From Chryseobacterium sp. SORGH_AS_0447 (GTDB lineage Bacteria; Bacteroidota; Bacteroidia; Flavobacteriales; Weeksellaceae): a stretch of DNA of 64,000 nt. The stretch covers positions 3,280,501-3,344,500 of the forward strand of contig NZ_JAUTAR010000001.1 in NCBI RefSeq assembly GCF_030818695.1, read 5' to 3'. A program made the translations under genes and the position numbers. The notes beneath the pieces are model-generated. The model searched no databases. It was given only the letters and a program-made list of their open reading frames with translations, and had not been told where the DNA came from. This document shows positions 1 through 64,000 of the stretch, in pieces (the first letter of the stretch is position 1; every line of letters starts with the position of its first letter).

Positions 1-1335
1 GGCCTTGTCTGCCCATCTTTCGTAATTGGTTGCGGAACCGGATGTTTCATGGTGCATGATAAGTTTCATGCCTTTGGAATGCGCATAATCGTTCAGCGCT
101 TTGATATCGAAATCCGGGTATGGTGTAATAAAGTCGAATACAAATTCTTTTGAATGCCCGAACCAGTCTTCCCAGCCTACGTTCCAGCCTTCGATCAATA
201 ATCCTTTGAATCCATTTTCAGCAGCGAAATCGATGTACTCTTTTACTTTCGTTGTATTGGCTGCATGTTTTCCGTTCGGGGTCAGCTTGGAGAAGTCCGT
301 TACGCCGATGTGAACGTTTTCTGCGGTTGAATAGGCCCACTGGGATTTCCCGATGATCATTTCCCACCATACGCCCATGTACTTGGTCGGGTGAATATAG
401 GAAGTGTCGGTATATTTTGTCGGTTCGTTCAGGTTGAACATCATTTTGGAACCCAGCACTTCTTCTGCTTTCGGGGAAACGATGATGGTTCTCCACGGGG
501 AAACCGAGGACGTCTGGATATAGCCTTTGGCACCCTGCCGGTCCGGGGTAAGATGTGTTTTAAATTTGAAATTCACGGCATCCACTTCGAGGTTGGAAGC
601 CGGATAGTCGAGCACTGCGGCCTCTCCCAAATTTACATATAACGGCTCCTTGCCTTCCTTTTTCAGCATCAGCGGCGACTGTACCGCATTCGGCACCATC
701 TGCTGGGAAGCGTTGCTGTCGAAAGAGCTCGGCCATCTTGCCGGAATTTCGGAAATCTTCGTGGTCTGCGGCTGGTATTCCTGGGAATCGTAGTCGGCAG
801 CAATCCACCAGGCTTTCATATCGGTCGGAAAATCGATTTCGGAATCTTCTTCCCGGATCACGAAATAGTTCAGGTTTTTCTGCTGCGGGAATTCATAACG
901 GAATCCAAGCCCGTCGTTGAACAATCTGAATTTAACGACAATATCACGGTCGGTTGCATCCTGGTGCAGCGTTACCGCCAGTTCGTTATAGTGGTTGATA
1001 TAGTTTTTCTTTTCCCCCAATACCGGCTGCCAGGTTTCGTTTTTGGAATCCCTGGTTTCCGCTTTTTTGGAAAACCCGTTGTTGAGATCGAATTTGGCAT
1101 CTTCCGGCTTGGCGATTTCGGAGGCAAACTTAATGGCCGTATCCTTGAATAACCTCAGCCCCAGCTTTGAATCTTCTACTACAACCGCACCATTGTATTT
1201 TAAGTTGTAATACGGTACGCCCTGCTTCAGCTGGAAGTCCATCCGGAATTTCCCGTCCGGCGACTGTAAGGTCTGTGCCTGTACTCCTGCAAACATCATT
1301 GAGAACAAGACTGCCCCCATCGTAATTTTCTTCAT
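1..1335 (-). CDS. susB: GH97 family alpha-glucosidase (SusB-like), partial at window edge
   Basis: The start is the ATG at 1335. The frame stays open to position 1, giving 445 residues with the C-terminal part missing; GH97 enzymes are usually around 650-750 residues. Residues 1-20 form a signal peptide, followed by the beta-rich N-terminal domain and then the start of the TIM barrel (WWEMIIGKSQWAYS, then GFKGLLIEGWNVGWEDW). HHETSG near residue 430 has the Glu found in the inverting, calcium-dependent GH97 branch to which Bacteroides SusB belongs. The enzyme should release glucose from malto-oligosaccharides in the periplasm. It is the last visible gene of the susC-susD-susE operon and follows susE by 79 bp, a gap that contains a hairpin. 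The family call is firm; the mechanism subtype is inferred from one motif. Confidence 0.93.
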   Translation of the reverse strand, partial: MKKITMGAVLFSMMFAGVQAQTLQSPDGKFRMDFQLKQGVPYYNLKYNGAVVVEDSKLGLRLFKDTAIKFASEIAKPEDAKFDLNNGFSKKAETRDSKNETWQPVLGEKKNYINHYNELAVTLHQDATDRDIVVKFRLFNDGLGFRYEFPQQKNLNYFVIREEDSEIDFPTDMKAWWIAADYDSQEYQPQTTKISEIPARWPSSFDSNASQQMVPNAVQSPLMLKKEGKEPLYVNLGEAAVLDYPASNLEVDAVNFKFKTHLTPDRQGAKGYIQTSSVSPWRTIIVSPKAEEVLGSKMMFNLNEPTKYTDTSYIHPTKYMGVWWEMIIGKSQWAYSTAENVHIGVTDFSKLTPNGKHAANTTKVKEYIDFAAENGFKGLLIEGWNVGWEDWFGHSKEFVFDFITPYPDFDIKALNDYAHSKGMKLIMHHETSGSATNYERWADKA

Positions 1336-1357
1336 AATGACTATTTATACGCTTTAA

Positions 1358-1392
1358 AAATAAAGAAAGTGCTGCCGAAAAGCAACACTTTG
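1358..1392 (-). terminator. Hairpin between susE and GH97 gene
   Basis: Arms at 1366-1375 and 1382-1391 pair over 10 bp with one G-U pair and a 6-nt loop. On the minus strand a T-rich run (CTTTATTTTT) follows. It looks like an intrinsic terminator, perhaps a leaky one that lowers GH97 expression relative to susCDE, because the GH97 gene starts only 22 bp further on. Confidence 0.6.
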
Positions 1393-1414
1393 CTGTTTTA
1401 AATTTGTTATGTTT

Positions 1415-2527
1415 TTACAATTTTGTAACGGTCAGCTTATAGTACGCTGAGTTATGCAGATCCAATTCGATCTTATAATTTCCTGCCTGCGAAACTTTAT
1501 AAGCCGGATCTCCGGTTACAGTACCTTCTGCACTTAAGAAAGATTTTACCGCAGTCCCTGAAGTTAATGTCTGATCACCATTGTCCGGCTGGAACTTCAT
1601 GGCCCAGTCATCGTTGGCTCTGAATTTAAATACTCCTGAAGCTGTTAGAGCAATTGAGTTGATAACATAGGTTTTTGTTGTCGGATTATAAACAAAATCT
1701 GTATCCGAACCCCAACCGGTAGGAGTTGCGTCACCGATTACTCCAAAGTTGGCAATTACTGATGAATAAGTGTTTAAAGCCCAATTTACATTAATATAAT
1801 AAGTGCCTTTTGCAGCTGCTTTAATGTTTTGTTCTCCCGTTTCTACCAATTTACCTGTCAAAGTTCCATCATCACCCTTATCTCCAGCCCAATCCTGATT
1901 GATTGTAAATTTATATTCACTATTAGGATTTGTTACATAAATAAATCCTTTATATTTATCGTCCTTGGTTGGCGAGAACAAGTTCGGAGAATTTGCTGGA
2001 TTCCAGTCTGCGTATCCTGCTGCTCCAGCATATCCTCCGGGAACATTAATTTTAGGATAAATTAGATCAGGGTTTGGCGTGTATCCTGTGATATTAACTG
2101 TAACCACATTAGAATAATAAGCCGTTGTTGTATTCAAACTTGATTTTAATCTCACTTCAATTGGTTTTGCAACATTAGGAGCAACATTTAAAGTGGTTAA
2201 AATTGCATTTAGTTGCAAATGTGTCAAAGAAAATGTTTTCTGATCCATTGAAACGGGCTGGCTTGCCACTGGACTGAAATTAGTTCCGGCAACTGCAAAT
2301 TCAACAGTATTGGTAACACTTACATTTGGACTGAAGGATGGATTTGTATAGGTAAATGTAAGCGCAGCCTGATCAGCAATGGTTTCATTAAGAGTTACTG
2401 ATGTTTTATCTACAGCAAGACTTCCTGTTGAAGTATTATTAAGGATTGTTTTGTCATCATCTTCTCTACAAGAAACTATAAAATAACTTATAATTCCTAT
2501 CAGAAATATTTTAAAAATATTTTTCAT
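1415..2527 (-). CDS. susE: SusE/SusF-type starch-binding outer-membrane lipoprotein
   Basis: This is a 370-residue lipoprotein with a signal peptide ending in FIVSC (acylated Cys20). An Ig-like N-terminal domain follows (about residues 35-150, SLAVDKTSVTLNE), then two beta-sandwich modules like the CBM58 starch-binding domains of SusE/SusF (about 155-265 and 265-370, the second with GDATPTGWGSDTDF and FKFRANDDWAMKFQ). It should sit on the cell surface and hold starch for SusCD and the glucosidase. It lies 18 bp downstream of susD. Assignment rests on the module pattern plus position in the operon. Confidence 0.88.
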   Translation of the reverse strand: MKNIFKIFLIGIISYFIVSCREDDDKTILNNTSTGSLAVDKTSVTLNETIADQAALTFTYTNPSFSPNVSVTNTVEFAVAGTNFSPVASQPVSMDQKTFSLTHLQLNAILTTLNVAPNVAKPIEVRLKSSLNTTTAYYSNVVTVNITGYTPNPDLIYPKINVPGGYAGAAGYADWNPANSPNLFSPTKDDKYKGFIYVTNPNSEYKFTINQDWAGDKGDDGTLTGKLVETGEQNIKAAAKGTYYINVNWALNTYSSVIANFGVIGDATPTGWGSDTDFVYNPTTKTYVINSIALTASGVFKFRANDDWAMKFQPDNGDQTLTSGTAVKSFLSAEGTVTGDPAYKVSQAGNYKIELDLHNSAYYKLTVTKL

Positions 2528-2545
2528 TTTGAATTTAATTTAAGG

Positions 2546-4105
2546 TTAGAAACCAGCGTTTTGAGTAAGATTAGGGTTTGACTGAAGTGCCGAACTTGGT
2601 ATAGGAAAAACTTTATAATTATCTGAAATAGCCGTTCCATTTTTTACACCTCCTTTCCAAGGCCACAGATAAGATCCTCCAGTAAACTTACCGAATCTAA
2701 TTAAATCCTGCCTTCTCATTCCTTCAAAATTAAGTTCTCTAGCTCTTTCATCCAGAACATTGTCTAAAGTAATTGTTCCTAATGGTAATGCCGAAGCTCT
2801 TGCCCTTACCTGATTTACATAAGTCAAGCCCTGAGCAACAGTAGTTCCAGAAGCTCCTCTTAATGCGCATTCAGCATACATTAAATAAACGTCAGCCAAT
2901 CTGAATAGAGGAAAATCCGTTGAAGAATAATCTGTTGCTCCACCTGTACCATTAGAATCTTTGTTCCAGAATTTATCTGAAGGTAAGCCATCTGTCCAAG
3001 CTTTATAATCATTCATCTCCCAATTGTGTCCTTGTGTCCAGAATAGCTTTGCTCTTTTATCAGTACTGGCCTGAAGATCTGCGATACTGTTTCCAAACAA
3101 ACCATACCACGCTTTTGTTGCTCTGTGACCAGCCCACCCTTGCTTGGCCCCGAAATCTGCAGGAACCATTGTATCTGTACTGATACTTCCATTTACCAGA
3201 TAAGTTGTATTTCCGAAACTTTGGCTGGATACAGCGTCGGCTATCAGTGGAAATATAATTTCTTTGGAAGTATTATTATCTGATGAAAAATTCTTTCTTA
3301 TATTGGATTCCAGCTGATAACCTCCTTCATTTATAATTTTGTTAATATAGACAGCAGCATCATTATATCTGGCTGTTCCGGTATACACTTCCGCATTTAA
3401 ATATAATTTGGCTAACAACATTCTCGCACAGGATTTATTTGCCCGACCATAAGAGTTAGTTACCGGCAATGTTGCTTCTACAGCTAATAATTCACTTTCT
3501 ACAAAGTTGAATATATCTTTTCTTGAAGATTCGGGTAATGGTGTTGATGTATTAAAGTTCTGGTCATTCACCAATACGCCTTTACCAAATAAATCGATAA
3601 GATAATAGTAAGATAAAGATCTAAGAAATCTCAATTCGTCGATCACCTGATTTTTATTTGCATAATTTACCTGATCACTTTTCATAATAAGGATCAAATT
3701 GGTTGCCTGCGGAACTGTATAGTAAATTCTGTCATATACATATTTGAAAAATTTATTGCTTGAAGTCCAGTTGGAAGTGGTCGTTAACTGATCCAAGCCG
3801 TTGTCTCCCCATCTGTTCTTCATATCATCGGCTGTGAAATCCTGTAAATTTACCAATCCTCTTACGAATGGTGATTCACCAGGATCGGCTCCTGAAATAT
3901 CAGATTTATCCGGTCCCTCTACACTGGAAAGTGCAAAACTGGCATATAATCTAGAAAGTAAGCCTTCTACTGCATTTGGATCTGCTGCAAGAAGATTTTC
4001 TAAAGTCTGTTCTACTTTCGGCTGCGTATCCAGATCGTTTATACAAGCAGTGTTTACAGCAAGAAATGTTAAAAGGGCCAGTACTTTATATTTAGTATTT
4101 TTCAT
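2546..4105 (-). CDS. susD: RagB/SusD family nutrient-uptake outer-membrane lipoprotein
   Basis: This is a 519-residue protein with a lipoprotein signal (NTAC, Cys21). The helical TPR-like SusD fold is indicated by the conserved stretch around ELRFLRSLSYYYLIDLFG (about residues 160-180) and by the C-terminal block DERARELNFEGMRRQDLIRF followed by LWPWKGG and FPIPSSALQSNPNLTQN, all SusD hallmarks. It acts as the surface lid and ligand-binding partner of the SusC porin directly upstream (11 bp gap). With SusE and GH97 next to it, the substrate is most likely starch or malto-oligosaccharides. Confidence 0.95.
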   Translation of the reverse strand: MKNTKYKVLALLTFLAVNTACINDLDTQPKVEQTLENLLAADPNAVEGLLSRLYASFALSSVEGPDKSDISGADPGESPFVRGLVNLQDFTADDMKNRWGDNGLDQLTTTSNWTSSNKFFKYVYDRIYYTVPQATNLILIMKSDQVNYANKNQVIDELRFLRSLSYYYLIDLFGKGVLVNDQNFNTSTPLPESSRKDIFNFVESELLAVEATLPVTNSYGRANKSCARMLLAKLYLNAEVYTGTARYNDAAVYINKIINEGGYQLESNIRKNFSSDNNTSKEIIFPLIADAVSSQSFGNTTYLVNGSISTDTMVPADFGAKQGWAGHRATKAWYGLFGNSIADLQASTDKRAKLFWTQGHNWEMNDYKAWTDGLPSDKFWNKDSNGTGGATDYSSTDFPLFRLADVYLMYAECALRGASGTTVAQGLTYVNQVRARASALPLGTITLDNVLDERARELNFEGMRRQDLIRFGKFTGGSYLWPWKGGVKNGTAISDNYKVFPIPSSALQSNPNLTQNAGF

Positions 4106-4116
4106 TTTAATATTTT

Positions 4117-6975
4117 TTAGAAATTAAAGTTAAATCCGACAGTATATATTCTTGGTCTCGGATAAAAATTATTATCAATACCCGAAAAATTTTCAGGATC
4201 CTGCCCTGTATAATTGGTCCAGGTATACACATTATTTACGGAAGCGTATACTCTTACATTGGTACTTTTAAACACATTTTTAAATAGATATCCTAGTGTA
4301 ATGTTATCCAGCTTTAAGAACGAAGCATCTTCAAGGAAATAGTCTGATAGGTAAAGATTATCTGAAATGGTAAATGGTGAATCTGCCGTAGAAGCCAATG
4401 TATTATTTAAATTTAGAGAATTTGAAGGAATGGTATAGCTTTTCAGCCCCTGTGCAATTTTCCTTGTATTATAAATAAGACCACCGATCTGCCCGCGGAA
4501 AGCAGCATTAAAATCCCAGTTTTTATAATTAAAAGAAGTGCTGAAACCATAGGTCCATCTTGGTCTTATTGCCTTAAAATACCTATCGTTTTCATTGATG
4601 ATGCCATCGTTATTCCTGTCAACGTATACATTATCAAGCGGCTTTCCGTTAGCATCGTAAACTTGTTCCAGTACCCATGCCGAATAAGGCTGGCCACCTA
4701 CAATATTGGTTGCTAATTTAACTCCGGTCCCTACAGGCAAAGTACTGCTTAAATCCTGCAGATTAGTTACATCTCCCAAACTCAAAACTTTTGAATCGTT
4801 ATATCCAAAATTTCCTGATACAGACCAGTTTATATTTTCTGTTTTTACGGGAACAACGGTTAAATTAAGTTCTACACCTTTATTTTCTATAGAACCTACA
4901 TTTTTTGTAAATTCATTGGTAAGACCTTGTCCAGGTGGCAAACTAACTTTTGCCAGAAGATTGGTTGTTTTTCTTTGATAAACGTCTACACTACCTGATA
5001 TTCTTTCCTGTCTGAAAAATGAGAAATCAATTCCTCCATTCCATGTTTCAGCAGTTTCCCACGTAAGATTAGGATTGAAAGGTAATGCACTATATGTACC
5101 TACACCGGGGAAGTACTGAGAATTCGGTCCGCCGATTGAAAAGTAAGCGCTTGAAGGATAAAATCCTGCAACACCTACAATATCCGCATTACCTGTTCTT
5201 CCCCATCCTAATCTCAATTTAAGATCATTTACATTTGCAGATTCGTTAAACAGGTCCTTATTCACTTTCCACGCAAAACCTACTCCAGGAAAATATCCCC
5301 ATCTTTCACCTTTCTGAAATAGAGATGAAGCATCTGCTCTAAAGTTTAACGTAAATAGGTATTTATCATAAAAATCAATATTTGCTCTACCAATAAATGA
5401 CTGTAAATTCAGAACATTATAATATCTGTTATTAGGATTTAACGCTGTTCCAGGATTTGGAACTCTCAGACCGGTTGCATCATCATATCTATATTGATCT
5501 TTATATCCATCGTTTTTAAAATTCTGATAGGAATATCCTCCCTGAACAAGGAAGTGAGAAAGAAAGCCAGAATATCTTTTTTCATATACCAAATAGGCAT
5601 CCATTGTCTGATTCACAATACTCTGATGTTCAGCATAATCAACTCCTGGACTGAAAACATAATCATTTGGCACCACCGAATTTTGCGGATTTCTGTATGT
5701 TGCAATAGCGTTATTATCAAAAACCGTTTTCAAATTAGACCTTGAAGCTTCCAACCCTAAATTTACAACTGCCCTCAGATCAGGTAAAAAATGAAACTTG
5801 TAGTTAATTTCGGCGTTACCTAAAAATTTAGCGATTCTCTGCGGAGATTGACGTTGCAAAAGAATGGCTAATGGGTTGCTTTGTCCTTGGATAAGATATT
5901 GATTTCCTTTCAGTACAACATTCTGGTAATACCCTCCGAATCTATCATAAGGTTGACCTCCCAAACCTGTTTCAGATACATAAACTGGCAAAGTGGGATT
6001 CATATTAAGTGCTCCGCCAATCGCTCCGCCATCATCAATCGCATTGAGTTTAGAAAATAGACCTTTTAAACTAAAATCAATCTTCAAGTGATTATCAAAA
6101 AACGAGGGCGTAATGTTTAAACCTGCAGAAAATCTTTCGTAATCACTTGTTTTAACAACACCTTCTGTTCTGTTGTATCCCAAAGATAATCTGGTAGGAA
6201 CTTTATTGAATAGACTACCGGATACACTTAAGTTATTATCTGAAGAAACGGAATTTCTATAAATTACTTTCTGCCAGTCTGTATTATATATTTTTCCAGG
6301 TACCGTTTTGTTATTAGGATCTCCTCCTACTCCTAAAAGATAATTGAAATTCGGATAATTCTGATTGATGAAGTTGGTAAATTCACTAGCATCCATTACG
6401 TCAATATATCTGCTAACAGTACCTACAGAAACATTGGTATTTAAACTTACCCTTAATCTTCCTCCTCCTCTCTTGGTTTTAATGATAATAACCCCATTGG
6501 AACCTCTGTTACCATAAATTGCTGTAGCAGATGCATCTTTTAATATCGAAAAAGATTCAATATCGTTCGGATTAATTAAGTTCAGGGGATTCGCTACCCC
6601 TGCAGGATTATTAGTATCAAGAGGAACACCGTCAATAACAATTAACGGATTGTTGTTGGCACTAAATGATGATCCGCCTCTGATCCTGATATTAGGAGCA
6701 GCATCTGGCGAACCTCCGGAATTCGTAATTCTAACACCCGGAGCCTTTCCTGTTATCAGCTGATCCGCAGATACAATCGCTCCTTTATTAAATTCTTTTT
6801 CTGAAACAGCAGTAATGGAACCTGTCAGGTCAGATTTTTTCTGTCTTCCATAACCTACCAGAACAACCTCATCAATTTTTTTCTCTTTGGTTGTAGAGTC
6901 CGTTTGTGCATGGACCATTGCGCTGGCCAATAAAAATGCAGGCGCAATTTTTAATACCGTTGTAAAGTTTCTCAC
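4117..6975 (-). CDS. susC: SusC/RagA family TonB-linked outer-membrane protein
   Basis: This is a 952-residue TonB-dependent transporter. A signal peptide (residues 1-23) is followed almost at once by the TonB box region (KKIDEVVLVGYG, about 33-44), then the plug domain with GKAPGVRITNSGGSPDAAPNIRIRGG (written here as its key residues, about 75-102) and the 22-strand barrel ending in an aromatic C-terminus (TVGFNFNF). The roughly 80-residue carboxypeptidase-regulatory-like domain that usually precedes the TonB box in SusC/RagA proteins is absent, so this is the short form. It imports oligosaccharides together with SusD. It is the first gene of the operon. No SusR- or MalR-like regulator lies beside it in the window. 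Confidence 0.95.
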   Translation of the reverse strand: MRNFTTVLKIAPAFLLASAMVHAQTDSTTKEKKIDEVVLVGYGRQKKSDLTGSITAVSEKEFNKGAIVSADQLITGKAPGVRITNSGGSPDAAPNIRIRGGSSFSANNNPLIVIDGVPLDTNNPAGVANPLNLINPNDIESFSILKDASATAIYGNRGSNGVIIIKTKRGGGRLRVSLNTNVSVGTVSRYIDVMDASEFTNFINQNYPNFNYLLGVGGDPNNKTVPGKIYNTDWQKVIYRNSVSSDNNLSVSGSLFNKVPTRLSLGYNRTEGVVKTSDYERFSAGLNITPSFFDNHLKIDFSLKGLFSKLNAIDDGGAIGGALNMNPTLPVYVSETGLGGQPYDRFGGYYQNVVLKGNQYLIQGQSNPLAILLQRQSPQRIAKFLGNAEINYKFHFLPDLRAVVNLGLEASRSNLKTVFDNNAIATYRNPQNSVVPNDYVFSPGVDYAEHQSIVNQTMDAYLVYEKRYSGFLSHFLVQGGYSYQNFKNDGYKDQYRYDDATGLRVPNPGTALNPNNRYYNVLNLQSFIGRANIDFYDKYLFTLNFRADASSLFQKGERWGYFPGVGFAWKVNKDLFNESANVNDLKLRLGWGRTGNADIVGVAGFYPSSAYFSIGGPNSQYFPGVGTYSALPFNPNLTWETAETWNGGIDFSFFRQERISGSVDVYQRKTTNLLAKVSLPPGQGLTNEFTKNVGSIENKGVELNLTVVPVKTENINWSVSGNFGYNDSKVLSLGDVTNLQDLSSTLPVGTGVKLATNIVGGQPYSAWVLEQVYDANGKPLDNVYVDRNNDGIINENDRYFKAIRPRWTYGFSTSFNYKNWDFNAAFRGQIGGLIYNTRKIAQGLKSYTIPSNSLNLNNTLASTADSPFTISDNLYLSDYFLEDASFLKLDNITLGYLFKNVFKSTNVRVYASVNNVYTWTNYTGQDPENFSGIDNNFYPRPRIYTVGFNFNF

Positions 6976-7180
6976 AATATTATTTTTATATAGTTTCGTT
7001 GTAGTTATTTTAGCCGTGTAGGGCTGACTGCAATTTAAAAAAAAATTAGAATTAACTTAATTTTAATTAAAATTTAAATAAAATTATGTAAATTTAAAGC
7101 CTTAAATAAGTTAATGTATTTCTTTACAGCTATTTACACTAAAATATGCAAAACATAACATTAATTAAATTTTAACAAAA

Positions 7181-7200
7181 AGTTAAACAATTGTTTAACT
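7181..7200. promoter_or_regulatory. Perfect 20-bp palindrome, candidate operator
   Basis: The sequence AGTTAAACAATTGTTTAACT is its own reverse complement over all 20 bases. It lies 206 bp upstream of the susC start and about 80 bp upstream of the metG -7 box. It has no T-run and so is not a terminator. A dimeric repressor or activator site for the starch operon is a reasonable reading but is inferred only from symmetry and position. Confidence 0.45.
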
Positions 7201-7278
7201 AAATACAACCTTATCATCAATTCGGTTGTCACCAAAAGCCTTAATCGTGTTATCTTCTCAACTTTCAATGATTATCCT

Positions 7279-7286
7279 TATCTTTG
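7279..7286 (+). promoter_or_regulatory. -7 box of metG promoter
   Basis: TATCTTTG matches the Bacteroidota -7 consensus TAnnTTTG exactly and lies 23 bp upstream of the metG ATG. No good -33 TTTG was found at the expected distance. Confidence 0.6.
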
Positions 7287-7309
7287 CAGCTTACAAAACT
7301 TTACTATAA

Positions 7310-9346
7310 ATGTCAAACAGAAAGATGATTACGGCAGCTTTGCCTTACGCAAACGGACCGGTTCATATAGGGCATTTGGCAGGGGTTTATATTCCTGCGG
7401 ATGTATATGCGAGATTTCAGAGAAGATTGGGAAAAGAGGTAGCGTTTATCTGCGGTTCGGATGAGCACGGAATTCCCATTACCATAAGAGCTAAAAAAGA
7501 AGGAGTTACCCCTCAGGATATCGTGGATAAATACCACGAGATCATCAAAAAATCTTTTGCTGATCTGGGGATTTCCTTTGACGAATATTCCAGGACGACT
7601 TCTGAAAAGCATTATGAAACCAGCCAGGATTTCTTCAAGGTTCTTTATGAAAAAGGGAAATTTACCGAAGAAATGTCTGAGCAGTATTTTGATGAGCAGG
7701 CAGGAGAATTTCTTGCCGACCGGTATATCGTCGGAACGTGCCCGAATTGCGGGAACGAAAATGCCTACGGAGACCAGTGCGAGAAATGCGGTTCTACCCT
7801 TTCGCCGTCTGAGCTAATCAATCCGAAATCGATGCTGAGCGGGAATGTTCCTATTTTAAAAGAAACAAAGAACTGGTACCTCCCTTTAAATGAATATGAA
7901 AACTTTCTGAACGAATGGATCATTGAAGGCCATAAAGACGACTGGAAGCCAAACGTATACGGACAGGTAAAATCATGGCTGAATGACGGATTGAAGCCGC
8001 GTGCTATGACGAGAGACCTCAACTGGGGAGTTCCTGTTCCTTTGCCGGGTGCGGAGGGAAAAGTATTGTATGTATGGTTTGACGCACCGATCGGCTATAT
8101 TTCTTTCACCAAAGAATGGGCGGAGAAGAACGGGAAAGACTGGAAAGACTATTGGCAGAGCGAAGAATCTGATCTTGTTCACTTCATCGGAAAAGACAAT
8201 ATCGTGTTCCATTGTATCATCTTCCCTTCGATGATGAAGGCGCACGGCGATTATATTATGCCGAAAAATGTCCCTGCTTTTGAATTCCTGAATCTGGAAA
8301 ACGATAAAATCTCAACTTCCAGAAACTGGGCGGTTTGGGCGCATGAATATGTGGAAGATTTCCCGGGACAGCAGGACGTACTTCGATATGCACTCCTTTC
8401 TTCTGCTCCGGAAACTAAGGATAATAATTTTACCTGGAAGGATTTCCAGACAAAGAATAACTCTGAATTGGTAGGTATATTCGGAAACTTTATCAATAGG
8501 GTTGCCGTGCTGATTCATAAATATTATAACGGAATTGTTCCTGAGGGTGATTCAAATGCTCCCGAATTAAAGGAAATCAATAAATCAGCCGGAGAAATTG
8601 CCGGTTTTCTAGAGAATTATGAATTCAGAAACTCTTTAACAGCTTTAATGAACCTGGCTCGTTTCGGAAACCAGTATCTTCAGACTGAAGAGCCTTGGAA
8701 GACCATCAAAGACAATCCTGAAAAAGCGGCAAACTCTCTATTTGTAGGTGCTCAGATTGCCGTTGCTTTGGCGCAGCTGTGTGAACCATTTATGCCGTTC
8801 AGTTCAGAGAAATTACTGAATATGTTTAACGTTCAAAAAGCAAAATGGAGCGATGTTGAGACAAAATCTGTTTTGATCGAAGCCGGACATCAGATGAATG
8901 AATCCTCTCTTCTTTTCTCAAAAATTGAAGACGACATAATCGAAGCTCAAATCCAAAAGCTGGAAAACACAAAACAAAACAATAAAAAAACAAACCCTAA
9001 CGCCAATCCTATGAAAGAAGAGATCACCTTTGATGATTTTACGAAGATCGACCTGAGAACGGCCACTATTTTAGAGGCTGAAAAGGTAGAAAAAGCCGAC
9101 AAATTACTGAAACTGACCGTTGATACAGGTGTTGACGTAAAAACGGTTGTTTCCGGAATTGCGGAAAGCTTTACCCCGGAAGAAGTAATCGGAAAGCAGG
9201 TGATGATTTTACTGAATCTTGCTCCAAGAAAAATCAGAGGAATAGAATCTCAGGGAATGTTGTTGTTGACTACTAAACCGGATGGAAAACTGTCTTTCGT
9301 AACGCCGGATGACAACAATGTAGAAAACGGAATCGAAATCGGATAA
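7310..9346 (+). CDS. metG: Methionine--tRNA ligase
   Basis: This 678-residue class I aminoacyl-tRNA synthetase charges tRNA-Met. The HIGH motif is at residues 19-22. A zinc-knuckle insertion with two CxxC pairs (CPNC ... CEKC) starts near residue 144. The KMSKS loop appears as KISTS near residue 333. The anticodon-binding helical domain follows. After a Lys/Asn-rich linker (about 545-565) comes a C-terminal EMAP-II/Arc1p-type tRNA-binding domain (TFDDFTKIDLRTATILEAEK, about 570-678), the dimerisation module of long bacterial MetRS. The length fits this class. It has its own promoter and a strong terminator at 9371. Confidence 0.98.
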   Translation: MSNRKMITAALPYANGPVHIGHLAGVYIPADVYARFQRRLGKEVAFICGSDEHGIPITIRAKKEGVTPQDIVDKYHEIIKKSFADLGISFDEYSRTTSEKHYETSQDFFKVLYEKGKFTEEMSEQYFDEQAGEFLADRYIVGTCPNCGNENAYGDQCEKCGSTLSPSELINPKSMLSGNVPILKETKNWYLPLNEYENFLNEWIIEGHKDDWKPNVYGQVKSWLNDGLKPRAMTRDLNWGVPVPLPGAEGKVLYVWFDAPIGYISFTKEWAEKNGKDWKDYWQSEESDLVHFIGKDNIVFHCIIFPSMMKAHGDYIMPKNVPAFEFLNLENDKISTSRNWAVWAHEYVEDFPGQQDVLRYALLSSAPETKDNNFTWKDFQTKNNSELVGIFGNFINRVAVLIHKYYNGIVPEGDSNAPELKEINKSAGEIAGFLENYEFRNSLTALMNLARFGNQYLQTEEPWKTIKDNPEKAANSLFVGAQIAVALAQLCEPFMPFSSEKLLNMFNVQKAKWSDVETKSVLIEAGHQMNESSLLFSKIEDDIIEAQIQKLENTKQNNKKTNPNANPMKEEITFDDFTKIDLRTATILEAEKVEKADKLLKLTVDTGVDVKTVVSGIAESFTPEEVIGKQVMILLNLAPRKIRGIESQGMLLLTTKPDGKLSFVTPDDNNVENGIEIG

Positions 9347-9370
9347 TTTTACAATTATTATATTATAAAA

Positions 9371-9395
9371 ATGGGCAATCTATGCCCATTTTTTT
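9371..9395 (+). terminator. Terminator of metG
   Basis: ATGGGC (9371-9376) pairs with GCCCAT (9384-9389), followed by a run of T to 9395. The hairpin covers the first codons of the longest reading of the next gene and so argues for that gene starting at 9403. Confidence 0.85.
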
Positions 9396-9402
9396 ATCTG
9401 CC

Positions 9403-10068
9403 ATGGTACAGAAAAAAGTTTTACAGAAGCTTACCAACCCCGAACTCGAGCAGTACTTACGGCAAGACAGCCGGTTTACGCCGGAGGCGATTAAACTGGC
9501 AGCTGAAATTCTCGAGGAAAGAGACCGGATTTTTACGGATGATGAAAAATTTCGTATCCGGGAGATTATCAGAACAAAAAATGAAGACGAAGAGCGTAAA
9601 AGACTGGAGCACGAAGAATTGCAGAAAGATCACATTACTGACGATCCTGCAGCCATCCGGCTGCACTCCAGAGAATTGATTATGTTTTTCGGCCTGTGTT
9701 TGGGATTTTTGTCCGGCGCGGTTCTTCTCAGCCTGAATCTCTTCAAACTAAAAAAATACAGAGAAGGTACTTGCATTATTTTCCTTGGCATTACGTATTC
9801 TATCCTTCAATATTTTGTTGTTCCGTTACTGCATGAAACAAAAAACACAGGAAGAGCAGCCGCTTTAAACCGGAATCCCGAATTATTATTTGCCGTTATG
9901 GGGTTTTTACTGCTTTATTTCCTATGGCTGGAAACCATAAAGAAGCTTCCTTACCGTAAGAATTCATTATTAGTCCCGATTATGATCGGATTGTTATCCA
10001 TTTTTTTCAGTTACATAAATTATTATGGGTACTCCCCATCTTATATCTTCGTTATTTTGGCCAGGTAA
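9403..10068 (+). CDS. Small four-helix integral membrane protein, function unknown
   Basis: It has 221 residues from the ATG at 9403 (MVQKKVLQKL). A longer start at 9382 would lie inside the metG terminator and is rejected. The N-terminal ~85 residues are soluble, highly charged and helical (EILEERDRIFTDDEKFRIRE). Four hydrophobic segments follow (about residues 95-118, 126-147, 163-182, 193-212). I recognise no family. It overlaps the convergent methyltransferase gene by 28 bp. Confidence 0.65.
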   Translation: MVQKKVLQKLTNPELEQYLRQDSRFTPEAIKLAAEILEERDRIFTDDEKFRIREIIRTKNEDEERKRLEHEELQKDHITDDPAAIRLHSRELIMFFGLCLGFLSGAVLLSLNLFKLKKYREGTCIIFLGITYSILQYFVVPLLHETKNTGRAAALNRNPELLFAVMGFLLLYFLWLETIKKLPYRKNSLLVPIMIGLLSIFFSYINYYGYSPSYIFVILAR

Positions 10069-10745
10069 GAATCTTCTTCCTGCAAAATTTTCTCAATTTT
10101 AAATCCATTATTCTCAGCTGCATTTTTTAAGGTATTGAAATCGAGATACAGCCATTTGATCGGATCTTCGGATTCTCCTTTATAATGCACGATGTAATCC
10201 AGTTCACCGTAGTATCCTTCTGCAGGAATATAAACGCCGCCGTCTTCATCCTCGTCAAACATATAAAGAATATCGGTACTGTCGATTAAGACCTGGCCTT
10301 TTGCATTTAGTAAAGAATATAATTTTTTCAGGTAAATATCGATCACCTGAAGGCTCTGGAAAATCCCCGTTCCGTTCATCAACAGGAGAATGGTATCAAA
10401 TGTCCCCTCCGAAAAATAAAGCATGTTTTCAGCAACTGCTTTTTTAATGCCTCTCAGCTTACATACTTCGATAGATTTGGGGGAAATATCCAGTGCGGTA
10501 ACGTCCAGGTTTCTTTCGTTCTGGAGATACAAAGCGTGAGAACCTGCTCCTGCCCCAATATCAAGAACCTTTCCCTGAGCAAGTTTCAGAGCTTTCTGCT
10601 CGATCTTATTCATCTGATTAAAATCACGGAAGAGATAGTTTACCGGAAGTTCATCCAGTTCGGAAATGGAAGTTTCGGTCTGCAGGTCTTCGGGATTTTC
10701 GTTGTGGTAATAATCCCAGATGGCCTTGCCCATTAGATCTTTCAT
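10041..10745 (-). CDS. Class I SAM-dependent methyltransferase
   Basis: This is a 234-residue protein with the SAM-binding motif I VLDIGAGAGSHAL at residues 60-72, an acidic residue at the end of strand 2 (VTALDISPKSIEV) and a motif similar to post-motif I further on (FDTILLLMNG). That is the Rossmann-like core of class I methyltransferases. Nothing in the sequence fixes the substrate. It is a single gene, convergent with and slightly overlapping the membrane-protein gene before it. Confidence 0.85.
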   Translation of the reverse strand: MKDLMGKAIWDYYHNENPEDLQTETSISELDELPVNYLFRDFNQMNKIEQKALKLAQGKVLDIGAGAGSHALYLQNERNLDVTALDISPKSIEVCKLRGIKKAVAENMLYFSEGTFDTILLLMNGTGIFQSLQVIDIYLKKLYSLLNAKGQVLIDSTDILYMFDEDEDGGVYIPAEGYYGELDYIVHYKGESEDPIKWLYLDFNTLKNAAENNGFKIEKILQEEDSYLAKITKI

Positions 10746-11104
10746 AGTTTTATTTAAACTGCAAAGATAAGGTTTGAATTTTTATCATGGACTATTTGAC
10801 CAGACCAGTGTATCCTTTACCAATTTTTCCATTTAATCCGCTTTGATCATCCTGATGTTTCTGTGGTGATTGAGGCTCTCGAAATCACCTGTCCTGCTCC
10901 CTAGCCCCGATTGGCGCGGCATCCTTTTTTCGGTGTGGGTTAAGCATGGAGAAAAAAGATACAGCAGAAAGCGGGAAAAAGCTCCTCATAATGATGAGTA
11001 ATAAGTAATGGGTATGGGTTAATAGGAAAATTATATTACTATAAACGCAAAGCCCCACTTTACGATGTAAGATGGAGCTTTGCTGAATGAAAAACAAGGT
11101 TTCT
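10746..11104. repeat. Gene-free stretch with degenerate intergenic repeats
   Basis: This 359-bp gap has no convincing gene. At about 10900-10935 a GC-richer block (CCTAGCCCCGATTGGCGCGG, then CATCCTTTTTT) resembles a dispersed intergenic element I associate with flavobacterial genomes. At 10994-11020 there is a degenerate 7-nt array (ATGAGTA, ATAAGTA, ATGGGT-, ATGGGTT). At 11046-11082 an imperfect inverted repeat (GCAAAGC ... GCTTTGC) may end the efflux operon transcript. Confidence 0.45.
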
Positions 11105-12697
11105 TTATAATGCAGGTCCTGCCGCATCTTTTATTTCTTCCGATAATCTTTTTCTTTCCATCAGGCGTTTTCGGGCGATAACCGATTTTCCGCTCAGCAG
11201 TCTTACAAATCTTGCGGAGATAAAGCGCTCTCTGCCGAAATGATGGGTTAAAACATATCCCAGAATTCCGAAACCGGCCACAACGATGTAGCCGAAGATC
11301 TTTTTGTTGGCCGCAAGAATGGCATTCAGCTGGATGGTTTTCAGGTTGGCTGCAACATTCTGGGAAGTGACCGTCATTCCGTCCATATACACGGCGAGGT
11401 CTCCCAAACTTACCACTTGAAAACGGTATTGAAACCACGAAAATAAGGCTGAAAACAAACCGATCGTTAGAAAGGTCCGCCAAACCAAAGCCAGGCCGAT
11501 GGCCGCCAGCATATCGTCCAGCTCCAGTTTATCCAGCGTATAATACCAGACCGAGATAAACAATGCCGTCATTCCAAAGCCTTTTAAAAACAACGGCAGA
11601 TACCAGTTTTCATAATTAAATTCCAGTACCATCGAGAAATACATAATGATTGAATATCCCACCATGGCTGCAAACCCGGAAAAGATATACATCTTTAAAG
11701 GCTTGTCTTTTTTAAACCAGAAAACAGCGATGGCTCCGGCAAGCAGAATCCCAGGGATCATCAACAGGTTCAGTCGGGCATTGGTTAGCTGATCATACCC
11801 CAGGACACCGACGGCAAAGATATTCTGAACGGAGGCCGTTGCCATAAACATGCCCAGACAAAGCAGCATAAACAAACCGTGAAGTACATTGTTTCTGGAG
11901 AAAATTTTAAATGACAGATAAGGTCTTTTCAGATGCGTCTGGCGGATAACCAACAGAGCAAAGCTTACAAAAGCGGCAATTCCTGCATTGATAATTTTTG
12001 TTGAATTCAGCCAATCCTGCTGTTTCCCGAATGCGAATACATAGGCAGAGAACATAAACGTTGAAACGAAGAGCAAAATGCTCAGCCAGTCGATGTAGTG
12101 CAGCGGTACCTTCAGCGCAAAGTATTTATCGTGCATAAAAATCCACTGCATCAATGCCATAACCAGACATAAAACCGATACGATCATGAAAAACTGCTGC
12201 CAGTTGTAGAGCATGGAAACTTCTACGGCCAGGTAGCCTACAACCTGGTTGATAACCAGCACAAAGGCATAAAATACCCCGTAAAACATTCCCCGGTTTC
12301 CGATCATTGCCATAACGGGCAAAAACAGCTCGATGGCAACGATCATTTTGCAAAAGCCAATCAGCACCGAACTCCCGATAATGACTGATGGTTCTGAAGT
12401 CGTGGCATTGATATAATTCAGTATGCTGAGCAAAACCAGCACCAGGGTGAGTTTATCCCGGACTTTGAATCGCATTTTCAGTCTTAAAACAATCGGCATT
12501 GCAGCACCCATCCCGATCGTTGTCGCATAGTTGGCCCATATGTAATATTCCGAAAGCATTCCGGTTCCACCCACCATATAGCTGATGTTCCCCGTATACA
12601 CTCCGCCCAACGGCATTACGATAGCCATCAGGAGAACAATGAGCAAAAGCTGGACGAGTTTCGGCACCCAATCGCTGTATAATCCTTTATTGTACAT
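11105..12697 (-). CDS. EmrB-like MFS inner-membrane pump (DHA2 family)
   Basis: This 530-residue, very hydrophobic protein has about 14 predicted membrane segments, as in DHA2 drug:proton antiporters. The N-terminal part (MAIVMPLGGVYTGNISYMVG) and the 14-TM length fit the Bacteroidota EmrB-like group. Upstream genes encode the periplasmic adaptor and the outer-membrane channel, so it should export drugs or other amphiphiles across both membranes. It lies 96 bp downstream of the HlyD gene; that gap contains a 7-nt-periodic inverted repeat. The substrate cannot be read from the sequence. Confidence 0.88.
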   Translation of the reverse strand: MYNKGLYSDWVPKLVQLLLIVLLMAIVMPLGGVYTGNISYMVGGTGMLSEYYIWANYATTIGMGAAMPIVLRLKMRFKVRDKLTLVLVLLSILNYINATTSEPSVIIGSSVLIGFCKMIVAIELFLPVMAMIGNRGMFYGVFYAFVLVINQVVGYLAVEVSMLYNWQQFFMIVSVLCLVMALMQWIFMHDKYFALKVPLHYIDWLSILLFVSTFMFSAYVFAFGKQQDWLNSTKIINAGIAAFVSFALLVIRQTHLKRPYLSFKIFSRNNVLHGLFMLLCLGMFMATASVQNIFAVGVLGYDQLTNARLNLLMIPGILLAGAIAVFWFKKDKPLKMYIFSGFAAMVGYSIIMYFSMVLEFNYENWYLPLFLKGFGMTALFISVWYYTLDKLELDDMLAAIGLALVWRTFLTIGLFSALFSWFQYRFQVVSLGDLAVYMDGMTVTSQNVAANLKTIQLNAILAANKKIFGYIVVAGFGILGYVLTHHFGRERFISARFVRLLSGKSVIARKRLMERKRLSEEIKDAAGPAL

Positions 12698-12721
12698 AGT
12701 TTATTTAAATTGTATATAGGC

Positions 12722-12795
12722 TCGAAGCTGGATGTGGGGAGCTGGATGTAATACACTTTGGAACTTCAAGCTTCCCGCATCCATCACCCAGCCTT
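12722..12795. repeat. Inverted 7-nt-periodic repeat between HlyD and MFS genes
   Basis: The left half reads in 7-nt steps around AGCTGGA/TGTGGGG/AGCTGGA. The right half is its approximate reverse complement (GCTTCCCGCATCCATCACCC). Together they can fold back. It sits inside the efflux operon and may dampen read-through into the pump gene. It belongs with the other heptameric arrays in the window. Confidence 0.5.
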
Positions 12796-13909
12796 ACTTT
12801 TTAATCGCAATATTCATGTTCATCCCGGCGCTCAGCTTTTCAATATCTTCTTTTTTATTGGAACCGGTAAATTCTATCCTTACCGGAATCCTTTGCTGAA
12901 CCTTGATGAAATTTCCCGTAGAGTTATCGGTAGGCACACTTGAATACCTTGACCCTGTAGCCGCAGAGATGGCGGTCACTACTCCTTCAAACTGCTTTCC
13001 ACCGAGTGCATCGGCCGTCATCATCATTTTTTCACCGATTTTCACGTTCGGCATCTGGCTTTCCAGGAAATTGGCGGTTACCCACTTCTGCTGGTTTAAA
13101 ACAATGGTTGCCACCTGCTGTCCCGGCTGGATCAGCTGTCCTTCGGAAATTGTTCTTCTCCCCATGACCCCGTCGTAAGGGGCAGTGATTACCGTATACG
13201 AAAGATTGATTTTTGCCATATCCAGAGCCGATTTTGTTCTTTTGATCTCAGCATCGATAATTCCGAATTTGCTTTTCACCTCGGTAGTAGAAAGGTTAGC
13301 TGATCTTTTCTGATTAACCAGAGTTTCGTAAGCCGCTTTCTGCGCATCATACTCCGTTTTCACCTGGTCGTACTGCTGGCGGGTTACCGCTTCGGAGGCC
13401 AATAAATTTTTATAACGGTTTAAATTCTGTTCCGCATTCCACAGCCTGGCTTTTGCTCCGGCTATATTGGATTCCATCACATTCACGTTGTTGGAAACGG
13501 TATTTACCGATGAGTTGGTGGCCGCACGCTGGGCCAGCGCATTCTGATAGGCTGCTTCCGCCTGCCCGATCTGCGTTAGAATTTCACGGTCGTCGAGAAC
13601 TACAAGCGTATCCCCTTTTTTTACCTTTTGGTGCTCAATGAATTTAATTTCTTTAATGTAGGCCGAAACCCTTGTGTTGATCGGGTTGATGAATTCCTCT
13701 ACTTGCGCCGCTTCCGTGTAGGTTTTGTCGCCGATGTGGAAATATTGGGCAATCAGCCAGTACAGTCCGAAGCCGATCACGGCAAATACGACGATATTGG
13801 AAATAATTGCTTTTGCTTTATTTTTCTTCCTTGCCTTTTTATTGGCTGCACCTCCCGGATTAGCGGGAGCCTGTTGTGCCTGTGTTGTATTTTGTTTCTT
13901 GTTTTCCAT
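12794..13909 (-). CDS. HlyD/EmrA family periplasmic adaptor of efflux system
   Basis: This is a 371-residue membrane-fusion protein. A short Lys-rich cytoplasmic tail is followed by one membrane anchor (about residues 33-53) and then by a lipoyl half-motif, a long coiled-coil hairpin (about 110-220, AYQNALAQRAA ... KRTKSALDMAK) and the second lipoyl half (TAPYDGVMGRRTISEGQLI). The beta-barrel domain ends in VRIEFTG. This is the order in EmrA/HlyD. It joins the MFS pump to the TolC-like channel. It starts 18 bp after the TolC gene. Confidence 0.93.
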   Translation of the reverse strand: MENKKQNTTQAQQAPANPGGAANKKARKKNKAKAIISNIVVFAVIGFGLYWLIAQYFHIGDKTYTEAAQVEEFINPINTRVSAYIKEIKFIEHQKVKKGDTLVVLDDREILTQIGQAEAAYQNALAQRAATNSSVNTVSNNVNVMESNIAGAKARLWNAEQNLNRYKNLLASEAVTRQQYDQVKTEYDAQKAAYETLVNQKRSANLSTTEVKSKFGIIDAEIKRTKSALDMAKINLSYTVITAPYDGVMGRRTISEGQLIQPGQQVATIVLNQQKWVTANFLESQMPNVKIGEKMMMTADALGGKQFEGVVTAISAATGSRYSSVPTDNSTGNFIKVQQRIPVRIEFTGSNKKEDIEKLSAGMNMNIAIKK

Positions 13910-13927
13910 TATTTTGAGTTTTAAAAA

Positions 13928-15238
13928 TTATAGCGTTCCGGTAGATTTTAAAAGATTATAGTATTGATACAGCATATTGATTTCTGCATTGGCATAATCC
14001 AGCTCCGATTGAAGTTTCTGGTTCTGCGCATCGATCATTTCGGCTTGTACGGCCAATTGATTGAGGTATTTGGCTTCCGTAATCTTATAGTTCTCCTCGG
14101 CCAGCTTTTTGGCATCATTCAGGATGTCTGCCTGCTGGATCGATTCCTGGTATTTTACATAAGCTGCATTTACCGCCATATCAATATTCTGCTGCGTAAG
14201 CGTCATGGCATCACCCGCCTGGTTTTTCTGAATTTCACCCAGCTTTACCCTTTCCTTCGTTTTATACAGGTTATCGATATTATAGCTGAGAGAGATCCCG
14301 GTCTGCCATCCGCCTGCATACATATCCAGGACGGGATTCCGTGTGGTAATGGGCCGTTGAACAGAATACCCTCCGAAACCGGCGATGGTAGGCATCTTAT
14401 CGGTCTTGATAATTTCGATGTTCTTATCGGCAACTTCGATGTTGGTCTTGGCAGACTTCAGTAAAGGATTACTTTCGTGGGCGAGGTTCAGGTAATACGG
14501 CATTCCGATTCCGGCCTCTTTTATTTCTAGGCTCTCAACCGGAATAATTTCGGTATCTTCCGGTAATCCTAAAGCAATATTCAGATTGTAATTCAGGATC
14601 TTTCTGTTGTTGATTAAAGTTAAAATCCCCTGGTCCAGGTTTTTGATGGCCAATTCACCACGGATGACCTCATTCCGGGTAACCATCCCCTGCTGATAGA
14701 ATTTCTGGATATTTTTCAGCCTTTCCTGGGCGAGTTTTTTGTTGTTCTCAAAAACTTTCTGCTGGTTGATAATTTTATAGACATCCAGGTAATTGGAAAT
14801 TACGAGAAACTTCACATCCTGTTTATTCTTTTCCAGATCAAGCTCGGAAAGCTGTTCGCGGAGCCCGGCCATTTCTATTGATCTGTTGACCAATCCTCCT
14901 TTAAAGATCAGTTGGGTAGCCTGTACCGCGTATGAACTTCCGTAGTGTGGCATCGCAATAGTGGTTGTGTTGGAAAAATCTTTATCAATAGCCAATGCGT
15001 CACCCAGATAAAACTGGCTCATCGAAGCCGTTATCGCGGGTAATTTCTGAAGTTTTACGATTTCTTTATTCTGCCTTGCAATATCGATGTTTTGTGCGGA
15101 AACTTTTAACTGCTGATGATTCTGTACGGCAAGTCCGGCCGCTTCGTCTGCGGTCATCTGCCTTATTTCCTGTGAAAAAAACAGCGCAGGAAATAACCCT
15201 ATCACGAGTGACAGTGCTGTTTTTATGTTCTTTACCAT
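13928..15238 (-). CDS. TolC-family outer-membrane efflux channel
   Basis: This is a 436-residue outer-membrane efflux protein with a cleavable signal (residues 1-22, FPALFFSQ) and two OEP repeats of long helices (AVQNHQQLKVSAQNIDIARQ near the N-terminus; a matching SNPLLKSAKTNIEVADKNIE near residue 260). It forms the trimeric exit duct for the HlyD/MFS pair encoded downstream. It is the first gene of the structural operon and lies 89 bp after the AraC regulator gene on the same strand. Confidence 0.92.
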   Translation of the reverse strand: MVKNIKTALSLVIGLFPALFFSQEIRQMTADEAAGLAVQNHQQLKVSAQNIDIARQNKEIVKLQKLPAITASMSQFYLGDALAIDKDFSNTTTIAMPHYGSSYAVQATQLIFKGGLVNRSIEMAGLREQLSELDLEKNKQDVKFLVISNYLDVYKIINQQKVFENNKKLAQERLKNIQKFYQQGMVTRNEVIRGELAIKNLDQGILTLINNRKILNYNLNIALGLPEDTEIIPVESLEIKEAGIGMPYYLNLAHESNPLLKSAKTNIEVADKNIEIIKTDKMPTIAGFGGYSVQRPITTRNPVLDMYAGGWQTGISLSYNIDNLYKTKERVKLGEIQKNQAGDAMTLTQQNIDMAVNAAYVKYQESIQQADILNDAKKLAEENYKITEAKYLNQLAVQAEMIDAQNQKLQSELDYANAEINMLYQYYNLLKSTGTL

Positions 15239-15327
15239 GTTACCTTGTTTTACAGATACAAAGGTAGGACAGCTACAAACTCAAACAAATGTTTAAGAAC
15301 TGGAAAAAGATGTTCAAATGTAAGATT

Positions 15328-16173
15328 TCAGCTTTCGAACTGCTTTCTGTAATCGGAAGGACTTTCTCCCAGGTGTTTTTTGAAAAAGTGTGAAAAAGAA
15401 TACGGATCGCTGAAACCAAGTATGGAAGAAATCTCGGAAACAGGCTTACTGGACGAATTCAGCAACACTTTAGCCTCGTTCGCTACAATCAGTGCAATGA
15501 CCTGGCTCGCAGACTTTCCCGTAATATCTTTTACCACCGCCGAAAGATGTCTGGTTGTCATAGACTGACGTTGAGCATAAAATTCAAGACTTCGTTGGGT
15601 CTGGTGATATTTTGACAGGTCATTCAGGAAAATGAAAACAATTTCTTCCTGTCTCGACATCTGGCTCATGGAATTGCTGTCCTCTTTCGAAATAATTCCG
15701 GCCATCTGATAGCAGAATACGGAGAACAGATGTTCCACGATCTCTTTTTTATACGTCATCTCCGTCTCCGAATCCAGGATGTATTTCAGAAAATTAACGC
15801 TCTTCCACACCACATCCATTTCGGCAGGCTCAAAAGGCACCCCGATATTCATCTGCTGCCTGAAATAGCGGTAGGTAATCAACCGGTTAAACTTTAAGGA
15901 TAACGTTGAAATGAATTCCCTTTTGTAAGAAACCATCCTCGACTGGAAATCGTCGCTCACAGAAATCATTTCGTAAACCGTCTGCGGATCGGTCACCATA
16001 AACATATTGGCAGAAAGCTCCAGATCCCGGAAATGCTGCTTGAGCCTGATGGTGCCGCTTCTCACAAAGATAAATGCCGGATTATCAGGACGGAAAGGCT
16101 TATCGACAGCAATTCTCTCGAAAATATTATGTTGCGTAAAAATTTCAACGCCGAATTTTTCCAGGATAGACAT
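15328..16173 (-). CDS. AraC-family transcriptional regulator of the efflux operon
   Basis: This is a 281-residue protein with an N-terminal cupin-like sensor (about residues 20-110) and a C-terminal AraC/XylS double helix-turn-helix (about 180-281) showing SEISSILGFSDPYSFSHFFK and GESPSDYRKQF, the usual second-HTH signature. Its position directly upstream of the TolC-HlyD-MFS genes, same strand, suggests it controls them. Its promoter abuts the ATG, so the message is probably leaderless. Effector unknown. Confidence 0.9.
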   Translation of the reverse strand: MSILEKFGVEIFTQHNIFERIAVDKPFRPDNPAFIFVRSGTIRLKQHFRDLELSANMFMVTDPQTVYEMISVSDDFQSRMVSYKREFISTLSLKFNRLITYRYFRQQMNIGVPFEPAEMDVVWKSVNFLKYILDSETEMTYKKEIVEHLFSVFCYQMAGIISKEDSNSMSQMSRQEEIVFIFLNDLSKYHQTQRSLEFYAQRQSMTTRHLSAVVKDITGKSASQVIALIVANEAKVLLNSSSKPVSEISSILGFSDPYSFSHFFKKHLGESPSDYRKQFES

Positions 16174-16177
16174 AAGA

Positions 16178-16209
16178 CAAATGTAAGCAATCTGTTCAGC
16201 GATTGCAAA
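16178..16209 (-). promoter_or_regulatory. Promoter of the AraC regulator gene
   Basis: On the minus strand TTTG (16209-16206), a 20-bp spacer and TACATTTG (16185-16178) match the flavobacterial -33/-7 pattern. The -7 box ends 4 nt before the ATG at 16173, so transcription should begin at or beside the start codon. Confidence 0.7.
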
Positions 16210-16243
16210 AATTTATTATTTTAGTGTTTTCCAAATTACTGAT

Positions 16244-16717
16244 ATGAGAAAGATCGATTTACTGTTTGCTGAATATGCCGAAAGCCACAGGAATTCTACC
16301 AACAAGCTGATTCACTGGATCTGTGTTCCGCTGATTTTCTGGACCATCCTTGGTTTTATTTCTATCGTACCCTCCAAATCAATCGGGTTCCGGTATATCG
16401 GGGAAATCAGTTATGTCAGTTTTATTGCCATCGGCCTGGTTACAGTTTTTTACATGAGGCTTTCTGTATTGATCAGTCTGATCATGTTTTTCGTTATGAT
16501 TTTAATGGAAAGCTTCGCTTACGGAATCAATATCCGCTTCAAAGGAGATTCCTGGATGGTTTACCTCTCTGTTTTTATTGCCACCTGGATTTTACAGTTT
16601 GTCGGCCACAAGATCGAAGGCAAAAAGCCCTCCTTCCTGAAAGACTTACAGTTCCTGTTGGTCGGTCCGATCTGGCTCCTGAGCTTTGTTTTGAAGAAAT
16701 TAGGAATCAGGTATTAG
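16244..16717 (+). CDS. Mpo1/YGL010w-like (DUF962) membrane protein
   Basis: This is a 157-residue membrane protein with four hydrophobic segments. It shows the DUF962 pattern: an N-terminal ESHRNSTNKLIHWICVP block with conserved His residues and a C-terminal FVGHKIEGKKPSF block with another His before the last membrane helix. Yeast Mpo1 is an iron-dependent alpha-dioxygenase of 2-hydroxy fatty acids, so a role in lipid alpha-oxidation is possible but unproven in bacteria. It is divergent from the AraC gene. Confidence 0.85.
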   Translation: MRKIDLLFAEYAESHRNSTNKLIHWICVPLIFWTILGFISIVPSKSIGFRYIGEISYVSFIAIGLVTVFYMRLSVLISLIMFFVMILMESFAYGINIRFKGDSWMVYLSVFIATWILQFVGHKIEGKKPSFLKDLQFLLVGPIWLLSFVLKKLGIRY

Positions 16718-16719
16718 GG

Positions 16720-16754
16720 ATGAGTAATGAGTAATGAGTAATGAGTAATGAGTA
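16720..16754. repeat. Tandem array of five 7-bp units
   Basis: There are five exact copies of ATGAGTA just after the stop codon of the Mpo1-like gene, followed by a partial copy (ATGAAA). A degenerate array of the same unit lies at 10994-11020. Confidence 0.9.
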
Positions 16755-16946
16755 ATGAAAGTTAATGCTCTGATTAGCTTTTAGTTTATCCCTGGATTTT
16801 TTTTATTTTTACATTTCTTTTATACACGAAATGCTTTTGTTTTCTTACAATTAAACATTGTATTAGGAATAAACTTTGTCTGCCTTCACGGTTTATAACA
16901 AAATAATTTAAGCGGATATTACTACTTGGTCTCTTCCGATTCTTTA

Positions 16947-18014
16947 TTAATCTTCCAAAGCATAAACGGCAAAACTGGCGAGCCAATGGTCTCCGCCATA
17001 GTTTCCCTGAAAAAGCAAAGGCAATCCATTGTTTAAAAACCGGACCGCTGTTTTCTCAAATTCGTTTTTCAAAGGGTGATGGGCGGGAAGTGATTGGGCA
17101 ATGCCTTTCATGCACCACGCTCTGGTAAAGGACAGCCCCACCAAATGAACCGTCTGGTAATCCGACAGATCGCTTACCACCGGAATTTTTTCGATATTTT
17201 CAAGGCTTTTTTTATCGTAAAATTTATTCAGCCAGGAAACAAATTCTTTCTGTGGCAATACCCTCCGCATCAGATCAGCAATTTCCAGGCTGGGCGAAAA
17301 GAAATCCGATCCGTCCGGCTCCAGATAAGCGGGCGTTTTGGTATTGTTCAGGTAAAAATATTTAGCTTTTTCAACAAGTTGTTTCTCAAACTCTTTATCA
17401 CCGGTTGCGCGGGCCCAATCCAGTGCAAAAACCATGGCAAATGCCGTATTTGGGTGGACGCCCGTTCTATTAGGATACGTCTGTTTAGGTAAAAAAGTTT
17501 TCCAGGAACTCAGGATTTTATCGGTTAACGGTTTTAAATTCTGATGCCAGATTTTAGCCTTAGGATCATTCCAGGTAGCCAGCTCTTCATCCAGCTTTAA
17601 AAGCCACGCCCAGCCGTAGGTTCTCTCAAAGGTTCCGGTTAACTGGTACTTGGTAAAATAATCAGCTTCGGTCTGAAGGTTTTCTTTTTTAAATGAATTT
17701 TCAAGAATCGCTTCAATGTCTTTCGCTACGGATAAATTAGGCTTTGTCTTCAGCAGACGCACCAGCATCCAATGCCCGTGAACCGAGCTGTGCCAATCGA
17801 AACAGCCATAAAAACTGGGATGCAGATCTTTTGGGCTTAGCGAAACCTCATTTGCCGTATTGATGATATGTACCGTCTTATTCGGATATTCCTGATTGAT
17901 GCAATGAAGTGGTTTCTCAGATAATTTAACGGCCATTTCGTCGGTAAGTTTGGGTACTTCCTGGGCAAAGATCAGAAACGGAGCTAATGTAAAGGCTAAA
18001 AGACTTTTTTTCAT
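16947..18014 (-). CDS. DUF2891 family secreted protein
   Basis: This is a 355-residue protein with a signal peptide (residues 1-17, LAPFLIFAQ). It carries the DUF2891 signature HPSFYGCFDWHSSVHGHWML near residue 75 and a second conserved block, EPDGSDFFSPSLEIADLMRR, near residue 230. The alpha-helical make-up resembles (alpha/alpha)6 barrels of glycan-active enzymes, but no activity is established that I know of. The C-terminus (GGDHWLASFAVYALED) is complete. It is a single gene. Confidence 0.85.
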   Translation of the reverse strand: MKKSLLAFTLAPFLIFAQEVPKLTDEMAVKLSEKPLHCINQEYPNKTVHIINTANEVSLSPKDLHPSFYGCFDWHSSVHGHWMLVRLLKTKPNLSVAKDIEAILENSFKKENLQTEADYFTKYQLTGTFERTYGWAWLLKLDEELATWNDPKAKIWHQNLKPLTDKILSSWKTFLPKQTYPNRTGVHPNTAFAMVFALDWARATGDKEFEKQLVEKAKYFYLNNTKTPAYLEPDGSDFFSPSLEIADLMRRVLPQKEFVSWLNKFYDKKSLENIEKIPVVSDLSDYQTVHLVGLSFTRAWCMKGIAQSLPAHHPLKNEFEKTAVRFLNNGLPLLFQGNYGGDHWLASFAVYALED

Positions 18015-18057
18015 TTGATAAAAATAAAATATTTTCTTTATTTTACATAAAAAACAA

Positions 18058-18434
18058 ATGAATGAAAATGAAATTTCTTATCTTATAAGAAAATGTATCT
18101 TCAACGTATACAATAGCCTTGGTCCTGGTCTTTTAGAAGTGTATACCAAAAAATTTTAATTTATGAACTTGAAGAAAATGACTTAGAGATAAAGTCAGAA
18201 CTGCCAGTTCCTGTAGTTTATGATAACAAAAAATTTGATTTAAACTTTAGGGTAGATATTCTCGTCGAAAACAAGGTCATTTTAGAATTAAAATCAGTAA
18301 AAAATCTTGAAGAAATTCATTATAAGCAATTACTAACTTATCTGAAACTTTCTGATAAAAGGCTTGGGTTGCTTGTAAATTTTAATACAACGAATATTCT
18401 TGATGGAATTAAAAGAGTTGTTTATAACTTGTAA
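18058..18434 (+). pseudogene. GxxExxY-family protein gene, frameshifted
   Basis: The frame from ATG 18058 reads MNENEISYLIRKCIFNVYNS and GPGLLEVYTKKF and then stops. The continuation from about 18155 in another frame reads YELEENDLEIKSELPVPVVY, FRVDILVENKVILELKSV and QLLTYLKLSDKRLG, ending at the TAA at 18434. Together they make a full-length GxxExxY protein with a PD-(D/E)XK-like core (D...ELK). Adding one A to the A6 run at 18148-18153 restores the frame exactly (VYTKKILIYELEEND). The Ser of the usual GLLESVY is also missing. GxxExxY proteins are small nuclease-fold proteins of unknown role. A sequencing error in the A-run cannot be excluded. Confidence 0.85.
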
Positions 18435-18436
18435 TT

Positions 18437-18703
18437 TCGCACGCAGATCTTGCAGATTGCGCAGATTAATTTTAATAGTGGACACGTTCAATGTATTTAA
18501 ACTAAATACTTTACAAGCATTACTAGAATAAAATTACTTAAAATAATTAAAAATCTGCGATATCTGCAAAATCTGCGTGAGATTATTTAACATATTATCT
18601 TTAATGGGTAAAGATCAGTCAAAGATTCAATAGTAGGCATCCATCAGAATTAAATTATTTTCAACAATAAAAAATCTGCGGCATCTGCAAAATCTGCGTG
18701 AGA
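18437..18703. repeat. Cluster of three 'ATCTGC' intergenic repeats
   Basis: Two direct copies (18551-18582 and 18671-18702) share the pattern AATCTGCG..ATCTGCAAAA followed by TCTGCGTGAGA. A third copy lies in reverse orientation at 18437-18467 (CGCACGCAGATCTTGCAG...). No gene is present in the 279-bp gap. This looks like a dispersed intergenic repeat family. Confidence 0.75.
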
Positions 18704-18713
18704 CTCTAAAATC

Positions 18714-19412
18714 CTATTTTCCCAGCACAAACACCGCCGGGATCTTATGAAGTTCCGGTTTTTGCTTTTGCCAGTCTTTGATGGTTTTTGTTTTGATGAA
18801 TTCGTGTTCAGGATCGTTGATGTTCGCGGCAATGCAGAGCTTGGTATTGGGTGACAGAAACTTCGTCAGGTCCTCAAAAAGCGGGTTGTTCCGGTACGGT
18901 GTTTCCATAAAGATCTGCGAATAGCCGGTTTTCTGAACCTGAGCTTCCAGTTGTAGGATCTGTTTTTTCTTTTCCCCTCTGTCAATCGGAAGGTAGCCGT
19001 TGAAGATAAATTCCTGACCGTTGAATCCGCTTGAAATTAACGCCAGAATAATCGATGACGGACCGGAAATGGGAATGACCCTGATATTTTTCTCATGGCA
19101 CCATTTCACTATCAGATTTCCCGGATCAGCAATACAGGGAAGCCCGGCTTCGGAAAGCAACCCGAAGTCCTGCCCTTTCAGCATCAGTTCCTGCGCTTCT
19201 TTAATATCTGCATTTTCCGTGTATTTATCCAAAAGAAAAAGCTTCAGATCGGATTGTTTTTTCTCAGGAGCAAAAAACTTAACCATTTTTCTTGCCGTTT
19301 TCTCATTCTCCACGAAGAAATAGTCCGTCTGCATGATGTAATCTTTGATTACAGGAGCGAAGTGGGTTACCGATGTATTTTCCGAAAGATAAGCAGGAAG
19401 TAAAAAAAGCAT
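18714..19412 (-). CDS. RsmI-like tetrapyrrole-methylase-fold SAM methyltransferase
   Basis: This is a 232-residue protein with the hallmarks of the RsmI branch of the tetrapyrrole methylase fold: LLSEAGLPCIADPGNLIV (about residues 83-100), then IPISGPSSIILALISSGF and FNGYLP. RsmI 2'-O-methylates C1402 of 16S rRNA. This shorter, diverged form may do the same or act as a second methylase, so a substrate call would be a guess. It lies 39 bp downstream of the phosphatase gene in the dnaA-phosphatase-methylase run on the minus strand. Confidence 0.82.
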   Translation of the reverse strand: MLFLLPAYLSENTSVTHFAPVIKDYIMQTDYFFVENEKTARKMVKFFAPEKKQSDLKLFLLDKYTENADIKEAQELMLKGQDFGLLSEAGLPCIADPGNLIVKWCHEKNIRVIPISGPSSIILALISSGFNGQEFIFNGYLPIDRGEKKKQILQLEAQVQKTGYSQIFMETPYRNNPLFEDLTKFLSPNTKLCIAANINDPEHEFIKTKTIKDWQKQKPELHKIPAVFVLGK

Positions 19413-19451
19413 GATATCGTATTTGTTATTTAAAGTATAAGTAAATGATTA

Positions 19452-19901
19452 TTAAAGTAAAACCTGTCCGGCGATTTTATCGCAGCCCATTTTCAAAAGC
19501 TGAAAAACATGTTCGAATTCATCCGGTCCGCCCCAGTACGGATCTGGAACTTCTGCATTTTCATGGTCGCCCAGCACTTCCAGGAAAAGAGAAACCTTCT
19601 GCCGCTGTTTTTCAGTTCTGGCTTTTGAAACCACATCGGCCATCACATCGATATCCATACAGTAGATCTTATCGAACTTTTCAAAATCCGCTGCCGTAAG
19701 TGGCCGGGATCTCTGCTTTGAAATATCAATTCCGTGGCGTGCAGCGGTCTCAATAGCTCTTGCATCCGGGTGCTTTCCCTCGTGCATGGAAATTGTACCG
19801 GCCGAATCTACTAGATAATCCACAGGAACTTTCGTCTTCATAATCCCTTCGGCCAGCGGGCTCCGGCAGATGTTTCCGAGGCAAACCATTAATATATTCA
19901 T
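19452..19901 (-). CDS. Low-molecular-weight protein-tyrosine phosphatase
   Basis: This is a 149-residue protein with the N-terminal P-loop CLGNICRS (CX5R, nucleophile Cys7, Arg13) and the general-acid motif DPYWGG near residue 120. Length and both motifs are typical of the LMW-PTP family, which dephosphorylates protein tyrosines. It lies 105 bp downstream of dnaA on the same strand. Confidence 0.95.
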   Translation of the reverse strand: MNILMVCLGNICRSPLAEGIMKTKVPVDYLVDSAGTISMHEGKHPDARAIETAARHGIDISKQRSRPLTAADFEKFDKIYCMDIDVMADVVSKARTEKQRQKVSLFLEVLGDHENAEVPDPYWGGPDEFEHVFQLLKMGCDKIAGQVLL

Positions 19902-20006
19902 TGTATAAGATACTTACGGTTGTTCAACTTAATTAAGCTACAAAGCTAAATAAAAAATGAAGAATAAAATTATTCTTCATTTTCAATATTTAAATCAATA
20001 TATTGT

Positions 20007-21461
20007 TTATTGTCTGATCCTTTCTCCCAACTCTTTCACGTATTTCTTAATCTCTTTATCGATTTTAGAAACATCCTTAATGGTATCACAAGCGTACATT
20101 ACTGTTGAGTGATCTTTCCCGCCCATTTCAGCACCGATTTTGGTAAAAGTGGAATTGGTAAGCTCCTTGGCAAAGTACATCGCCAACTGTCTCGGAAGCG
20201 CAATCTCTCTCTTTCTTGTTTTAGATAAAAGCTGCTCTTTTTTAATTCCGAAGTAGTCGCACACCACATCCTGAATATAAGGGATATTGATAACTTTCTT
20301 CTGGGTCGCAGCGATCTTATTGATAGTCTCTTTCAATAAATCAAGACTCAGATCCGTTTTATATACCGTAGAATAAGCAATTACCGAATTAATGATTCCG
20401 ATAAGCTCTCTTACATTTGTCTTTGCTTCTGCAGCCAGGAAATCAAGCATATCATCCGGAAGAACGATTCCATCTCTGCTCAGTTTATCTATGATAATTT
20501 TCTTACGGGTAGAAATATCTGGAGATTTGATCTCTGCGGAAAGTCCCCATTTGAAACGGGAAACAATCCTGTCCTGGATATCCATAATATCGGCCGGTGC
20601 TTTATCGGAAGTCAGGATAATCTGCTTTCCGTTCTGATGCAAATGGTCGAAGATATGGAAGAAGCTGTCCTGGGTAGCCGATTTTCCGGAAAGGAACTGG
20701 ATATCATCAATGATCAGCACATCCACCATCTGGTAGAAATTTGCAAATTCTGTCTGCTTATGGGCTTTGGCTGCCGAAATAAACTGCTGGATGAATTTTT
20801 CGGAAGAAAGATAAAGAACGATTTTATCCGGGAACTGGCTTTTTACTTCCAGACCTACGGCCTGTCCCAGGTGGGTTTTCCCTACTCCGTAACCTCCATA
20901 TAAAAATAACGGGTTGAAAGCGGTAGCACCGGGTCTTTTGGCAATCGATCTCGCTACGGTAGCTGCAAATTTATTACTTTCTCCTTCTATATAATTATCA
21001 AAAGAAAAATCTGATTTCAGGTTGGAATTGATATTTACTTTCTTAATTCCGGGAACAACAAAAGGGTTGACGATATTGGATGAAAAACCTTGCGGCATCG
21101 TCTCCTGTACTTTCGGGGTAGGCGTACTTTTACCTTTCATATTCATGGTAATCGGCTTGTCCACACCCGTAGGTTTGTTTTCGATTACAGAATACCATAA
21201 CTTTACTCCTTTTCCGATATTTTTTTTCAGGGCAGCCGAAAGAAGGGACAAGTAATTATCCTCTATATATTCCTTGTAAAAATCACTCGGGACGATCAGC
21301 GTAAGGTTATTGTCCACCAACGAAAGCGGTTGCACCTTATCGAACAAAAGGTCGAAAGATTTTTCAAGTTTTTTAAGGTCAGAACTATCTTCAGCTGCGT
21401 TAAGATTATCGCGCATGAACTGAAGGCACCTCTGCCATATCATCATTAAATTTTCATCCAT
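20007..21461 (-). CDS. dnaA: Chromosomal replication initiator protein DnaA
   Basis: This is a 484-residue protein. Domain I is at residues 1-80 (MIWQRCLQFMRDNL), followed by a variable linker. The AAA+ domain III has Walker A GGYGVGKTH (about residue 190), Walker B LIIDDIQF and the sensor region. Domain IV has the DnaA signature GGKDHSTVMYAC near the C-terminus, which contacts the DnaA-box DNA. It starts replication at oriC. I found no cluster of TTATCCACA-type boxes in the flanking gaps, so the origin is probably elsewhere. It is divergent from a thioesterase gene. Confidence 0.98.
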   Translation of the reverse strand: MDENLMMIWQRCLQFMRDNLNAAEDSSDLKKLEKSFDLLFDKVQPLSLVDNNLTLIVPSDFYKEYIEDNYLSLLSAALKKNIGKGVKLWYSVIENKPTGVDKPITMNMKGKSTPTPKVQETMPQGFSSNIVNPFVVPGIKKVNINSNLKSDFSFDNYIEGESNKFAATVARSIAKRPGATAFNPLFLYGGYGVGKTHLGQAVGLEVKSQFPDKIVLYLSSEKFIQQFISAAKAHKQTEFANFYQMVDVLIIDDIQFLSGKSATQDSFFHIFDHLHQNGKQIILTSDKAPADIMDIQDRIVSRFKWGLSAEIKSPDISTRKKIIIDKLSRDGIVLPDDMLDFLAAEAKTNVRELIGIINSVIAYSTVYKTDLSLDLLKETINKIAATQKKVINIPYIQDVVCDYFGIKKEQLLSKTRKREIALPRQLAMYFAKELTNSTFTKIGAEMGGKDHSTVMYACDTIKDVSKIDKEIKKYVKELGERIRQ

Positions 21462-21545
21462 ATATTATGCCCCGATTAATTCTTTTGTTAGTATTGTTTT
21501 TAGAAGGATGACAAAGGTCCATAATTTTTATTTTAAAAAAAAATA

Positions 21546-21577
21546 TTGCACTTATTGATTATTTAAAAATATATTTG
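21546..21577 (+). promoter_or_regulatory. Promoter of the YbgC-like thioesterase gene
   Basis: TTG (21546-21548), a 21-bp spacer and TATATTTG (21570-21577) fit the flavobacterial consensus. The ATG at 21600 is 22 nt beyond the -7 box. Confidence 0.65.
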
Positions 21578-21599
21578 TATGTATAAATAAGCTACTAGC

Positions 21600-22010
21600 A
21601 TGATACACACAACACACTCATTACGAGTACGTTACGGAGAGACAGACCCCATGAAATACGTCTACTACGGCAACTACGCAGAGTACCTCGAAATTGGAAG
21701 GGTAGAACTCTTCCGTAGCATTGGGATGTCATATAATGAGATTGAAAATCAAGGAATTTGGCTGCCTGTTTCAGAGTATAAAATTAAGTATTTAAAGCCT
21801 GCGTTTTATGATGAAAAATTGGAAATCCATACCTACATAAAAAAAATTCCAGGCGTAAAAATTGAGTTTGAATATGAAATTTTTAACGAAAAAAATATAA
21901 AAATTACCGAAGCTGCCACTACCCTCTTTTTCCTGGATGCCCAAACCAATAAAGTCATCAAATGCCCGGACTATCTCATGGAGCTGATTGAGGCTCACTG
22001 GAATAAATAA
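21600..22010 (+). CDS. YbgC-like acyl-CoA thioesterase (hotdog fold)
   Basis: This is a 136-residue 4-hydroxybenzoyl-CoA-thioesterase-family protein. The N-terminal RVRYGETDPMKYVYYGNYAE block contains the catalytic Asp followed by a Tyr-rich loop, as in YbgC/FadM. IKYLKPAFYDEKLEI is the usual second block. It hydrolyses acyl-CoA or acyl-ACP; chain length cannot be told. It is divergent from dnaA. Confidence 0.92.
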   Translation: MIHTTHSLRVRYGETDPMKYVYYGNYAEYLEIGRVELFRSIGMSYNEIENQGIWLPVSEYKIKYLKPAFYDEKLEIHTYIKKIPGVKIEFEYEIFNEKNIKITEAATTLFFLDAQTNKVIKCPDYLMELIEAHWNK

Positions 22011-22309
22011 TTTAAACTTAAGGCCGGAAGAGGGAAGCTGGATGCCGGAAGTTTCTTTTGTTACTATATTACTATCAACCTTTACTATTAGATTAAATGG
22101 TTATATTCTATCAATGGAAAGCTTTATTTAAAATTTCTGAACGCTTCCGTATTTTTACTTTTTTCATCATTAAATTACTTTGAATAAAAGATTTATGATT
22201 GAATTAACATTAAATAAGTCTGTAATTTAGCCATCAGAAAACGCTGAACAGAAAGAATATACTTACCTTGCATTCTTTTCAGCATATTATCATTTAAAAG
22301 AAAGATTTC
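22011..22309. other. Intergenic gap before pheA
   Basis: This 299-bp gap is AT-rich. Near 22023-22050 there is a short 7-nt-periodic stretch (GAAGAGG GAAGCTG GATGCCG GAAGTTT), like others in the window. No gene or clear promoter was seen. Confidence 0.4.
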
Positions 22310-23158
22310 ATGAAGATCGCATTTTTAGGCCCGCATGCCAGTTTTACCCAGCTTGCCGCCAGCCAGCTTTTCCCGGAGGAAGAACTTTTGCCGCAGGGCA
22401 ATATTTTAGACTGCTTCCATGCTGTTGAACGCGGAGAAGTAGATAAAGCTGTTGTTCCCCTGGAAAATTCAATTGAGGGAACGGTTTCCATGACATTGGA
22501 TTACCTGTATAAAACTCCGGGCATCAGGATTGAAGCGGAAGCTGTTATGCCGATTGCCCATCACCTGATGGTTTATCCCGGCTGCGATACCGAACATCTG
22601 GAGAAAATTTATTCCCATCCGCAGGCATTGGCGCAGAGCTTTCATTTTCTGGATTCCCATTTTAAGGAAATTCCGAAACAGGAATATTCTTCAACGGCAG
22701 CAGCAGCGAAACATATTTCCGAAAACCCGGACCGAAACCTGGCGGCCGTCGCCAACCAGTTTGCGGCAGATCTCTACGGCCTGCAGATCATTCACCGCAA
22801 TATCCAGGATATTGAGCAAAACCATACCAGATTTATTATTATATCAAAACAACAAGAAGAATATACCAATGATGCCCTGGAGATCCTGGGTGAAAAATCA
22901 GGATTGCTGATCACCCTCCCGGAAGACCATGCCGGAGGGCTTCACCAGGTGCTTTCTGTCTTCGCCTGGCGGAAGATGAACCTCAGCAAAATAGAATCCA
23001 GAACCCTGAAAACGGGACTTGGAAATTATTTCTTTTTCATCACCATTGTCGGCAAATGGGAATCGGCCTTGCACCAAAACGCCCTGGAAGAATTGGCAGC
23101 TTTGGGCACTGACACCGGCTTTTTAGGAAATTACAAGGAATTCCTTTTAAAAAGCTGA
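22310..23158 (+). CDS. pheA: Prephenate dehydratase
   Basis: This is a 282-residue stand-alone prephenate dehydratase, without a chorismate-mutase domain. IAFLGPHASFTQLAA opens the catalytic domain, VVPLENSIEGTV (about residues 48-59) is a conserved block, and NHTRFIIIS closes the domain. The C-terminal ACT domain (about 195-282) has ESRTLKTGLGNYFFFI, the Phe-binding ESRP-like motif. It converts prephenate to phenylpyruvate and is inhibited by phenylalanine. It is followed by a strong hairpin. Confidence 0.96.
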   Translation: MKIAFLGPHASFTQLAASQLFPEEELLPQGNILDCFHAVERGEVDKAVVPLENSIEGTVSMTLDYLYKTPGIRIEAEAVMPIAHHLMVYPGCDTEHLEKIYSHPQALAQSFHFLDSHFKEIPKQEYSSTAAAAKHISENPDRNLAAVANQFAADLYGLQIIHRNIQDIEQNHTRFIIISKQQEEYTNDALEILGEKSGLLITLPEDHAGGLHQVLSVFAWRKMNLSKIESRTLKTGLGNYFFFITIVGKWESALHQNALEELAALGTDTGFLGNYKEFLLKS

Positions 23159-23244
23159 CAAAATTTCTCATCAGACAATATGAATCCCAACCTCTTCAAT
23201 ATACGGTTAAAATAATTCAATTTTTTGATTATGATTCTAATCAA

Positions 23245-23285
23245 TTTTAAAGCCCTGTTCATATCCCATGAACAGGGCTTTAAAA
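23245..23285. terminator. Perfect 18-bp hairpin downstream of pheA
   Basis: Arms at 23245-23262 and 23268-23285 pair perfectly with a 5-nt ATCCC loop and end in A4/T4. It can act as a terminator for pheA. The rest of the 337-bp gap to 23495 is AT-rich and holds nothing else I can identify. Confidence 0.85.
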
Positions 23286-23495
23286 TCATATCCTATTTTC
23301 ATATTTCTCTAATTATGGATAAATATTATTTTATAGAAATAAATCAACATAAAAACATTATATAATCAATATTATTACTAATAAAGCTAAAAAAAACTAA
23401 AAAAATTTAATTAAAAATGATATTTTGCATAATATTTGATGCAATATTTTGTGAAAAACTATCTGAGAATAAACCTCTAACTAAATTAAATTTTT

Positions 23496-24242
23496 ATGAA
23501 CATGAAAACTAAAATTTGCAGTGCCATTTTAGCTTTAATGGCACTTCCTTTTGCGGCTCAGAACGGAGTGGGTATCAACACCACTACCCCGCAGGCTACC
23601 CTGGATGTGAACGGAAATTTAAAAATCCGGCAGGCTCCGACAGCAGCGTCCACCACAGGATACCAGATCCTGGCCATTAATCAGAACACAGGTGGAGACT
23701 TTGAGGTATCACAGGTAAACCCTCAGCTTATCGCAGACCTGGCGACTCAGGGAGGAACAACCGGCGTGGCGGCATCCGTCTACTCTGCCCGCAAAACATC
23801 CGGAGTTACCTTGGTTTCTTTAGGGATTTTCCCTACAGGATTCAGATCGGTAAACTTCGTCAACGCGGAAAGAACCGTAGGTTCTACTGCTGTATTTTCG
23901 GACGTGGACAATACGTACACCGTACCTAGTACTGGTGTATACGCTATCGGATTCAATTTCCGGTACGGTACGGGGATTCAGGCCGCTTTATTAACCAATT
24001 CCCCGGGCGTAGGGTTGGTAAGAACCAGAAACGGAGTATCTACGCTGATCGACAGCAGATCTTTCAGTGGAGCAAATTTAGGACTTCTCAGTCTGACAAT
24101 TTCAGAATCGAATGTGAATTCCCTGTATCCTTTACAGGCAGGCGATAAGATTTCTTTCGGTCTTACCGGATCTTCATTGCTGGATGGTAATATACTAGGT
24201 ACCAGTACAAGTTCTTTCTATATTTATAAAGTATCAAACTAA
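23496..24242 (+). CDS. Secreted 'VGIN' surface protein with jelly-roll-like C-terminus
   Basis: This is a 248-residue protein with a signal peptide (residues 1-21, ALPFAAQ), followed by the flavobacterial surface-protein opening GVGINTTTPQATLDVNGNLK. The C-terminal ~140 residues (YTVPSTGVYAIGFNFRYG ... YPLQAGDKISFGLTGS) alternate hydrophobic strands as in C1q/TNF-like jelly rolls. That fold call is tentative. Such proteins are likely exported and surface-exposed. It stands alone with its own terminator. Two relatives lie at 56326 and 56606. Confidence 0.75.
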   Translation: MNMKTKICSAILALMALPFAAQNGVGINTTTPQATLDVNGNLKIRQAPTAASTTGYQILAINQNTGGDFEVSQVNPQLIADLATQGGTTGVAASVYSARKTSGVTLVSLGIFPTGFRSVNFVNAERTVGSTAVFSDVDNTYTVPSTGVYAIGFNFRYGTGIQAALLTNSPGVGLVRTRNGVSTLIDSRSFSGANLGLLSLTISESNVNSLYPLQAGDKISFGLTGSSLLDGNILGTSTSSFYIYKVSN

Positions 24243-24309
24243 ATTTATTTTATCAAAACAAATTTTTTACAATTTAATTACTAACCGTGTTAATCACTAT
24301 ATCTTAATT

Positions 24310-24347
24310 TTAATCCATTATACCATGTATAGTGGATTAATTTTTTA
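24310..24347 (+). terminator. Terminator of the VGIN protein gene
   Basis: A 14-bp stem (24310-24323 with 24327-24340, one G-U pair) has a 3-nt loop and is followed by T6. Confidence 0.85.
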
Positions 24348-24365
24348 TTGCTGTAAACATTTGAT

Positions 24366-24373
24366 TATATTTG
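24366..24373 (+). promoter_or_regulatory. -7 box of the DUF2339 gene
   Basis: TATATTTG exactly fits TAnnTTTG. A TTG at 24348-24350 is 15 bp upstream, somewhat close for a -33 element. The ATG is 18 nt downstream. Confidence 0.55.
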
Positions 24374-24391
24374 ATAACCTAATGATTTGAA

Positions 24392-26608
24392 ATGGCGTAC
24401 GCAATCATCACTATAACCATACTGGTAATCTGTATTTTCAACAATTACAATGAAAGAATCAGGAAACTGGAACGGGAAATTGCCGAACTGAACCGTAAAA
24501 TAAACGAAGAAGGTTTGTCCAGATATTCCGGCGTAGCTGAAGAAACTGCTGATCCTGCTATAATTACAGAAACACAGAAAATTCCTGTACTTTCAGTTTC
24601 AAGCACAACGGAAAATAAGGTTCCACAGGAAAAAGATTGGCTTGCACCGGTATTCGAATTTTTAAAGCAGAATGCCTTAACTATTATCGGGATTTTCACA
24701 TTGGTCCTCGGCATCGGCTATTTCGTGAAATATGCGATCGACAAAAACTGGATTGGTGAGACATCTCGGGTCGGCATCGGATTTCTGGCAGGTGCCTTGA
24801 TCATGGGAACCGGCCATTTTCTCCGGAAAAACTACGCAGCATTTGCTTCCATCATTACCGGAGGCGGGATTGCCGTTTTGTATTTTACGATCACCATCGC
24901 TTTCCGGGAATACCATTTGTTTTCACAAACAACTGCTTTTTCAGTTACTTGTTTCATAACCTTACTGTGTATTGTGCTTTCGTACTCCTACAATAGCGAA
25001 ATCCTGAATATTTTTTCTTTATTCGGAGGGTTTCTCGCTCCTCTCATGATCAGCTCAGGGGAAAGCAATTACTTTTTTCTTTTCACCTATCTTACCGTCT
25101 TAAACATCGGGATGCTGGCTGTAGTCTATCTTAAAAACTGGAAAAGCGTAGGCTGGATCTCCTTTATTTTTACGGCGGTGTACCTTGCTTCCTGGACGGC
25201 GGACCAAACGCAAATACAGAGCGTCTACTTTTACATTGTTACTTATATTATCTTCTATCTGTTTGCCTTACAGAATTATTTTAAGAAAAACACACTGCTT
25301 CCTTATGATATTCTCATGCTTGTGCTGATCAACTTCACGGGCATTACCGGACTGGTCTATATTTTTGAAACTTTGAGATATGAACCGGTGATTATTTTTC
25401 CTGTAATTTTTGCACTGGTAAACCTGGGCTTGCTGTACAGGGAATATTCAAAACAGAACTTCGGAATTAACTATTCCGTTTTCGCAGGGATTACAGTAAG
25501 CCTTTTTACCGCTGCCGTTGCTTTACAGTTCAAGACCCATTTAATAACGAGCGTTTGGGCGATTGAAGCTACCCTTCTGCTGTTTATCTGGAAAAAAACA
25601 AATCTCAGTATTTTTAAAATATGCTTTTATATTCTGTTTCCCCTGGTGATTATTGCCCAGCTGGTTACGTGGGCCGAATATTTGGATGCTAAGAATCTTC
25701 CTATAATTTTCAACCCTATATTCCTGACAAGTGCAGTAACGGTGATCACCACTTTTGTAAACTTAGTACTGCTGAGAAAACTGTCAGATTTTAAGGATGA
25801 AAACAGCAGTTTATTTGAAAACGCTTTCACTATAATCAGCTATAGTGTGATTTATGTTGCCCTTTTGCTGGAAATCGTTTACCAGATCTCAGAAAAGCCC
25901 TGGATTGTTATTTTCAGTACCGCGATGCTATACAGCCTGTATTTTGTTTTTATCATTTTATTATTCAGAAAAAAACTCGAGATCAATACCATTCTCGAAG
26001 CAGTGCTTCTTTATGTATTTTTTGCACTGATTATTTTTAATACATTGATTTCCGGCACGGGAATCGTGTCGGATCATCTTTTACAACTAGTCCCTTTTGC
26101 CTTTTATGTGATGTACCTTTTGTATTGGATTCCGTTTATTGTTGTACTGCTGACCATTTTGCCACGATCGGGTTTCCTGAAAATAAAACTTTCGTATTGG
26201 TGGGTTTCCCTGGCCATCGTTACAGCCATTAGCGGTGAACTGTATAATATGTATATTCTTTTCAATGCCGGAAACATTTCAGATCTGTCTCCGCTGACCA
26301 AACATTTTAGCCTTCTGTACCTCCCGATTATCTGGGCAGTGCTGGCAAGCGCTTTCCTTTACAAAGGCTTAAAAAGTGACGTTGCGGAATACAGCAAGAT
26401 CGGCTTTGCGCTTATTGCGGTGATGATTTTTAAACTCTATTCCTACGACGTATGGAAAATGGATAATGTGTCGAGGATTACTGCCTTTATTATTCTCGGA
26501 ATCATCTTATTGCTAAGCTCATTCCTGTTCCAAAGAATCAAAAGAATGATAAGGAACATGGTGGAAAAAAAAGATGAAAACACTGATTCTGAAGAGATAA
26601 CAAACTAA
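24392..26608 (+). CDS. DUF2339 polytopic membrane protein
   Basis: This is a 738-residue protein. An N-terminal membrane anchor and short coiled coil (NNYNERIRKLEREIAELNRK, residues 17-36) are followed by a ~60-residue linker and then about 20 consecutive hydrophobic segments from residue 90. The first conserved DUF2339 block is LTIIGIFTLVLGIGYFVKYA ... NWIGETSRVGIG. The C-terminus is charged. The function of the family is unknown; the helix count suggests a transporter or an enzyme acting on membrane substrates. It has its own promoter. Confidence 0.88.
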   Translation: MAYAIITITILVICIFNNYNERIRKLEREIAELNRKINEEGLSRYSGVAEETADPAIITETQKIPVLSVSSTTENKVPQEKDWLAPVFEFLKQNALTIIGIFTLVLGIGYFVKYAIDKNWIGETSRVGIGFLAGALIMGTGHFLRKNYAAFASIITGGGIAVLYFTITIAFREYHLFSQTTAFSVTCFITLLCIVLSYSYNSEILNIFSLFGGFLAPLMISSGESNYFFLFTYLTVLNIGMLAVVYLKNWKSVGWISFIFTAVYLASWTADQTQIQSVYFYIVTYIIFYLFALQNYFKKNTLLPYDILMLVLINFTGITGLVYIFETLRYEPVIIFPVIFALVNLGLLYREYSKQNFGINYSVFAGITVSLFTAAVALQFKTHLITSVWAIEATLLLFIWKKTNLSIFKICFYILFPLVIIAQLVTWAEYLDAKNLPIIFNPIFLTSAVTVITTFVNLVLLRKLSDFKDENSSLFENAFTIISYSVIYVALLLEIVYQISEKPWIVIFSTAMLYSLYFVFIILLFRKKLEINTILEAVLLYVFFALIIFNTLISGTGIVSDHLLQLVPFAFYVMYLLYWIPFIVVLLTILPRSGFLKIKLSYWWVSLAIVTAISGELYNMYILFNAGNISDLSPLTKHFSLLYLPIIWAVLASAFLYKGLKSDVAEYSKIGFALIAVMIFKLYSYDVWKMDNVSRITAFIILGIILLLSSFLFQRIKRMIRNMVEKKDENTDSEEITN

Positions 26609-26711
26609 AGTATTTCCGGATGATATTCATATTATTATAAAATTTTGTTTACATTTTGCAAAAAATACCTATATTTATCACGTTTTTAATAGTTACTTAT
26701 TCCAAACCATT

Positions 26712-27149
26712 ATGAAAAAATTATTCTACTCTTTTTTATTATTGTCTTCAGCAACGCTTTTTGCTCAGAAGAATACCTCGACACGTTTTGCAGTTGCCAA
26801 TGATATTGTTGGAACAGTAGATATGTTCAGTACAAACCTTAAAGGTTATGTACAGAGCTCGCGTACTTTTAAATCGGCAGCTGAACTTCCTCAAAATCTG
26901 AAAAAGTTCAATGCGATCGCAGCAAACGGATTGGTAGAATATAAACTAAAAGCTGGATTAGGCACTTTGGACCGATTGGCTTTGTCTGATCTTAACGCAC
27001 AATACAATCTGGCTAAAAACACTCCTGTATTAATCGACGGGTATGAATTTGCCAATACGGACACCCTGGTATACGGAGACCTGCTGAGCAATGTTCAGGT
27101 GGTTGACAACAAAGGAAGCAAAGCAGTTTCTGTAATGACAAAAAAGTAA
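26712..27149 (+). CDS. Small secreted protein, function unknown
   Basis: This is a 145-residue protein with a clear signal peptide (residues 1-18, MKKLFYSFLLLSSATLFA). The mature part has no motif I recognise (residues 20-145, ending SNVQVVDNKGSKAVSVMTKK). No Cys is present. It is a single gene followed by a bidirectional terminator shared with rarA. Confidence 0.7.
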   Translation: MKKLFYSFLLLSSATLFAQKNTSTRFAVANDIVGTVDMFSTNLKGYVQSSRTFKSAAELPQNLKKFNAIAANGLVEYKLKAGLGTLDRLALSDLNAQYNLAKNTPVLIDGYEFANTDTLVYGDLLSNVQVVDNKGSKAVSVMTKK

Positions 27150-27169
27150 TCGCTTAAAACCTATAAATG

Positions 27170-27202
27170 AAAGGATACTCAGTTGAGTATCCTTTTTCCT
27201 TT
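27170..27202. terminator. Bidirectional terminator
   Basis: AAAGGATACTC (27170-27180) pairs with GAGTATCCTTT (27185-27195) over 11 bp with a 4-nt loop and T/A runs on both sides. It serves the gene before it and the convergent rarA. Confidence 0.85.
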
Positions 27203-28479
27203 TAATATTTACCGTTCCATTTCTTTTTCAGTTCCTCGTAGATTTTCTTTTCGGTAGCATTGTTACCGGGCTCATACAGTTTAGCATTTTTAATTTCTTC
27301 CGGTAAAAAATCCTGGTCTACAAAATTCCCATCATACGAATGGGCATATTTGTATTCTTTTCCGTAATCCAGGTCCTTCATCAGTTTGGTCGGTGCATTT
27401 CTCAGGTGAAGCGGCACCGGAAGATTCCCGGTTTTCTTTACCAGAGCCAGTGCTTCATTAATGGCCATATACGTTGAATTGCTTTTCGGGGAAACAGCCA
27501 GATAAACGGCGGTCTCACTCAGGATAATTCTCGCTTCCGGATTTCCGATTACATTTACTGCCTGGAAACAGTTGTTTGCAATCACCAATGCATTCGGGTT
27601 GGCCAGGCCGATGTCTTCCGAAGCCAGGATCAGCATTCTCCTCGCGATAAACTTAATATCTTCACCCCCGGCCAGCATGCGGGCCAGCCAATACACTGCT
27701 CCGTTGGGATCACTTCCCCGCATGGATTTGATGAAGGCTGAAATAATATCATAATGCTGTTCCCCGTTTTTGTCGTACAGCGCCATGGTTTCCTGTAAAA
27801 CCTCCAGGACATCTTCATTGCTGATTTCCTTTTTTCCGGAATTTTTAAACTGATTCAGCACCAGCTCCACCGAATTGATGAGCTTGCGGGCATCCCCTCC
27901 TGAATATTGGATGAAGGCTTCTTTTTCAGCAATTTTAAAAGAAGTGTTTTCATCCTGATTGTATCTTTCAGAAGCAATGTCTATCAGCTCTTCCAGTTTT
28001 TCATAAGTGAGAGCCTTTAAAATATACACCTGGCTTCTAGACAGTAAAGCAGAAACCACTTCGAAGCTCGGATTTTCCGTGGTAGCACCGATCAGGACAA
28101 TCCAGCCTTTTTCTACGGCGTGAAGCAGGGAATCCTGCTGGGATTTGTTGAAACGGTGGATTTCATCGATAAATAAGATCGGTGATTTTCCGGAAAATAG
28201 GTTTTGCTTTTTTGCATCCTCAATTACATCGCGGACGTCTTTCACTCCGGAAGAAACGGCAGAAAGCTTATAAAATTTCCGGCCCGAGTTTTCGGAAATG
28301 ATTTCAGCCAGCGTTGTCTTTCCTGTACCAGGTGGGCCCCAGAAAATCAGGGAATTCAGGGAATTGTTTTGCATCATTTTCCTGATCGTTCCCCGCTCTC
28401 CCGTAAGGTGCTCCTGCCCAAGAACATCATCCAGGGTTTTGGGTCTCAGTTTTTCAGCTAATGGAATATTTTGATTCAA
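27202..28479 (-). CDS. rarA: Replication-associated recombination protein A (RarA/MgsA)
   Basis: This is a 425-residue AAA+ ATPase with Walker A GPPGTGKTT (residues 48-56), Walker B LFIDEIHRF (about 100) and sensor 1 GATTENP. The C-terminal MgsA domain (MRGSDPNGAVYWLARMLAGGED ... LRNAPTKLMKDLDYGKEY) is complete. It works at stalled replication forks with SSB. The length fits the family. Confidence 0.96.
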   Translation of the reverse strand: MNQNIPLAEKLRPKTLDDVLGQEHLTGERGTIRKMMQNNSLNSLIFWGPPGTGKTTLAEIISENSGRKFYKLSAVSSGVKDVRDVIEDAKKQNLFSGKSPILFIDEIHRFNKSQQDSLLHAVEKGWIVLIGATTENPSFEVVSALLSRSQVYILKALTYEKLEELIDIASERYNQDENTSFKIAEKEAFIQYSGGDARKLINSVELVLNQFKNSGKKEISNEDVLEVLQETMALYDKNGEQHYDIISAFIKSMRGSDPNGAVYWLARMLAGGEDIKFIARRMLILASEDIGLANPNALVIANNCFQAVNVIGNPEARIILSETAVYLAVSPKSNSTYMAINEALALVKKTGNLPVPLHLRNAPTKLMKDLDYGKEYKYAHSYDGNFVDQDFLPEEIKNAKLYEPGNNATEKKIYEELKKKWNGKY

Positions 28480-28655
28480 AATTTTTCAGATTTAAAGTAG
28501 TTAAAATTAATGGCCGTATTCAAAAACAGCAACGGTTTTCAGGATTTATTTCGGCAGGATCCGTAAATCGACAAACACCGTAATTTCTCCGGTGAACAGA
28601 CCTTTACCGCCCTGAAACTTCTAACAAATTTAAACTAATTTTCAATTTTTTACCC

Positions 28656-28663
28656 TATTTTTG
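28656..28663 (+). promoter_or_regulatory. -7 box abutting the yidD start
   Basis: TATTTTTG matches TAnnTTTG and ends 7 nt before the TTG start at 28671, which leaves no room for a normal leader. Confidence 0.5.
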
Positions 28664-28670
28664 CATTGTT

Positions 28671-28913
28671 TTGAAACTTACATTCAATAAAATAATCACT
28701 TTTCCTCTGGTAATCCTGATCCGGTTTTACCAATGGTTTATCTCGCCGCTGCTTCCCAAAAACTGCCGTTATGAGCCGACGTGTTCCCACTATATGGTAA
28801 AAGCACTGCAAGTTCACGGTATCTTTAAGGGGTTTTGGCTGGGTGTAAAAAGAATTTCAAAATGCCACCCCTGGGGCGGAAGCGGATATGATCCCGTGCC
28901 ACCAAAAAACTAA
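28671..28913 (+). CDS. yidD: Membrane protein insertion efficiency factor YidD
   Basis: This is an 80-residue protein with the full YidD signature: [20 protein letters not shown], then [24 protein letters not shown] and GYDPVP. It assists YidC-dependent membrane protein insertion. No ATG is available upstream in frame, so the start is TTG at 28671 or a nearby rare codon. It lies 33 bp upstream of lgt and probably shares its transcript. Confidence 0.95.
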
Positions 28914-28946
28914 CATTTAAATAAACAAACTATTAAAAAAATAGAA

Positions 28947-30215
28947 ATGAATAATATTTTTTTCAGAATGTATCTCGTCATTTTTGCGCTGATTACCCAA
29001 TGTCTTTTTGCGCAGAATTACCCGGACGGCCTGTCCGACGGAACCTTACATGTAAATTCAGCCAATGTTCCAGTAAAGATCTATTCTACCACGGAAATTC
29101 AGGACCTCAATGAATTTGCCGATAAGCCGATTAAAGAAAATGTACTGGTTATTCTTAATGAATCCAATTTCGAACCGGCTTACGTGAATTACAGTACGGC
29201 GACACTGGCTAAATTTAAAATGGTGCATTATCAGTTTCTGGATAAAAACTTTAAGCTGATCGATACGCCTGCAACAAGCGAAAACATCGATACTTTTAAA
29301 TATGCGGTTAAAACACAGAAACCGATTACGGAGGCTGATCAGGTAAGTCTTGAAACCCCTTTCAAAATCTGGGATCCTTCCAAAGGCATCCAGCTAGGGC
29401 CTGTTACCCTTCACTTCTACAGTCTGATGTTCATCTTTGCTTTCGGTTTCGGATATGTTCTGATGAGCAGGATTTTCAAGATCGATAACGTTAACCAGAA
29501 ATACCTGGAGCCGCTTTTCACATGGACATTGATCGGAACGATCCTGGGGGCAAGAATGGGACACGTGATTTTTTACCAGCCGGAACTTTTCAAAGAAGAC
29601 TTCTGGAGTGTATTTTTACCGATCAGCACCAAAAACGGACTGAAATTTACAGGATTTTCCGGACTGGCAAGCCACGGGGCTACGATCGCCCTGATCCTGA
29701 CAACATTGTATTATTCATTTAAAATCATCAAAAAAAATCCGTTCTGGGTATATGACCGTTTGGGAATCGTGGTTTCCTTGGGTGGTGCTTTTGTAAGATT
29801 AGGAAACTTCTTCAACTCGGAAATCATCGGGAAGCCGGCCGATCCCAATTCGCCTTTCGCATTGTTGTTCCCACAGCAGAGCAGCGAATATGGGGTAACG
29901 GTTCCGCGTTATCCGTCACAGTTGTTTGAAGCTTTCGGCTACGTTTGTCTTTTCGTGCTGTTGTGGATCCTGTACCGAAAAACCAATAAAAAATACCAGC
30001 AGGGGTGGCTGTTCGGGTTGTTCTTCATTATTCTCTGGGCCATCCGCTTCTTCGTGGAATTCCTGAAAGAGCCTCAGGGAGACGAGTTCATCCAGTTCGG
30101 AGGACTGAATACCGGACAGATTTTATCCATTCCTTTCATGATCGCCGGAGTCATCATCATGATTGTTTCTAAAAAATTCAGAATTACGCAGGCGGAAAAC
30201 GAGAAACCTGAGTAA
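28947..30215 (+). CDS. lgt: Prolipoprotein diacylglyceryl transferase with secreted-type N-terminal extension
   Basis: This is a 422-residue protein. From about residue 150 on it is a normal Lgt: LGARMGHVIFYQ, SGLASHGATIAL with the conserved His, and the signature VRLGNFFNSEIIG near residue 281, with seven membrane segments. It transfers diacylglycerol to the Cys of prolipoproteins. The first ~150 residues are extra: a signal-like segment (residues 8-22, LVIFALITQCLFAQ) and a ~125-residue hydrophilic, beta-rich domain. Typical Lgt is 260-300 residues long. The extension is in frame, without stop or repeat, and looks like a real domain outside the membrane. Confidence 0.95.
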   Translation: MNNIFFRMYLVIFALITQCLFAQNYPDGLSDGTLHVNSANVPVKIYSTTEIQDLNEFADKPIKENVLVILNESNFEPAYVNYSTATLAKFKMVHYQFLDKNFKLIDTPATSENIDTFKYAVKTQKPITEADQVSLETPFKIWDPSKGIQLGPVTLHFYSLMFIFAFGFGYVLMSRIFKIDNVNQKYLEPLFTWTLIGTILGARMGHVIFYQPELFKEDFWSVFLPISTKNGLKFTGFSGLASHGATIALILTTLYYSFKIIKKNPFWVYDRLGIVVSLGGAFVRLGNFFNSEIIGKPADPNSPFALLFPQQSSEYGVTVPRYPSQLFEAFGYVCLFVLLWILYRKTNKKYQQGWLFGLFFIILWAIRFFVEFLKEPQGDEFIQFGGLNTGQILSIPFMIAGVIIMIVSKKFRITQAENEKPE

Positions 30216-30230
30216 GACTCAATTCAAAAT

Positions 30231-30273
30231 AAAAAAAAGGCAAGTTTGTATCAATGCAAACTTGCCTTTTTTT
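30231..30273 (+). terminator. Terminator of yidD-lgt
   Basis: AAAGGCAAGTTTG pairs with CAAACTTGCCTTT (right arm from 30257) around an 8-nt loop, followed by a long T-run. Confidence 0.88.
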
Positions 30274-30423
30274 ATTCATATTAATCTGCTTTTAAGCCGA
30301 TTTTTTAAACTTTGATGAATGTCCGAAGAATCATTTTTATTGGTAAATTCAGTGCTTTATTGAAAAATATGCTGACCAATTTGGTTCAGAAAGAGGATGA
30401 ATTAAATATCTTAACAACCATCA

Positions 30424-31938
30424 TTACAGCGCTTTTACCACCAGGCTGTTCAGTTCCGTGAAAACATTTCCGAATTCATGGATGACATCGGTAGGAAGCA
30501 TCGATTCCCTGGAGTATTTTTCCGAAGCGAATTCGGCGGCCCGGCCGTGAAACCAGACTCCTAGAATAGCCGCTTCTTCCTGCGAATAGTTCTGTGCGGA
30601 AAATGAAGTTATAATTCCCGTTAAGATATCGCCGCTTCCGCCTTTTGCCAGTCCCGAATTTCCTGTAATATTATAGAACACCTTCCCTTCCGGCGTCACG
30701 ACCTGAGTATGATGATCTTTCAATACAATATATAAATGGTGCTCTTGTGCCTTGGCTTTGGCTAGCTCAACCCGTTTAAAAGAATTTTCCGTAGCTCCGA
30801 ACAGCCGTTCAAATTCTTTGGGATGCGGGGTGATAATGGAGTTCTCTGGGATCAGCTTTATATTCTTAGGATCCTGGGAGATCATATTCAGTGCATCGGC
30901 ATCCAGAACCAAAGGTTTTGCATGATTTTTAAGAAAATCAAGAAAGGCTTTTACCGTTTCTTCACCGGTTCCCAGTCCAGGGCCGATTCCGTAAACAGCA
31001 TGCTCATCGATTTCAATATGGCTGACGAGATCCGTACCTCCTTCGATAAACATTGCTTCCGGGTTGGAAGCCTGCAAAATTTCATAGCCGCATTTCGGAG
31101 CAAGAGTAAAAGTAAGGCCCGCACCGGTTTTCAATGCCGCCTTTGTTGATAAAACCGCCGCTCCTATTTTGCCATAGCTTCCTCCGACAATGATGGCTTT
31201 TCCGTACGTGCCTTTGTGGGAAAATTCCTGTCTCGGCCTGAAAATCTGTTTGACGGCTTTATTATTGATCACAAAGTTTTCCGTTTCCGTTTCGGCCATA
31301 TAATCTTCGCTGATGTTGATGTCCAGAATCCGTACTTTTCCGGCAAACTTTCCGGTTTCGGGATGAAGGAATGTCTTTTTCCAAAGCTGAAAGCTCAAGG
31401 TATAATCAGCCTGGAAAATAATGGCGTTTTCCGGAGAAACAGAATCGGCAAAAAGTCCTGAAGGAAGATCGATTGAGATTTTAATATTGCTCTTTGTATT
31501 TAACAATCCGATAAGGTCTTTCAATTCTCCTTCCAACGGCCTAGAAAGCCCGGTTCCGAATAACGCATCAATGATGACGGTCCTGCTGTCGAAACGGTAG
31601 TCCTTCGCTTCTTTGAATTCCCTTACCGTAATTCCCGAAATTTCTTTTAAATCTCTGAAATTGATTTGCGCATCTGAAGAAAACTTTGCCCTGGAATTGG
31701 TAAATACATCGATATCAAAACCTTTCTGGTACAACATCCGTGCTATAGCGAAACCGTCGCCGCCATTGTTTCCGCTGCCGCAGAATAAGGCGAAATTCCG
31801 GTGGTTTTTGCAGTTTTCGGAAATCCAGTTTACACAGGCTTCTGCGGCCCGCTCCATGAGCTGTATGGAAAGCACGGGTTCATGTTCTATCGTATACTGA
31901 TCACCCTTTTGAATTTGCTCTGCTGTGAAGATTTTCAT
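30424..31938 (-). CDS. nnrD: Bifunctional NAD(P)H-hydrate epimerase / ADP-dependent dehydratase
   Basis: This is a 504-residue fusion. The N-terminal YjeF_N epimerase domain (residues 1-215) has GSGNNGGDGFAIARML near residue 53. The C-terminal carbohydrate-kinase-like dehydratase (about 225-500) has the nucleotide motifs GIGPGLG, LDADALN and NSGLAKGGSGDILTGII. It repairs hydrated NADH and NADPH. Length and domain order are those of the bacterial fusion. Confidence 0.96.
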   Translation of the reverse strand: MKIFTAEQIQKGDQYTIEHEPVLSIQLMERAAEACVNWISENCKNHRNFALFCGSGNNGGDGFAIARMLYQKGFDIDVFTNSRAKFSSDAQINFRDLKEISGITVREFKEAKDYRFDSRTVIIDALFGTGLSRPLEGELKDLIGLLNTKSNIKISIDLPSGLFADSVSPENAIIFQADYTLSFQLWKKTFLHPETGKFAGKVRILDINISEDYMAETETENFVINNKAVKQIFRPRQEFSHKGTYGKAIIVGGSYGKIGAAVLSTKAALKTGAGLTFTLAPKCGYEILQASNPEAMFIEGGTDLVSHIEIDEHAVYGIGPGLGTGEETVKAFLDFLKNHAKPLVLDADALNMISQDPKNIKLIPENSIITPHPKEFERLFGATENSFKRVELAKAKAQEHHLYIVLKDHHTQVVTPEGKVFYNITGNSGLAKGGSGDILTGIITSFSAQNYSQEEAAILGVWFHGRAAEFASEKYSRESMLPTDVIHEFGNVFTELNSLVVKAL

Positions 31939-32128
31939 ATTTTGAATGCTATTAGTGTTTCATTAGCAATTTACGAAAACTAATGCTAAAAAGAATAGCC
32001 TTGTGGTATGAATAAAGTTGATTTTTTACAATATGCCACTAAAATTTTATATCATAAACAAAAGAATTAATTTTTTTTTGTACCTTAAACCTTTATTTTT
32101 TCGGAATAATAAATTAAAAAAATACGTT

Positions 32129-32518
32129 ATGGGATTTGTAAAAGAATTTAAAGAATTTGCCTTTAAGGGAAATGTCCTTGACCTTGCGGTGGGGGTAATC
32201 ATTGGAGCGGCATTTAGTGCCATTGTAAAATCATTTGTAGATGACATCATCACGCCTCTGCTGCTGAATCCGGCGCTGGAGAAAGCCAATGTAAAAAACA
32301 TTGCCGAACTTTCCTGGAACGGTGTAAAATACGGAAGTTTCTTATCCGCGGTTATCAGCTTCTTTATTGTGGCGATGGTGCTGTTTCTTCTGATTACGGC
32401 AATTAATAAACTTCAAAGAAAGCCGGAACCGGTACCGGTAGTTCCTGCAGGACCAACGGAAGACCAGAAGCTGCTTGCGGAAATCCGTGATTTACTGAAA
32501 AGCAAAAACAGCTTATAA
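32129..32518 (+). CDS. mscL: Large-conductance mechanosensitive channel MscL
   Basis: It has 129 residues from the ATG at 32129. The frame is open further upstream, but the MscL N-terminal helix starts at MGFVKEFKEFAFKGNVLDLA. The first membrane helix (VGVIIGAAFSAIVKSFVDDI), periplasmic loop, second helix (FLSAVISFFIVAMVLFLLIT) and C-terminal helical bundle (EDQKLLAEIRDLLKS) are all present. It releases solutes on osmotic downshock. A strong terminator follows. Confidence 0.97.
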   Translation: MGFVKEFKEFAFKGNVLDLAVGVIIGAAFSAIVKSFVDDIITPLLLNPALEKANVKNIAELSWNGVKYGSFLSAVISFFIVAMVLFLLITAINKLQRKPEPVPVVPAGPTEDQKLLAEIRDLLKSKNSL

Positions 32519-32524
32519 ATAACA

Positions 32525-32556
32525 AAAGCACTTCAAAAACGAAGTGCTTTATTATT
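32525..32556. terminator. Terminator between mscL and serA
   Basis: AAAGCACTTC (32525-32534) pairs with GAAGTGCTTT (32541-32550). T and A runs on both sides make it usable by the two convergent genes. Confidence 0.85.
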
Positions 32557-32574
32557 TTAAATATTAAATAATTC

Positions 32575-33534
32575 TTAGTGAATCTGTAAAATGCTGGAAA
32601 TCTGTTCTGCCAGCGAAAGTCCGATCCGGTCCTGGGCTTCCAGCGTAGAAGCACCTGTATGCGGAGTCATGGAAATTTTCGGATGGGTAAGGATTTCTTT
32701 GGAAGGCATAGGCTCGTTGATGAAAACATCAAGGCCGGCAAACTTTACTTTTCCTGAGTTTAAAGCGTCGATCAGCGCAGCTTCATCAATCACTCCTCCT
32801 CTGGAACAGTTTACGATGGCTACCCCGTCTTTCATGATTTCAAATTCGCTTTTGCCGATCATATATCCGTCCTTTTGGGCCGGAACGTGAAGCGTAATAA
32901 AATCCGAATGTTTCAGCACGTCCTGAAGCGGTTCCGTTTCAATATCCACGTTAATGAACTGGTTGTTGTAGAATTTTACTTTAATGCTTGCCTTTCCGAC
33001 GTTGCTGTCGGCAGCGATTACACGCATCCCCAATCCTAAAGCAATTTTAGCAACCTCCTGCCCGATTCTTCCCATTCCAACAATTCCGATGGTTTTGCCT
33101 TTCAGTTCGATCCCCGCAGCATATGCTTTTTTAAGGGACGCAAACTCAGTATCTCCTGTCACAGGCATTTTCCTGTTGGAGTCCTGCAAAAATCTTGCTC
33201 CTGAAAACAAATGCGCAAAAACCAGCTCGGCAACGGATTCTGAAGAAGCCGAAGGCGTATTGATTACATGAATTCCTTTTTCTCTTGCATAGTCTACATC
33301 AATATTATCCATTCCTACACCTCCTCTGCCGATAATCTCGATCGATGGGCAGCTGTCAATAAGGTCTTTGCGTACCTGCGTTGCACTACGCACCAAAATC
33401 GTACGGATTTTATGTTCGTTGATGTAATCCACCAGCTGCTCCTGAGGAACTTTGGTTGTAATTACTTCAAAACCTTTCTCCGTTAACGCATCAATACCGG
33501 ATTGATCCAAGCCGTCGTTTGCTAAAACTTTCAT
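32575..33534 (-). CDS. serA: D-3-phosphoglycerate dehydrogenase (D-2-hydroxyacid dehydrogenase family)
   Basis: This is a 319-residue D-2-hydroxyacid dehydrogenase. It has the substrate-loop RSATQVRKDLID, GRGGVGMDNIDV, the NAD-binding GIVGMGRIGQEVA (about residue 150), the catalytic Arg in NCSRGGVIDE, a Glu in the next helix and His in PHTGAS. There is no C-terminal ACT domain, so it is the short form without serine feedback. The family covers several substrates; the match to short Bacteroidota SerA is the basis for the name. No serC lies next to it in this window. Confidence 0.85.
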   Translation of the reverse strand: MKVLANDGLDQSGIDALTEKGFEVITTKVPQEQLVDYINEHKIRTILVRSATQVRKDLIDSCPSIEIIGRGGVGMDNIDVDYAREKGIHVINTPSASSESVAELVFAHLFSGARFLQDSNRKMPVTGDTEFASLKKAYAAGIELKGKTIGIVGMGRIGQEVAKIALGLGMRVIAADSNVGKASIKVKFYNNQFINVDIETEPLQDVLKHSDFITLHVPAQKDGYMIGKSEFEIMKDGVAIVNCSRGGVIDEAALIDALNSGKVKFAGLDVFINEPMPSKEILTHPKISMTPHTGASTLEAQDRIGLSLAEQISSILQIH

Positions 33535-33625
33535 AAAACTTTTTATTGATTTAATAAATTGGGAAAATTAAAGATCAATAATTGCTGCTGCAATATTTAA
33601 TCGTTTAATCCTCACGATAATTTTT

Positions 33626-34039
33626 TTACTCTTCTTCTTCCTTGAAAACTTCAATCGTTACCTGCTTTTCCACAAGATCGGTGAATCTTCCTTTGTATCT
33701 TGTAGCTCTTACCAAATGGTTGTCTATCCAGTGGTAGTTTCCTCCTCTCGGCTTTCCGCACAATACGCTGTGGTATTTGAAACCATGCTTATCCAGCCAG
33801 TCGATGGTAATCTGCTTAAGGTTTTCGGTTCTTGAAGTGAAGAAGCAGATCTGGTGGCCTTCGTCGTACCATTTGTTGATGGTTTCAAGGGCATCCGGAA
33901 AAGGCTCACAGGTCACCATTCTTTCAGGTTCTTCATTCGGAACATCCTCCGTAATGGTTCCGTCGATATCAATTAAATAATTTTTTACGCCGTCCTTCAG
34001 AATCGGACTCAAGTGATCTATGTATTCTAATTCCATCAT
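33626..34039 (-). CDS. HAD-superfamily phosphatase-like protein
   Basis: This is a 137-residue protein with HAD motif I DIDGTI (about residues 24-29), motif II Ser/Thr in FFTSRTEN (about 68-75), a Lys in CGKPRGG and an Asp in YHWIDNHL. It has no cap domain and is small, close to LNS2/acid-phosphatase-like HADs. Proteins like this are sometimes labelled phosphoheptose isomerase in Chryseobacterium, which the motifs do not support. Substrate unknown. Confidence 0.75.
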   Translation of the reverse strand: MMELEYIDHLSPILKDGVKNYLIDIDGTITEDVPNEEPERMVTCEPFPDALETINKWYDEGHQICFFTSRTENLKQITIDWLDKHGFKYHSVLCGKPRGGNYHWIDNHLVRATRYKGRFTDLVEKQVTIEVFKEEEE

Positions 34040-34253
34040 AAAAATTTGAATCGCAAAGTTAGGGTTTTTACGGCAAAAAGGCTCGTTAAACTTCCTTTAT
34101 ATTAAACTTTACTTAAAAAAGATGTATTTTATGAATATTATTCAATGGCCAATCCTCTTTTGAAGGATTTCAATTAATTTTTTTTATCAGGTGAAATTAT
34201 CCCTTATCATCTATTTGGTACTATTGTTGGTGCTGAAATGTAAAAAATTGACA

Positions 34254-34883
34254 ATGAAAATTCAACTGTTGACTCTGGGATTTTGTACAGCCGTTCTTTT
34301 ATCCTGCAGCAAAAACCACAAATCACAGGAAACGGTTTCCCAAAACTCTGACAGCGTAACCATCACCCCACAGGAAAAAGATACCGTTCCCGCGGAAGAA
34401 ATGAAAGCGCAGACCAAAACAGAAACCTATCAGTTAATCACCGGATCCAAATCGACTCCGGGAAGTATTAACACCAAGGATATTGAAAAGCTTTCAGAAC
34501 CTTTACAGGCTATTGCCGCATTATACAGCGGACTTGGAGGTTCCAACTGCAAAGGTGAAAATTGCGGGCTTACGACTGCGTTGGGTCTTGGAAAACAGGG
34601 CTCTCAGCAGCAGAAAGATCTGGTAAAAAAATGGTTTGGAAAAGATGCTGCTGCGGAACAGCTGATCGCACAGAATTTCTACCAGGCTCCGAATTCCTCT
34701 TCTAATTTTTCAGATTTCAAATACCTGAATTTCGAGCAGAAAGGAGATACGGTAACTGTGAATTACAGTTTAATGACGTACAGCCATGGAGAAACTACGG
34801 ATATTAAAGGTCCGGATCAGTTTTTAATTAAAGAAAAAACCATCGAAACCCTTCACAGGAACATCTGGAAAGACGTGAAATAA
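34254..34883 (+). CDS. Lipoprotein, function unknown
   Basis: It has 209 residues from ATG 34254, chosen because it gives a clean lipoprotein signal (MKIQLLTLGFCTAVLLSCSK). A GTG at 34191 would add a second hydrophobic stretch. A Thr/Lys/Gln-rich linker follows, then a ~140-residue domain with two close Cys (SNCKGENCGLTTALGLG) and a C-terminal beta region. I recognise no family. It is a single gene with its own terminator. Confidence 0.72.
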   Translation: MKIQLLTLGFCTAVLLSCSKNHKSQETVSQNSDSVTITPQEKDTVPAEEMKAQTKTETYQLITGSKSTPGSINTKDIEKLSEPLQAIAALYSGLGGSNCKGENCGLTTALGLGKQGSQQQKDLVKKWFGKDAAAEQLIAQNFYQAPNSSSNFSDFKYLNFEQKGDTVTVNYSLMTYSHGETTDIKGPDQFLIKEKTIETLHRNIWKDVK

Positions 34884-34908
34884 TTCTTTTTTTAAATATT
34901 TACAACAG

Positions 34909-34940
34909 GCTGTTTTACTTAGGTAAAACGGCTTTTTTTA
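34909..34940 (+). terminator. Terminator after the lipoprotein gene
   Basis: GCTGTTTTAC (34909-34918) pairs with GTAAAACGGC (34923-34932), with one G-U pair, followed by T7. Confidence 0.85.
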
Positions 34941-35073
34941 TTTATAAATCCTCGATGTAAAACAATGCCGGATAAGCTGTAACTAATTATTAGCACTCCA
35001 TCTTACCCAAGACCCTGATTGTTCAAAAAATATGATGTTTTACCAAAAATTTCCAAAATACATTTATTACACT

Positions 35074-35081
35074 TACATTTG
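35074..35081 (+). promoter_or_regulatory. -7 box abutting the idi start
   Basis: TACATTTG fits TAnnTTTG and ends 5 nt before the idi ATG at 35087, so the message is probably leaderless. Confidence 0.6.
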
Positions 35082-35086
35082 TAGAA

Positions 35087-35605
35087 ATGGAAGAATTTGT
35101 AGTTTTAGTAAATCCCGAAGATGAAGTTCTGGGCCTTATGGAAAAGCAGCAGGCTCATGTAAACGGCCTTTTGCACCGTGCTTTTTCCGTTTTTTTATTC
35201 AACCGGAAAGGCGAAATGCTGCTTCAGAAAAGGGCTTCCGGCAAATACCACTCCCCGCTGAAATGGACCAATGCCGTCTGTTCGCACCCCAGAACCGGGG
35301 AAACCTATCTTGAAGGGGCCTGGAGAAGGCTAAAGGAAGAACTGGGAATTGAGGCTGACCTTTCAGAGAAATTCCATTTTATTTACAAGGCAGATGTAGG
35401 CAACGGGCTTTGGGAACATGAGCTCGACCATGTTTTTACCGGCATTTTTGAAGATGAATTCTTATTGAATACCGATGAAGTGGAAGAAGTACGCTATATT
35501 TCCATGGAAGAACTGGATCAGGAAATGACGGAGCAGCCGGAACTTTTTACGGAGTGGTTCAAGATTATCCTGGAAGAATACAAACACCATTTTTCAAACC
35601 GATGA
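35087..35605 (+). CDS. idi: Isopentenyl-diphosphate delta-isomerase, type I
   Basis: This is a 172-residue Nudix-fold isomerase. LHRAFSVFLFNRKGEMLLQK opens the fold. KWTNAVCSHPRTGE contains the catalytic Cys (about residue 65), AWRRLKEELGI is the Nudix-like helix and WEHELDHVFTG holds the catalytic/metal Glu residues. It interconverts IPP and DMAPP for isoprenoid (menaquinone, carotenoid) synthesis. Its stop overlaps the start of the next gene (ATGA). Confidence 0.96.
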   Translation: MEEFVVLVNPEDEVLGLMEKQQAHVNGLLHRAFSVFLFNRKGEMLLQKRASGKYHSPLKWTNAVCSHPRTGETYLEGAWRRLKEELGIEADLSEKFHFIYKADVGNGLWEHELDHVFTGIFEDEFLLNTDEVEEVRYISMEELDQEMTEQPELFTEWFKIILEEYKHHFSNR

Positions 35606-36078
35606 AAAAACAGATTGCAGCCTTATTGCTGTTTATGGGATCGCTGTTATTTTCCCAGTCGGTTCCGACGAAAGTCTATGAAAACGACAGTTACGCCATT
35701 ACGCTTCCGGAAGGCTGGAAAGTAACGGATGATAACAAAATCATCAATATTTTCCCCGGCAACGAAGTCGGAGCCATTACCATCTCGGAATATCACGACC
35801 TGAACCTTCCGAAGACGGAAACCAAAAAATTTATCCTTGCCTTATACAAATCCTCCGATGACGAAAGTAAAATCAGAGCCAGGAGCGGAAAAAAAGGCTA
35901 TACCGAATATCTTTACGAATATTTTGACGAGAAGCAAAAGCTGGTCTGGATTACGAAAGTCTTTCAGAAAGACAAAGACCTGTACCTGATCACCATCAAC
36001 TGCGGGCAGAAATACTGGAACGGCAATTACATGAAGCTTTTCAACGAAGCTTTCGACAGTTTTAAAATAAAGAAATAA
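35602..36078 (+). CDS. Secreted protein, function unknown, coupled to idi
   Basis: It has 158 residues from ATG 35602, which overlaps the idi stop codon (ATGA) and implies translational coupling. The signal peptide is residues 1-18 (MKKQIAALLLFMGSLLFS). The mature part is beta-rich (ITLPEGWKVTDDNKIINIFP, later YLITINCGQKYWNGNY) and recalls small PsbP/DUF-type secreted domains that begin YAITLPEGW, but I cannot name a family. It is 15 bp upstream of gcvT. Confidence 0.75.
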   Translation: MKKQIAALLLFMGSLLFSQSVPTKVYENDSYAITLPEGWKVTDDNKIINIFPGNEVGAITISEYHDLNLPKTETKKFILALYKSSDDESKIRARSGKKGYTEYLYEYFDEKQKLVWITKVFQKDKDLYLITINCGQKYWNGNYMKLFNEAFDSFKIKK

Positions 36079-36093
36079 ATATAAAAATTAAAC

Positions 36094-37170
36094 ATGAAGA
36101 AAACAGCATTGTACGACAAGCACGTATCTTTAGGCGCTAAAATCGTACCTTTCGCAGGATTTGAAATGCCTGTACAATATTCCGGAGTTACAGAAGAACA
36201 TTTTGCCGTAAGAGAAAAGGCAGGTCTGTTCGATGTTTCCCATATGGGGCAGTTTTTTATTGAAGGCGCAGGTTCCAAAGAACTTCTACAGTACGTGACT
36301 ACCAACAACGTAGACGCTCTTGAAAACGGAAAAGCTCAGTACTCTTGTCTTCCGAATGAAAACGGAGGAATTGTGGACGACCTGATCGTTTACAAAATGG
36401 AAGACGACAAATATTTCGTGGTGGTTAATGCTTCAAATATCGATAAAGACTGGAATCATATTTCCAAATACAATACCTTCGGAGCCAAAATGACGAACGC
36501 TTCAGACGATATGTCATTACTGGCCGTTCAGGGGCCTAAAGCAACCGGAATTCTTCAGAAGCTCACGGAAACCAATCTTTCCGAAATTCCTTATTATCAT
36601 TTTACCGTAGGTGCTGTGGCGGGCGTAAATGACATCATCATTTCCAACACAGGATATACCGGAAGCGGCGGTTTTGAAATCTATTTCAGAAATGAGGATG
36701 CCGTAAAGCTTTGGGATGCGATCATTGAGGCCGGTGCCGAAGAAGGAATCATTCCTTGCGGATTGGCTGCCAGAGATACCTTACGTCTGGAAAAAGGGTT
36801 CTGTCTGTACGGAAACGATATCGACGATACTACCTCCCCGATCGAAGCCGGTTTGGGATGGATCACCAAATTCGACAAGGATTTTGTTTCCAAAGAAACT
36901 TTTGCCAAGCAGAAAGAAGAAGGGGTAACCAGAAAACTGGTTGGTTTTGAACTGACCGACAAAGGGGTTCCAAGACACGACTACCCGGTGGTTGATGCAG
37001 AAGGCAACGTTATCGGGAAAGTAACTTCCGGTACCCAGTCTCCGATGAAGAAAGTAGGTTTAGGTCTTGCCTATGTTGATAAGCCTCACTTCAAGCTGGG
37101 TTCTGAAATCTTTATCCAGGTAAGAAATAAAAATATTCCTGCCAAAGTGGTGAAAGCACCGTTTGTATAA
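36094..37170 (+). CDS. gcvT: Glycine cleavage system aminomethyltransferase (T protein)
   Basis: This is a 358-residue protein. It opens with [20 protein letters not shown] and has [13 protein letters not shown] (catalytic-loop Asp region), [31 protein letters not shown] and the C-terminal barrel [19 protein letters not shown]. It transfers the methylene group of glycine to tetrahydrofolate. It is the last gene of the idi transcript and is followed by two hairpins. No other gcv genes are nearby. Confidence 0.97.
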
Positions 37171-37484
37171 ACACTTACCTTCACTTTGTCAAAGTTCAAA
37201 ATCTTTGACAAAGTTTTAGCGTTCAAAATACTGTAAAACCTGCTCCGTTGTAGGTTTTATTTTTTTAGGAGCTATTTCCGGCTTGGAATTTTATGCTGAG
37301 CCTGTCGAAGCACTGTATCTTTTTTATTTTACAGCATTCGGACAGATCTTCATTATCAGTAGAAAAGAAAAAAGGATGCAGTTTTTTTAAACTTCCGGTC
37401 TTTCAGAAGTGCTTATTACTTGCAGTAAAACTTCATAGGTTTTGAAAACCTATGAGGTCTGTACCGATTTCTGAATTCAGATAA
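37171..37484. repeat. Gap with two terminators and two intergenic repeat elements
   Basis: A 12-bp hairpin at 37183-37214 and a second at 37235-37265 with T7 terminate gcvT. Further on, 37294-37312 (TGCTGAGCCTGTCGAAGCA) matches the common dispersed 'CTTCGACAGGCTCAG' element. 37434-37454 is a near-perfect palindrome (CATAGGTTTT, G, AAAACCTATG) of a type often seen between Bacteroidota genes. No gene was seen. Confidence 0.75.
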
Positions 37485-37838
37485 TTATTCTACGCCAAAA
37501 AAAGCCTTCAATTCCTCCACATTTTTCTTATCATTTCCAACAAAAATCTGGTCATCGGTGATGAAAACCGGACGTTTCAGAAACGAATAATGATCAAGCA
37601 GTAAATCTCTAAAATCATTCTCCGTCAGAGATTTTACATCCAGTCCTCTCTGCTTGATCTGGGTGGATTTTTTACTAAACAGTGCTTCGTACGAATCTGT
37701 TTTCTCATACATTTCGGCAAGTTCATCTTCGGTAACCGGTTCTTTCTTGATTTCCCGAACTTCCCAACCAGTAAGATCAAACTGGGCTAAAATCTTTCTA
37801 CAGGTATCGCAGGTCTTCAGGTAAAATACTTTTTTCAT
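37485..37838 (-). CDS. ArsC/Spx-family thioredoxin-fold protein
   Basis: This is a 117-residue protein with an N-terminal CDTC redox/active-site motif (Cys10, Cys13) on the first strand-helix turn, KEPVTEDELAEMY and the conserved FLKRPVFITDDQIFVG near the C-terminus. These are the marks of the ArsC/Spx/YffB family. Whether it reduces arsenate or is a YffB-like thiol protein cannot be decided. No other arsenic genes are adjacent. Confidence 0.88.
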   Translation of the reverse strand: MKKVFYLKTCDTCRKILAQFDLTGWEVREIKKEPVTEDELAEMYEKTDSYEALFSKKSTQIKQRGLDVKSLTENDFRDLLLDHYSFLKRPVFITDDQIFVGNDKKNVEELKAFFGVE

Positions 37839-37936
37839 TATTATTTTCAGCAGTTTATTTATTTTTCAGTTTCCAAAATTAAGATTTAATTCAAAGTTTT
37901 AAAAATTATAAATACCTTTAGTCAAATTTTTTGAGA

Positions 37937-38404
37937 ATGGACAACAAACCGGTTACCTTTCAGTTTATTTCAGAACCTTCGGATGTAAATTACGGAGGAA
38001 ACGTACATGGCGGAAGTGTAATGAAATGGATCGACCAGGCGGGTTATGCCTGCGCTACCACCTGGAGCGGAAACTATTCCGTAACCGTTTATGTGGGCGG
38101 CATCCGGTTTTATGAGCCGATCAAGATCGGGGAAGTGGTAAAAGTGGAAGCACAGGTAATTTATACCGGCTCTTCCAGCATGCACATTTCCATCAACGTA
38201 TCTTCAAGAAACCTGAAACAGCCGATATTCGATAAGAAAACCCACTGCATCATCGTTTTTGTAGCGGTGGATGAAAACGGCAAAAAACTTCCTGTTCCCA
38301 AATGGATCCCCGAAACCGAAGAGGAAAAGCAGAAGGAACAGTATGCGATCCGGCTAATGGAGCTAAGGACGCAGATTGAAGATGAAATGAAACCGTTTTT
38401 ATAA
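37937..38404 (+). CDS. Acyl-CoA thioesterase (BFIT/YciA hotdog family)
   Basis: It has 155 residues from ATG 37937; a TTG two codons earlier is less likely. The conserved NYGGNVHGGSVMKWIDQAGYA contains the catalytic Asn/Gly loop and Asp of the acyl-CoA hydrolase hotdog. VGGIRFYEPIKIGEVVKVEA is the second block. It hydrolyses acyl-CoA thioesters. It is followed after 2 bp by a TIM-barrel gene, probably in one transcript. Confidence 0.92.
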   Translation: MDNKPVTFQFISEPSDVNYGGNVHGGSVMKWIDQAGYACATTWSGNYSVTVYVGGIRFYEPIKIGEVVKVEAQVIYTGSSSMHISINVSSRNLKQPIFDKKTHCIIVFVAVDENGKKLPVPKWIPETEEEKQKEQYAIRLMELRTQIEDEMKPFL

Positions 38405-38406
38405 GC

Positions 38407-39276
38407 ATGCAAAGAAAAGATTTTATCAAACTATCTTCACTGGGCTTCCTGGGATTATATGCCTGTGGAACGTCCAATTTTAAAAGCAATACAAAAACAT
38501 TGGCTATTCAATTATACACTGTTCGCGATGCCATTTCCCAAGATCTGGAGAAAACGCTGGAACGACTTGCCGCATTAGGCTTTACCAGACTGGAAATCTA
38601 CGGTTATAACGGAACATTCTTCGGAAAGACCCGGAATGAATTTCAGTCGATCCTGAAAAATACGGGAATGAAGGTGATCAGTTCGCATCACACCACCGGA
38701 CTGCTTCACAAAGAGCAGGGAACCTTATTGGAAAACTGGAAAAAATCGGTAGAAGATCTCGATTTCATCGGTGCAGAATACATGGTTTGCTCCTATCTGT
38801 TTCCTGAAGAAAGAACCCTTGAAAATTATAAGAAGCTCTCGGAATTATTTAATACGTCGGGGGAAATTACGAAAACTGCGGGAATACAGTTTGCTTATCA
38901 CAACCACGATTTTGAGTTTGAAAAATTTAATGAGAAACAGAATGTCTATGATTTTATTTTAAATAATTCTTCATCGGATCTCGTAAAAATGGAGCTCGAC
39001 CTGTACTGGATGGCAAAAGCAGGAATCGATCCGCTATCTTATTTCGAAAAATATCCGAAAAGATTTCCGTTGTGGCATGTAAAAGACATGAAAGCCGGCT
39101 CAAAAGATTTTGCAGAAATCGGAAACGGGACCATTGATTTTGAGAGAATTTTTAAAGACCGTGAAAAAGCAGGTCTTCAGTATTGGTTTTTAGAGCAGGA
39201 TTCGAGTGATAAGAATATGTTCGAAAGCATTAAAATAAGTAAAGAACATATTTCTGAACATTCTTATTTTAATTGA
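38407..39276 (+). CDS. Xylose-isomerase-like TIM-barrel protein (sugar phosphate isomerase/epimerase), lipoprotein
   Basis: This is a 289-residue protein. The N-terminus FIKLSSLGFLGLYAC gives a lipoprotein signal (Cys20). The AP-endonuclease-2/xylose-isomerase barrel follows with metal-ligand candidates: Glu in RLEIYGYNG, FAYHNHDFEFE, MELDLYWMAKAG, LWHVKDM and a final Glu in WFLEQDSS. It probably isomerises or epimerises a sugar in the periplasm. Substrate unknown. Confidence 0.87.
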   Translation: MQRKDFIKLSSLGFLGLYACGTSNFKSNTKTLAIQLYTVRDAISQDLEKTLERLAALGFTRLEIYGYNGTFFGKTRNEFQSILKNTGMKVISSHHTTGLLHKEQGTLLENWKKSVEDLDFIGAEYMVCSYLFPEERTLENYKKLSELFNTSGEITKTAGIQFAYHNHDFEFEKFNEKQNVYDFILNNSSSDLVKMELDLYWMAKAGIDPLSYFEKYPKRFPLWHVKDMKAGSKDFAEIGNGTIDFERIFKDREKAGLQYWFLEQDSSDKNMFESIKISKEHISEHSYFN

Positions 39277-39298
39277 AATCCGATCAAAAAGATGAACC

Positions 39299-40135
39299 AT
39301 GAAAAAAACGCTTCACTTTTTTTGTCTATTGATTATTATTAGCCTGAATTCACAGACACACCGGTTTATCTACGAACTTCAGTGGAAAATGGATTCTACC
39401 GATACAGATTACCAGAAATACAACATGATTCTGGACATCAATTCCAAAGAAGTCAAATTTTATGGCAGAAACCTGTTGGTTGCCGATTCCCTGAATAAAA
39501 AGTTTGGAAATATGGATAACAAGCATATTGATATGACCGGACAAGTAGTAAAGAGAAAAACAAATACTGCTGAAAATGAAAATTTTATCAATATTAAATT
39601 TGGATATTATTCATTTAAAACCACCGACAGAATAAACTGGAAGATCTCCGGCGAAACCAAACAGGTCCAGCAATATACGCTGCAAAAGGCGACTGCAACG
39701 TTTGGAGGAAGAAATTGGGTAGCCTGGTTCAGCAGGGAAATTCCTTTTAATGAAGGACCTTTCAAATTTTCCGGACTTCCGGGTTTGGTTTTCGAAATTT
39801 ATGATACAAAGAAAAATTTCATTTATAATCTCATTAAAAGTCAGGAACTGCCGGATACGTATCACACAGAGAACTTTCTTGAATCCAATTTTGGAAATAA
39901 AGCAATTCCTATTACTGAAAAACTAAGGCAAAAGCTTTTAACAGAATTTTTTAATGACCCTTTTTCCTTTGAAAGAACAAATTTCACTAAAAATGACACC
40001 TTGAACATCAACATCAACGGAACACAGATCTCTACCGTCGATGAACTGAATGCTCAGGTTAAAAACATGCAGGAGGTCATCAAAAAGTACAATAATCCTG
40101 TTGAAATTGACAAGGCGATGCATTATAAAAATTAA
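39299..40135 (+). CDS. GLPGLI-family secreted protein
   Basis: This is a 278-residue protein with a signal peptide (residues 1-18). It contains the family hallmark FSGLPGLVFEIYD near residue 158, preceded by WVAWFSREIPFNEGPFKF. GLPGLI proteins are abundant in Bacteroidetes and their role is unknown. It follows the TIM-barrel gene by 22 bp and is followed by an independent promoter for the fluoride exporter. Confidence 0.93.
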   Translation: MKKTLHFFCLLIIISLNSQTHRFIYELQWKMDSTDTDYQKYNMILDINSKEVKFYGRNLLVADSLNKKFGNMDNKHIDMTGQVVKRKTNTAENENFINIKFGYYSFKTTDRINWKISGETKQVQQYTLQKATATFGGRNWVAWFSREIPFNEGPFKFSGLPGLVFEIYDTKKNFIYNLIKSQELPDTYHTENFLESNFGNKAIPITEKLRQKLLTEFFNDPFSFERTNFTKNDTLNININGTQISTVDELNAQVKNMQEVIKKYNNPVEIDKAMHYKN

Positions 40136-40145
40136 AAATAATTTT

Positions 40146-40153
40146 TATCTTTG
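40146..40153 (+). promoter_or_regulatory. -7 box of the fluoride-exporter transcript
   Basis: TATCTTTG matches TAnnTTTG. Transcription should begin about 40158-40160, directly at the 5' edge of the riboswitch aptamer. Confidence 0.65.
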
Positions 40154-40160
40154 CCTTACA

Positions 40161-40252
40161 AAAGGAAATGGTGTTCTTCCTTCCCCAACCGCCTGTTTTC
40201 AAACGGGCTGATGACGCCTGATTAATAGATTATCAACCATAATTTGATCAGG
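40161..40252 (+). promoter_or_regulatory. Fluoride riboswitch (crcB motif) with putative translational switch
   Basis: The aptamer (40161-40221) follows the fluoride consensus: GGAAATGGTGTTCTTCC forms the first stem-loop, then AACCGCC, a hairpin (CTG...CGGG), and GGCTGATGACGCCT. It lies just upstream of a CLC-type exporter gene, the expected partner. The aptamer's 3' end plus the next bases (40217-40225) can instead pair over 9 bp with 40244-40252, which includes the AGG in front of the ATG at 40259. I infer control by occlusion of the start region. Confidence 0.93.
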
Positions 40253-40258
40253 AAAATC

Positions 40259-41563
40259 ATGTCTAAACGTCAGCGAACTTTAAGTACAACCCTTCAATTT
40301 CATCTGAGATTTTTCTTCAGGAAATATCCGTCACTTCCGTATATCGTCAAATGGCTTTTGATCAGCATGATGATCGGCGCATTGGTAGGAACCGCTTCCG
40401 CAGGCTTTCTTGCTTCTCTGCAATGGGCAACGGATTTTCGGGAAAGCCATCAATGGATCATTGCTTTTTTACCGGCAGCGGGATTTCTGGTCGGTGCTCT
40501 TTATCATTATTTTGGCGAAGATGTGGAAGCCGGAAATAACCTGCTCCTCGAAAACATCCACGAGCCGAAAGAAACCCTTCCTCTGAAAATGGCACCGTTC
40601 GTCTACGTGGGAACGATTGCTACGCACTTGTTCGGCGGATCGGCAGGCCGCGAAGGAACTGCGCTGCAGATGGCCGGAGCGATTGCGGATCAGCTTACCA
40701 AACCTTTTAAGCTTGATAAAAACGACCGGAAAGTCCTGCTTATCTCCGCAATTGTTGCGGGATTTGGTTCGGTTTTCGGCACACCATTGGCAGGAGCGGT
40801 CTTCGGACTGGAAGTTTTCCTGATCGGAAGGATCCGCTATAATGCTATTTTTCCGGCGTTTGCCTCCGCTGTTTTAGCAGATGTGGTCACTAATCTCTGG
40901 AAAGCCAGACATACCCATTATCACATTGATATCATTCCAAAGCTTGAGTTTCTGCCGTTTATATACAGTATTCTGGCAGGCATTGTCTTTGGAATCTGCG
41001 CGGCTATTTTCAGCAAGTTGCTTCACAGGACCGGCCGGTATTTTAAATCGACTGTAAAATATCCTCCGCTCCGCACGGTCATCGGCGGAATAATTGTGGC
41101 AGCCGCTGTTTTTGTGATGGGAACGACCCGGTATATCGGGTTGGGAATACCGACGATTCTCCAATCTTTTGAACAACCACTCCCCTTCTATGATTTCGCG
41201 TTAAAAATGATCTTTACCATCATTACCCTTTCCGCTGGTTTTAAAGGCGGAGAAGTTACCCCGCTGTTCTTTATTGGCGCCACGTTGGGAAGCGCATTGT
41301 CTCTGTTTATTCCGCTTCCGTACGGTTTACTGGCAGGGATGGGATTTGTCGCCGTTTTTGCAGGAGCTACCAATACCCCACTTGCCTGTACACTCATGGG
41401 CATCGAATTGTTTGGTGCCGAATGCGGCGTATATGTAGCGATTGCCTGTGTAGTCTCCTACCTCTTTTCCGGGAACAACAGCATTTATACCAGACAGAAA
41501 ATCGGGGAAGCCAAAAACAGAAGGTTTGAACACCTTACGGATAAGAGCTTTAAGGATATATGA
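40259..41563 (+). CDS. CLC-F type fluoride/proton antiporter
   Basis: It has 434 residues from ATG 40259; a TTG at 40244 lies in the switch helix. The ClC fold spans about 20-410 with ~11 membrane segments. The gating Glu is in SAGREGTALQMAG (canonical GREGP/T). The usual anion-filter GSGIP is replaced by GNNLL (residues ~85-89), as in the fluoride-specific CLC-F branch. FKGGEVTPLFFIGATLGS and GATNTPLACTLMGIELFG are the second conserved pair. There is no CBS domain. Under a fluoride riboswitch, fluoride export is the natural reading. Confidence 0.94.
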   Translation: MSKRQRTLSTTLQFHLRFFFRKYPSLPYIVKWLLISMMIGALVGTASAGFLASLQWATDFRESHQWIIAFLPAAGFLVGALYHYFGEDVEAGNNLLLENIHEPKETLPLKMAPFVYVGTIATHLFGGSAGREGTALQMAGAIADQLTKPFKLDKNDRKVLLISAIVAGFGSVFGTPLAGAVFGLEVFLIGRIRYNAIFPAFASAVLADVVTNLWKARHTHYHIDIIPKLEFLPFIYSILAGIVFGICAAIFSKLLHRTGRYFKSTVKYPPLRTVIGGIIVAAAVFVMGTTRYIGLGIPTILQSFEQPLPFYDFALKMIFTIITLSAGFKGGEVTPLFFIGATLGSALSLFIPLPYGLLAGMGFVAVFAGATNTPLACTLMGIELFGAECGVYVAIACVVSYLFSGNNSIYTRQKIGEAKNRRFEHLTDKSFKDI

Positions 41564-41566
41564 ATG

Positions 41567-41587
41567 ATGATTGATGATTGATGATTG
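41567..41587. repeat. Tandem array of three 7-bp units
   Basis: ATGATTG is repeated three times just after the fluoride exporter gene. It has the same unit length as the arrays at 16720 and 50552. The rest of the gap to 41742 holds nothing I can identify. Confidence 0.85.
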
Positions 41588-41742
41588 ATTATCTTTTATG
41601 TAAAATAATCTGATGTTATACAGCCGGCTCTTGTAAGTGCAAACAGCTTGGTAAATCTAAAAAATATAATCGTAATTAAATTCTTCGCGGATTTCGTGTA
41701 CCATCGCTACCAACTCATAAATAAGGCTTGCTTATCATTACA

Positions 41743-41771
41743 AAAACCTTCCGGAGAACCGAAAGGCTTTT
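41743..41771 (-). terminator. Terminator of the bacteriocin-like peptide gene
   Basis: Arms 41743-41754 and 41759-41770 pair over 12 bp with two G-U pairs and an AGAA loop. On the minus strand a run of T follows. Confidence 0.75.
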
Positions 41772-41818
41772 GCGTATTAAATGTGGAAATGTTTATTTCT
41801 AGTTGAAATAATTCTGTT

Positions 41819-41995
41819 TTAGCAGGTAATTACCTGTGGACAGGAAATATAAGATGAGCAGTATTTAGGTCCGGTAACGGCTCCTGTACAGCTGCACTTG
41901 CATTGAGACAGATCCGGTGTTCCACCTACTCCTCCTGTAATGCTTCTAAGATCTGCTTTCTTAAGCTTTTTTGCGTTCTTTAAAAAATTTTGCAT
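41819..41995 (-). CDS. Bacteriocin-like double-glycine leader peptide
   Basis: This is a 58-residue peptide on the minus strand, ATG at 41995 and TAA at 41819. The N-terminal part MQNFLKNAKKLKKADLRSIT is a basic, helical leader ending in GG (residues 21-22), followed by VGGTPDLSQ and a Cys-rich core with six Cys (CKCSC, YCSS, SCPQVITC). This is the layout of the 'bacteriocin-like' small proteins of Chryseobacterium, whose leaders resemble those cleaved by C39-peptidase exporters. No processing enzyme, exporter or immunity gene lies nearby in the window. Own -7 box and terminator. Confidence 0.85.
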   Translation of the reverse strand: MQNFLKNAKKLKKADLRSITGGVGGTPDLSQCKCSCTGAVTGPKYCSSYISCPQVITC

Positions 41996-42044
41996 TGTGA
42001 TTTGGTTTTGAGATTAAACAATTTAGTGATTTTTCAAAGTTAAA

Positions 42045-42052
42045 CAAATATA
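42045..42052 (-). promoter_or_regulatory. -7 box of the bacteriocin-like peptide gene
   Basis: On the minus strand TATATTTG (42052-42045) fits TAnnTTTG, about 50 nt upstream of the ATG at 41995. No -33 box was identified. Confidence 0.5.
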
Positions 42053-42161
42053 AATTATTCAAAGCATAATTTAATATGAAATTTGATAATTTGTTTATCT
42101 TCTTGTACTTATTAGCAGTATAACGTAAAAGGTGTTTTAAATATTTCTTAAACACCAGAAA

Positions 42162-43403
42162 TTATTCTACAAATTCAAGATCTTTATCATGCGTTTCCGA
42201 TACGGTAAGGGCCGAATAGAATGCCAGTCCGAAGACGATTAGTCCTACCAATGCCGCACTGATGATCACTGAAAAATCCTTTTTAAAAAGATCGAATGTA
42301 AAGATCATTACCGGCACCAGCCCGCGAACCATATTCGGAACTGTGGTGGTGGCTGTATTCCTGATATTCGTCCCGAACTGCTCGGCGGCCAGGGTAACAA
42401 ACATGGCCCAATATCCTGTTCCCAGACCCAGCCAAACACAGAACATATAATATTTTGTCTCCGAATCGGTATTCCCGAAAAGCATAATGGCCACCCCGAC
42501 GATGGTAAACACGAGCATATAAAAAATAGCCATTTTCCGAGACTTCAGAAGATGGGAAATAAACCCGCTGGCTAAGTCACCGACGGAAATTCCAACATAA
42601 GCCCACATGATCGCCTTTCCGGGATTCAGATTTTCAATCCCCATTTCCGGCGCAAACTGGTTGGCCAAAACGGCTAAAATCCCGATACAATACCAGGTCG
42701 GCAGCCCGACGGCAATACATTTTAAATATCGTATCAAACGGTTTTTGTTGGTAAAGAATGAAAGAAAATTCCCTTTGGAAACCGATTGATGTTCTATGTT
42801 TTTGTAGATCCCGGATTCAGAAACGCTGATTCTCAGGAACAGCAGCATAATTCCCAATACACCTCCAATGATGTAGGAAATGTTCCATCCGCCCGCCAGT
42901 TCCACGGTGAGCTGGGCAACCACAGCACCCATCAGACCAAAACCGGCAACAACGGAGGTGCCGATGGCTCTTAAACTCTTCGGCAGACTTTCAGAAACCA
43001 GCGTAATTCCGGCTCCGAGCTCTCCGGCGAGACCAATCCCTGCGATAAACCTTAATCCGGCATATTGGTACACCAGATGCTCTTTTGGAAAATAAGGCAG
43101 AAAACCGCAGGCAATATTCGATAAAGAATACACCAGAATAGAACCGAACAGTACCGAAAGCCTTCCTTTCTTATCGCCGAAAATTCCCCAAAAGATTCCT
43201 CCGATCAGCAGACCGACCATCTGAGCATTCAGAATAAAAGTTCCGTCGACATCCGGATTCAAGCCCAACGCCTTCAGACTGGGAATCCTTACAATACCGA
43301 ACAGCAGTAAGTCGTAGATGTCTACAAAGTATCCTAAAGCGGAAATGATGACAGGAATGGAAAAAATGTACTTCAGTTTGGAAGACAGGGAAAGTTCTTG
43401 CAT
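42162..43403 (-). CDS. MFS metabolite:proton symporter
   Basis: This is a 413-residue protein with 12 membrane segments. The loop 2-3 motif GDKKGRLSVLFGS is the MFS signature. YFVDIYDLLLFGIVRIPSLK and GIGLAGELGAGITLVSE resemble the sugar/organic-acid symporter branch (ShiA/KgtP/ProP-like). The substrate cannot be read from sequence. It is a single gene. Confidence 0.87.
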   Translation of the reverse strand: MQELSLSSKLKYIFSIPVIISALGYFVDIYDLLLFGIVRIPSLKALGLNPDVDGTFILNAQMVGLLIGGIFWGIFGDKKGRLSVLFGSILVYSLSNIACGFLPYFPKEHLVYQYAGLRFIAGIGLAGELGAGITLVSESLPKSLRAIGTSVVAGFGLMGAVVAQLTVELAGGWNISYIIGGVLGIMLLFLRISVSESGIYKNIEHQSVSKGNFLSFFTNKNRLIRYLKCIAVGLPTWYCIGILAVLANQFAPEMGIENLNPGKAIMWAYVGISVGDLASGFISHLLKSRKMAIFYMLVFTIVGVAIMLFGNTDSETKYYMFCVWLGLGTGYWAMFVTLAAEQFGTNIRNTATTTVPNMVRGLVPVMIFTFDLFKKDFSVIISAALVGLIVFGLAFYSALTVSETHDKDLEFVE

Positions 43404-43430
43404 TTTGGAGTTTTAAGTTTTGCTAAAAAT

Positions 43431-43466
43431 AAAAAACCTTTCAATTTCTTGAAAGGTTTTTATAAA
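43431..43466 (-). terminator. Terminator of rny
   Basis: AAAACCTTTCAA (43433-43444) and TTGAAAGGTTTT (43449-43460) pair over 12 bp. The minus strand then has a T-run. It lies 18 bp past the rny stop. Confidence 0.85.
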
Positions 43467-43483
43467 ATATCTTTTTTGCGTGT

Positions 43484-45052
43484 TTATCTTGCAATATTCA
43501 CCGCTCTGGTTTCTCTAATTACGGTTACTTTCACCTGTCCCGGATAAGTAAGCTCATTCTGGATCTTTTCTGAAATGTCATAAGATAACTGGGAAGCGAC
43601 TTCGTCATTTACCTTTCCGCTTTCTACCATTACCCTAAGTTCTCTACCGGCCTGGATTGCGTAAGCGGAAGATACCCCGTCAAAGCTTAATGCTGCAGAT
43701 TCAAGATCTTTCAGTCTCTGGATATATGATTCAAGCACCTGTCTTCTGGCGCCCGGTCTTGCTCCGGAAATCGCATCGGCAACCTGAATAATCGGTGATA
43801 ATAATGAAGTCATTTCCACTTCGTCGTGGTGTGCCCCAATCGCATTTACCACCTCTGCATTTTCACCGTACTTCTCTGCCCACTGCATTCCCAGTAAAGC
43901 GTGAGGAAGTTCGGATTCCTGCTCAGGAACTTTCCCGATATCGTGTAAAAGACCTGCTCTTTTCGCTAATTTTACGTTTAATCCCAATTCAGCAGCCATG
44001 GTTGCAGCAATGTTTGCTACTTCTCTGGAGTGCTGTAATAGGTTCTGTCCGTAAGAAGAACGGTATTTCATTCTACCTACGATCTTGATCAGTTCCGGGT
44101 GTAATCCGTGGATTCCAAGATCAATGATGGTTCTCTTACCTACTTCGATGATCTCCTCTTCGATCTGCTTTCTTGTTTTCTCTACTACTTCTTCGATTCT
44201 TGCCGGGTGAATTCTTCCGTCGGTTACCAATCGGTGAAGGGATAATCTGGCGATCTCTCTTCTTACCGGGTCGAAACAAGAAAGAAGAATCGCTTCCGGA
44301 GTATCATCAACGATGATCTCTACTCCGGTTACGGCTTCCAAAGCACGGATATTTCTACCCTCTCTACCGATGATTCGTCCTTTCACTTCGTCAGATTCAA
44401 TGTTGAATACCGATACCGAGTTTTCAATCGCCTGTTCGGTTCCGATTCTCTGGATCGTCTGGATAACGATTTTTCTCGCCTCACTTTTGGCATTCAGCTG
44501 AGCTTCTTCCATAATGCTCTGAACATGCGCCTGAGCTCTTGTTTTGGCTTCTGCTTTCAACGATTCTACCAATTCGGCTTTGGCCTCTTCCGCAGAGTAG
44601 TTGGATATTTTTTCTAAAATTTCAACTTTCTTAGCTGTTGCAACGTCAAGCTCCTGCTGTTTTCTTTCAAGGATTTCCGTTTTCTTTGCATAATCGGCAA
44701 TCTGCTTGTCAAGGTCTTTTTCCAGCTTCCCTACTTTGCTAAGCTCATCGTTCAGCTTGTGCTCCTTATCCTTGGTTCTTTTTTCCACCTCCTGCATTTT
44801 CTTTTCGCGGGACTGGATGTCTGCGTCATGCTGGGATTTCAGCTCCAGGAATTTTTCCTTGGCCTGGATGTTCTTTTCTTTCTTTATGGATTCGGCTTGT
44901 ACGTTAGCTTTTTCTATTAGGTTTTCAGCATTTTTCTTTGCATCATCTATAATAAATTTTGCTTTGGTATTGAGTGAGCTTTTGGAAAAAAGTATTCCTA
45001 CCACTGCACCAATGACCAGGCAAATTATGCCGACTATAATGGCTGTTGTCAT
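43484..45052 (-). CDS. rny: Ribonuclease Y
   Basis: This is a 522-residue endoribonuclease. An N-terminal membrane anchor (residues 3-22, [18 protein letters not shown]) is followed by a long charged coiled coil (about 30-200), a KH domain ([20 protein letters not shown], about 225-245) and an HD domain with [10 protein letters not shown] and LLHDIGK as metal ligands. It starts mRNA decay at the membrane. The length matches the family. Confidence 0.97.
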
Positions 45053-45082
45053 ATCTATATATAAGTTTTAATTGTCCTTAAT

Positions 45083-45262
45083 TTTGCATAAAAAAAGCCC
45101 ACAACAATTCAGAGATTGAGAGTAAACTCCTAATCAACACGATTTGAACTGATTTCCATTGTCTGTAATCCGGAGAACCGGCACGCCATTCAATGGACAT
45201 TTGTTCGGTAATTGTTTAGCGTTGAGTTTACCTTTAATGTGTTAGAATCATTGTAGGCAGTT
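45083..45262 (-). ncRNA. ssrS: 6S-like RNA (6S-Flavo candidate)
   Basis: On the minus strand, 45258-45245 (GCCTACAATGATTC) pairs with 45103-45090 (GAATTGTTGTGGGC) over all 14 positions counting G-U pairs, closing the ends of a ~170-nt RNA, and T7 follows at 45089-45083. Inside, GGTAAACTC pairs with GAGTTTACT. A large bubble follows, then CCATTG/CAATGG and an apical CCGG-TTCT-CCGG hairpin. That is the open-promoter-like shape of 6S RNA, which binds RNA polymerase. It starts 20 bp past the zapA stop; zapA-6S linkage is also known in Proteobacteria. No covariance search was run. Confidence 0.8.
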
Positions 45263-45278
45263 GGTCGGGAAAAAAAAT

Positions 45279-45566
45279 CTATTTCCCTGTTTCATTCAAC
45301 GATTGATTGATCTTTGATAATCTTTCGTTGGTAGCTTGTATTGTTTTATCGTAGTTCATAGACACCACCTCGGCATTGGTTCCCAGTTTCAGGGCACACA
45401 TGGCCAAAGCATCCTGCTTGTCTCTCACATCGAAATTCTGTTCAAAATCCTTAATCATATTTTCAATCTGCTTCCCTACCTTGCGCAGCGTTTCTTCTTC
45501 TGCTGCCGGCACATTCAGCGGATATACTCTTCCGGCAATATTAATGGTTATTCTTCTTACCTCCAT
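45279..45566 (-). CDS. zapA: Cell division protein ZapA
   Basis: This is a 95-residue protein that opens RRITINIAGRVYPLNVPAAE and continues ETLRKVGKQIENMI, the ZapA globular head, with a C-terminal helical coiled coil. ZapA bundles FtsZ filaments at the division ring. Its ATG overlaps the stop of the upstream coiled-coil gene (TAATG). A 6S-like RNA follows. Confidence 0.94.
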   Translation of the reverse strand: MEVRRITINIAGRVYPLNVPAAEEETLRKVGKQIENMIKDFEQNFDVRDKQDALAMCALKLGTNAEVVSMNYDKTIQATNERLSKINQSLNETGK

Positions 45567-45868
45567 TATAATCCACTGTTTTGAAGCTGGGCAATACAGA
45601 AATCTATTTCTTTCACCAATCGGTTGATGTGGTTTTTCATCAGCCGGTTGTGTTCAGGATTTCCTGATATTGCCGAATACAATTTTATATTTTTTTGCTC
45701 TTCTGCTAATACCTGATTTTTTCTTCTTTCCTCATCATATTTCTTCTTCAGCTCTTCATGCTCAACATTCAGTTCAGAAAATTCTTCAGTAAGATTTTTA
45801 TAACTTTTCTGCAATTGTAAAATCTTTTTCTCTAGTTCTGAAAAATGGTTTTCTAAATCTTGAAGCAT
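45566..45868 (-). CDS. Coiled-coil protein coupled to zapA (ZapB/ZauP-like)
   Basis: This is a 100-residue protein, almost entirely a coiled coil (residues 5-62, ENHFSELEKKILQLQKSYKN). Its short C-terminal region (NHINRLVKEIDFCIAQL) is better conserved-looking. Its stop overlaps the zapA start, so the two are translationally coupled and probably interact. Small coiled-coil partners encoded beside zapA are known in other bacteria. The division role is inferred. Confidence 0.75.
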   Translation of the reverse strand: MLQDLENHFSELEKKILQLQKSYKNLTEEFSELNVEHEELKKKYDEERRKNQVLAEEQKNIKLYSAISGNPEHNRLMKNHINRLVKEIDFCIAQLQNSGL

Positions 45869-45897
45869 TTCAGGTTTTCGTATATTCTAACTATTAG

Positions 45898-45927
45898 CAA
45901 AAATAACAAAATATTAATACTAACAAA
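45898..45927 (-). promoter_or_regulatory. Promoter of the coiled-coil/zapA/6S unit
   Basis: On the minus strand TTTG (45927-45924), an 18-bp spacer and TATTTTTG (45905-45898) match the flavobacterial consensus. The first ATG (45868) is 29 nt downstream. Confidence 0.72.
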
Positions 45928-45954
45928 AATAAAACGGTCTATATTTTGTGGTAA

Positions 45955-45988
45955 AGCAAAAAAGGAGACGCAAAACCGCATCTCCTTT
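45955..45988 (-). terminator. Terminator of the menG-porT operon
   Basis: AAAGGAGACGC (45961-45971) and GCATCTCCTTT (45978-45988) pair with a short loop. The minus strand runs into T6. It lies 20 bp past the porT stop. Confidence 0.85.
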
Positions 45989-46008
45989 GTCTATTTATAA
46001 GATATTCC

Positions 46009-46791
46009 TTATTCGAATTTCAGAACGAAGAATATGGCTCTTGTCTGCAAGGTAGACATGGCAGCCGTCCAGTACGGAGGCGTTGTTGCATTATCCGCTA
46101 CAATTTCATTGTTCATGATGAATGTTCCTCTTACGGCCGGCGTCAATTTAAACTTGTTGAAGTAAAACTGGATTCCCATTTCCGCAGACCATGCAAAGTT
46201 ATGCGTAGTCGATCTGAAGACCCCCTGAAGGTTATCATCCGTAGAACTTGAGTTAGACTGAAGGTTTACGATATAGTTTACCCCTGCCGCAACATAAGGT
46301 CTGGAATTGTACCATCTCTGCCCGTGAAGTTCCAATAATACAGGAACATCCACCAAAGTACTTTTAATTTCTCTTACCCTGTCTTTTTCCTGTAAAGGAA
46401 ATGGGATAAAAGGATCGTTCGTTAAGGTACCTGCCGCATACTGGTCGTTGGACTGTGTATTAAAAGTCAACTGTCTCTGGCCGAATTGTAACCCCGGTTC
46501 TAATCTTACATCCAGATAATCGTTCAGTCTCCATTTTGCGATAAGACCCGCACCGAAGCTGTAACTTTCCTTAGACGTAACAAGATTCTGATTATTATTC
46601 ATCCCGTATCTCGGATGCAGAACGATACGGTAGTCCAGTCTGTTACCATTCAGATAAAAACCCCAGCTGAATTTCTGTTCGTCGAAATCTTCCAACTTAT
46701 CCATTCTGTTACGGGTTCTGAATTGCGCGTTCGCTAAAACGGCAATATTTACTGAGGCTAAAACCAGTGCTCTTAATAAAAATTTATTCAT
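46009..46791 (-). CDS. porT: PorT-family outer-membrane beta-barrel protein (type IX secretion)
   Basis: This is a 260-residue protein with a signal peptide (residues 1-22, VLANAQ), then an eight-strand-type barrel of the PorT/OmpA-like fold (SWGFYLNGNRLDYRI, GLIAKWRLNDYLDVRLEPGL, VDVPVLLELHG, RPYVAAGVNYIVNL) ending in an aromatic C-terminus (FFVLKFE). PorT/SprT is required for type IX secretion and gliding. The linkage to menG/ubiE, here 4 bp upstream, is the known flavobacterial arrangement and supports the name. Confidence 0.88.
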   Translation of the reverse strand: MNKFLLRALVLASVNIAVLANAQFRTRNRMDKLEDFDEQKFSWGFYLNGNRLDYRIVLHPRYGMNNNQNLVTSKESYSFGAGLIAKWRLNDYLDVRLEPGLQFGQRQLTFNTQSNDQYAAGTLTNDPFIPFPLQEKDRVREIKSTLVDVPVLLELHGQRWYNSRPYVAAGVNYIVNLQSNSSSTDDNLQGVFRSTTHNFAWSAEMGIQFYFNKFKLTPAVRGTFIMNNEIVADNATTPPYWTAAMSTLQTRAIFFVLKFE

Positions 46792-46795
46792 AGGG

Positions 46796-47527
46796 TTACT
46801 TTGTTGCTTTATAAATTGTGGCTATACCTAAACTTAGTTTTTTATATTCAACTTTTTTAAATCCTGTATCTAAAAGAATTTGTCTCATTTTTTCCCCGTA
46901 AGGAAAAGCATTTACAGAATCCGGAAGGTATGTATATGCCCTATTATCTTTGGAAACCAGCCTGCCTATAGCAGGTAAAATGTTTTTGAAATAAAACATA
47001 TACAATGGCCCCATAACCCCTTCAACTTTTGAAAACTCCAGTATATAAACACTCTTGTTATCTTTCACTACTCTTCTCAATTCTGCCAAACCTTTGGTAA
47101 GGTTTTCAAAATTCCTTACTCCAAATGCAACGGAAACGGCATCGAACCTATTGTCCTCATAAGGAAGATTCTCTGCATCGCCTTTTTGCATGGAAATTTT
47201 GCCGTCTAATTTAAGTTTTTTTATTTTAATAACGCCAACATTTAACATTTGTTGCGATAAATCCAAACCAATTACTCTGGAACCTGTTCCCTTTTCAATG
47301 GCGATTGCCAGATCTCCGGTTCCTGTAGCCACATCCAGCACTTCCTGAGGCTGGTCATTTTTCATCCATTTCACCAGCGTATTTCTCCATAAAACATCAA
47401 TTTTCAGAGAAAGCACACGATTCAGAACATCGTATTTCGGTGCAATATTGTCGAACATATCCTCTACCTGGCTCTTTTTCGTAGCTTCAGAGTTGTAGGG
47501 TGTAATTTTGGTAATATCTTTTGTCAA
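46796..47527 (-). CDS. menG: Demethylmenaquinone methyltransferase
   Basis: This is a 243-residue UbiE/MenG methyltransferase. It has MFDNIAPKYDVLNRVLSL at the N-terminus, the SAM motif LDVATGTGDLAI (about residue 65), AENLPYEDNRFDAVSVAFGVRNF (given here as its key residues) and the C-terminal YTYLPDSVNAFPYGEKM. It performs the last methylation of menaquinone synthesis. It lies between a membrane-anchored protein gene (3 bp upstream) and porT. Confidence 0.96.
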   Translation of the reverse strand: MTKDITKITPYNSEATKKSQVEDMFDNIAPKYDVLNRVLSLKIDVLWRNTLVKWMKNDQPQEVLDVATGTGDLAIAIEKGTGSRVIGLDLSQQMLNVGVIKIKKLKLDGKISMQKGDAENLPYEDNRFDAVSVAFGVRNFENLTKGLAELRRVVKDNKSVYILEFSKVEGVMGPLYMFYFKNILPAIGRLVSKDNRAYTYLPDSVNAFPYGEKMRQILLDTGFKKVEYKKLSLGIATIYKATK

Positions 47528-47530
47528 AAC

Positions 47531-48100
47531 TTAAAACTTGTAATATTCTTTATAATAATTAAGGTAATCCTGCTTTCGGAAAATCTTCGATCGCGATTCT
47601 ACCTGCTGGATGTTTTTAATGAGTTTATCATAATCTTCATCCACATTGTAGTAAAAATCATCCGTATACAATTTGCTGAAGCGTCTTGCACCTCCATAAT
47701 ACGGTTTCCCGTCGATGATAGTTTTATCCAATGCCAAAAGTAAGGAATCTTTCTTCAGGTTGTATCCGTAATACTGATCATTGATGTAATAATCCTGATG
47801 GGCGATATTGATCAGCCCTCTTATTTTATTTACTTCAAATGCGGAATCGAAAAGCAGTTTCTTATTCTGGTCGAAAACTTTTATGGAGTTCTTTCCTTTT
47901 TCAAGATCTACGGGAACGGTCTGCCCACCGGCAATAATCCCCTCCAAACCGTTGTTTATTTTATAGTAAAACGTATTGGGCGTAGGATTGTCTACTACGT
48001 AATAGTTCTTTTTGGCTAAAAACAGGAAGTAGATCCCAAAGGCAACGATAAACGCCACAACTGCAATAAGTAAGCCTTTTAAGGACGGATTGTTTTTCAT
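47531..48100 (-). CDS. Membrane-anchored protein, function unknown
   Basis: This is a 189-residue protein with one N-terminal membrane segment (residues 8-27, LLIAVVAFIVAFGIYFLFLA) and a beta-rich extracytoplasmic domain (YYVVDNPTPNTFYYKINNGL ... IIAGGQTVPVDLEKG). The C-terminal helical part is rich in Tyr and Lys. No family is recognised. It is the first gene of the menG-porT operon, with its own -7 box. Confidence 0.7.
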   Translation of the reverse strand: MKNNPSLKGLLIAVVAFIVAFGIYFLFLAKKNYYVVDNPTPNTFYYKINNGLEGIIAGGQTVPVDLEKGKNSIKVFDQNKKLLFDSAFEVNKIRGLINIAHQDYYINDQYYGYNLKKDSLLLALDKTIIDGKPYYGGARRFSKLYTDDFYYNVDEDYDKLIKNIQQVESRSKIFRKQDYLNYYKEYYKF

Positions 48101-48123
48101 AAGATTGTAAAGTACAATTTTTG

Positions 48124-48131
48124 CAAATTTA
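48124..48131 (-). promoter_or_regulatory. -7 box of the menG-porT operon
   Basis: On the minus strand TAAATTTG (48131-48124) fits TAnnTTTG, 23 nt from the first ATG (48100). Confidence 0.55.
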
Positions 48132-48168
48132 ATAATATTTTTAATTCTCCGTTATTAATATTAATTAT

Positions 48169-48176
48169 TAACTTTG
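48169..48176 (+). promoter_or_regulatory. -7 box of the FabH-like gene
   Basis: TAACTTTG fits TAnnTTTG, 25 nt upstream of the ATG at 48202, divergent from the menG-porT promoter. Confidence 0.6.
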
Positions 48177-48201
48177 CAACTTTAAAAAATCATTTAAACG
48201 A

Positions 48202-49269
48202 ATGCCGAATACGATCATCATTGGTTCTGGATCTTACCTTCCCAGCAGAGTTATCGGAAGAGATTATTTCTTAGATTCAGAGTTTTATACTGAAGACGGG
48301 GTGAAGATTGACAAACCTGCCGAAGAAACCATCGCAAAATTTGTAGAAATCACGGAAATTGAAAACAGAAGGTTCATCGAGGACGACCTTTCCAACTCAC
48401 AAATCGGCTATGAAGCTTCAAAACTTGCGATTGCAGATGCCGGCATCGATCAGGAAGAACTGGATTATATCATTTATGCCAGCAATTTCGGTGAAGTTAC
48501 CGTAAACGGATACGCAGATTTTATGCCGACGATGGCAGCCCGGGTAAAGAATAAGCTGGGTATTAAAAACAGAAAATGTATCACTTATGATATGCTTTTT
48601 GGATGTCCGGGATGGGTAGAAGCCATGATCCTTGCCGACAACCTGATTAAAGCTAAGGTAGCAAAAACGATCTTGGTAATCGGTGCTGAAACGTTAAGCA
48701 GGGTAACCGATCCGCACGACCGCAACAGGATGATCTTTGCAGACGGAGCCGGAGCGGTAGTGGTAAAAGCAACCGACGAGGAAAACGTAGGGATTATTGC
48801 CCATAATACGATCTGCGACAACGGCCTTGAGCTTGATTATCTGGCTAACGGACCATCTATCAACAAAGAATCCGACCAGACCAGACTGTTTGTAAGAATG
48901 CAGGGAAGAAAAATCTACGAGTACGCTCTGAAGAATGTTCCTGCCGCCATTAAAGAAACCATCGAGGATGCCGGTCTTTCTATTGAAGACATCAATAAAA
49001 TCCTTATTCACCAGGCCAATGCCAAAATGGATTACGCGATGATCGAAAGGCTTCACAAGCTTTATAATGTGAAGGATTACGACCATTCCATCTCTCCGAT
49101 GACGATCCAGGACTTCGGAAATTCATCTGTAGCGACAATTCCTACCATGTTTGATTTAATTATTAAAGGAAAAATGGAGGGTCAATCGTTTAAAGAAAAA
49201 GGTAACATTGTGATGACTTCGGTAGGTGCCGGAATGAACATCAATGCTATCGTTTACAGATTTCCTTAA
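48202..49269 (+). CDS. 3-oxoacyl-ACP synthase III family protein (FabH-like)
   Basis: This is a 355-residue KAS III-fold condensing enzyme with the Cys-His-Asn triad: catalytic Cys in YDMLFGCPGW (about residue 135), His in ILIHQANAKM (about 272) and Asn in DFGNSSVAT (about 313). FADGAGAVVV is the typical central block. It starts fatty-acid or related lipid chains. The insertions make it longer than E. coli FabH, as is usual in flavobacteria, where several FabH paralogs exist, so I do not assign fabH itself. Confidence 0.9.
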   Translation: MPNTIIIGSGSYLPSRVIGRDYFLDSEFYTEDGVKIDKPAEETIAKFVEITEIENRRFIEDDLSNSQIGYEASKLAIADAGIDQEELDYIIYASNFGEVTVNGYADFMPTMAARVKNKLGIKNRKCITYDMLFGCPGWVEAMILADNLIKAKVAKTILVIGAETLSRVTDPHDRNRMIFADGAGAVVVKATDEENVGIIAHNTICDNGLELDYLANGPSINKESDQTRLFVRMQGRKIYEYALKNVPAAIKETIEDAGLSIEDINKILIHQANAKMDYAMIERLHKLYNVKDYDHSISPMTIQDFGNSSVATIPTMFDLIIKGKMEGQSFKEKGNIVMTSVGAGMNINAIVYRFP

Positions 49270-49292
49270 AAATATTATAACGTAAAAATATT

Positions 49293-49327
49293 AAAAGCAC
49301 AGGGAATTAGTCTTTGTGCTTTTTTTA
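49293..49327 (+). terminator. Terminator of the FabH-like gene
   Basis: AAAAGCACA (49293-49301) pairs with TGTGCTTTT (49315-49323), followed by more T. Confidence 0.75.
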
Positions 49328-49336
49328 ACCCTGATT

Positions 49337-50542
49337 ATGCAGAGAAATTTTTTAATCATCGCAGCTGTCTTCCTCGTATTAGAAGTCTATATCTACCAGG
49401 CTATAAGAACTTTAACCGATAATTCTTGGATTAAAATCGGATACGGAATCGTTTCTTTAGCCGTCTATGGATTCTTCGCTTATGAAATGGCCCATTTTAA
49501 TAAAGGGGAAAGAAGCATGATGCGCGCACAGATCATGATTTCCATTTTCCTGGTCTTTATCCTTCCTAAAATCTTTATCGTGCTGTTTTTGTTGATCGAT
49601 GATATTTTCAGGACCGGAAGCTATCTGATCGGATTTACGCGATCTTCCGAAAATTTTTTCCCGGAAAGAAGAAAGTTTCTAAGTATTATGGGATTAGGTT
49701 TAGGCGGCGTCCTTTCTGCCCTTTTTATCGACGGGATTACTTTCGGAAAGTACCGGCATAAGGTAAGAAGAGTAAGAATCAACTTTACCAATCTTCCGAA
49801 AAGTTTCAAAGGCTACAAAATCGTTCAGATCTCCGACGTGCACAGCGGGAGCTTTTCCGATCCGAGCAAACTGGAGCATGCGATCAACCTGATTAACGAG
49901 CAGAATCCCGATCTTGTCCTGTTTACAGGAGATATGGTAAACAATGTAGCGGATGAATTCAAGCCTTTTATTCCTTTATTTTCTAAAATTAAAGCGAAAG
50001 ACGGGAAATTTGCCGTTCTGGGCAACCATGATTATGCAGATTATGTCACCTGGGCTTCACTGGACGCCAAAAAGAAAAACCTGGATACGCTGATCGATTA
50101 TGAAAGACAGGCCGGATTTGATATGCTTCGCAACGAACATCGCGTGATTGAGAAAAACGGCGAGAAGATATACATTCTGGGCGTAGAGAACTGGGGACTG
50201 AAACCTTTCCCACAATTCGGAAGGCTGGACGACGCTTTAAAAGGCGTACCTGAATCTGCAGTAAAGATCCTGATGAGCCATGACCCTACCCACTTCGATT
50301 ACGTTGTCAAAAACCATCCCGGAAATGTTCATCTGACACTTTCCGGACATACCCATGGCATGCAGTTCGGTCTCGACCTGAAAAATGTAAAATGGTCACC
50401 GGTACAGTACCGATATCCGAAATGGGCCGATCTGTATGAAAGTGAAGGCAAAATGCTGTATGTCAACAGAGGTTTTGGTGTATTGGGCTATCCCGGAAGA
50501 GTGGGCGTCCTGCCGGAAATTACGCTGTTTGAATTAGCATAA
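49337..50542 (+). CDS. Membrane-anchored metallophosphoesterase
   Basis: It has 401 residues from ATG 49337 (a TTG at 49316 lies in the preceding terminator). Four N-terminal membrane segments (to about residue 140) are followed by a calcineurin-like domain: IVQISDVHSGSF (D, H), FTGDMVNN, VLGNHDYADY, ILMSHDPTHF and LSGHTHGMQFG, the complete metal-ligand set. Related YkuE/YaeI-like enzymes act on lipid head groups or nucleotides at the membrane. Substrate unknown. Confidence 0.93.
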   Translation: MQRNFLIIAAVFLVLEVYIYQAIRTLTDNSWIKIGYGIVSLAVYGFFAYEMAHFNKGERSMMRAQIMISIFLVFILPKIFIVLFLLIDDIFRTGSYLIGFTRSSENFFPERRKFLSIMGLGLGGVLSALFIDGITFGKYRHKVRRVRINFTNLPKSFKGYKIVQISDVHSGSFSDPSKLEHAINLINEQNPDLVLFTGDMVNNVADEFKPFIPLFSKIKAKDGKFAVLGNHDYADYVTWASLDAKKKNLDTLIDYERQAGFDMLRNEHRVIEKNGEKIYILGVENWGLKPFPQFGRLDDALKGVPESAVKILMSHDPTHFDYVVKNHPGNVHLTLSGHTHGMQFGLDLKNVKWSPVQYRYPKWADLYESEGKMLYVNRGFGVLGYPGRVGVLPEITLFELA

Positions 50543-50551
50543 TAAATTCAA

Positions 50552-50614
50552 GGTTTAAGGTTTAAGGTTCAAAGTTTAAGGACGGACTTTGAATTTTGAA
50601 TCTTAAACCTTAAA
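50552..50614. repeat. Inverted 7-nt-periodic repeat
   Basis: After the phosphoesterase gene the sequence runs in 7-nt steps (AAGGTTT, AAGGTTT, AAGGTTC, AAAGTTT, AAGG), then, after ACGG, returns as the approximate reverse complement (CTTTGAA, TTTTGAA, TCTTAAA, CCTTAAA). The two halves can form a long hairpin between two convergent genes. Confidence 0.75.
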
Positions 50615-51367
50615 TTAAAAAATATAGTCTTTCATTCTCGAAGTTGCCATTTCATTGTCGTTAATCCAGCACAAAAGCTTATCGAGCTTGTCTTCGATCT
50701 TCTTTCCTGAATTCCATTTTCTGTAAAAAGGAATACCAAAATGGTATTTGCTGAAATCGGTAAACTGCCAGGAATTTAGATAAATTAATACGAAATCGTC
50801 TTTTTTGAGGGTTTCAAAAACCATATTTTTATAATACTTCATCGGCAGCATCTGAAAGACGAAATCATTATACGGCAGCTGGCTGTAGGGAGAAATACTT
50901 TCAGGAACCATACTCACCCCGTCTTCCTCGGTAATTTCCGTATCGCGTTTCAGGCGTTTGAAAGGAAAAAGAATATCGGCATGATCGATATTGGAAACAT
51001 AACCGAAACCGAGCATTTTAAGATCTTCCTGGGGCAGCTGATGATCTTTCTGTCGAATCCCCTTGATCTGTTTTTCCAAAAATTCCTCCATCCATTTTTT
51101 GATTTCTTCGATTTCCTGAAGCGTGGAATTTTTATTGTAAAAAGCAATTTCATGCCCTTTGGATGAAATTGCTTTTATGAGGTTTTGCAATTTTTCTGCA
51201 ATTGAAACTTCAATAAAAAAACTTGCTTTTACATCATGAATATCTAAAATTCTGAGAATGGCCTTAGAATTGTTTTCTGTTATTCTGATTCTTTCTTCAT
51301 CCAATAGAGAAGATCCTCTTTTAGTTTCCGCCTCTATATTCTCAATGTTGAAAGTAAACAATACCAT
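50615..51367 (-). CDS. Polysaccharide-deacetylase-fold protein, catalytic site degenerate
   Basis: This is a 250-residue protein with the NodB-like layout: an N-terminal strand LFTFNIENIEAE (where active enzymes have TFDxDD-like Asp residues), KASFFIEVSIAEKL, SSKGHEIAFYN (where GHEIGxH is expected and the second metal His is missing), and the later QKDHQLPQEDLKMLGFGYVS. A C-terminal block resembles DUF3473, found behind exopolysaccharide-linked deacetylases. The loss of key ligands suggests it may not be an active deacetylase. Confidence 0.75.
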   Translation of the reverse strand: MVLFTFNIENIEAETKRGSSLLDEERIRITENNSKAILRILDIHDVKASFFIEVSIAEKLQNLIKAISSKGHEIAFYNKNSTLQEIEEIKKWMEEFLEKQIKGIRQKDHQLPQEDLKMLGFGYVSNIDHADILFPFKRLKRDTEITEEDGVSMVPESISPYSQLPYNDFVFQMLPMKYYKNMVFETLKKDDFVLIYLNSWQFTDFSKYHFGIPFYRKWNSGKKIEDKLDKLLCWINDNEMATSRMKDYIF

Positions 51368-51451
51368 TTAAATTAAATTTTAGATAAATTTTTTAAAAAA
51401 TTAATAATCAGATGTTAAAGCATGTTTTATTTAAAGTAAAGCTTAATCTGT

Positions 51452-52417
51452 TTAATTTTTACCCAGTTTCACCTTAAGATTCTTGATCATATCTTTCGTC
51501 ATTTCAGAAATGCCGAAATTATAGGAAAGCCCCCAATCATTTTTCGCTACGGAATCATCAATGGATGCCGGCCATGAATCGGCAATTGCCTGTCTGAAAT
51601 CCGGTTTATAATTAATCTCAAATCCTGGGATTTCTTTCTTGATTTCTTCTGCCAATTCTTTTGGAGTAAAAGACATTCCGCCTAAATTGTAAGATGAACG
51701 TACAGTTACATTTTCTTTCGGAGCTTCCATTAGTTTTAAAGTAGCATCAATCGCGTCATCCATATAAAGCATCGGCATTCCTGTATTCTCGGAAATAAAG
51801 CTGGTATATTTTCCCTCTTCGATAGCTTCGTAAAATATCTCTACGGCATAATCGGTTGTTCCGCCCCCTGCAGGTGTTTTCCAGGAAATCAGTCCGGGAT
51901 AACGGATGCTTCTAACATCTACACCATGCTTGTCAAAATAATACTCGCACCACTTCTCTCCTGCCATTTTGGAGATCCCGTAAACCGTTGTCGGATTCAG
52001 AACGACATCCTGGCCTACATTTTCCTTTGGGATTCCTTTTCCGAATACCGCAATAGAACTTGGCCAGAAAATCTTTTGGATAAGCCCTTCTTTGGCCATT
52101 TCACAAAAATGAAGCAGTGGTTCCAGATTCAGTTTCCAGGCAAAAATAGGCTGCTTTTCTGAAGTACCTGACAATAGTGAAGCCAGGTGATACACTGTGG
52201 TAATCTCATAATCTTTGATAACCTGTCTCACCAGCTGGGTATTGGTAACGTCCATTCTTTCGTAATGGCCTGCGGCAGTGATTCCTTTCTGCCATCTGTC
52301 CAGCCCTGAAGCCACTACATTTTCTGCTCCGTGAATTTCAACAAGCCGGTTGGTAAGCTCGGTGCCGATCTGTCCTAAAGCACCTGTAATCAGTATTCTT
52401 TCCGTGTGGGATTCCAT
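51452..52417 (-). CDS. L-threonine 3-dehydrogenase, SDR/epimerase type
   Basis: This is a 321-residue extended short-chain dehydrogenase. The NAD motif is GALGQIGTEL (about residues 12-21), the catalytic Ser is in FWPSSIAVFG and YxxxK is in TVYGISKMAGEK. PGLISWKTPAGGGTTDYAVE marks the GalE-like threonine dehydrogenases described in Flavobacterium rather than sugar epimerases. It oxidises threonine to 2-amino-3-ketobutyrate. It is divergent from ggt. No kbl gene is beside it. Confidence 0.88.
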   Translation of the reverse strand: MESHTERILITGALGQIGTELTNRLVEIHGAENVVASGLDRWQKGITAAGHYERMDVTNTQLVRQVIKDYEITTVYHLASLLSGTSEKQPIFAWKLNLEPLLHFCEMAKEGLIQKIFWPSSIAVFGKGIPKENVGQDVVLNPTTVYGISKMAGEKWCEYYFDKHGVDVRSIRYPGLISWKTPAGGGTTDYAVEIFYEAIEEGKYTSFISENTGMPMLYMDDAIDATLKLMEAPKENVTVRSSYNLGGMSFTPKELAEEIKKEIPGFEINYKPDFRQAIADSWPASIDDSVAKNDWGLSYNFGISEMTKDMIKNLKVKLGKN

Positions 52418-52506
52418 CTTAATTTTATTAGTTGATCAAAAACAAAAATAGATATTTTAAGCCCTATCTTAAAACAAAATTGTAAATTAGGTTACAAAAT
52501 CTGCAA

Positions 52507-54193
52507 ATGAAAAAGATTATTATTTCCCTCATCTTATTTTCTTCCACAGTTTCAGCACAATACACAGACATCAATATTGTAAAGGAAGTTAAGGTAAAGA
52601 ATAAAGGTGTTGTTGTTTCCGCGCACCCGTTGGCGAGCGAAGCCGGAGCGAAAATCCTAAAAGCGGGCGGAAATGCTTATGATGCCATTGTTGCCACGCA
52701 GTATGCCTTAGCTGTCGTCTATCCGCAGGCCGGAAATATCGGCGGTGGCGGATTTTTGGTAGGAGTTAAAAACAACGGTGAAAAGTTTACGCTTGACTAT
52801 CGGGAAACAGCACCCCGTAAAGCTTCGCACGATATGTATGTCGATAAGAACGGGAAGGCTGATACGAATCTTTCACAAAACGGTAGGCTGGCCGTCGGTA
52901 TTCCGGGAAGTGTTGCCGGATTTTTCGCTACGTTAAAATACTGCAGGCTTCCCATGAATCAGCTGATTCAGCCGGCCATCGACTTGGCCGAAAAAGGATT
53001 TGCCATTACCGAACAGGAAGGCGGGCTTATTAAATTCCCATAAAGAACAGTTTCAAAAACACAATTCATCTTCTTTTGCTTTTATTAAAGATGCTCCGTG
53101 GAAAGCGGGTGATATCCTGGTACAGAAAGAGCTGGCTGAAACACTACGATTGATTCAGAAAGAAGGTTTAAAAGGGTTTTACCAGGGAAGAACCGCCAAA
53201 TTGCTGGTCGCTGAAATGAAACGGGGAAACGGGATCATTACCTCAGAAGACCTGAAAAATTATAAAGTGGCGGAACGAAAAGCGCTGGAGTTTGACTATA
53301 AAGGAAGTCACGTTGTTTCGATGCCGCTGCCTTCAAGCGGCGGAATTCTTCTTGCCCAGATGCTGAAAATGGCGGGATACGAAAATCTGGAAAAATACCA
53401 GCAGAACAGCACAAAAGCTGTTCAGATCATGGTGGAAGCCGAAAGAAGGGCTTTTGCCGACAGAGCCGAATATATGGGCGATCCGGATTTTATTCAGGAT
53501 AAAACCGCATACCTGATTTCTGATGATTATCTCAGAAACCGATGGAAAAGCTTCAGCTTTAGCAAAGCCACCCGAAGTGCAGAAGTGGGCAAAATTATCA
53601 GGCAGCCGAAAGAATCTACAGAAACAACCCATATTTCCGTCATCGATAAAGAAGGCAATGCCGCTGCCGTTACGACAACCCTGAACGGATTGTACGGCAG
53701 TAAAGTCATCGTTTCCGGAGCCGGGTTTTTCCTTAATAATGAAATGGACGATTTCTCCATTAAACCCGGCGTTCCGAATATGTTCGGTGCGGTGGGCGGC
53801 GAAGCCAATTCCATTCAGCCGAATAAAAGGATGCTTTCTTCGATGACGCCCACCATCGTCCTAAAAAACGGAAAACCGTATATGGTTGTCGGAACCCCGG
53901 GCGGGACAACTATTCCTACCTCGGTTTATCAATCGATTGTGGATGTTATTGATTTTAAATTAAATGCCAACATTTCCGTTAATTCCCCGAAATTCCATCA
54001 CCAATGGCTTCCCGAAGCTGTTGCCTTTGAAAAGAACTTCCCTGAGACCACCATTAGTGAGATAGAAAAACTGGGCTACAAAGCCGAAAGATGGAACCAG
54101 ATCGGCAGAACCGAAATGATCCTGATTGATGAAACCGGAAATATTCATGCGGTCGCCGATGGCCGCGGCGATGATTCTGTGGCGGTGGAATAA
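52507..54193 (+). pseudogene. ggt: Gamma-glutamyltransferase gene with one frameshift
   Basis: The frame from ATG 52507 (signal peptide, then GGNAYDAIVATQYALAVVYP, NIGGGGFLVG, DYRETAPRKA) stops at 53043 with GGLIKFP. The rest continues in the +1 shifted frame: AGLLNSHKEQFQKHNSS, the catalytic Thr in TTHISVIDKEGNAAAVTTT, NNEMDDFS and GTPGGTTIPTSVYQS, to 54193. Removing one G from the GG at 53020-53021 (GAAGGCGGG to GAAGCGGG) restores a ~561-residue protein of normal GGT length. GGT degrades glutathione in the periplasm. All catalytic motifs survive, so a recent mutation or sequencing error is likely. Confidence 0.9.
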
Positions 54194-54237
54194 TGACAGA
54201 TTACCTTTAATTTGGGATAAGCCTTTGAAAATATCCC

Positions 54238-55467
54238 CTATCCTGCGTAAAGCTGCTCAAAATAATTCCCCAGGGTTGCCAGGCGTTCATGGCTGTTATG
54301 GTTGATGTAGTTCAGGAACATCTTTTCCGTACTGTGGCCGGTGGCCTGCATCAGCAAAGGAGTCGGGATCTTTCCATAGAAGTTGGATGCGAAGCTCCGC
54401 CTGCCGATGTGGCTGCTGATGACTTCCCATTTTTTTACAAAAGTGTCCTCCGAACGGTGGCCGGTTCGCTTTCTGGCATTGATCTGTTCATTGATCCCTG
54501 CCAGTCTGGCAATCTTCCTGATCCGGCGGTTATAAATGTCATGGTCGATGGGATCGGGAAAGCAATAGTCATTTTCCTTCAGAATATTCAAAACAACAGG
54601 ATGAAGCGGAAGAATAATTTCTTTACGTGTTTTCTGCTGTATAAAAGTAATATACATCCGGCTCCCTGTTTCCGAAAGCTGACTTTTATTGAAAACCATG
54701 AAATCTGAAATCCGCTGTCCCGTATAGCAGCTGATCAGCAGCCAGTCTTTGGCTGTTACATATTCTTCAGGAACTTCGGTCTGCTTTATTTTTGCGATCT
54801 CAGATTCGGTAAGGATAATGATGCGGGCAGGCTTTTTCTCCCTGCGGACTTCCAGTTCCCGTACGTGGGTTACCATTCCTTTTTTTTCAGCAAAATTCAG
54901 GATGGTCTTTACAAAATGAATAGTCCTGTGAAGCGTATTTTCGCTGTACTCCTCTTTTTTTCCGAAGATAAAAAAATCACGGACAAACTCTGCATTGATA
55001 TTTGTGAGGATCAGACGTCTATGAAGAAACCCTTCAAAACGTTGGAGAAGCCTGAAGAATACGAGATAGCGTTTGTACGTAGAATGGCAGATCATCTCTT
55101 TACGGACAGTGATATAAGAAAGAGTAAGGCTTAGAAATGAATTTTCCGGCTGCTGCAAAGCCTTGGCTGTGATGATTTCACTAAGCTTTTTTGAAATTCC
55201 TGTCTTGGTAACTGCTTTCTTACCCGTTTTGCGCTGCCTGATGTATTCAGCCAATTCCACTTTAATACGATCCAAAACCGCGCTGATGTTTTTATTTTTT
55301 TTCAGGTAAATATTTTTCGGACGTTCCTTTTCAGCATCCCATTCCTGAGGAGCCATCATGATACCGGTAAGAAAAACAAAATCCAGACGAAATGACTCAT
55401 CCAGAACACGTAGATAAATAGGGCCGGAAACTTTTTGTGTTTCCGGAAGATAAAAAGTAAAATTCAT
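54238..55467 (-). CDS. Tyrosine recombinase (phage-integrase family, candidate DNA invertase)
   Basis: This is a 409-residue protein. An arm-binding-like N-terminus (MNFTFYLPETQKVSG ... APQEWDAEKERPKN) and a SAM-like core-binding domain (about 105-210) precede the catalytic domain: first Arg in SCYTGQRISDF, Lys around QQKTRKEIILPL, HxxR in SSHIGRRSFAS, His in ATGHSTEKM and the nucleophile Tyr in FLNYINHN. All catalytic residues are present. Bacteroidota invertases and transposon integrases share this layout. Its upstream region carries two inverted core-like sites, and its apparent promoter lies between them, so inversion of that segment is its likely local job. Confidence 0.92.
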   Translation of the reverse strand: MNFTFYLPETQKVSGPIYLRVLDESFRLDFVFLTGIMMAPQEWDAEKERPKNIYLKKNKNISAVLDRIKVELAEYIRQRKTGKKAVTKTGISKKLSEIITAKALQQPENSFLSLTLSYITVRKEMICHSTYKRYLVFFRLLQRFEGFLHRRLILTNINAEFVRDFFIFGKKEEYSENTLHRTIHFVKTILNFAEKKGMVTHVRELEVRREKKPARIIILTESEIAKIKQTEVPEEYVTAKDWLLISCYTGQRISDFMVFNKSQLSETGSRMYITFIQQKTRKEIILPLHPVVLNILKENDYCFPDPIDHDIYNRRIRKIARLAGINEQINARKRTGHRSEDTFVKKWEVISSHIGRRSFASNFYGKIPTPLLMQATGHSTEKMFLNYINHNSHERLATLGNYFEQLYAG

Positions 55468-55512
55468 TGGTATATTTAATCATTTTCTGGCTGCTAAAAT
55501 AACAATAAAAAG

Positions 55513-55532
55513 TAGTCCTATCTAGACTACTT
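55513..55532 (+). repeat. Left inverted repeat / recombinase core-like site
   Basis: TAGTCCTATCTAGACTACTT is repeated in reverse complement at 55716-55735 (20 of 20). With the two bases upstream the site reads AGTAGTC, CTATCTA, GACTACT: 7-bp inverted arms around a 7-bp asymmetric spacer, the usual build of a tyrosine recombinase crossover site. Confidence 0.85.
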
Positions 55533-55715
55533 ATATGCACAAATATAGACAAAATATTGATACCACAAAAAAAAATAAAACATTGTTTTATAAGTATTTA
55601 TAACTCATCCATAAGTGTTTATTGTTTAAAAAAATTACTGTTTTCGTTTGCTTTAATATAAATCTTCATCAAAAACACAATATAAATTATTGAACTGCAA
55701 ATCAGTTGAATGCAA
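55533..55715. other. Candidate invertible promoter segment (183 bp)
   Basis: This very AT-rich segment between the two inverted core-like sites has no gene. It carries a near-consensus promoter on the minus strand toward the recombinase (55540-55569) and a weaker promoter-like pair on the plus strand (TTG 55622-55624, 18 bp, TTCGTTTG 55643-55650). Inversion would exchange which side each promoter serves. Confidence 0.65.
55540..55569 (-). promoter_or_regulatory. Promoter inside the invertible segment, now facing the recombinase
   Basis: On the minus strand TTTG (55569-55566), an 18-bp spacer and TATATTTG (55547-55540) match the flavobacterial consensus well. The predicted start of transcription is about 55534, at the very edge of the left repeat, 67 nt before the recombinase ATG (55467). 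Confidence 0.7.
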
Positions 55716-55735
55716 AAGTAGTCTAGATAGGACTA
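55716..55735 (-). repeat. Right inverted repeat / recombinase core-like site
   Basis: This is an exact reverse complement of 55513-55532. Read on the minus strand the site is ATAGTC, CTATCTA, GACTACT. The spacer CTATCTA is identical to the left site but in opposite orientation, so recombination between the two would invert rather than delete the 183 bp. Confidence 0.85.
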
Positions 55736-56325
55736 TGTTTAAAATTAGAGATGTAAAACAAGCATTAATCTGACAACTTAATGTTCATTTATTCAGAACC
55801 GAATGCGTTTAAGAATAACTTTAATTTAGAGAAAACGATAACCACTAGTATAAACTATAAGTAGAAGCATGACAATTTTTTAATTACAAGATAAACACAA
55901 TACAGAACATGATGAAGAACACAATTTTTATACTTACTTCGGAACAAACCGCTCCAATCCTTTTAATATAGGACACAGATATTTTCTGCCACAAATCCAA
56001 GACCGCTTTGTTTTCCGATTCTTATTTCTAAAAAAAATTCTCAGGAGTTTCTTTTAAAGGTATAAAGATCAATCCGAAATTCTTATCAAAGGATCAGGTT
56101 TGCGATACAAAAGAATCAGAAATTTTAATGAATAATAAAAACCTGAAAAAGTATGATAATTAAAACGGCACCAACATAAAATATGAAATTCTAATAAAAA
56201 AGTAATGATGATTGATCTATTAAAGTATCTGTGGTTTAATTATAATAGATGACCAACTCGTATATAACTGCTTTTTATATACTGATCTTTAATTATTAAT
56301 ATAACAACCTTTTATAAAATTTCAA
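55736..56325. other. 590-bp AT-rich stretch without a gene
   Basis: It lies between the right inverted repeat and the first VGIN gene. No frame longer than about 30 codons with a plausible start was found and no clear promoter or terminator was seen. It would be a long 5' leader if the VGIN genes are driven from the invertible segment, or it may be the decayed remains of a gene. Confidence 0.5.
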
Positions 56326-56571
56326 ATGAAAAAAACATTATTAACGGCCGGTATTATTTTATCGGGCCTTGTTTACAGCCAGGTAGGCATCAACAACAAT
56401 ACACCCAAAGCGACATTGGATGTGACTGCAAACACCACTGACGGCAGCAAGCCGGAAGGAATGATTGCCCCTCGCCTGACCGGCGACCAGATCAAATCTG
56501 CTGATGCCAGCTACGGAACCGATCAGAAAGGAAAATTGATCGGGATTAAACTTAAACAGGCTCATAGATAA
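56326..56571 (+). pseudogene. Truncated VGIN surface-protein gene
   Basis: This is an 81-residue frame. A signal peptide (residues 1-18) is followed by QVGINNNTPKATLDVTANTT and GMIAPRLTGDQIKSADASYG. In the full-length members of this group that I recall, a YGTDQ.G block is followed by a long C-terminal region. Here the sequence leaves the pattern after YGTDQKGK and stops within 12 residues. It may be a 3'-truncated paralog or a short secreted peptide. It is 34 bp upstream of the 601-residue VGIN gene. Confidence 0.65.
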
Positions 56572-56605
56572 AAAAAATATCATTTAACACAAAAAATCTG
56601 AAAAA

Positions 56606-58411
56606 ATGAAATACATACATAATTTGTTCACGTTAATATTTTTTATTAATATCAATATATCTGCACAGGTGGGCATCAATACAGACAAGCCCAATGCATA
56701 TGCTGGGCTTCATATCTCTGAAAGGAAAGATCCGGCAAGCACAAATCCCGACAAATATAATGGGATCATCATTCAGCGTTATACCGAAGCACAGCGGGAT
56801 ACGCAGCTTACTCCGAATATGACTGCCGGGCAAAACAGTCTGATGATATTTAATACCACCGAAAACTGTTACAACTATTGGAACAGTGAAGATAATGAAT
56901 GGAAAAGCCTTTGCGGACGATTTGGAAAAGGCACGTTTTCTTATAATTGTAATGCAGATGTGACTGTTCATGGTATTTACAGCAAAGGAAAAGAACTCAC
57001 TACATCCCATTATCTTAGTGTCAAAGTAACGGTTACAAAACCTGGATCTTATGAGATTGCAGGAACAACCAACAATGGATACAACTTTTACAAGACGGGG
57101 ACTTTTCTGACGACCGGCAGCTTTACAGTGAATATTCCCGGAACTGGGATCCCGGCAAATACTAACACTGCAGGTGGTGGCGATACTGTAGCTATTACAA
57201 ACAATGGAGTTTCTCAGCCATGTTCTCCACCTGTACAGGTCCCGGTACTTCCGGACTCGGGAACATACACTATGAGCTGCGGTTCGGCTATTGTGAATGG
57301 AGTTTATAAAGTAGGTACCGCACTTACTTCAAGCAATACCATTACTTTACCGGTAAATGTGACAGCGTTGGGAAGCTATACCGTTACCACCAACACGGTG
57401 GACGGAATTTCTTTTAGTGCTTCAGGTACTTTTACAGCAACAGGTAACCAAAACATCACGCTAAACGGGACAGGAACACCCACCTCTACAGCTATAAAAA
57501 AGTTAACGATAACATCAGATAGCGAGGGTGGCGTTTCCAAATCGTGTAATGTAAATGTGATTGTAGTTATTCCTAAAAAAATATTATTGACTATAGGAAC
57601 TTCTCCTAATGGATATGGTTATAATTTTTCCGGTACAGCAGCCTCAAATGGACTTATCACAACGGCAGCTAATTATGGAACGCTTGCTAATAGCGTCGTT
57701 AAATATGAAGGCTGGGACCAGATCATAAACGGAACAAATGCACCATCAGCAGCTCAGCTTACTGGTTGGACAACAGGCAGCAATCCCGTAGACATTATTG
57801 TAATAGGGTACTCTTGGGCAGCAAGTACCACCGAAGCCCAAATACTTGCAAACTATATTGCGAAAGGAGGCGTTGTATTGGCATTCTCTGAAAGCACCGG
57901 GGGGATGCAAAACTTATTAAGAATAGTATTTGATGCTTCAGTTTCTACGGGAAGTATAAATAGTGCGGGCGCGTTGTACAAATTACCTCTCACAAATGAT
58001 TCTATTTTGAATGGCCCTTTTGGTGACATCAGGGGATTACAATGGGGAGAAGATGCTTCCTCAACAACTTACGCCACGGGATTACCTTCCAGCGAAATAA
58101 CTGTATATTCTGGTGATACCAATATATCAACAGCTAATCCGGCAGGAACCATAGGCCGTGTTACAGCATTCAGGCACAATACCCTCAATTTTATTTGGGT
58201 AGGTGATGGCGGTTTTAACTCTAATAATGGCGGTACTTCGGATACTATTTGTCCATTCGTTTTAAATGCCAACAATTTTCCTGTATTTAAGCCTAATTAT
58301 GGAAATGGAGCTGCTGCTTATAAGATGAATGTATATAATTCAATATTTACAGCCAATGCTTTTGCTTGGGCTCTCGACAAAGCGGAGCACAATGGTATTA
58401 ATAAATATTAA
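56606..58411 (+). CDS. Secreted VGIN surface protein with two internal repeats
   Basis: This is a 601-residue protein. A signal peptide (residues 1-20) is followed by QVGINTDKPNAYAGLHISER. Two ~95-residue beta-rich repeats come next: GTFSYNC...GVSQPC (about 109-205) and GTYTMSC...GVSKSC (about 220-315), each with paired Cys and a TFTATG/TFLTTG strand. The C-terminal half (320-601, VDIIVIGYSWAASTTEAQIL, YIAKGGVVLAFSE, WVGDGGFNSNNGG) looks like a separate alpha/beta domain recalling ThuA/GATase-like folds, a tentative call. It is probably exported and surface-exposed, and lies downstream of the candidate promoter switch. Confidence 0.8.
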   Translation: MKYIHNLFTLIFFININISAQVGINTDKPNAYAGLHISERKDPASTNPDKYNGIIIQRYTEAQRDTQLTPNMTAGQNSLMIFNTTENCYNYWNSEDNEWKSLCGRFGKGTFSYNCNADVTVHGIYSKGKELTTSHYLSVKVTVTKPGSYEIAGTTNNGYNFYKTGTFLTTGSFTVNIPGTGIPANTNTAGGGDTVAITNNGVSQPCSPPVQVPVLPDSGTYTMSCGSAIVNGVYKVGTALTSSNTITLPVNVTALGSYTVTTNTVDGISFSASGTFTATGNQNITLNGTGTPTSTAIKKLTITSDSEGGVSKSCNVNVIVVIPKKILLTIGTSPNGYGYNFSGTAASNGLITTAANYGTLANSVVKYEGWDQIINGTNAPSAAQLTGWTTGSNPVDIIVIGYSWAASTTEAQILANYIAKGGVVLAFSESTGGMQNLLRIVFDASVSTGSINSAGALYKLPLTNDSILNGPFGDIRGLQWGEDASSTTYATGLPSSEITVYSGDTNISTANPAGTIGRVTAFRHNTLNFIWVGDGGFNSNNGGTSDTICPFVLNANNFPVFKPNYGNGAAAYKMNVYNSIFTANAFAWALDKAEHNGINKY

Positions 58412-58429
58412 TCGATTTTAATATTTTGG

Positions 58430-58640
58430 TTTTCAAACCATCCGTATGAAACAAATGATGAGAGAGAAGGTTGCAGAAAGCGGGATAGAAATATCCCGCA
58501 TCTGTAATCTTATGAAATGTACCAAGGATGATATAGGGAAATGTACCTGTCCAATGATCTGGATCCAAAAATACTTTTAATATAAAGCAAATTGCTAATA
58601 TCAAAAGGAGAAATATCCTTTTACTAATTACTGCTAGCTT
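58430..58640 (+). pseudogene. Decayed copy of the small HTH 'transposase-like' gene
   Basis: The frame at 58446 (MKQMMREKVAESGIEISRIC, NLMKCTKDDIG) aligns with residues 7-40 of the protein at 58988 (RVYETEIEHMRICKFFDCTEKEI). After DDIG the match continues in a shifted frame (MYLSNDLDPKILLI, then a stop where Trp is expected, then SKLL). The upstream frame without an ATG (GFQTIR) matches NFKKIH. So it is a frameshifted, truncated paralog. Confidence 0.7.
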
Positions 58641-58987
58641 ATCACTGACTTCTATATTAACGTGAATTCGACAGTATTTAAATAGAAATAAACTAAAAAA
58701 GAAGGAGGGTGATCAGAAATCTTCAAATAGTCTCCTTTTAAAAGATGCGCCATAAGATCCTGTGCTATATAAAACTGTTAATCAAATGTTTACCAAGTAT
58801 ACAGCCAGCCTGTCTACTTCGAGATTACGTTATCTAAAACTTTAGATCGAAGGTACTGTAGCATAATCATCAAAATATCCCAATGCCTTCAATTAAATAC
58901 AGAACCTATTTCAATACAAATTGTTAAATCATAACAATGCGAAAAGCGGGCTGAAACCGATATTTTAAAATAAAAACATAAAAGATA
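58641..58987. other. Gap between HTH pseudogene and HTH gene
   Basis: This ~350-bp AT-rich stretch contains an imperfect hairpin near 58706-58745 (AAGGAG ... CTCCTT followed by T) that may be a terminator. Nothing else was identified. Confidence 0.35.
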
Positions 58988-59446
58988 ATGAATTTCAAAA
59001 AAATACACATCGGAGAACTGATCAAACAGCGGGTATACGAAACCGAAATCGAACATATGCGGATCTGTAAATTCTTCGACTGCACTGAAAAGGAAATCGC
59101 TGAAATGTATGAAGCTGAAAACCTATACCCGGATGTGATTATGAAATGGTGCAAGCTTCTAGAATACGATTTTTTCAGAATCTACACTCAGCATTTGATC
59201 CTTTACGCTCCTATTAATCAAGAGAAATACAGCAAGAAAAAAACCGGTAAATCAGCATTGCCTTCCTTCCGTAAGAGCATTTATACCCAGGAAGTCATCG
59301 AATTTATTTTAGAGCTTATCCTTACCGGCCAGAAAACCAAAACAGAAATCATAAGTGATTATAACATTCCTAAAACAACTTTATATAAATGGCTGCAAAA
59401 ATACAGTGCAACAGAGGGGAAAAAAGAAAAAAACAATGATGTATAA
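58988..59446 (+). CDS. Small HTH protein of the Chryseobacterium 'transposase-like' group (larger type)
   Basis: This is a 152-residue protein. The N-terminal half (IHIGELIKQRVYETEIEHMR ... CTEKEIAEMYE, then WCKLLEYDFFRIYTQHLILY) resembles a small regulator-like helical domain. The C-terminal half (IYTQEVIEFILELILTGQKT, then IISDYNIPKTTLYKWLQKYS) is a helix-turn-helix of the IS3-OrfA type. No transposase catalytic domain, inverted repeats or OrfB follow, so a DNA-binding regulator is at least as likely as a mobile-element protein. A decayed copy lies at 58430. Confidence 0.75.
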   Translation: MNFKKIHIGELIKQRVYETEIEHMRICKFFDCTEKEIAEMYEAENLYPDVIMKWCKLLEYDFFRIYTQHLILYAPINQEKYSKKKTGKSALPSFRKSIYTQEVIEFILELILTGQKTKTEIISDYNIPKTTLYKWLQKYSATEGKKEKNNDV

Positions 59447-59616
59447 AATAAGCGTCTATAACTTTATTCAAACTTCAGCTTGTGTCTGCACATTTAACAG
59501 ATCATACGATCAAGAAAATAGACAAAAAATGTTTACATCTTACAAGAATTATATTCATCATAAAGAATATTTCAACAGGATTAATCTAACGTATTAAATG
59601 AGTGTAACATAATATA

Positions 59617-59835
59617 ATGACGATGAAGAATAAAAGAAAAAATAAAACTCCACAAAATATAGTGCTCATCGGTAAAAAAAAAGCAGAAATCACTAAAATT
59701 CTAGGTGAGAATTATACGATTGACCTGGATGGGAATATGGTTTATACGATAAGAAGAATGGTTTTTTTCACTCAGAGGATTTGTATTGGATTTAACGAAG
59801 CCGGGATTAGCGACAGCATTCACAGCGTGGGTTGA
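59617..59835 (+). CDS. Small protein, function unknown
   Basis: This is a 72-residue protein with a basic N-terminus (MTMKNKRKNKTPQ), then KKAEITKILGENYTIDLDGN, a strand MVYTIRRMVFFTQRICIGF and a short tail. The order (helix ending LGE, then Tyr-containing strands ending in F) recalls the small BamE/SmpA fold, but there is no signal peptide and the resemblance is weak. It sits between the two HTH genes. Confidence 0.5.
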   Translation: MTMKNKRKNKTPQNIVLIGKKKAEITKILGENYTIDLDGNMVYTIRRMVFFTQRICIGFNEAGISDSIHSVG

Positions 59836-60036
59836 TTTTCATCTCTGTTATACAGGAATATTTACACAACTTAATATCATACTTGGAAGGTCTAATACAT
59901 TCAATGAATGCTTCCGGCATCACCAGATACTATTGCAGGATAAGAATACTTACACTTGAATCCAGATATTCTCATCATAATCAGCTCCCTTGCTATCAAG
60001 CATTACATTTAATACTATTAAAAACAATTATTATCT

Positions 60037-60354
60037 ATGAAGCATCCAAACTATAAAAAAATTTATGGCGATATGATTACCATGAAGTTTCCCGATAAGC
60101 AGGAAATCTGCAGGAGCATACTCGACAAATCGAAACTAAGCACCATTGATATCATCGATCTACAAAAAAAAATATTCGGAATAGATAATATTTCAATGGG
60201 ACAGTCTAATCAGCGCTATAAATCCTACGACAAATCTACGATACTGAAAATCTTAGACTATCAAGAGAAGAACGGACTTAACAATAATGAACTGGCAAGA
60301 CATTTTAATTTAAGCAGAAATACCGTAGCCAAATGGAAAAAACTGTTTCAGTAA
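60037..60354 (+). CDS. Small HTH protein of the Chryseobacterium 'transposase-like' group (smaller type)
   Basis: This is a 105-residue protein with an N-terminal helical region (HPNYKKIYGDMITMKFPDKQ, STIDIIDLQKKIFG) and a C-terminal helix-turn-helix (KSYDKSTILKILDYQEKNGL, LARHFNLSRNTVAKWKKLF). It has the same general design as the 152-residue protein at 58988 but another family. It has no catalytic transposase part. A DNA-binding or regulatory role is inferred. Confidence 0.75.
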   Translation: MKHPNYKKIYGDMITMKFPDKQEICRSILDKSKLSTIDIIDLQKKIFGIDNISMGQSNQRYKSYDKSTILKILDYQEKNGLNNNELARHFNLSRNTVAKWKKLFQ

Positions 60355-60586
60355 TCTGCATTTTTAAAAAATCTTTCACACATTTATTATAAGCAGAGAA
60401 TCTAATAAAGTTTAATATAAACGGATTGTATTTTAATCTTATTGAAATCAAGAGGCTATATCTTACGATCTTAATTCATTCGGTGCAATTATTAATTTCC
60501 GTACGATCGAAACAAAACAAATATTTCATGACTTTTATCATTAATCCCATAAATTTCCTTATTTTTCGGGACTAAATTCGGTTTCA

Positions 60587-61867
60587 TTGAGAGCAAAAAA
60601 AATTTATGGACAACTCTATTTTCAGGTGGTTGTTGCTATTGTGGCAGGGATAGTTCTAGGCAGGTTTTATCCCGAACTGGGTGAAAAGATGAAACCTTTG
60701 GGCGACGGATTTATAAAACTCGTGAAAATGATCATTGCACCGGTTATCTTCATTACCCTGACCCTGGGAATCGCCCATATGACCGACCTGAAGAAAGTGG
60801 GAAGAATTGCCGTAAAAGCGATGATTTATTTCCTGACCTTCTCCACTTTAGCTTTAATTATCGGGCTTATCGTAGGAAATATTTTACAGCCTGGACATGG
60901 CTTAAATGTTGATCCTGCCACCCTTTCCGGAGACGTTTCACAATACCAGCAGAAAGCCCATGACTCTACATTGACAGGCTTTATTATGAATATTATTCCG
61001 GAAACCCTGTTTAGTCCGTTGGTCGGGGAAAATATTCTGCAGGTATTGCTGGTAGCTATCCTTATGGGAGTTGCTTTGGTTCTGACCAAAGAAAAAAGCA
61101 GCAGGGTTACGGAATTTTTACAGGATCTCTCCACACCTATTTTCAAAATCGTGCATATGCTGATGAAGCTTGCGCCCATTGGTGCCTTCGGTGCGATGGC
61201 ATTTACCATTGGTAAATACGGGCTTCATTCGGTTCTGAATCTGATCTATTTGGTCGGCACATTCTATGTTACCTCTGCCCTGTTCGTGGTTTTGGTATTG
61301 GGAGCGGTAGCCTGGTACAACGGTTTCAGCATTTTCAAACTGATGTATTATTTAAAGGAAGAACTGCTGCTGGTGTTGGGGACAAGCTCTTCAGAATCTG
61401 CTCTTCCGGGTATTATGGAAAAACTGGAAAAGGCAGGTTGCTCGCGGGCCATCGTCGGATTGGTGGTTCCTACCGGATATTCTTTTAACCTCGACGGTAC
61501 GAATATTTATATGACCCTCGCCTCCTTATTTATCGCGCAGGCTCTGAATATTCATCTGCCTATTGAAAAACAAATCATGCTGCTTTTGGTAGCTATGCTG
61601 AGTTCCAAAGGAGCCGCAGGCGTTACAGGCGCCGGTTTCGTAACGTTAGCCGCCACCCTGGCTGTCGTTCCCGAAATTCCGATTGCAGGAATGACGCTGA
61701 TCTTGGGAATCGATAAATTCATGAGCGAATGCAGGGCTTTGACGAATGTGATCGGAAATTCCGTAGCTACTGTAGTTGTTGCCAATTGGGAAAAACAGCT
61801 GGATAAAGAGCAGCTGCAATACTGCCTGGATCATCCGGGTGAAGTGGAGAAAAAGTTGGAAGTATAG
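60587..61867 (+). CDS. Dicarboxylate/amino acid:cation symporter (DctA/GltP family)
   Basis: This is a 426-residue protein, TTG start at 60587 (no in-frame ATG nearby matches the family N-terminus [19 protein letters not shown]). [20 protein letters not shown] and the re-entrant loop motif [16 protein letters not shown], then [19 protein letters not shown] and [16 protein letters not shown] are the classic DAACS blocks. Its opening resembles DctA (C4-dicarboxylates), but glutamate/aspartate cannot be excluded. It marks the right border of the accessory island. Confidence 0.93.
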
Positions 61868-62203
61868 ATATCCTTGAAATTATTTACTGTAATTAATTGC
61901 GAATCCCTTTTCATAATCCGAGTGATTTATATTTTTTGTATACAACTCGCGTCTAGATTCCTACGGAATGACAATATTGCTGGTTAGATTTTGTATAAAG
62001 ATGGAATGAGGGGCATAAAAGATGATTGCTGGCAATTGGTTATAAATATTTAAACAAATTATTACTGAAGATAAATTAGCAAACTTCTCTAAAATTTAAT
62101 TTCTCTTTTGTCATTCCGTAGGAATCCAAGCTCTTTATTAAGAACCTAAAGGCCAAAATGTGCTGGGGATATTCATGCTGAATGACAAATGCGAGAATAT
62201 AAA
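61868..62203. repeat. Gap with an inverted pair of dispersed repeats
   Basis: GATTCCTACGGAATGACAA (61956-61974) recurs in perfect reverse complement at 62108-62126. This 'GTCATTCCGTAGGAATC' element is one I associate with Chryseobacterium intergenic DNA. The 133 bp between the copies hold no gene. The pair may work as a long-range hairpin ending both convergent transcripts. Confidence 0.75.
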
Positions 62204-63055
62204 TCAAATCAAAATATTCAGGCTTGCAGGCTGCACTTTCACATGAACAGGGGATTTTATTTTATTGAACTCTCCGTCTAAGTGCCAGTTTTTTGTATTT
62301 ACTTTGAATTCAATTTCAGAAACAGGCAGATACGTAATGTAATCATCTTCCTTTAGCTTTTTGGTAAACATCCTGAAGGCAAAAAGCGGGGAATAGGTCA
62401 ACGGAAATTTTTTCACCAGCACCATATCCACCAGGCCGTCACTTTTACTCGCGTGCGGTGCGATGTAAGCATTGTTGCCGAACTGTCGGGTATTAGCAAT
62501 ATTCACCATCAGATACTTTCCGTTATACGGCTTGTATTCTTCAGCAAAAAATTTCAATTTGATCGGCTTATAGCTGAAAAAAGTCCTGAGTGAAACTTTA
62601 ATATAATTTTTAAATCCTCTGGTCGTTTTCTCGAATTCCTTAACCACCTTGCCATCAAAACCGGTTCCGGACACATTGATGGAAAGCCTGCCGTTCACCG
62701 TAAAAGTATCGATCTTCCTTGATTTTCTTGCATTGATTTTATTCAGCAGTTCGCCGAGGTTTTTACTGAACTGTGTTTCGTTGGAAAATCCGTTTCCTGA
62801 GCCTGCCGGAAAAATAGCCAGGATCTTTTCGGTACCGATAAGGTTTGCTGCTACGGTTGATATGGTCCCGTCGCCGCCGATGGCTACAAAAATATCCACC
62901 TCATCAAAATGGTTCCTGATAAATTCATTGGTTCCTGCAATGGAATCTGAAATAAAGTACAGAGGATCTTTCACCTTCGATTTCAGTTCATTAAGAAACG
63001 GCTGGTAATTTTTTTTCGCCGAAAAAGGATTGATGATGAAAGCTGCTTTTTCCAT
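62204..63055 (-). CDS. Diacylglycerol-kinase-family lipid kinase
   Basis: It has 283 residues from the ATG at 63055 (MEKAAFIINPFS). A longer frame begins inside the terminator of the upstream gene and is rejected. The DAGK catalytic domain has FVAIGGDGTISTVAAN (GGDGT nucleotide loop, about residue 65), FPAGSGNGFSNE and the C-terminal beta-sandwich with VNIANTRQFGNNAYIAPHA and LDGE. It phosphorylates a membrane lipid such as diacylglycerol. Actual substrate unknown. Confidence 0.93.
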   Translation of the reverse strand: MEKAAFIINPFSAKKNYQPFLNELKSKVKDPLYFISDSIAGTNEFIRNHFDEVDIFVAIGGDGTISTVAANLIGTEKILAIFPAGSGNGFSNETQFSKNLGELLNKINARKSRKIDTFTVNGRLSINVSGTGFDGKVVKEFEKTTRGFKNYIKVSLRTFFSYKPIKLKFFAEEYKPYNGKYLMVNIANTRQFGNNAYIAPHASKSDGLVDMVLVKKFPLTYSPLFAFRMFTKKLKEDDYITYLPVSEIEFKVNTKNWHLDGEFNKIKSPVHVKVQPASLNILI

Positions 63056-63061
63056 TGGTGC

Positions 63062-63095
63062 AAAAATAAAAAATGCTTCCACATCCGGAAGCATT
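63062..63095 (-). terminator. Terminator of the DUF3298 lipoprotein gene
   Basis: AATGCTTCC (63072-63080) and GGAAGCATT (63087-63095) form a 9-bp stem with a 6-nt loop. The minus strand then runs into T6. It sits directly after the lipoprotein stop codon. Confidence 0.85.
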
Positions 63096-63099
63096 AATA

Positions 63100-63927
63100 T
63101 TAGTTAATTTTCATTCTTTTAGCAAATTCAGGATTTAAAGTTCCTTTCAGATCGGCCCATGAAACGGGAATTGTAATATCCCCCGCTGCAAAAGCCGTAA
63201 TTTCGTATGGGCTGTAATGGAAATACAGGTTTTTATCGTCAAAATAAAAGTTTTCCGTCGCCGGAATCTTATCGACCAACAGCATTTCGGAATTGTTTAC
63301 CTGCCCTCTATTATCGGTCGTTCCACTGTTGATCTTATTGATATTTTTCATCAGAAGCGCTTCCAAATTACTGGCAGGCATGGACGTAATATCTTTAAGC
63401 TCTACTTTTTTGTTGTTATTTAGATCAAAAACTCTTTCTGAATATCCGTAATTATCATGGGCGCCTCCCTGGTATGATCCCCAGGTATATTCAATATGCA
63501 GGTAACCGTTCATGTTTGATTTCATATCCATTCCGGTATCAGAGTACCATTCCTGAGCAAAGGTAAGATCGGAACCCCATTCTTTAGAGTCTTTCCTGAT
63601 CTGGTTGAAATATTCGTTTTTGCTTTTCTGGAGGTAATTCCGCAGTCCGTTTTCAGAAAAATCAGTGATGCCTTTTCCGGTAAAATAGATGCTGTCCAGT
63701 AAAGTCTTATCCTTCAGCGTCGGGAACACCAGCATTTTTGATGAATATTTAACCGTGAGAGAATCGTTCAGTTTAAGGGAGTCGTTGATCTTCACAGAGT
63801 CGACGGAAAACCTTTCTGTTTCCGAAATTTCCGTACCGGCAGCTGAACCAGCGCTGTTTTCTGTTTTTTTACAGGCGGATACAGCGAATAAGGAAGAAAT
63901 AGCCAGAACGGCAATGGTATTTTTCAT
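63100..63927 (-). CDS. DUF3298 (RsiV-like) lipoprotein
   Basis: This is a 275-residue protein with a lipoprotein signal (FAVSACKK, Cys19). A Ser/Asp-rich linker is followed by a DUF4163-like part (about residues 60-150) and the DUF3298 domain (YTWGSYQGGAHDNYGYSERV, LNNNKKVELKDITSM, FYFDDKNLYFHYSPYEITAF). The family includes the lysozyme-binding anti-sigma factor RsiV and PdaC-associated domains. This stand-alone lipoprotein version is of unknown function. Confidence 0.9.
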   Translation of the reverse strand: MKNTIAVLAISSLFAVSACKKTENSAGSAAGTEISETERFSVDSVKINDSLKLNDSLTVKYSSKMLVFPTLKDKTLLDSIYFTGKGITDFSENGLRNYLQKSKNEYFNQIRKDSKEWGSDLTFAQEWYSDTGMDMKSNMNGYLHIEYTWGSYQGGAHDNYGYSERVFDLNNNKKVELKDITSMPASNLEALLMKNINKINSGTTDNRGQVNNSEMLLVDKIPATENFYFDDKNLYFHYSPYEITAFAAGDITIPVSWADLKGTLNPEFAKRMKIN

Positions 63928-63949
63928 AATTTTTATTTTTCCTTCTTAT

Positions 63950-63985
63950 ATGCAAAAACCATTCAAAACTGAATGGTCTTTATGC
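63950..63985 (-). terminator. Terminator of a gene beyond the right edge
   Basis: ACCATTC (63958-63964) pairs with GAATGGT (63971-63977) and the minus strand continues with T5. It ends a minus-strand gene lying outside the window. Confidence 0.7.
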
Positions 63986-64000
63986 TTATTTTAAAATTTT

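Follow-up and report, generated by a model that had tools for sequence, protein, structure and literature searches.

Introduction

Gut Bacteroidales are the best-known hosts of promoter invertons. In the enterobacterial fim switch, the tyrosine recombinases FimB and FimE flip a short segment carrying a promoter, with a possible bias towards one orientation; the FimB and FimE genes are not driven by this invertible promoter. The locus described here differs from fim in that its promoter is also aimed at the recombinase gene, and in its sites and its cargo.

The compared excerpts of the literature (PMC12632263, PMC4747536, PMC5903667, PMC8375218) describe Bacteroides fragilis BF2766 (Tsr19), with the invertible promoters IVp-I (local) and IVp-II (distant). 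In the cultured inoculum, about 1% of the cells had IVp-I in the ON state, and this fraction rose in the mouse gut. The excerpts also describe two master invertases of B. fragilis, i.e. Mpi, which acts on 13 regions, and Tsr0667, which acts on three gene clusters and nine other regions (PMC4747536). For Flavobacteriia, inversion signatures are described in one of five samples (PMC5903667). A search of open-licence full text retrieved no report of an invertible promoter of the present layout in Chryseobacterium or Flavobacteriales. Promoter invertons are thus known from Bacteroides, and the shared-promoter layout looks new.

We analysed a window of 64,000 nt from Chryseobacterium sp. SORGH_AS_0447 (contig NZ_JAUTAR010000001.1, positions 3,280,501 to 3,344,500); all coordinates below refer to this window. 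Like Tsr19, the locus has a tyrosine recombinase gene beside a small, predicted invertible promoter for surface products, while Tsr19 also acts on a distant promoter. In the excerpts, the Tsr19 gene is not described as driven by an invertible promoter, unlike the recombinase gene here. Further differences from the described Tsr19 system are the spacers, which vary by pair, the cargo (a VGIN protein and the proteins F1 and F2), and the position of the segment between recombinase gene and operon, so that one promoter can serve only one of the two. The likeness to Tsr19 is a likeness of working, judged by description. We consider it likely (probability about 0.8) that the locus is a promoter-inversion switch, i.e. 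a tyrosine-recombinase inverton, whose single promoter is contested by the recombinase gene and the VGIN operon. It would be a compact case of a switching enzyme and switched genes sharing one promoter in this way.

Recombinase gene and site pair

54238–55467, minus strand: tyrosine recombinase, predicted invertase, 409 aa (Pfam PF13102 and PF00589 above cut-off)
55511–55531, no strand: P, recombinase-proximal recombination site predicted from the sequence, AGTAGTC-CTATCTA-GACTACT, spacer 55518–55524
55717–55737, no strand: D, operon-proximal recombination site predicted from the sequence, AGTAGTC-TAGATAG-GACTATG, spacer 55724–55730
55518–55730, no strand: predicted invertible segment, spacer to spacer, about 210 bp (pair in 48/52 related loci, opposite orientation in 3/77 pairs)

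The initial annotation had placed a tyrosine recombinase gene beside a repeat, and this was confirmed by an open frame of 409 codons and the domains Phage_int_SAM_5 and Phage_integrase, both above their cut-offs. The combination of Phage_integrase with a SAM-like domain assigns the enzyme to the tyrosine type and not to the serine type, to which Mpi belongs. R252, K279, H353, R356, H378, and Y387, which we take to be the catalytic residues, do not vary across an alignment of 33 relatives. The sites are therefore adjoined by an intact tyrosine recombinase gene, as in other invertons, and its product would be the enzyme acting on the flanking pair. A profile of the recombinase had no sequence match in the PDB at an E value of 0.001.

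The inverted repeat (55513–55532 and 55716–55735) is complementary at 20 of 20 positions, as had been claimed, with a distance of 183 bp, and can be extended to 25 nt at 92%. It is the longest exact inverted repeat in 55468–56326; 1000 dinucleotide shuffles gave a mean of 10.4 and a maximum of 15. The D spacer is the exact reverse complement of the P spacer, in agreement with the proposal of one spacer in opposite orientations. The proposal that each repeat contains 7-bp arms holds for P, whose 7-bp arms are perfect, and is slightly overstated for D, because its outer arm matches at only five of seven bases.

The arm motif alone, with up to three mismatches, is found twice in the window versus 0.99 expected, which is not significant (25 of 100 shuffles reach two), unlike the exact paired repeat. 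The exact pattern TAGTC-N7-GACTA occurs at six places in the 4.37-Mb genome, which form three pairs, each adjoining a recombinase gene of the same clade. About 0.4 places were expected from pentamer counts in the window, an estimate that is rough, because a backwards control pattern occurred at 24 places versus 12 estimated in the same way. The repeat is thus not a common dispersed element. Each of the three pairs lies beside its own recombinase gene, and an arrangement of one enzyme with many pairs is absent from this genome.

Site pairs and spacers in related loci

The site pair was present in 48 of 52 related loci of the genus that carry a recombinase of the same clade, at about −270 and −65. 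Among these 48 loci the 7-bp spacers have 30 different forms, and they are identical within the pair in 47; in 10,000 permutations, the mean number of matching pairs was 2.5 and the maximum 10. The two spacers of the single exception, L038, differ by one base. A scan with the arms only, ignoring the spacers, retrieved exactly two sites in 46 of the 52 loci (background 0.005 sites per 450 bp), and the spacers matched exactly in 44 of these 46. A tree of 45 recombinases requires two changes of the arm letter (A or C, 43 rows) and 30 of the spacer; as judged from the sequences, the arms follow the recombinase tree. The 30 spacers are a natural series for the rule that partner sites must match. 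Within the family, the exact site-pair pattern was found in 36 of 320 genomes and 7 of 33 genera.

The Pfam families of the recombinase are also those of integrases, so the enzyme could serve a mobile element as integrase, and the repeats could be what is left of the element's attachment sites. This is very improbable in view of the arrangement of the sites: in 48 of 52 loci they form an inverted pair spaced by about 200 bp on the same flank of the gene, and the operon beside them is of the same kind across loci. The relatives on mobile elements are also distant: the viral contigs contained 23 loci with 23–38% identity to the recombinase, and the plasmid collection 19 records with 23–31% identity, all from Bacteroidales, and neither set contained a member of the recombinase clade. 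A further contig collection yielded two loci, both already within the searched genomes.

Promoter and start of the recombinase transcript

55540–55569, minus strand: promoter TTTG-18-TATATTTG aimed at the recombinase gene, −7 element at 55540–55547 (motif match)
55499–55537, minus strand: predicted 5' end of the recombinase transcript, with the site hairpin and then a T-run, putatively attenuator-like (fold −10.1 kcal/mol)
55690–55710, no strand: palindrome TTGAACTGCAAATCAGTTGAA near the D end, used as an orientation mark (sequence)

A promoter between the repeats and facing the recombinase gene had been proposed, and a search with TTTG-17to20-TAnnTTTG on both strands of 55401–56400 retrieved the minus-strand promoter at 55569–55540 as the sole match. 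It is of the Bacteroidota type and is flanked by the inverted sites, as is typical of invertons. An exact TAnnTTTG lies 6–13 bp from the P site and faces the recombinase gene in 45 of 48 loci. The promoter at 55540–55569 is predicted to be functional. Some loci, e.g. L052, L072, and L078, also have weaker promoter-like matches within the segment that are directed at the operon.

At least six T within the seven nt after the site were found at P in 22 of 48 loci and at D in 2 of 48 (background about 3%). The T-run is thus present in less than half of the loci, which counts against a damping of recombinase synthesis at this position. The palindrome motif TGnAAATCA was located no more than 60 bp from the D end in 9 of 48 loci; only L057 has it that close to the P end.

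The divergent operon

56326–56571, plus strand: 81-aa ORF, apparent truncated VGIN start (matches the N-termini of longer VGIN proteins at other loci)
56606–58411, plus strand: VGIN surface-type protein, 601 aa (ORF; by eye, a hydrophobic start followed by QVGINTDKPNA)
58988–59446, plus strand: F1, helix-turn-helix protein, 152 aa, at the operon end (HTH_Tnp_1 just below cut-off; alignment A1)
60037–60354, plus strand: F2, helix-turn-helix protein, 105 aa, after F1 (HTH_28 and HTH_23 below cut-offs; alignment A2)

The initial annotation had proposed that surface-protein and helix-turn-helix genes at 56326–60354 are the targets of the flipped promoter. The frames of the 601-aa VGIN protein, F1, and F2 are open, and the 601-aa protein matched no family in Pfam or NCBIfam. 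The first VGIN ORF appears truncated, with 590 bp between it and the D site, and in this window the beginning of the operon looks decayed; for comparison, the first divergent gene is found within 80 bp of the D site in 20 of 47 loci. Between the D site and the first divergent gene, an exact TAnnTTTG facing the operon was found in none of 47 loci, with 6.7 expected from mononucleotide shuffles.

The F1 family is represented in 38 of the 52 loci, with all 41 members on the divergent strand, and the F2 family in 36. A role of F1 and F2 in the inversion machinery was considered and rejected: F1 was found in 166 of 173 genomes, frequently as several copies, and also at four loci without a switch in this genome. 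Because of this wide distribution, we assigned both proteins to the operon.

Orientation of the segment

The orientation was compared for 77 pairs, i.e. those of the genus loci, of G161, and of ten genomes of other genera. The promoter points away from the divergent operon in 74 pairs and toward it in three, namely L057 (G066), L198 (G316), and L197 (G293), the latter two from two other genera. As a comparison between relatives, both orientations therefore occur, which had been named as a check of the switch. Inversion has thus happened, yet the operon-OFF orientation dominates.

L197 and L198 were called flipped by promoter position. For L057, promoter position, palindrome position, and alignment score agree: the direct orientation failed to win in 43 of its 47 comparisons, versus 2 to 20 of 47, counting ties, for each of the remaining 47 loci. 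Percent identity of L057 with L047 is 0.70 inverted and 0.62 direct; the values for unflipped pairs are 0.61/0.62 (L047 and L043) and 0.62/0.62 (L048 and L043). The call does not rely on percent identity, because this value cannot separate the orientations in AT-rich segments. Neither end of the segment carries an exact −7 element in L055 or L070, and these two loci were oriented by alignment score alone; the −7 element of L188 is inexact. A contig break within the segment of G015 was considered as a sign of mixed orientation and rejected; both contig ends run into homopolymers.

The strong excess of one orientation indicates that flips seldom occur, are biased, or are counter-selected, and a freely reversible switch is not what the assemblies show. 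In G161 the bias is not explained by a need for recombinase expression, because the operon is also OFF in all 11 of its pairs without a neighbouring recombinase gene. If the recombinase shuts itself off by flipping, populations should end up with the recombinase off. The reverse is seen, which would require damped expression of the recombinase or selection against the ON state. The bias poses a testable question, i.e. what triggers the OFF-to-ON flip.

The shared orientation of 74 of 77 pairs would also be compatible with sites that are operators, bound by a recombinase-like protein that represses its own promoter, e.g. by DNA looping, without any recombination. The expected start of the recombinase transcript indeed falls at the P site, immediately downstream of the −7 element. 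This explanation is nevertheless quite improbable, since binding would need conserved arms and not spacers that are identical within 47 of 48 pairs and differ between pairs, the catalytic residues are invariant, and three loci have the opposite orientation. Autorepression may exist alongside inversion.

Another explanation, which overlaps with the preferred one, is a genuine switch that is locked or decaying in this strain, with a segment that stays recombinase-facing. The 81-aa VGIN remnant with 590 bp between the D site and the first gene, the two mismatches in the D outer arm, and the relative G013 (83% recombinase identity), in which the segment is oriented alike and the first called gene follows after 871 bp, are in line with it. 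It is unlikely, because the recombinase ORF has its full length and invariant residues, the 20-bp repeat and the promoter are exact, and the frames of the 601-aa protein, F1, and F2 are open.

Proposed mechanism

In the promoter-inversion switch, the recombinase would bind the two sites with their near-identical arms, and strand exchange within the identical 7-bp spacers would invert the segment of about 210 bp (55518–55730). In the present orientation, the single promoter in the segment would transcribe the recombinase gene, and VGIN-F1-F2, for which no other promoter is visible, would be OFF. Once inverted, the promoter would transcribe the operon, and the recombinase gene would lose this promoter. 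The coupling of recombinase shut-off to surface-protein turn-on would follow from this anatomy. Pair-specific spacers would confine recombination to the own partner site, and the hairpin with T-run at the transcript start may lower recombinase production and thereby stabilise the OFF state. The comparison of sequences among relatives shows the site pairs, the spacer matching, the arms tracking the recombinase tree, the promoter direction, and the rare opposite orientation; the action of this recombinase on the sites, the activity of the promoter, the OFF/ON effect, the damping, and continued flipping in this strain are predicted. The initial interpretation as an invertible promoter switch is thus supported; neither a lack of flipped relatives nor a dispersed repeat, both of which would have spoken against it, was found.

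A more far-reaching version, which is possible but doubtful, is a self-extinguishing heritable memory. The enzyme would be made only while the surface operon is OFF, and its own flip would turn the operon on and remove the enzyme's promoter, which would fix the new state. Where a genome has many pairs marked by their spacers and one close recombinase (G161, perhaps G204), this one flip would freeze all surface-protein switches in the combination reached, and the recombinase-side site would double as an attenuator that sets the rarity of the event.

Genomes with several site pairs

G161 has twelve pairs, one close recombinase, and two weaker recombinase matches, which suggests that its recombinase may act in trans on several pairs; six pairs were read in G204. 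One enzyme for many regions, as suggested for these two genomes, would resemble the descriptions of Mpi and Tsr0667, while Mpi is a serine recombinase and the enzyme here is a tyrosine recombinase. Unlike with Mpi and Tsr0667, exchange between loci would be limited by differing spacers, though some pairs within G161 and within G204 share a spacer.

The predicted switch locus

The predicted promoter-inversion mechanism at the window locus is well supported by sequence comparison. Promoter inversion is a known kind of switch; the layout found here looks new. The locus, in a window (G000:C1:3280501-3344500) of a 4.37-Mb genome assembled as a single contig, comprises the following features:

54238-55467, minus strand, tyrosine recombinase, 409 aa
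55511-55531, recombinase-side site AGTAGTC-CTATCTA-GACTACT, upstream of the recombinase gene
55717-55737, operon-side (distal) site AGTAGTC-TAGATAG-GACTATG, inverted relative to the recombinase-side site

The 20-bp exact inverted repeat is longer than any in 1000 shuffles (maximum 15), and a predicted minus-strand promoter, TTTG-18-TATATTTG, lies between the sites and ends 10 bp before the recombinase-side site. The initial annotation's inverted site pair with a promoter beside a tyrosine recombinase was thus confirmed. The divergent genes beyond the sites encode an apparent 81-aa remnant of a VGIN protein, a 601-aa surface-type VGIN protein (QVGINTDKPNA near its start, read by eye) and, farther along, the helix-turn-helix proteins F1 and F2. 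The stretch separating F1 from F2 holds two further short reading frames (59617-60056; 72 and 74 aa); of the 52 loci compared, L037 and L038 alone have relatives of them. On the other side, ORFs 52507-53043 and 53000-54193 overlap in different reading frames and resemble what we take to be a single gamma-glutamyltranspeptidase broken in two.

The repeat is not a common dispersed element unrelated to recombinases, a possibility raised at the outset. Exact TAGTC-N7-GACTA occurs at six places in the whole genome, i.e. three pairs, each beside a recombinase. The other two pairs, with spacers TTTCATA and TTTTATA, are upstream of recombinase paralogues (C1:3529049 and C1:3558455; 53 and 51% identical). 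About 0.4 places are expected by chance from pentamer counts in the window, an estimate that is rough because a backwards control pattern occurred at 24 places in the genome versus 12 estimated in the same way.

Site pairs and spacers in the genus

Recombinase matches at E 1e-30 or better were found in 76 of the 173 genomes of the genus, and the 52 loci with about 45% identity or more, window locus included, were fetched. In 48 of these, a site pair lies roughly 270 and 65 bp upstream of the recombinase gene start. The remaining four are L044 (a single good site), L079 (contig end within the segment), and L081 and L084 (contig start within the gene). Partner spacers are identical in 47 of the 48 pairs (10,000 permutations: mean 2.5, maximum 10), and 30 different spacers occur. 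L038 (genome G154) is the sole pair with a one-base spacer difference and represents a natural test of the spacer-matching rule. Because the first scan had chosen pairs by spacer similarity, it was repeated with the arms alone. Exactly two sites were then found in 46 of 52 loci, with exact spacer partners in 44 of them (exceptions: L038, with one mismatch, and L044); at this strictness a single site passes in L053, L058, L059 and L079, and no site in L081 or L084.

A quick tree was calculated from 45 recombinases, omitting three split genes. On this tree the base that flanks the core arm (A or C, 43 rows) changes twice and the spacer 30 times. The arms thus evolve with their recombinase, and the two spacers of a pair drift jointly. 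Strand exchange inside the spacer would force partner spacers to drift in step.

Orientation of the promoter segment

An exact TAnnTTTG, the −7 element of Bacteroidota-type promoters, is located 6-13 bp short of the recombinase-side site and aimed at the recombinase in 45 of 48 loci, i.e. aimed away from the divergent operon (OFF). In L055 and L070 neither segment end carries it, and in L057 it sits at the operon side instead (ON). Interior alignment scores did not favour the direct orientation for L057 in 43 of 47 comparisons (ties counted). For each of the remaining 47 loci, L055 and L070 among them, this was so in 2 to 20 of 47. L057 clusters with the unflipped L043, L047 and L048 in the recombinase tree. 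A TGnAAATCA mark sits close to the operon end in nine of 48 loci; L057 alone has it close to the recombinase end. In such AT-rich segments, percent identity does not reveal the orientation: the values are 0.70 inverted and 0.62 direct for L057 versus L047, and 0.62 versus 0.61 and 0.62 versus 0.62 for two unflipped pairs.

One genome, G161, has 12 site pairs (loci L167-L178 and L199) and one close recombinase (E 6.5e-194), which may act in trans; two weaker matches have E values of 2.1e-74 (internal stop) and 1.9e-29. Eleven of the pairs have no close recombinase alongside. In all 12 pairs the promoter is aimed away from the operon. A VGIN protein is encoded behind eight (L169-L173, L176-L178), followed in seven by a protein of ~244 aa, mutually alike by eye; four G161 operons are cut by contig ends. 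The single ~244-aa protein tested matched HU-DNA_bdg and DUF4469, and of two VGIN proteins tested, one matched Lectin_C just above and the other Fibrinogen_C below the cut-off. Some G161 pairs have a spacer in common (ACACTTA, CCACTTA, ACACTCA), and one exact site (C30:70477) has no partner.

An exact pattern of two sites 180-210 bp apart matched 26 of the 173 genus genomes and 36 of 320 family genomes (7 of 33 genera), and its backwards control had zero matches in both searches. Ten genomes of other genera yielded 18 additional pairs, all with matching spacers (selected at one mismatch or less). Sixteen have the promoter facing away from the gene or operon on the divergent side, and two have it facing that side: L198 (G316), whose recombinase ORF spans 412 aa, and L197 (G293:C19), which is possibly locked ON because no recombinase beyond a 134-aa remnant was seen nearby. 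Taken together (48, 11 from G161, and 18), 74 of 77 pairs are OFF and three ON for the operon. L055 and L070 were assigned solely from alignment and L188 from an inexact motif; G233 and G234 are apparently one locus counted twice. Relatives with a flipped segment, as anticipated in the initial annotation, therefore exist (L057, L198, L197).

Possible basis of the OFF bias

The recombinase transcript would start at the edge of its own site. The predicted hairpins have mean folding energies of −10.3 kcal/mol at the recombinase side and −8.6 kcal/mol at the operon side, and a T-run (six or more T within 7 nt) follows the site in 22 of 48 loci at the recombinase side and in 2 of 48 at the operon side (background ~3%). 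We infer that the recombinase-side site also acts as a weak terminator, holding the recombinase low; alternatively, the T-run letters could reflect a longer binding arm. An OFF bias linked to low recombinase has a precedent, because the B. fragilis promoter IVp-I is reported to be ON in ~1% of cultured-inoculum cells, increasing in the gut, and the bias is gone with extra recombinase (PMC4747536). A flip would turn the operon ON and remove the recombinase's own promoter; that this constitutes a self-freezing memory seems to us rather unlikely, at about one chance in four.

The putatively controlled operon

A first gene could be called in 47 of the 48 loci (all but L072). None of these 47 has TAnnTTTG in the operon direction between the distal site and that gene, versus 6.7 expected from mononucleotide shuffles. 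The first gene begins at most 80 bp from the distal site in 20 of the 47. A non-consensus operon promoter may lie outside the segment, and weaker promoter-like matches aimed at the operon are present within the segments of L052, L072 and L078.

Of the 52 loci, 38 encode F1 and 36 encode F2, and F1 precedes F2 wherever both occur. F1 is present in 166 of 173 genomes, far more than the switch, with eight copies in the window's genome. There, L133 (G000:C1:2966000-2980500) encodes F1, F2 and a second 601-aa VGIN protein whose start looks alike by eye; the locus has neither a recombinase nor a paired repeat. These distributions suggest a widespread operon type to which the switch has been added. 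In G198 and G201 (L186, L187, L189), the gene behind the distal site resembles a lipoprotein by eye, not a VGIN protein. The stretches read contain six pairs in G204 and three in G215, several not adjoining a recombinase; in L190, L192 and L193 from these genomes, VGIN-F1 units follow in succession, each behind its own site pair, with mostly distinct spacers.
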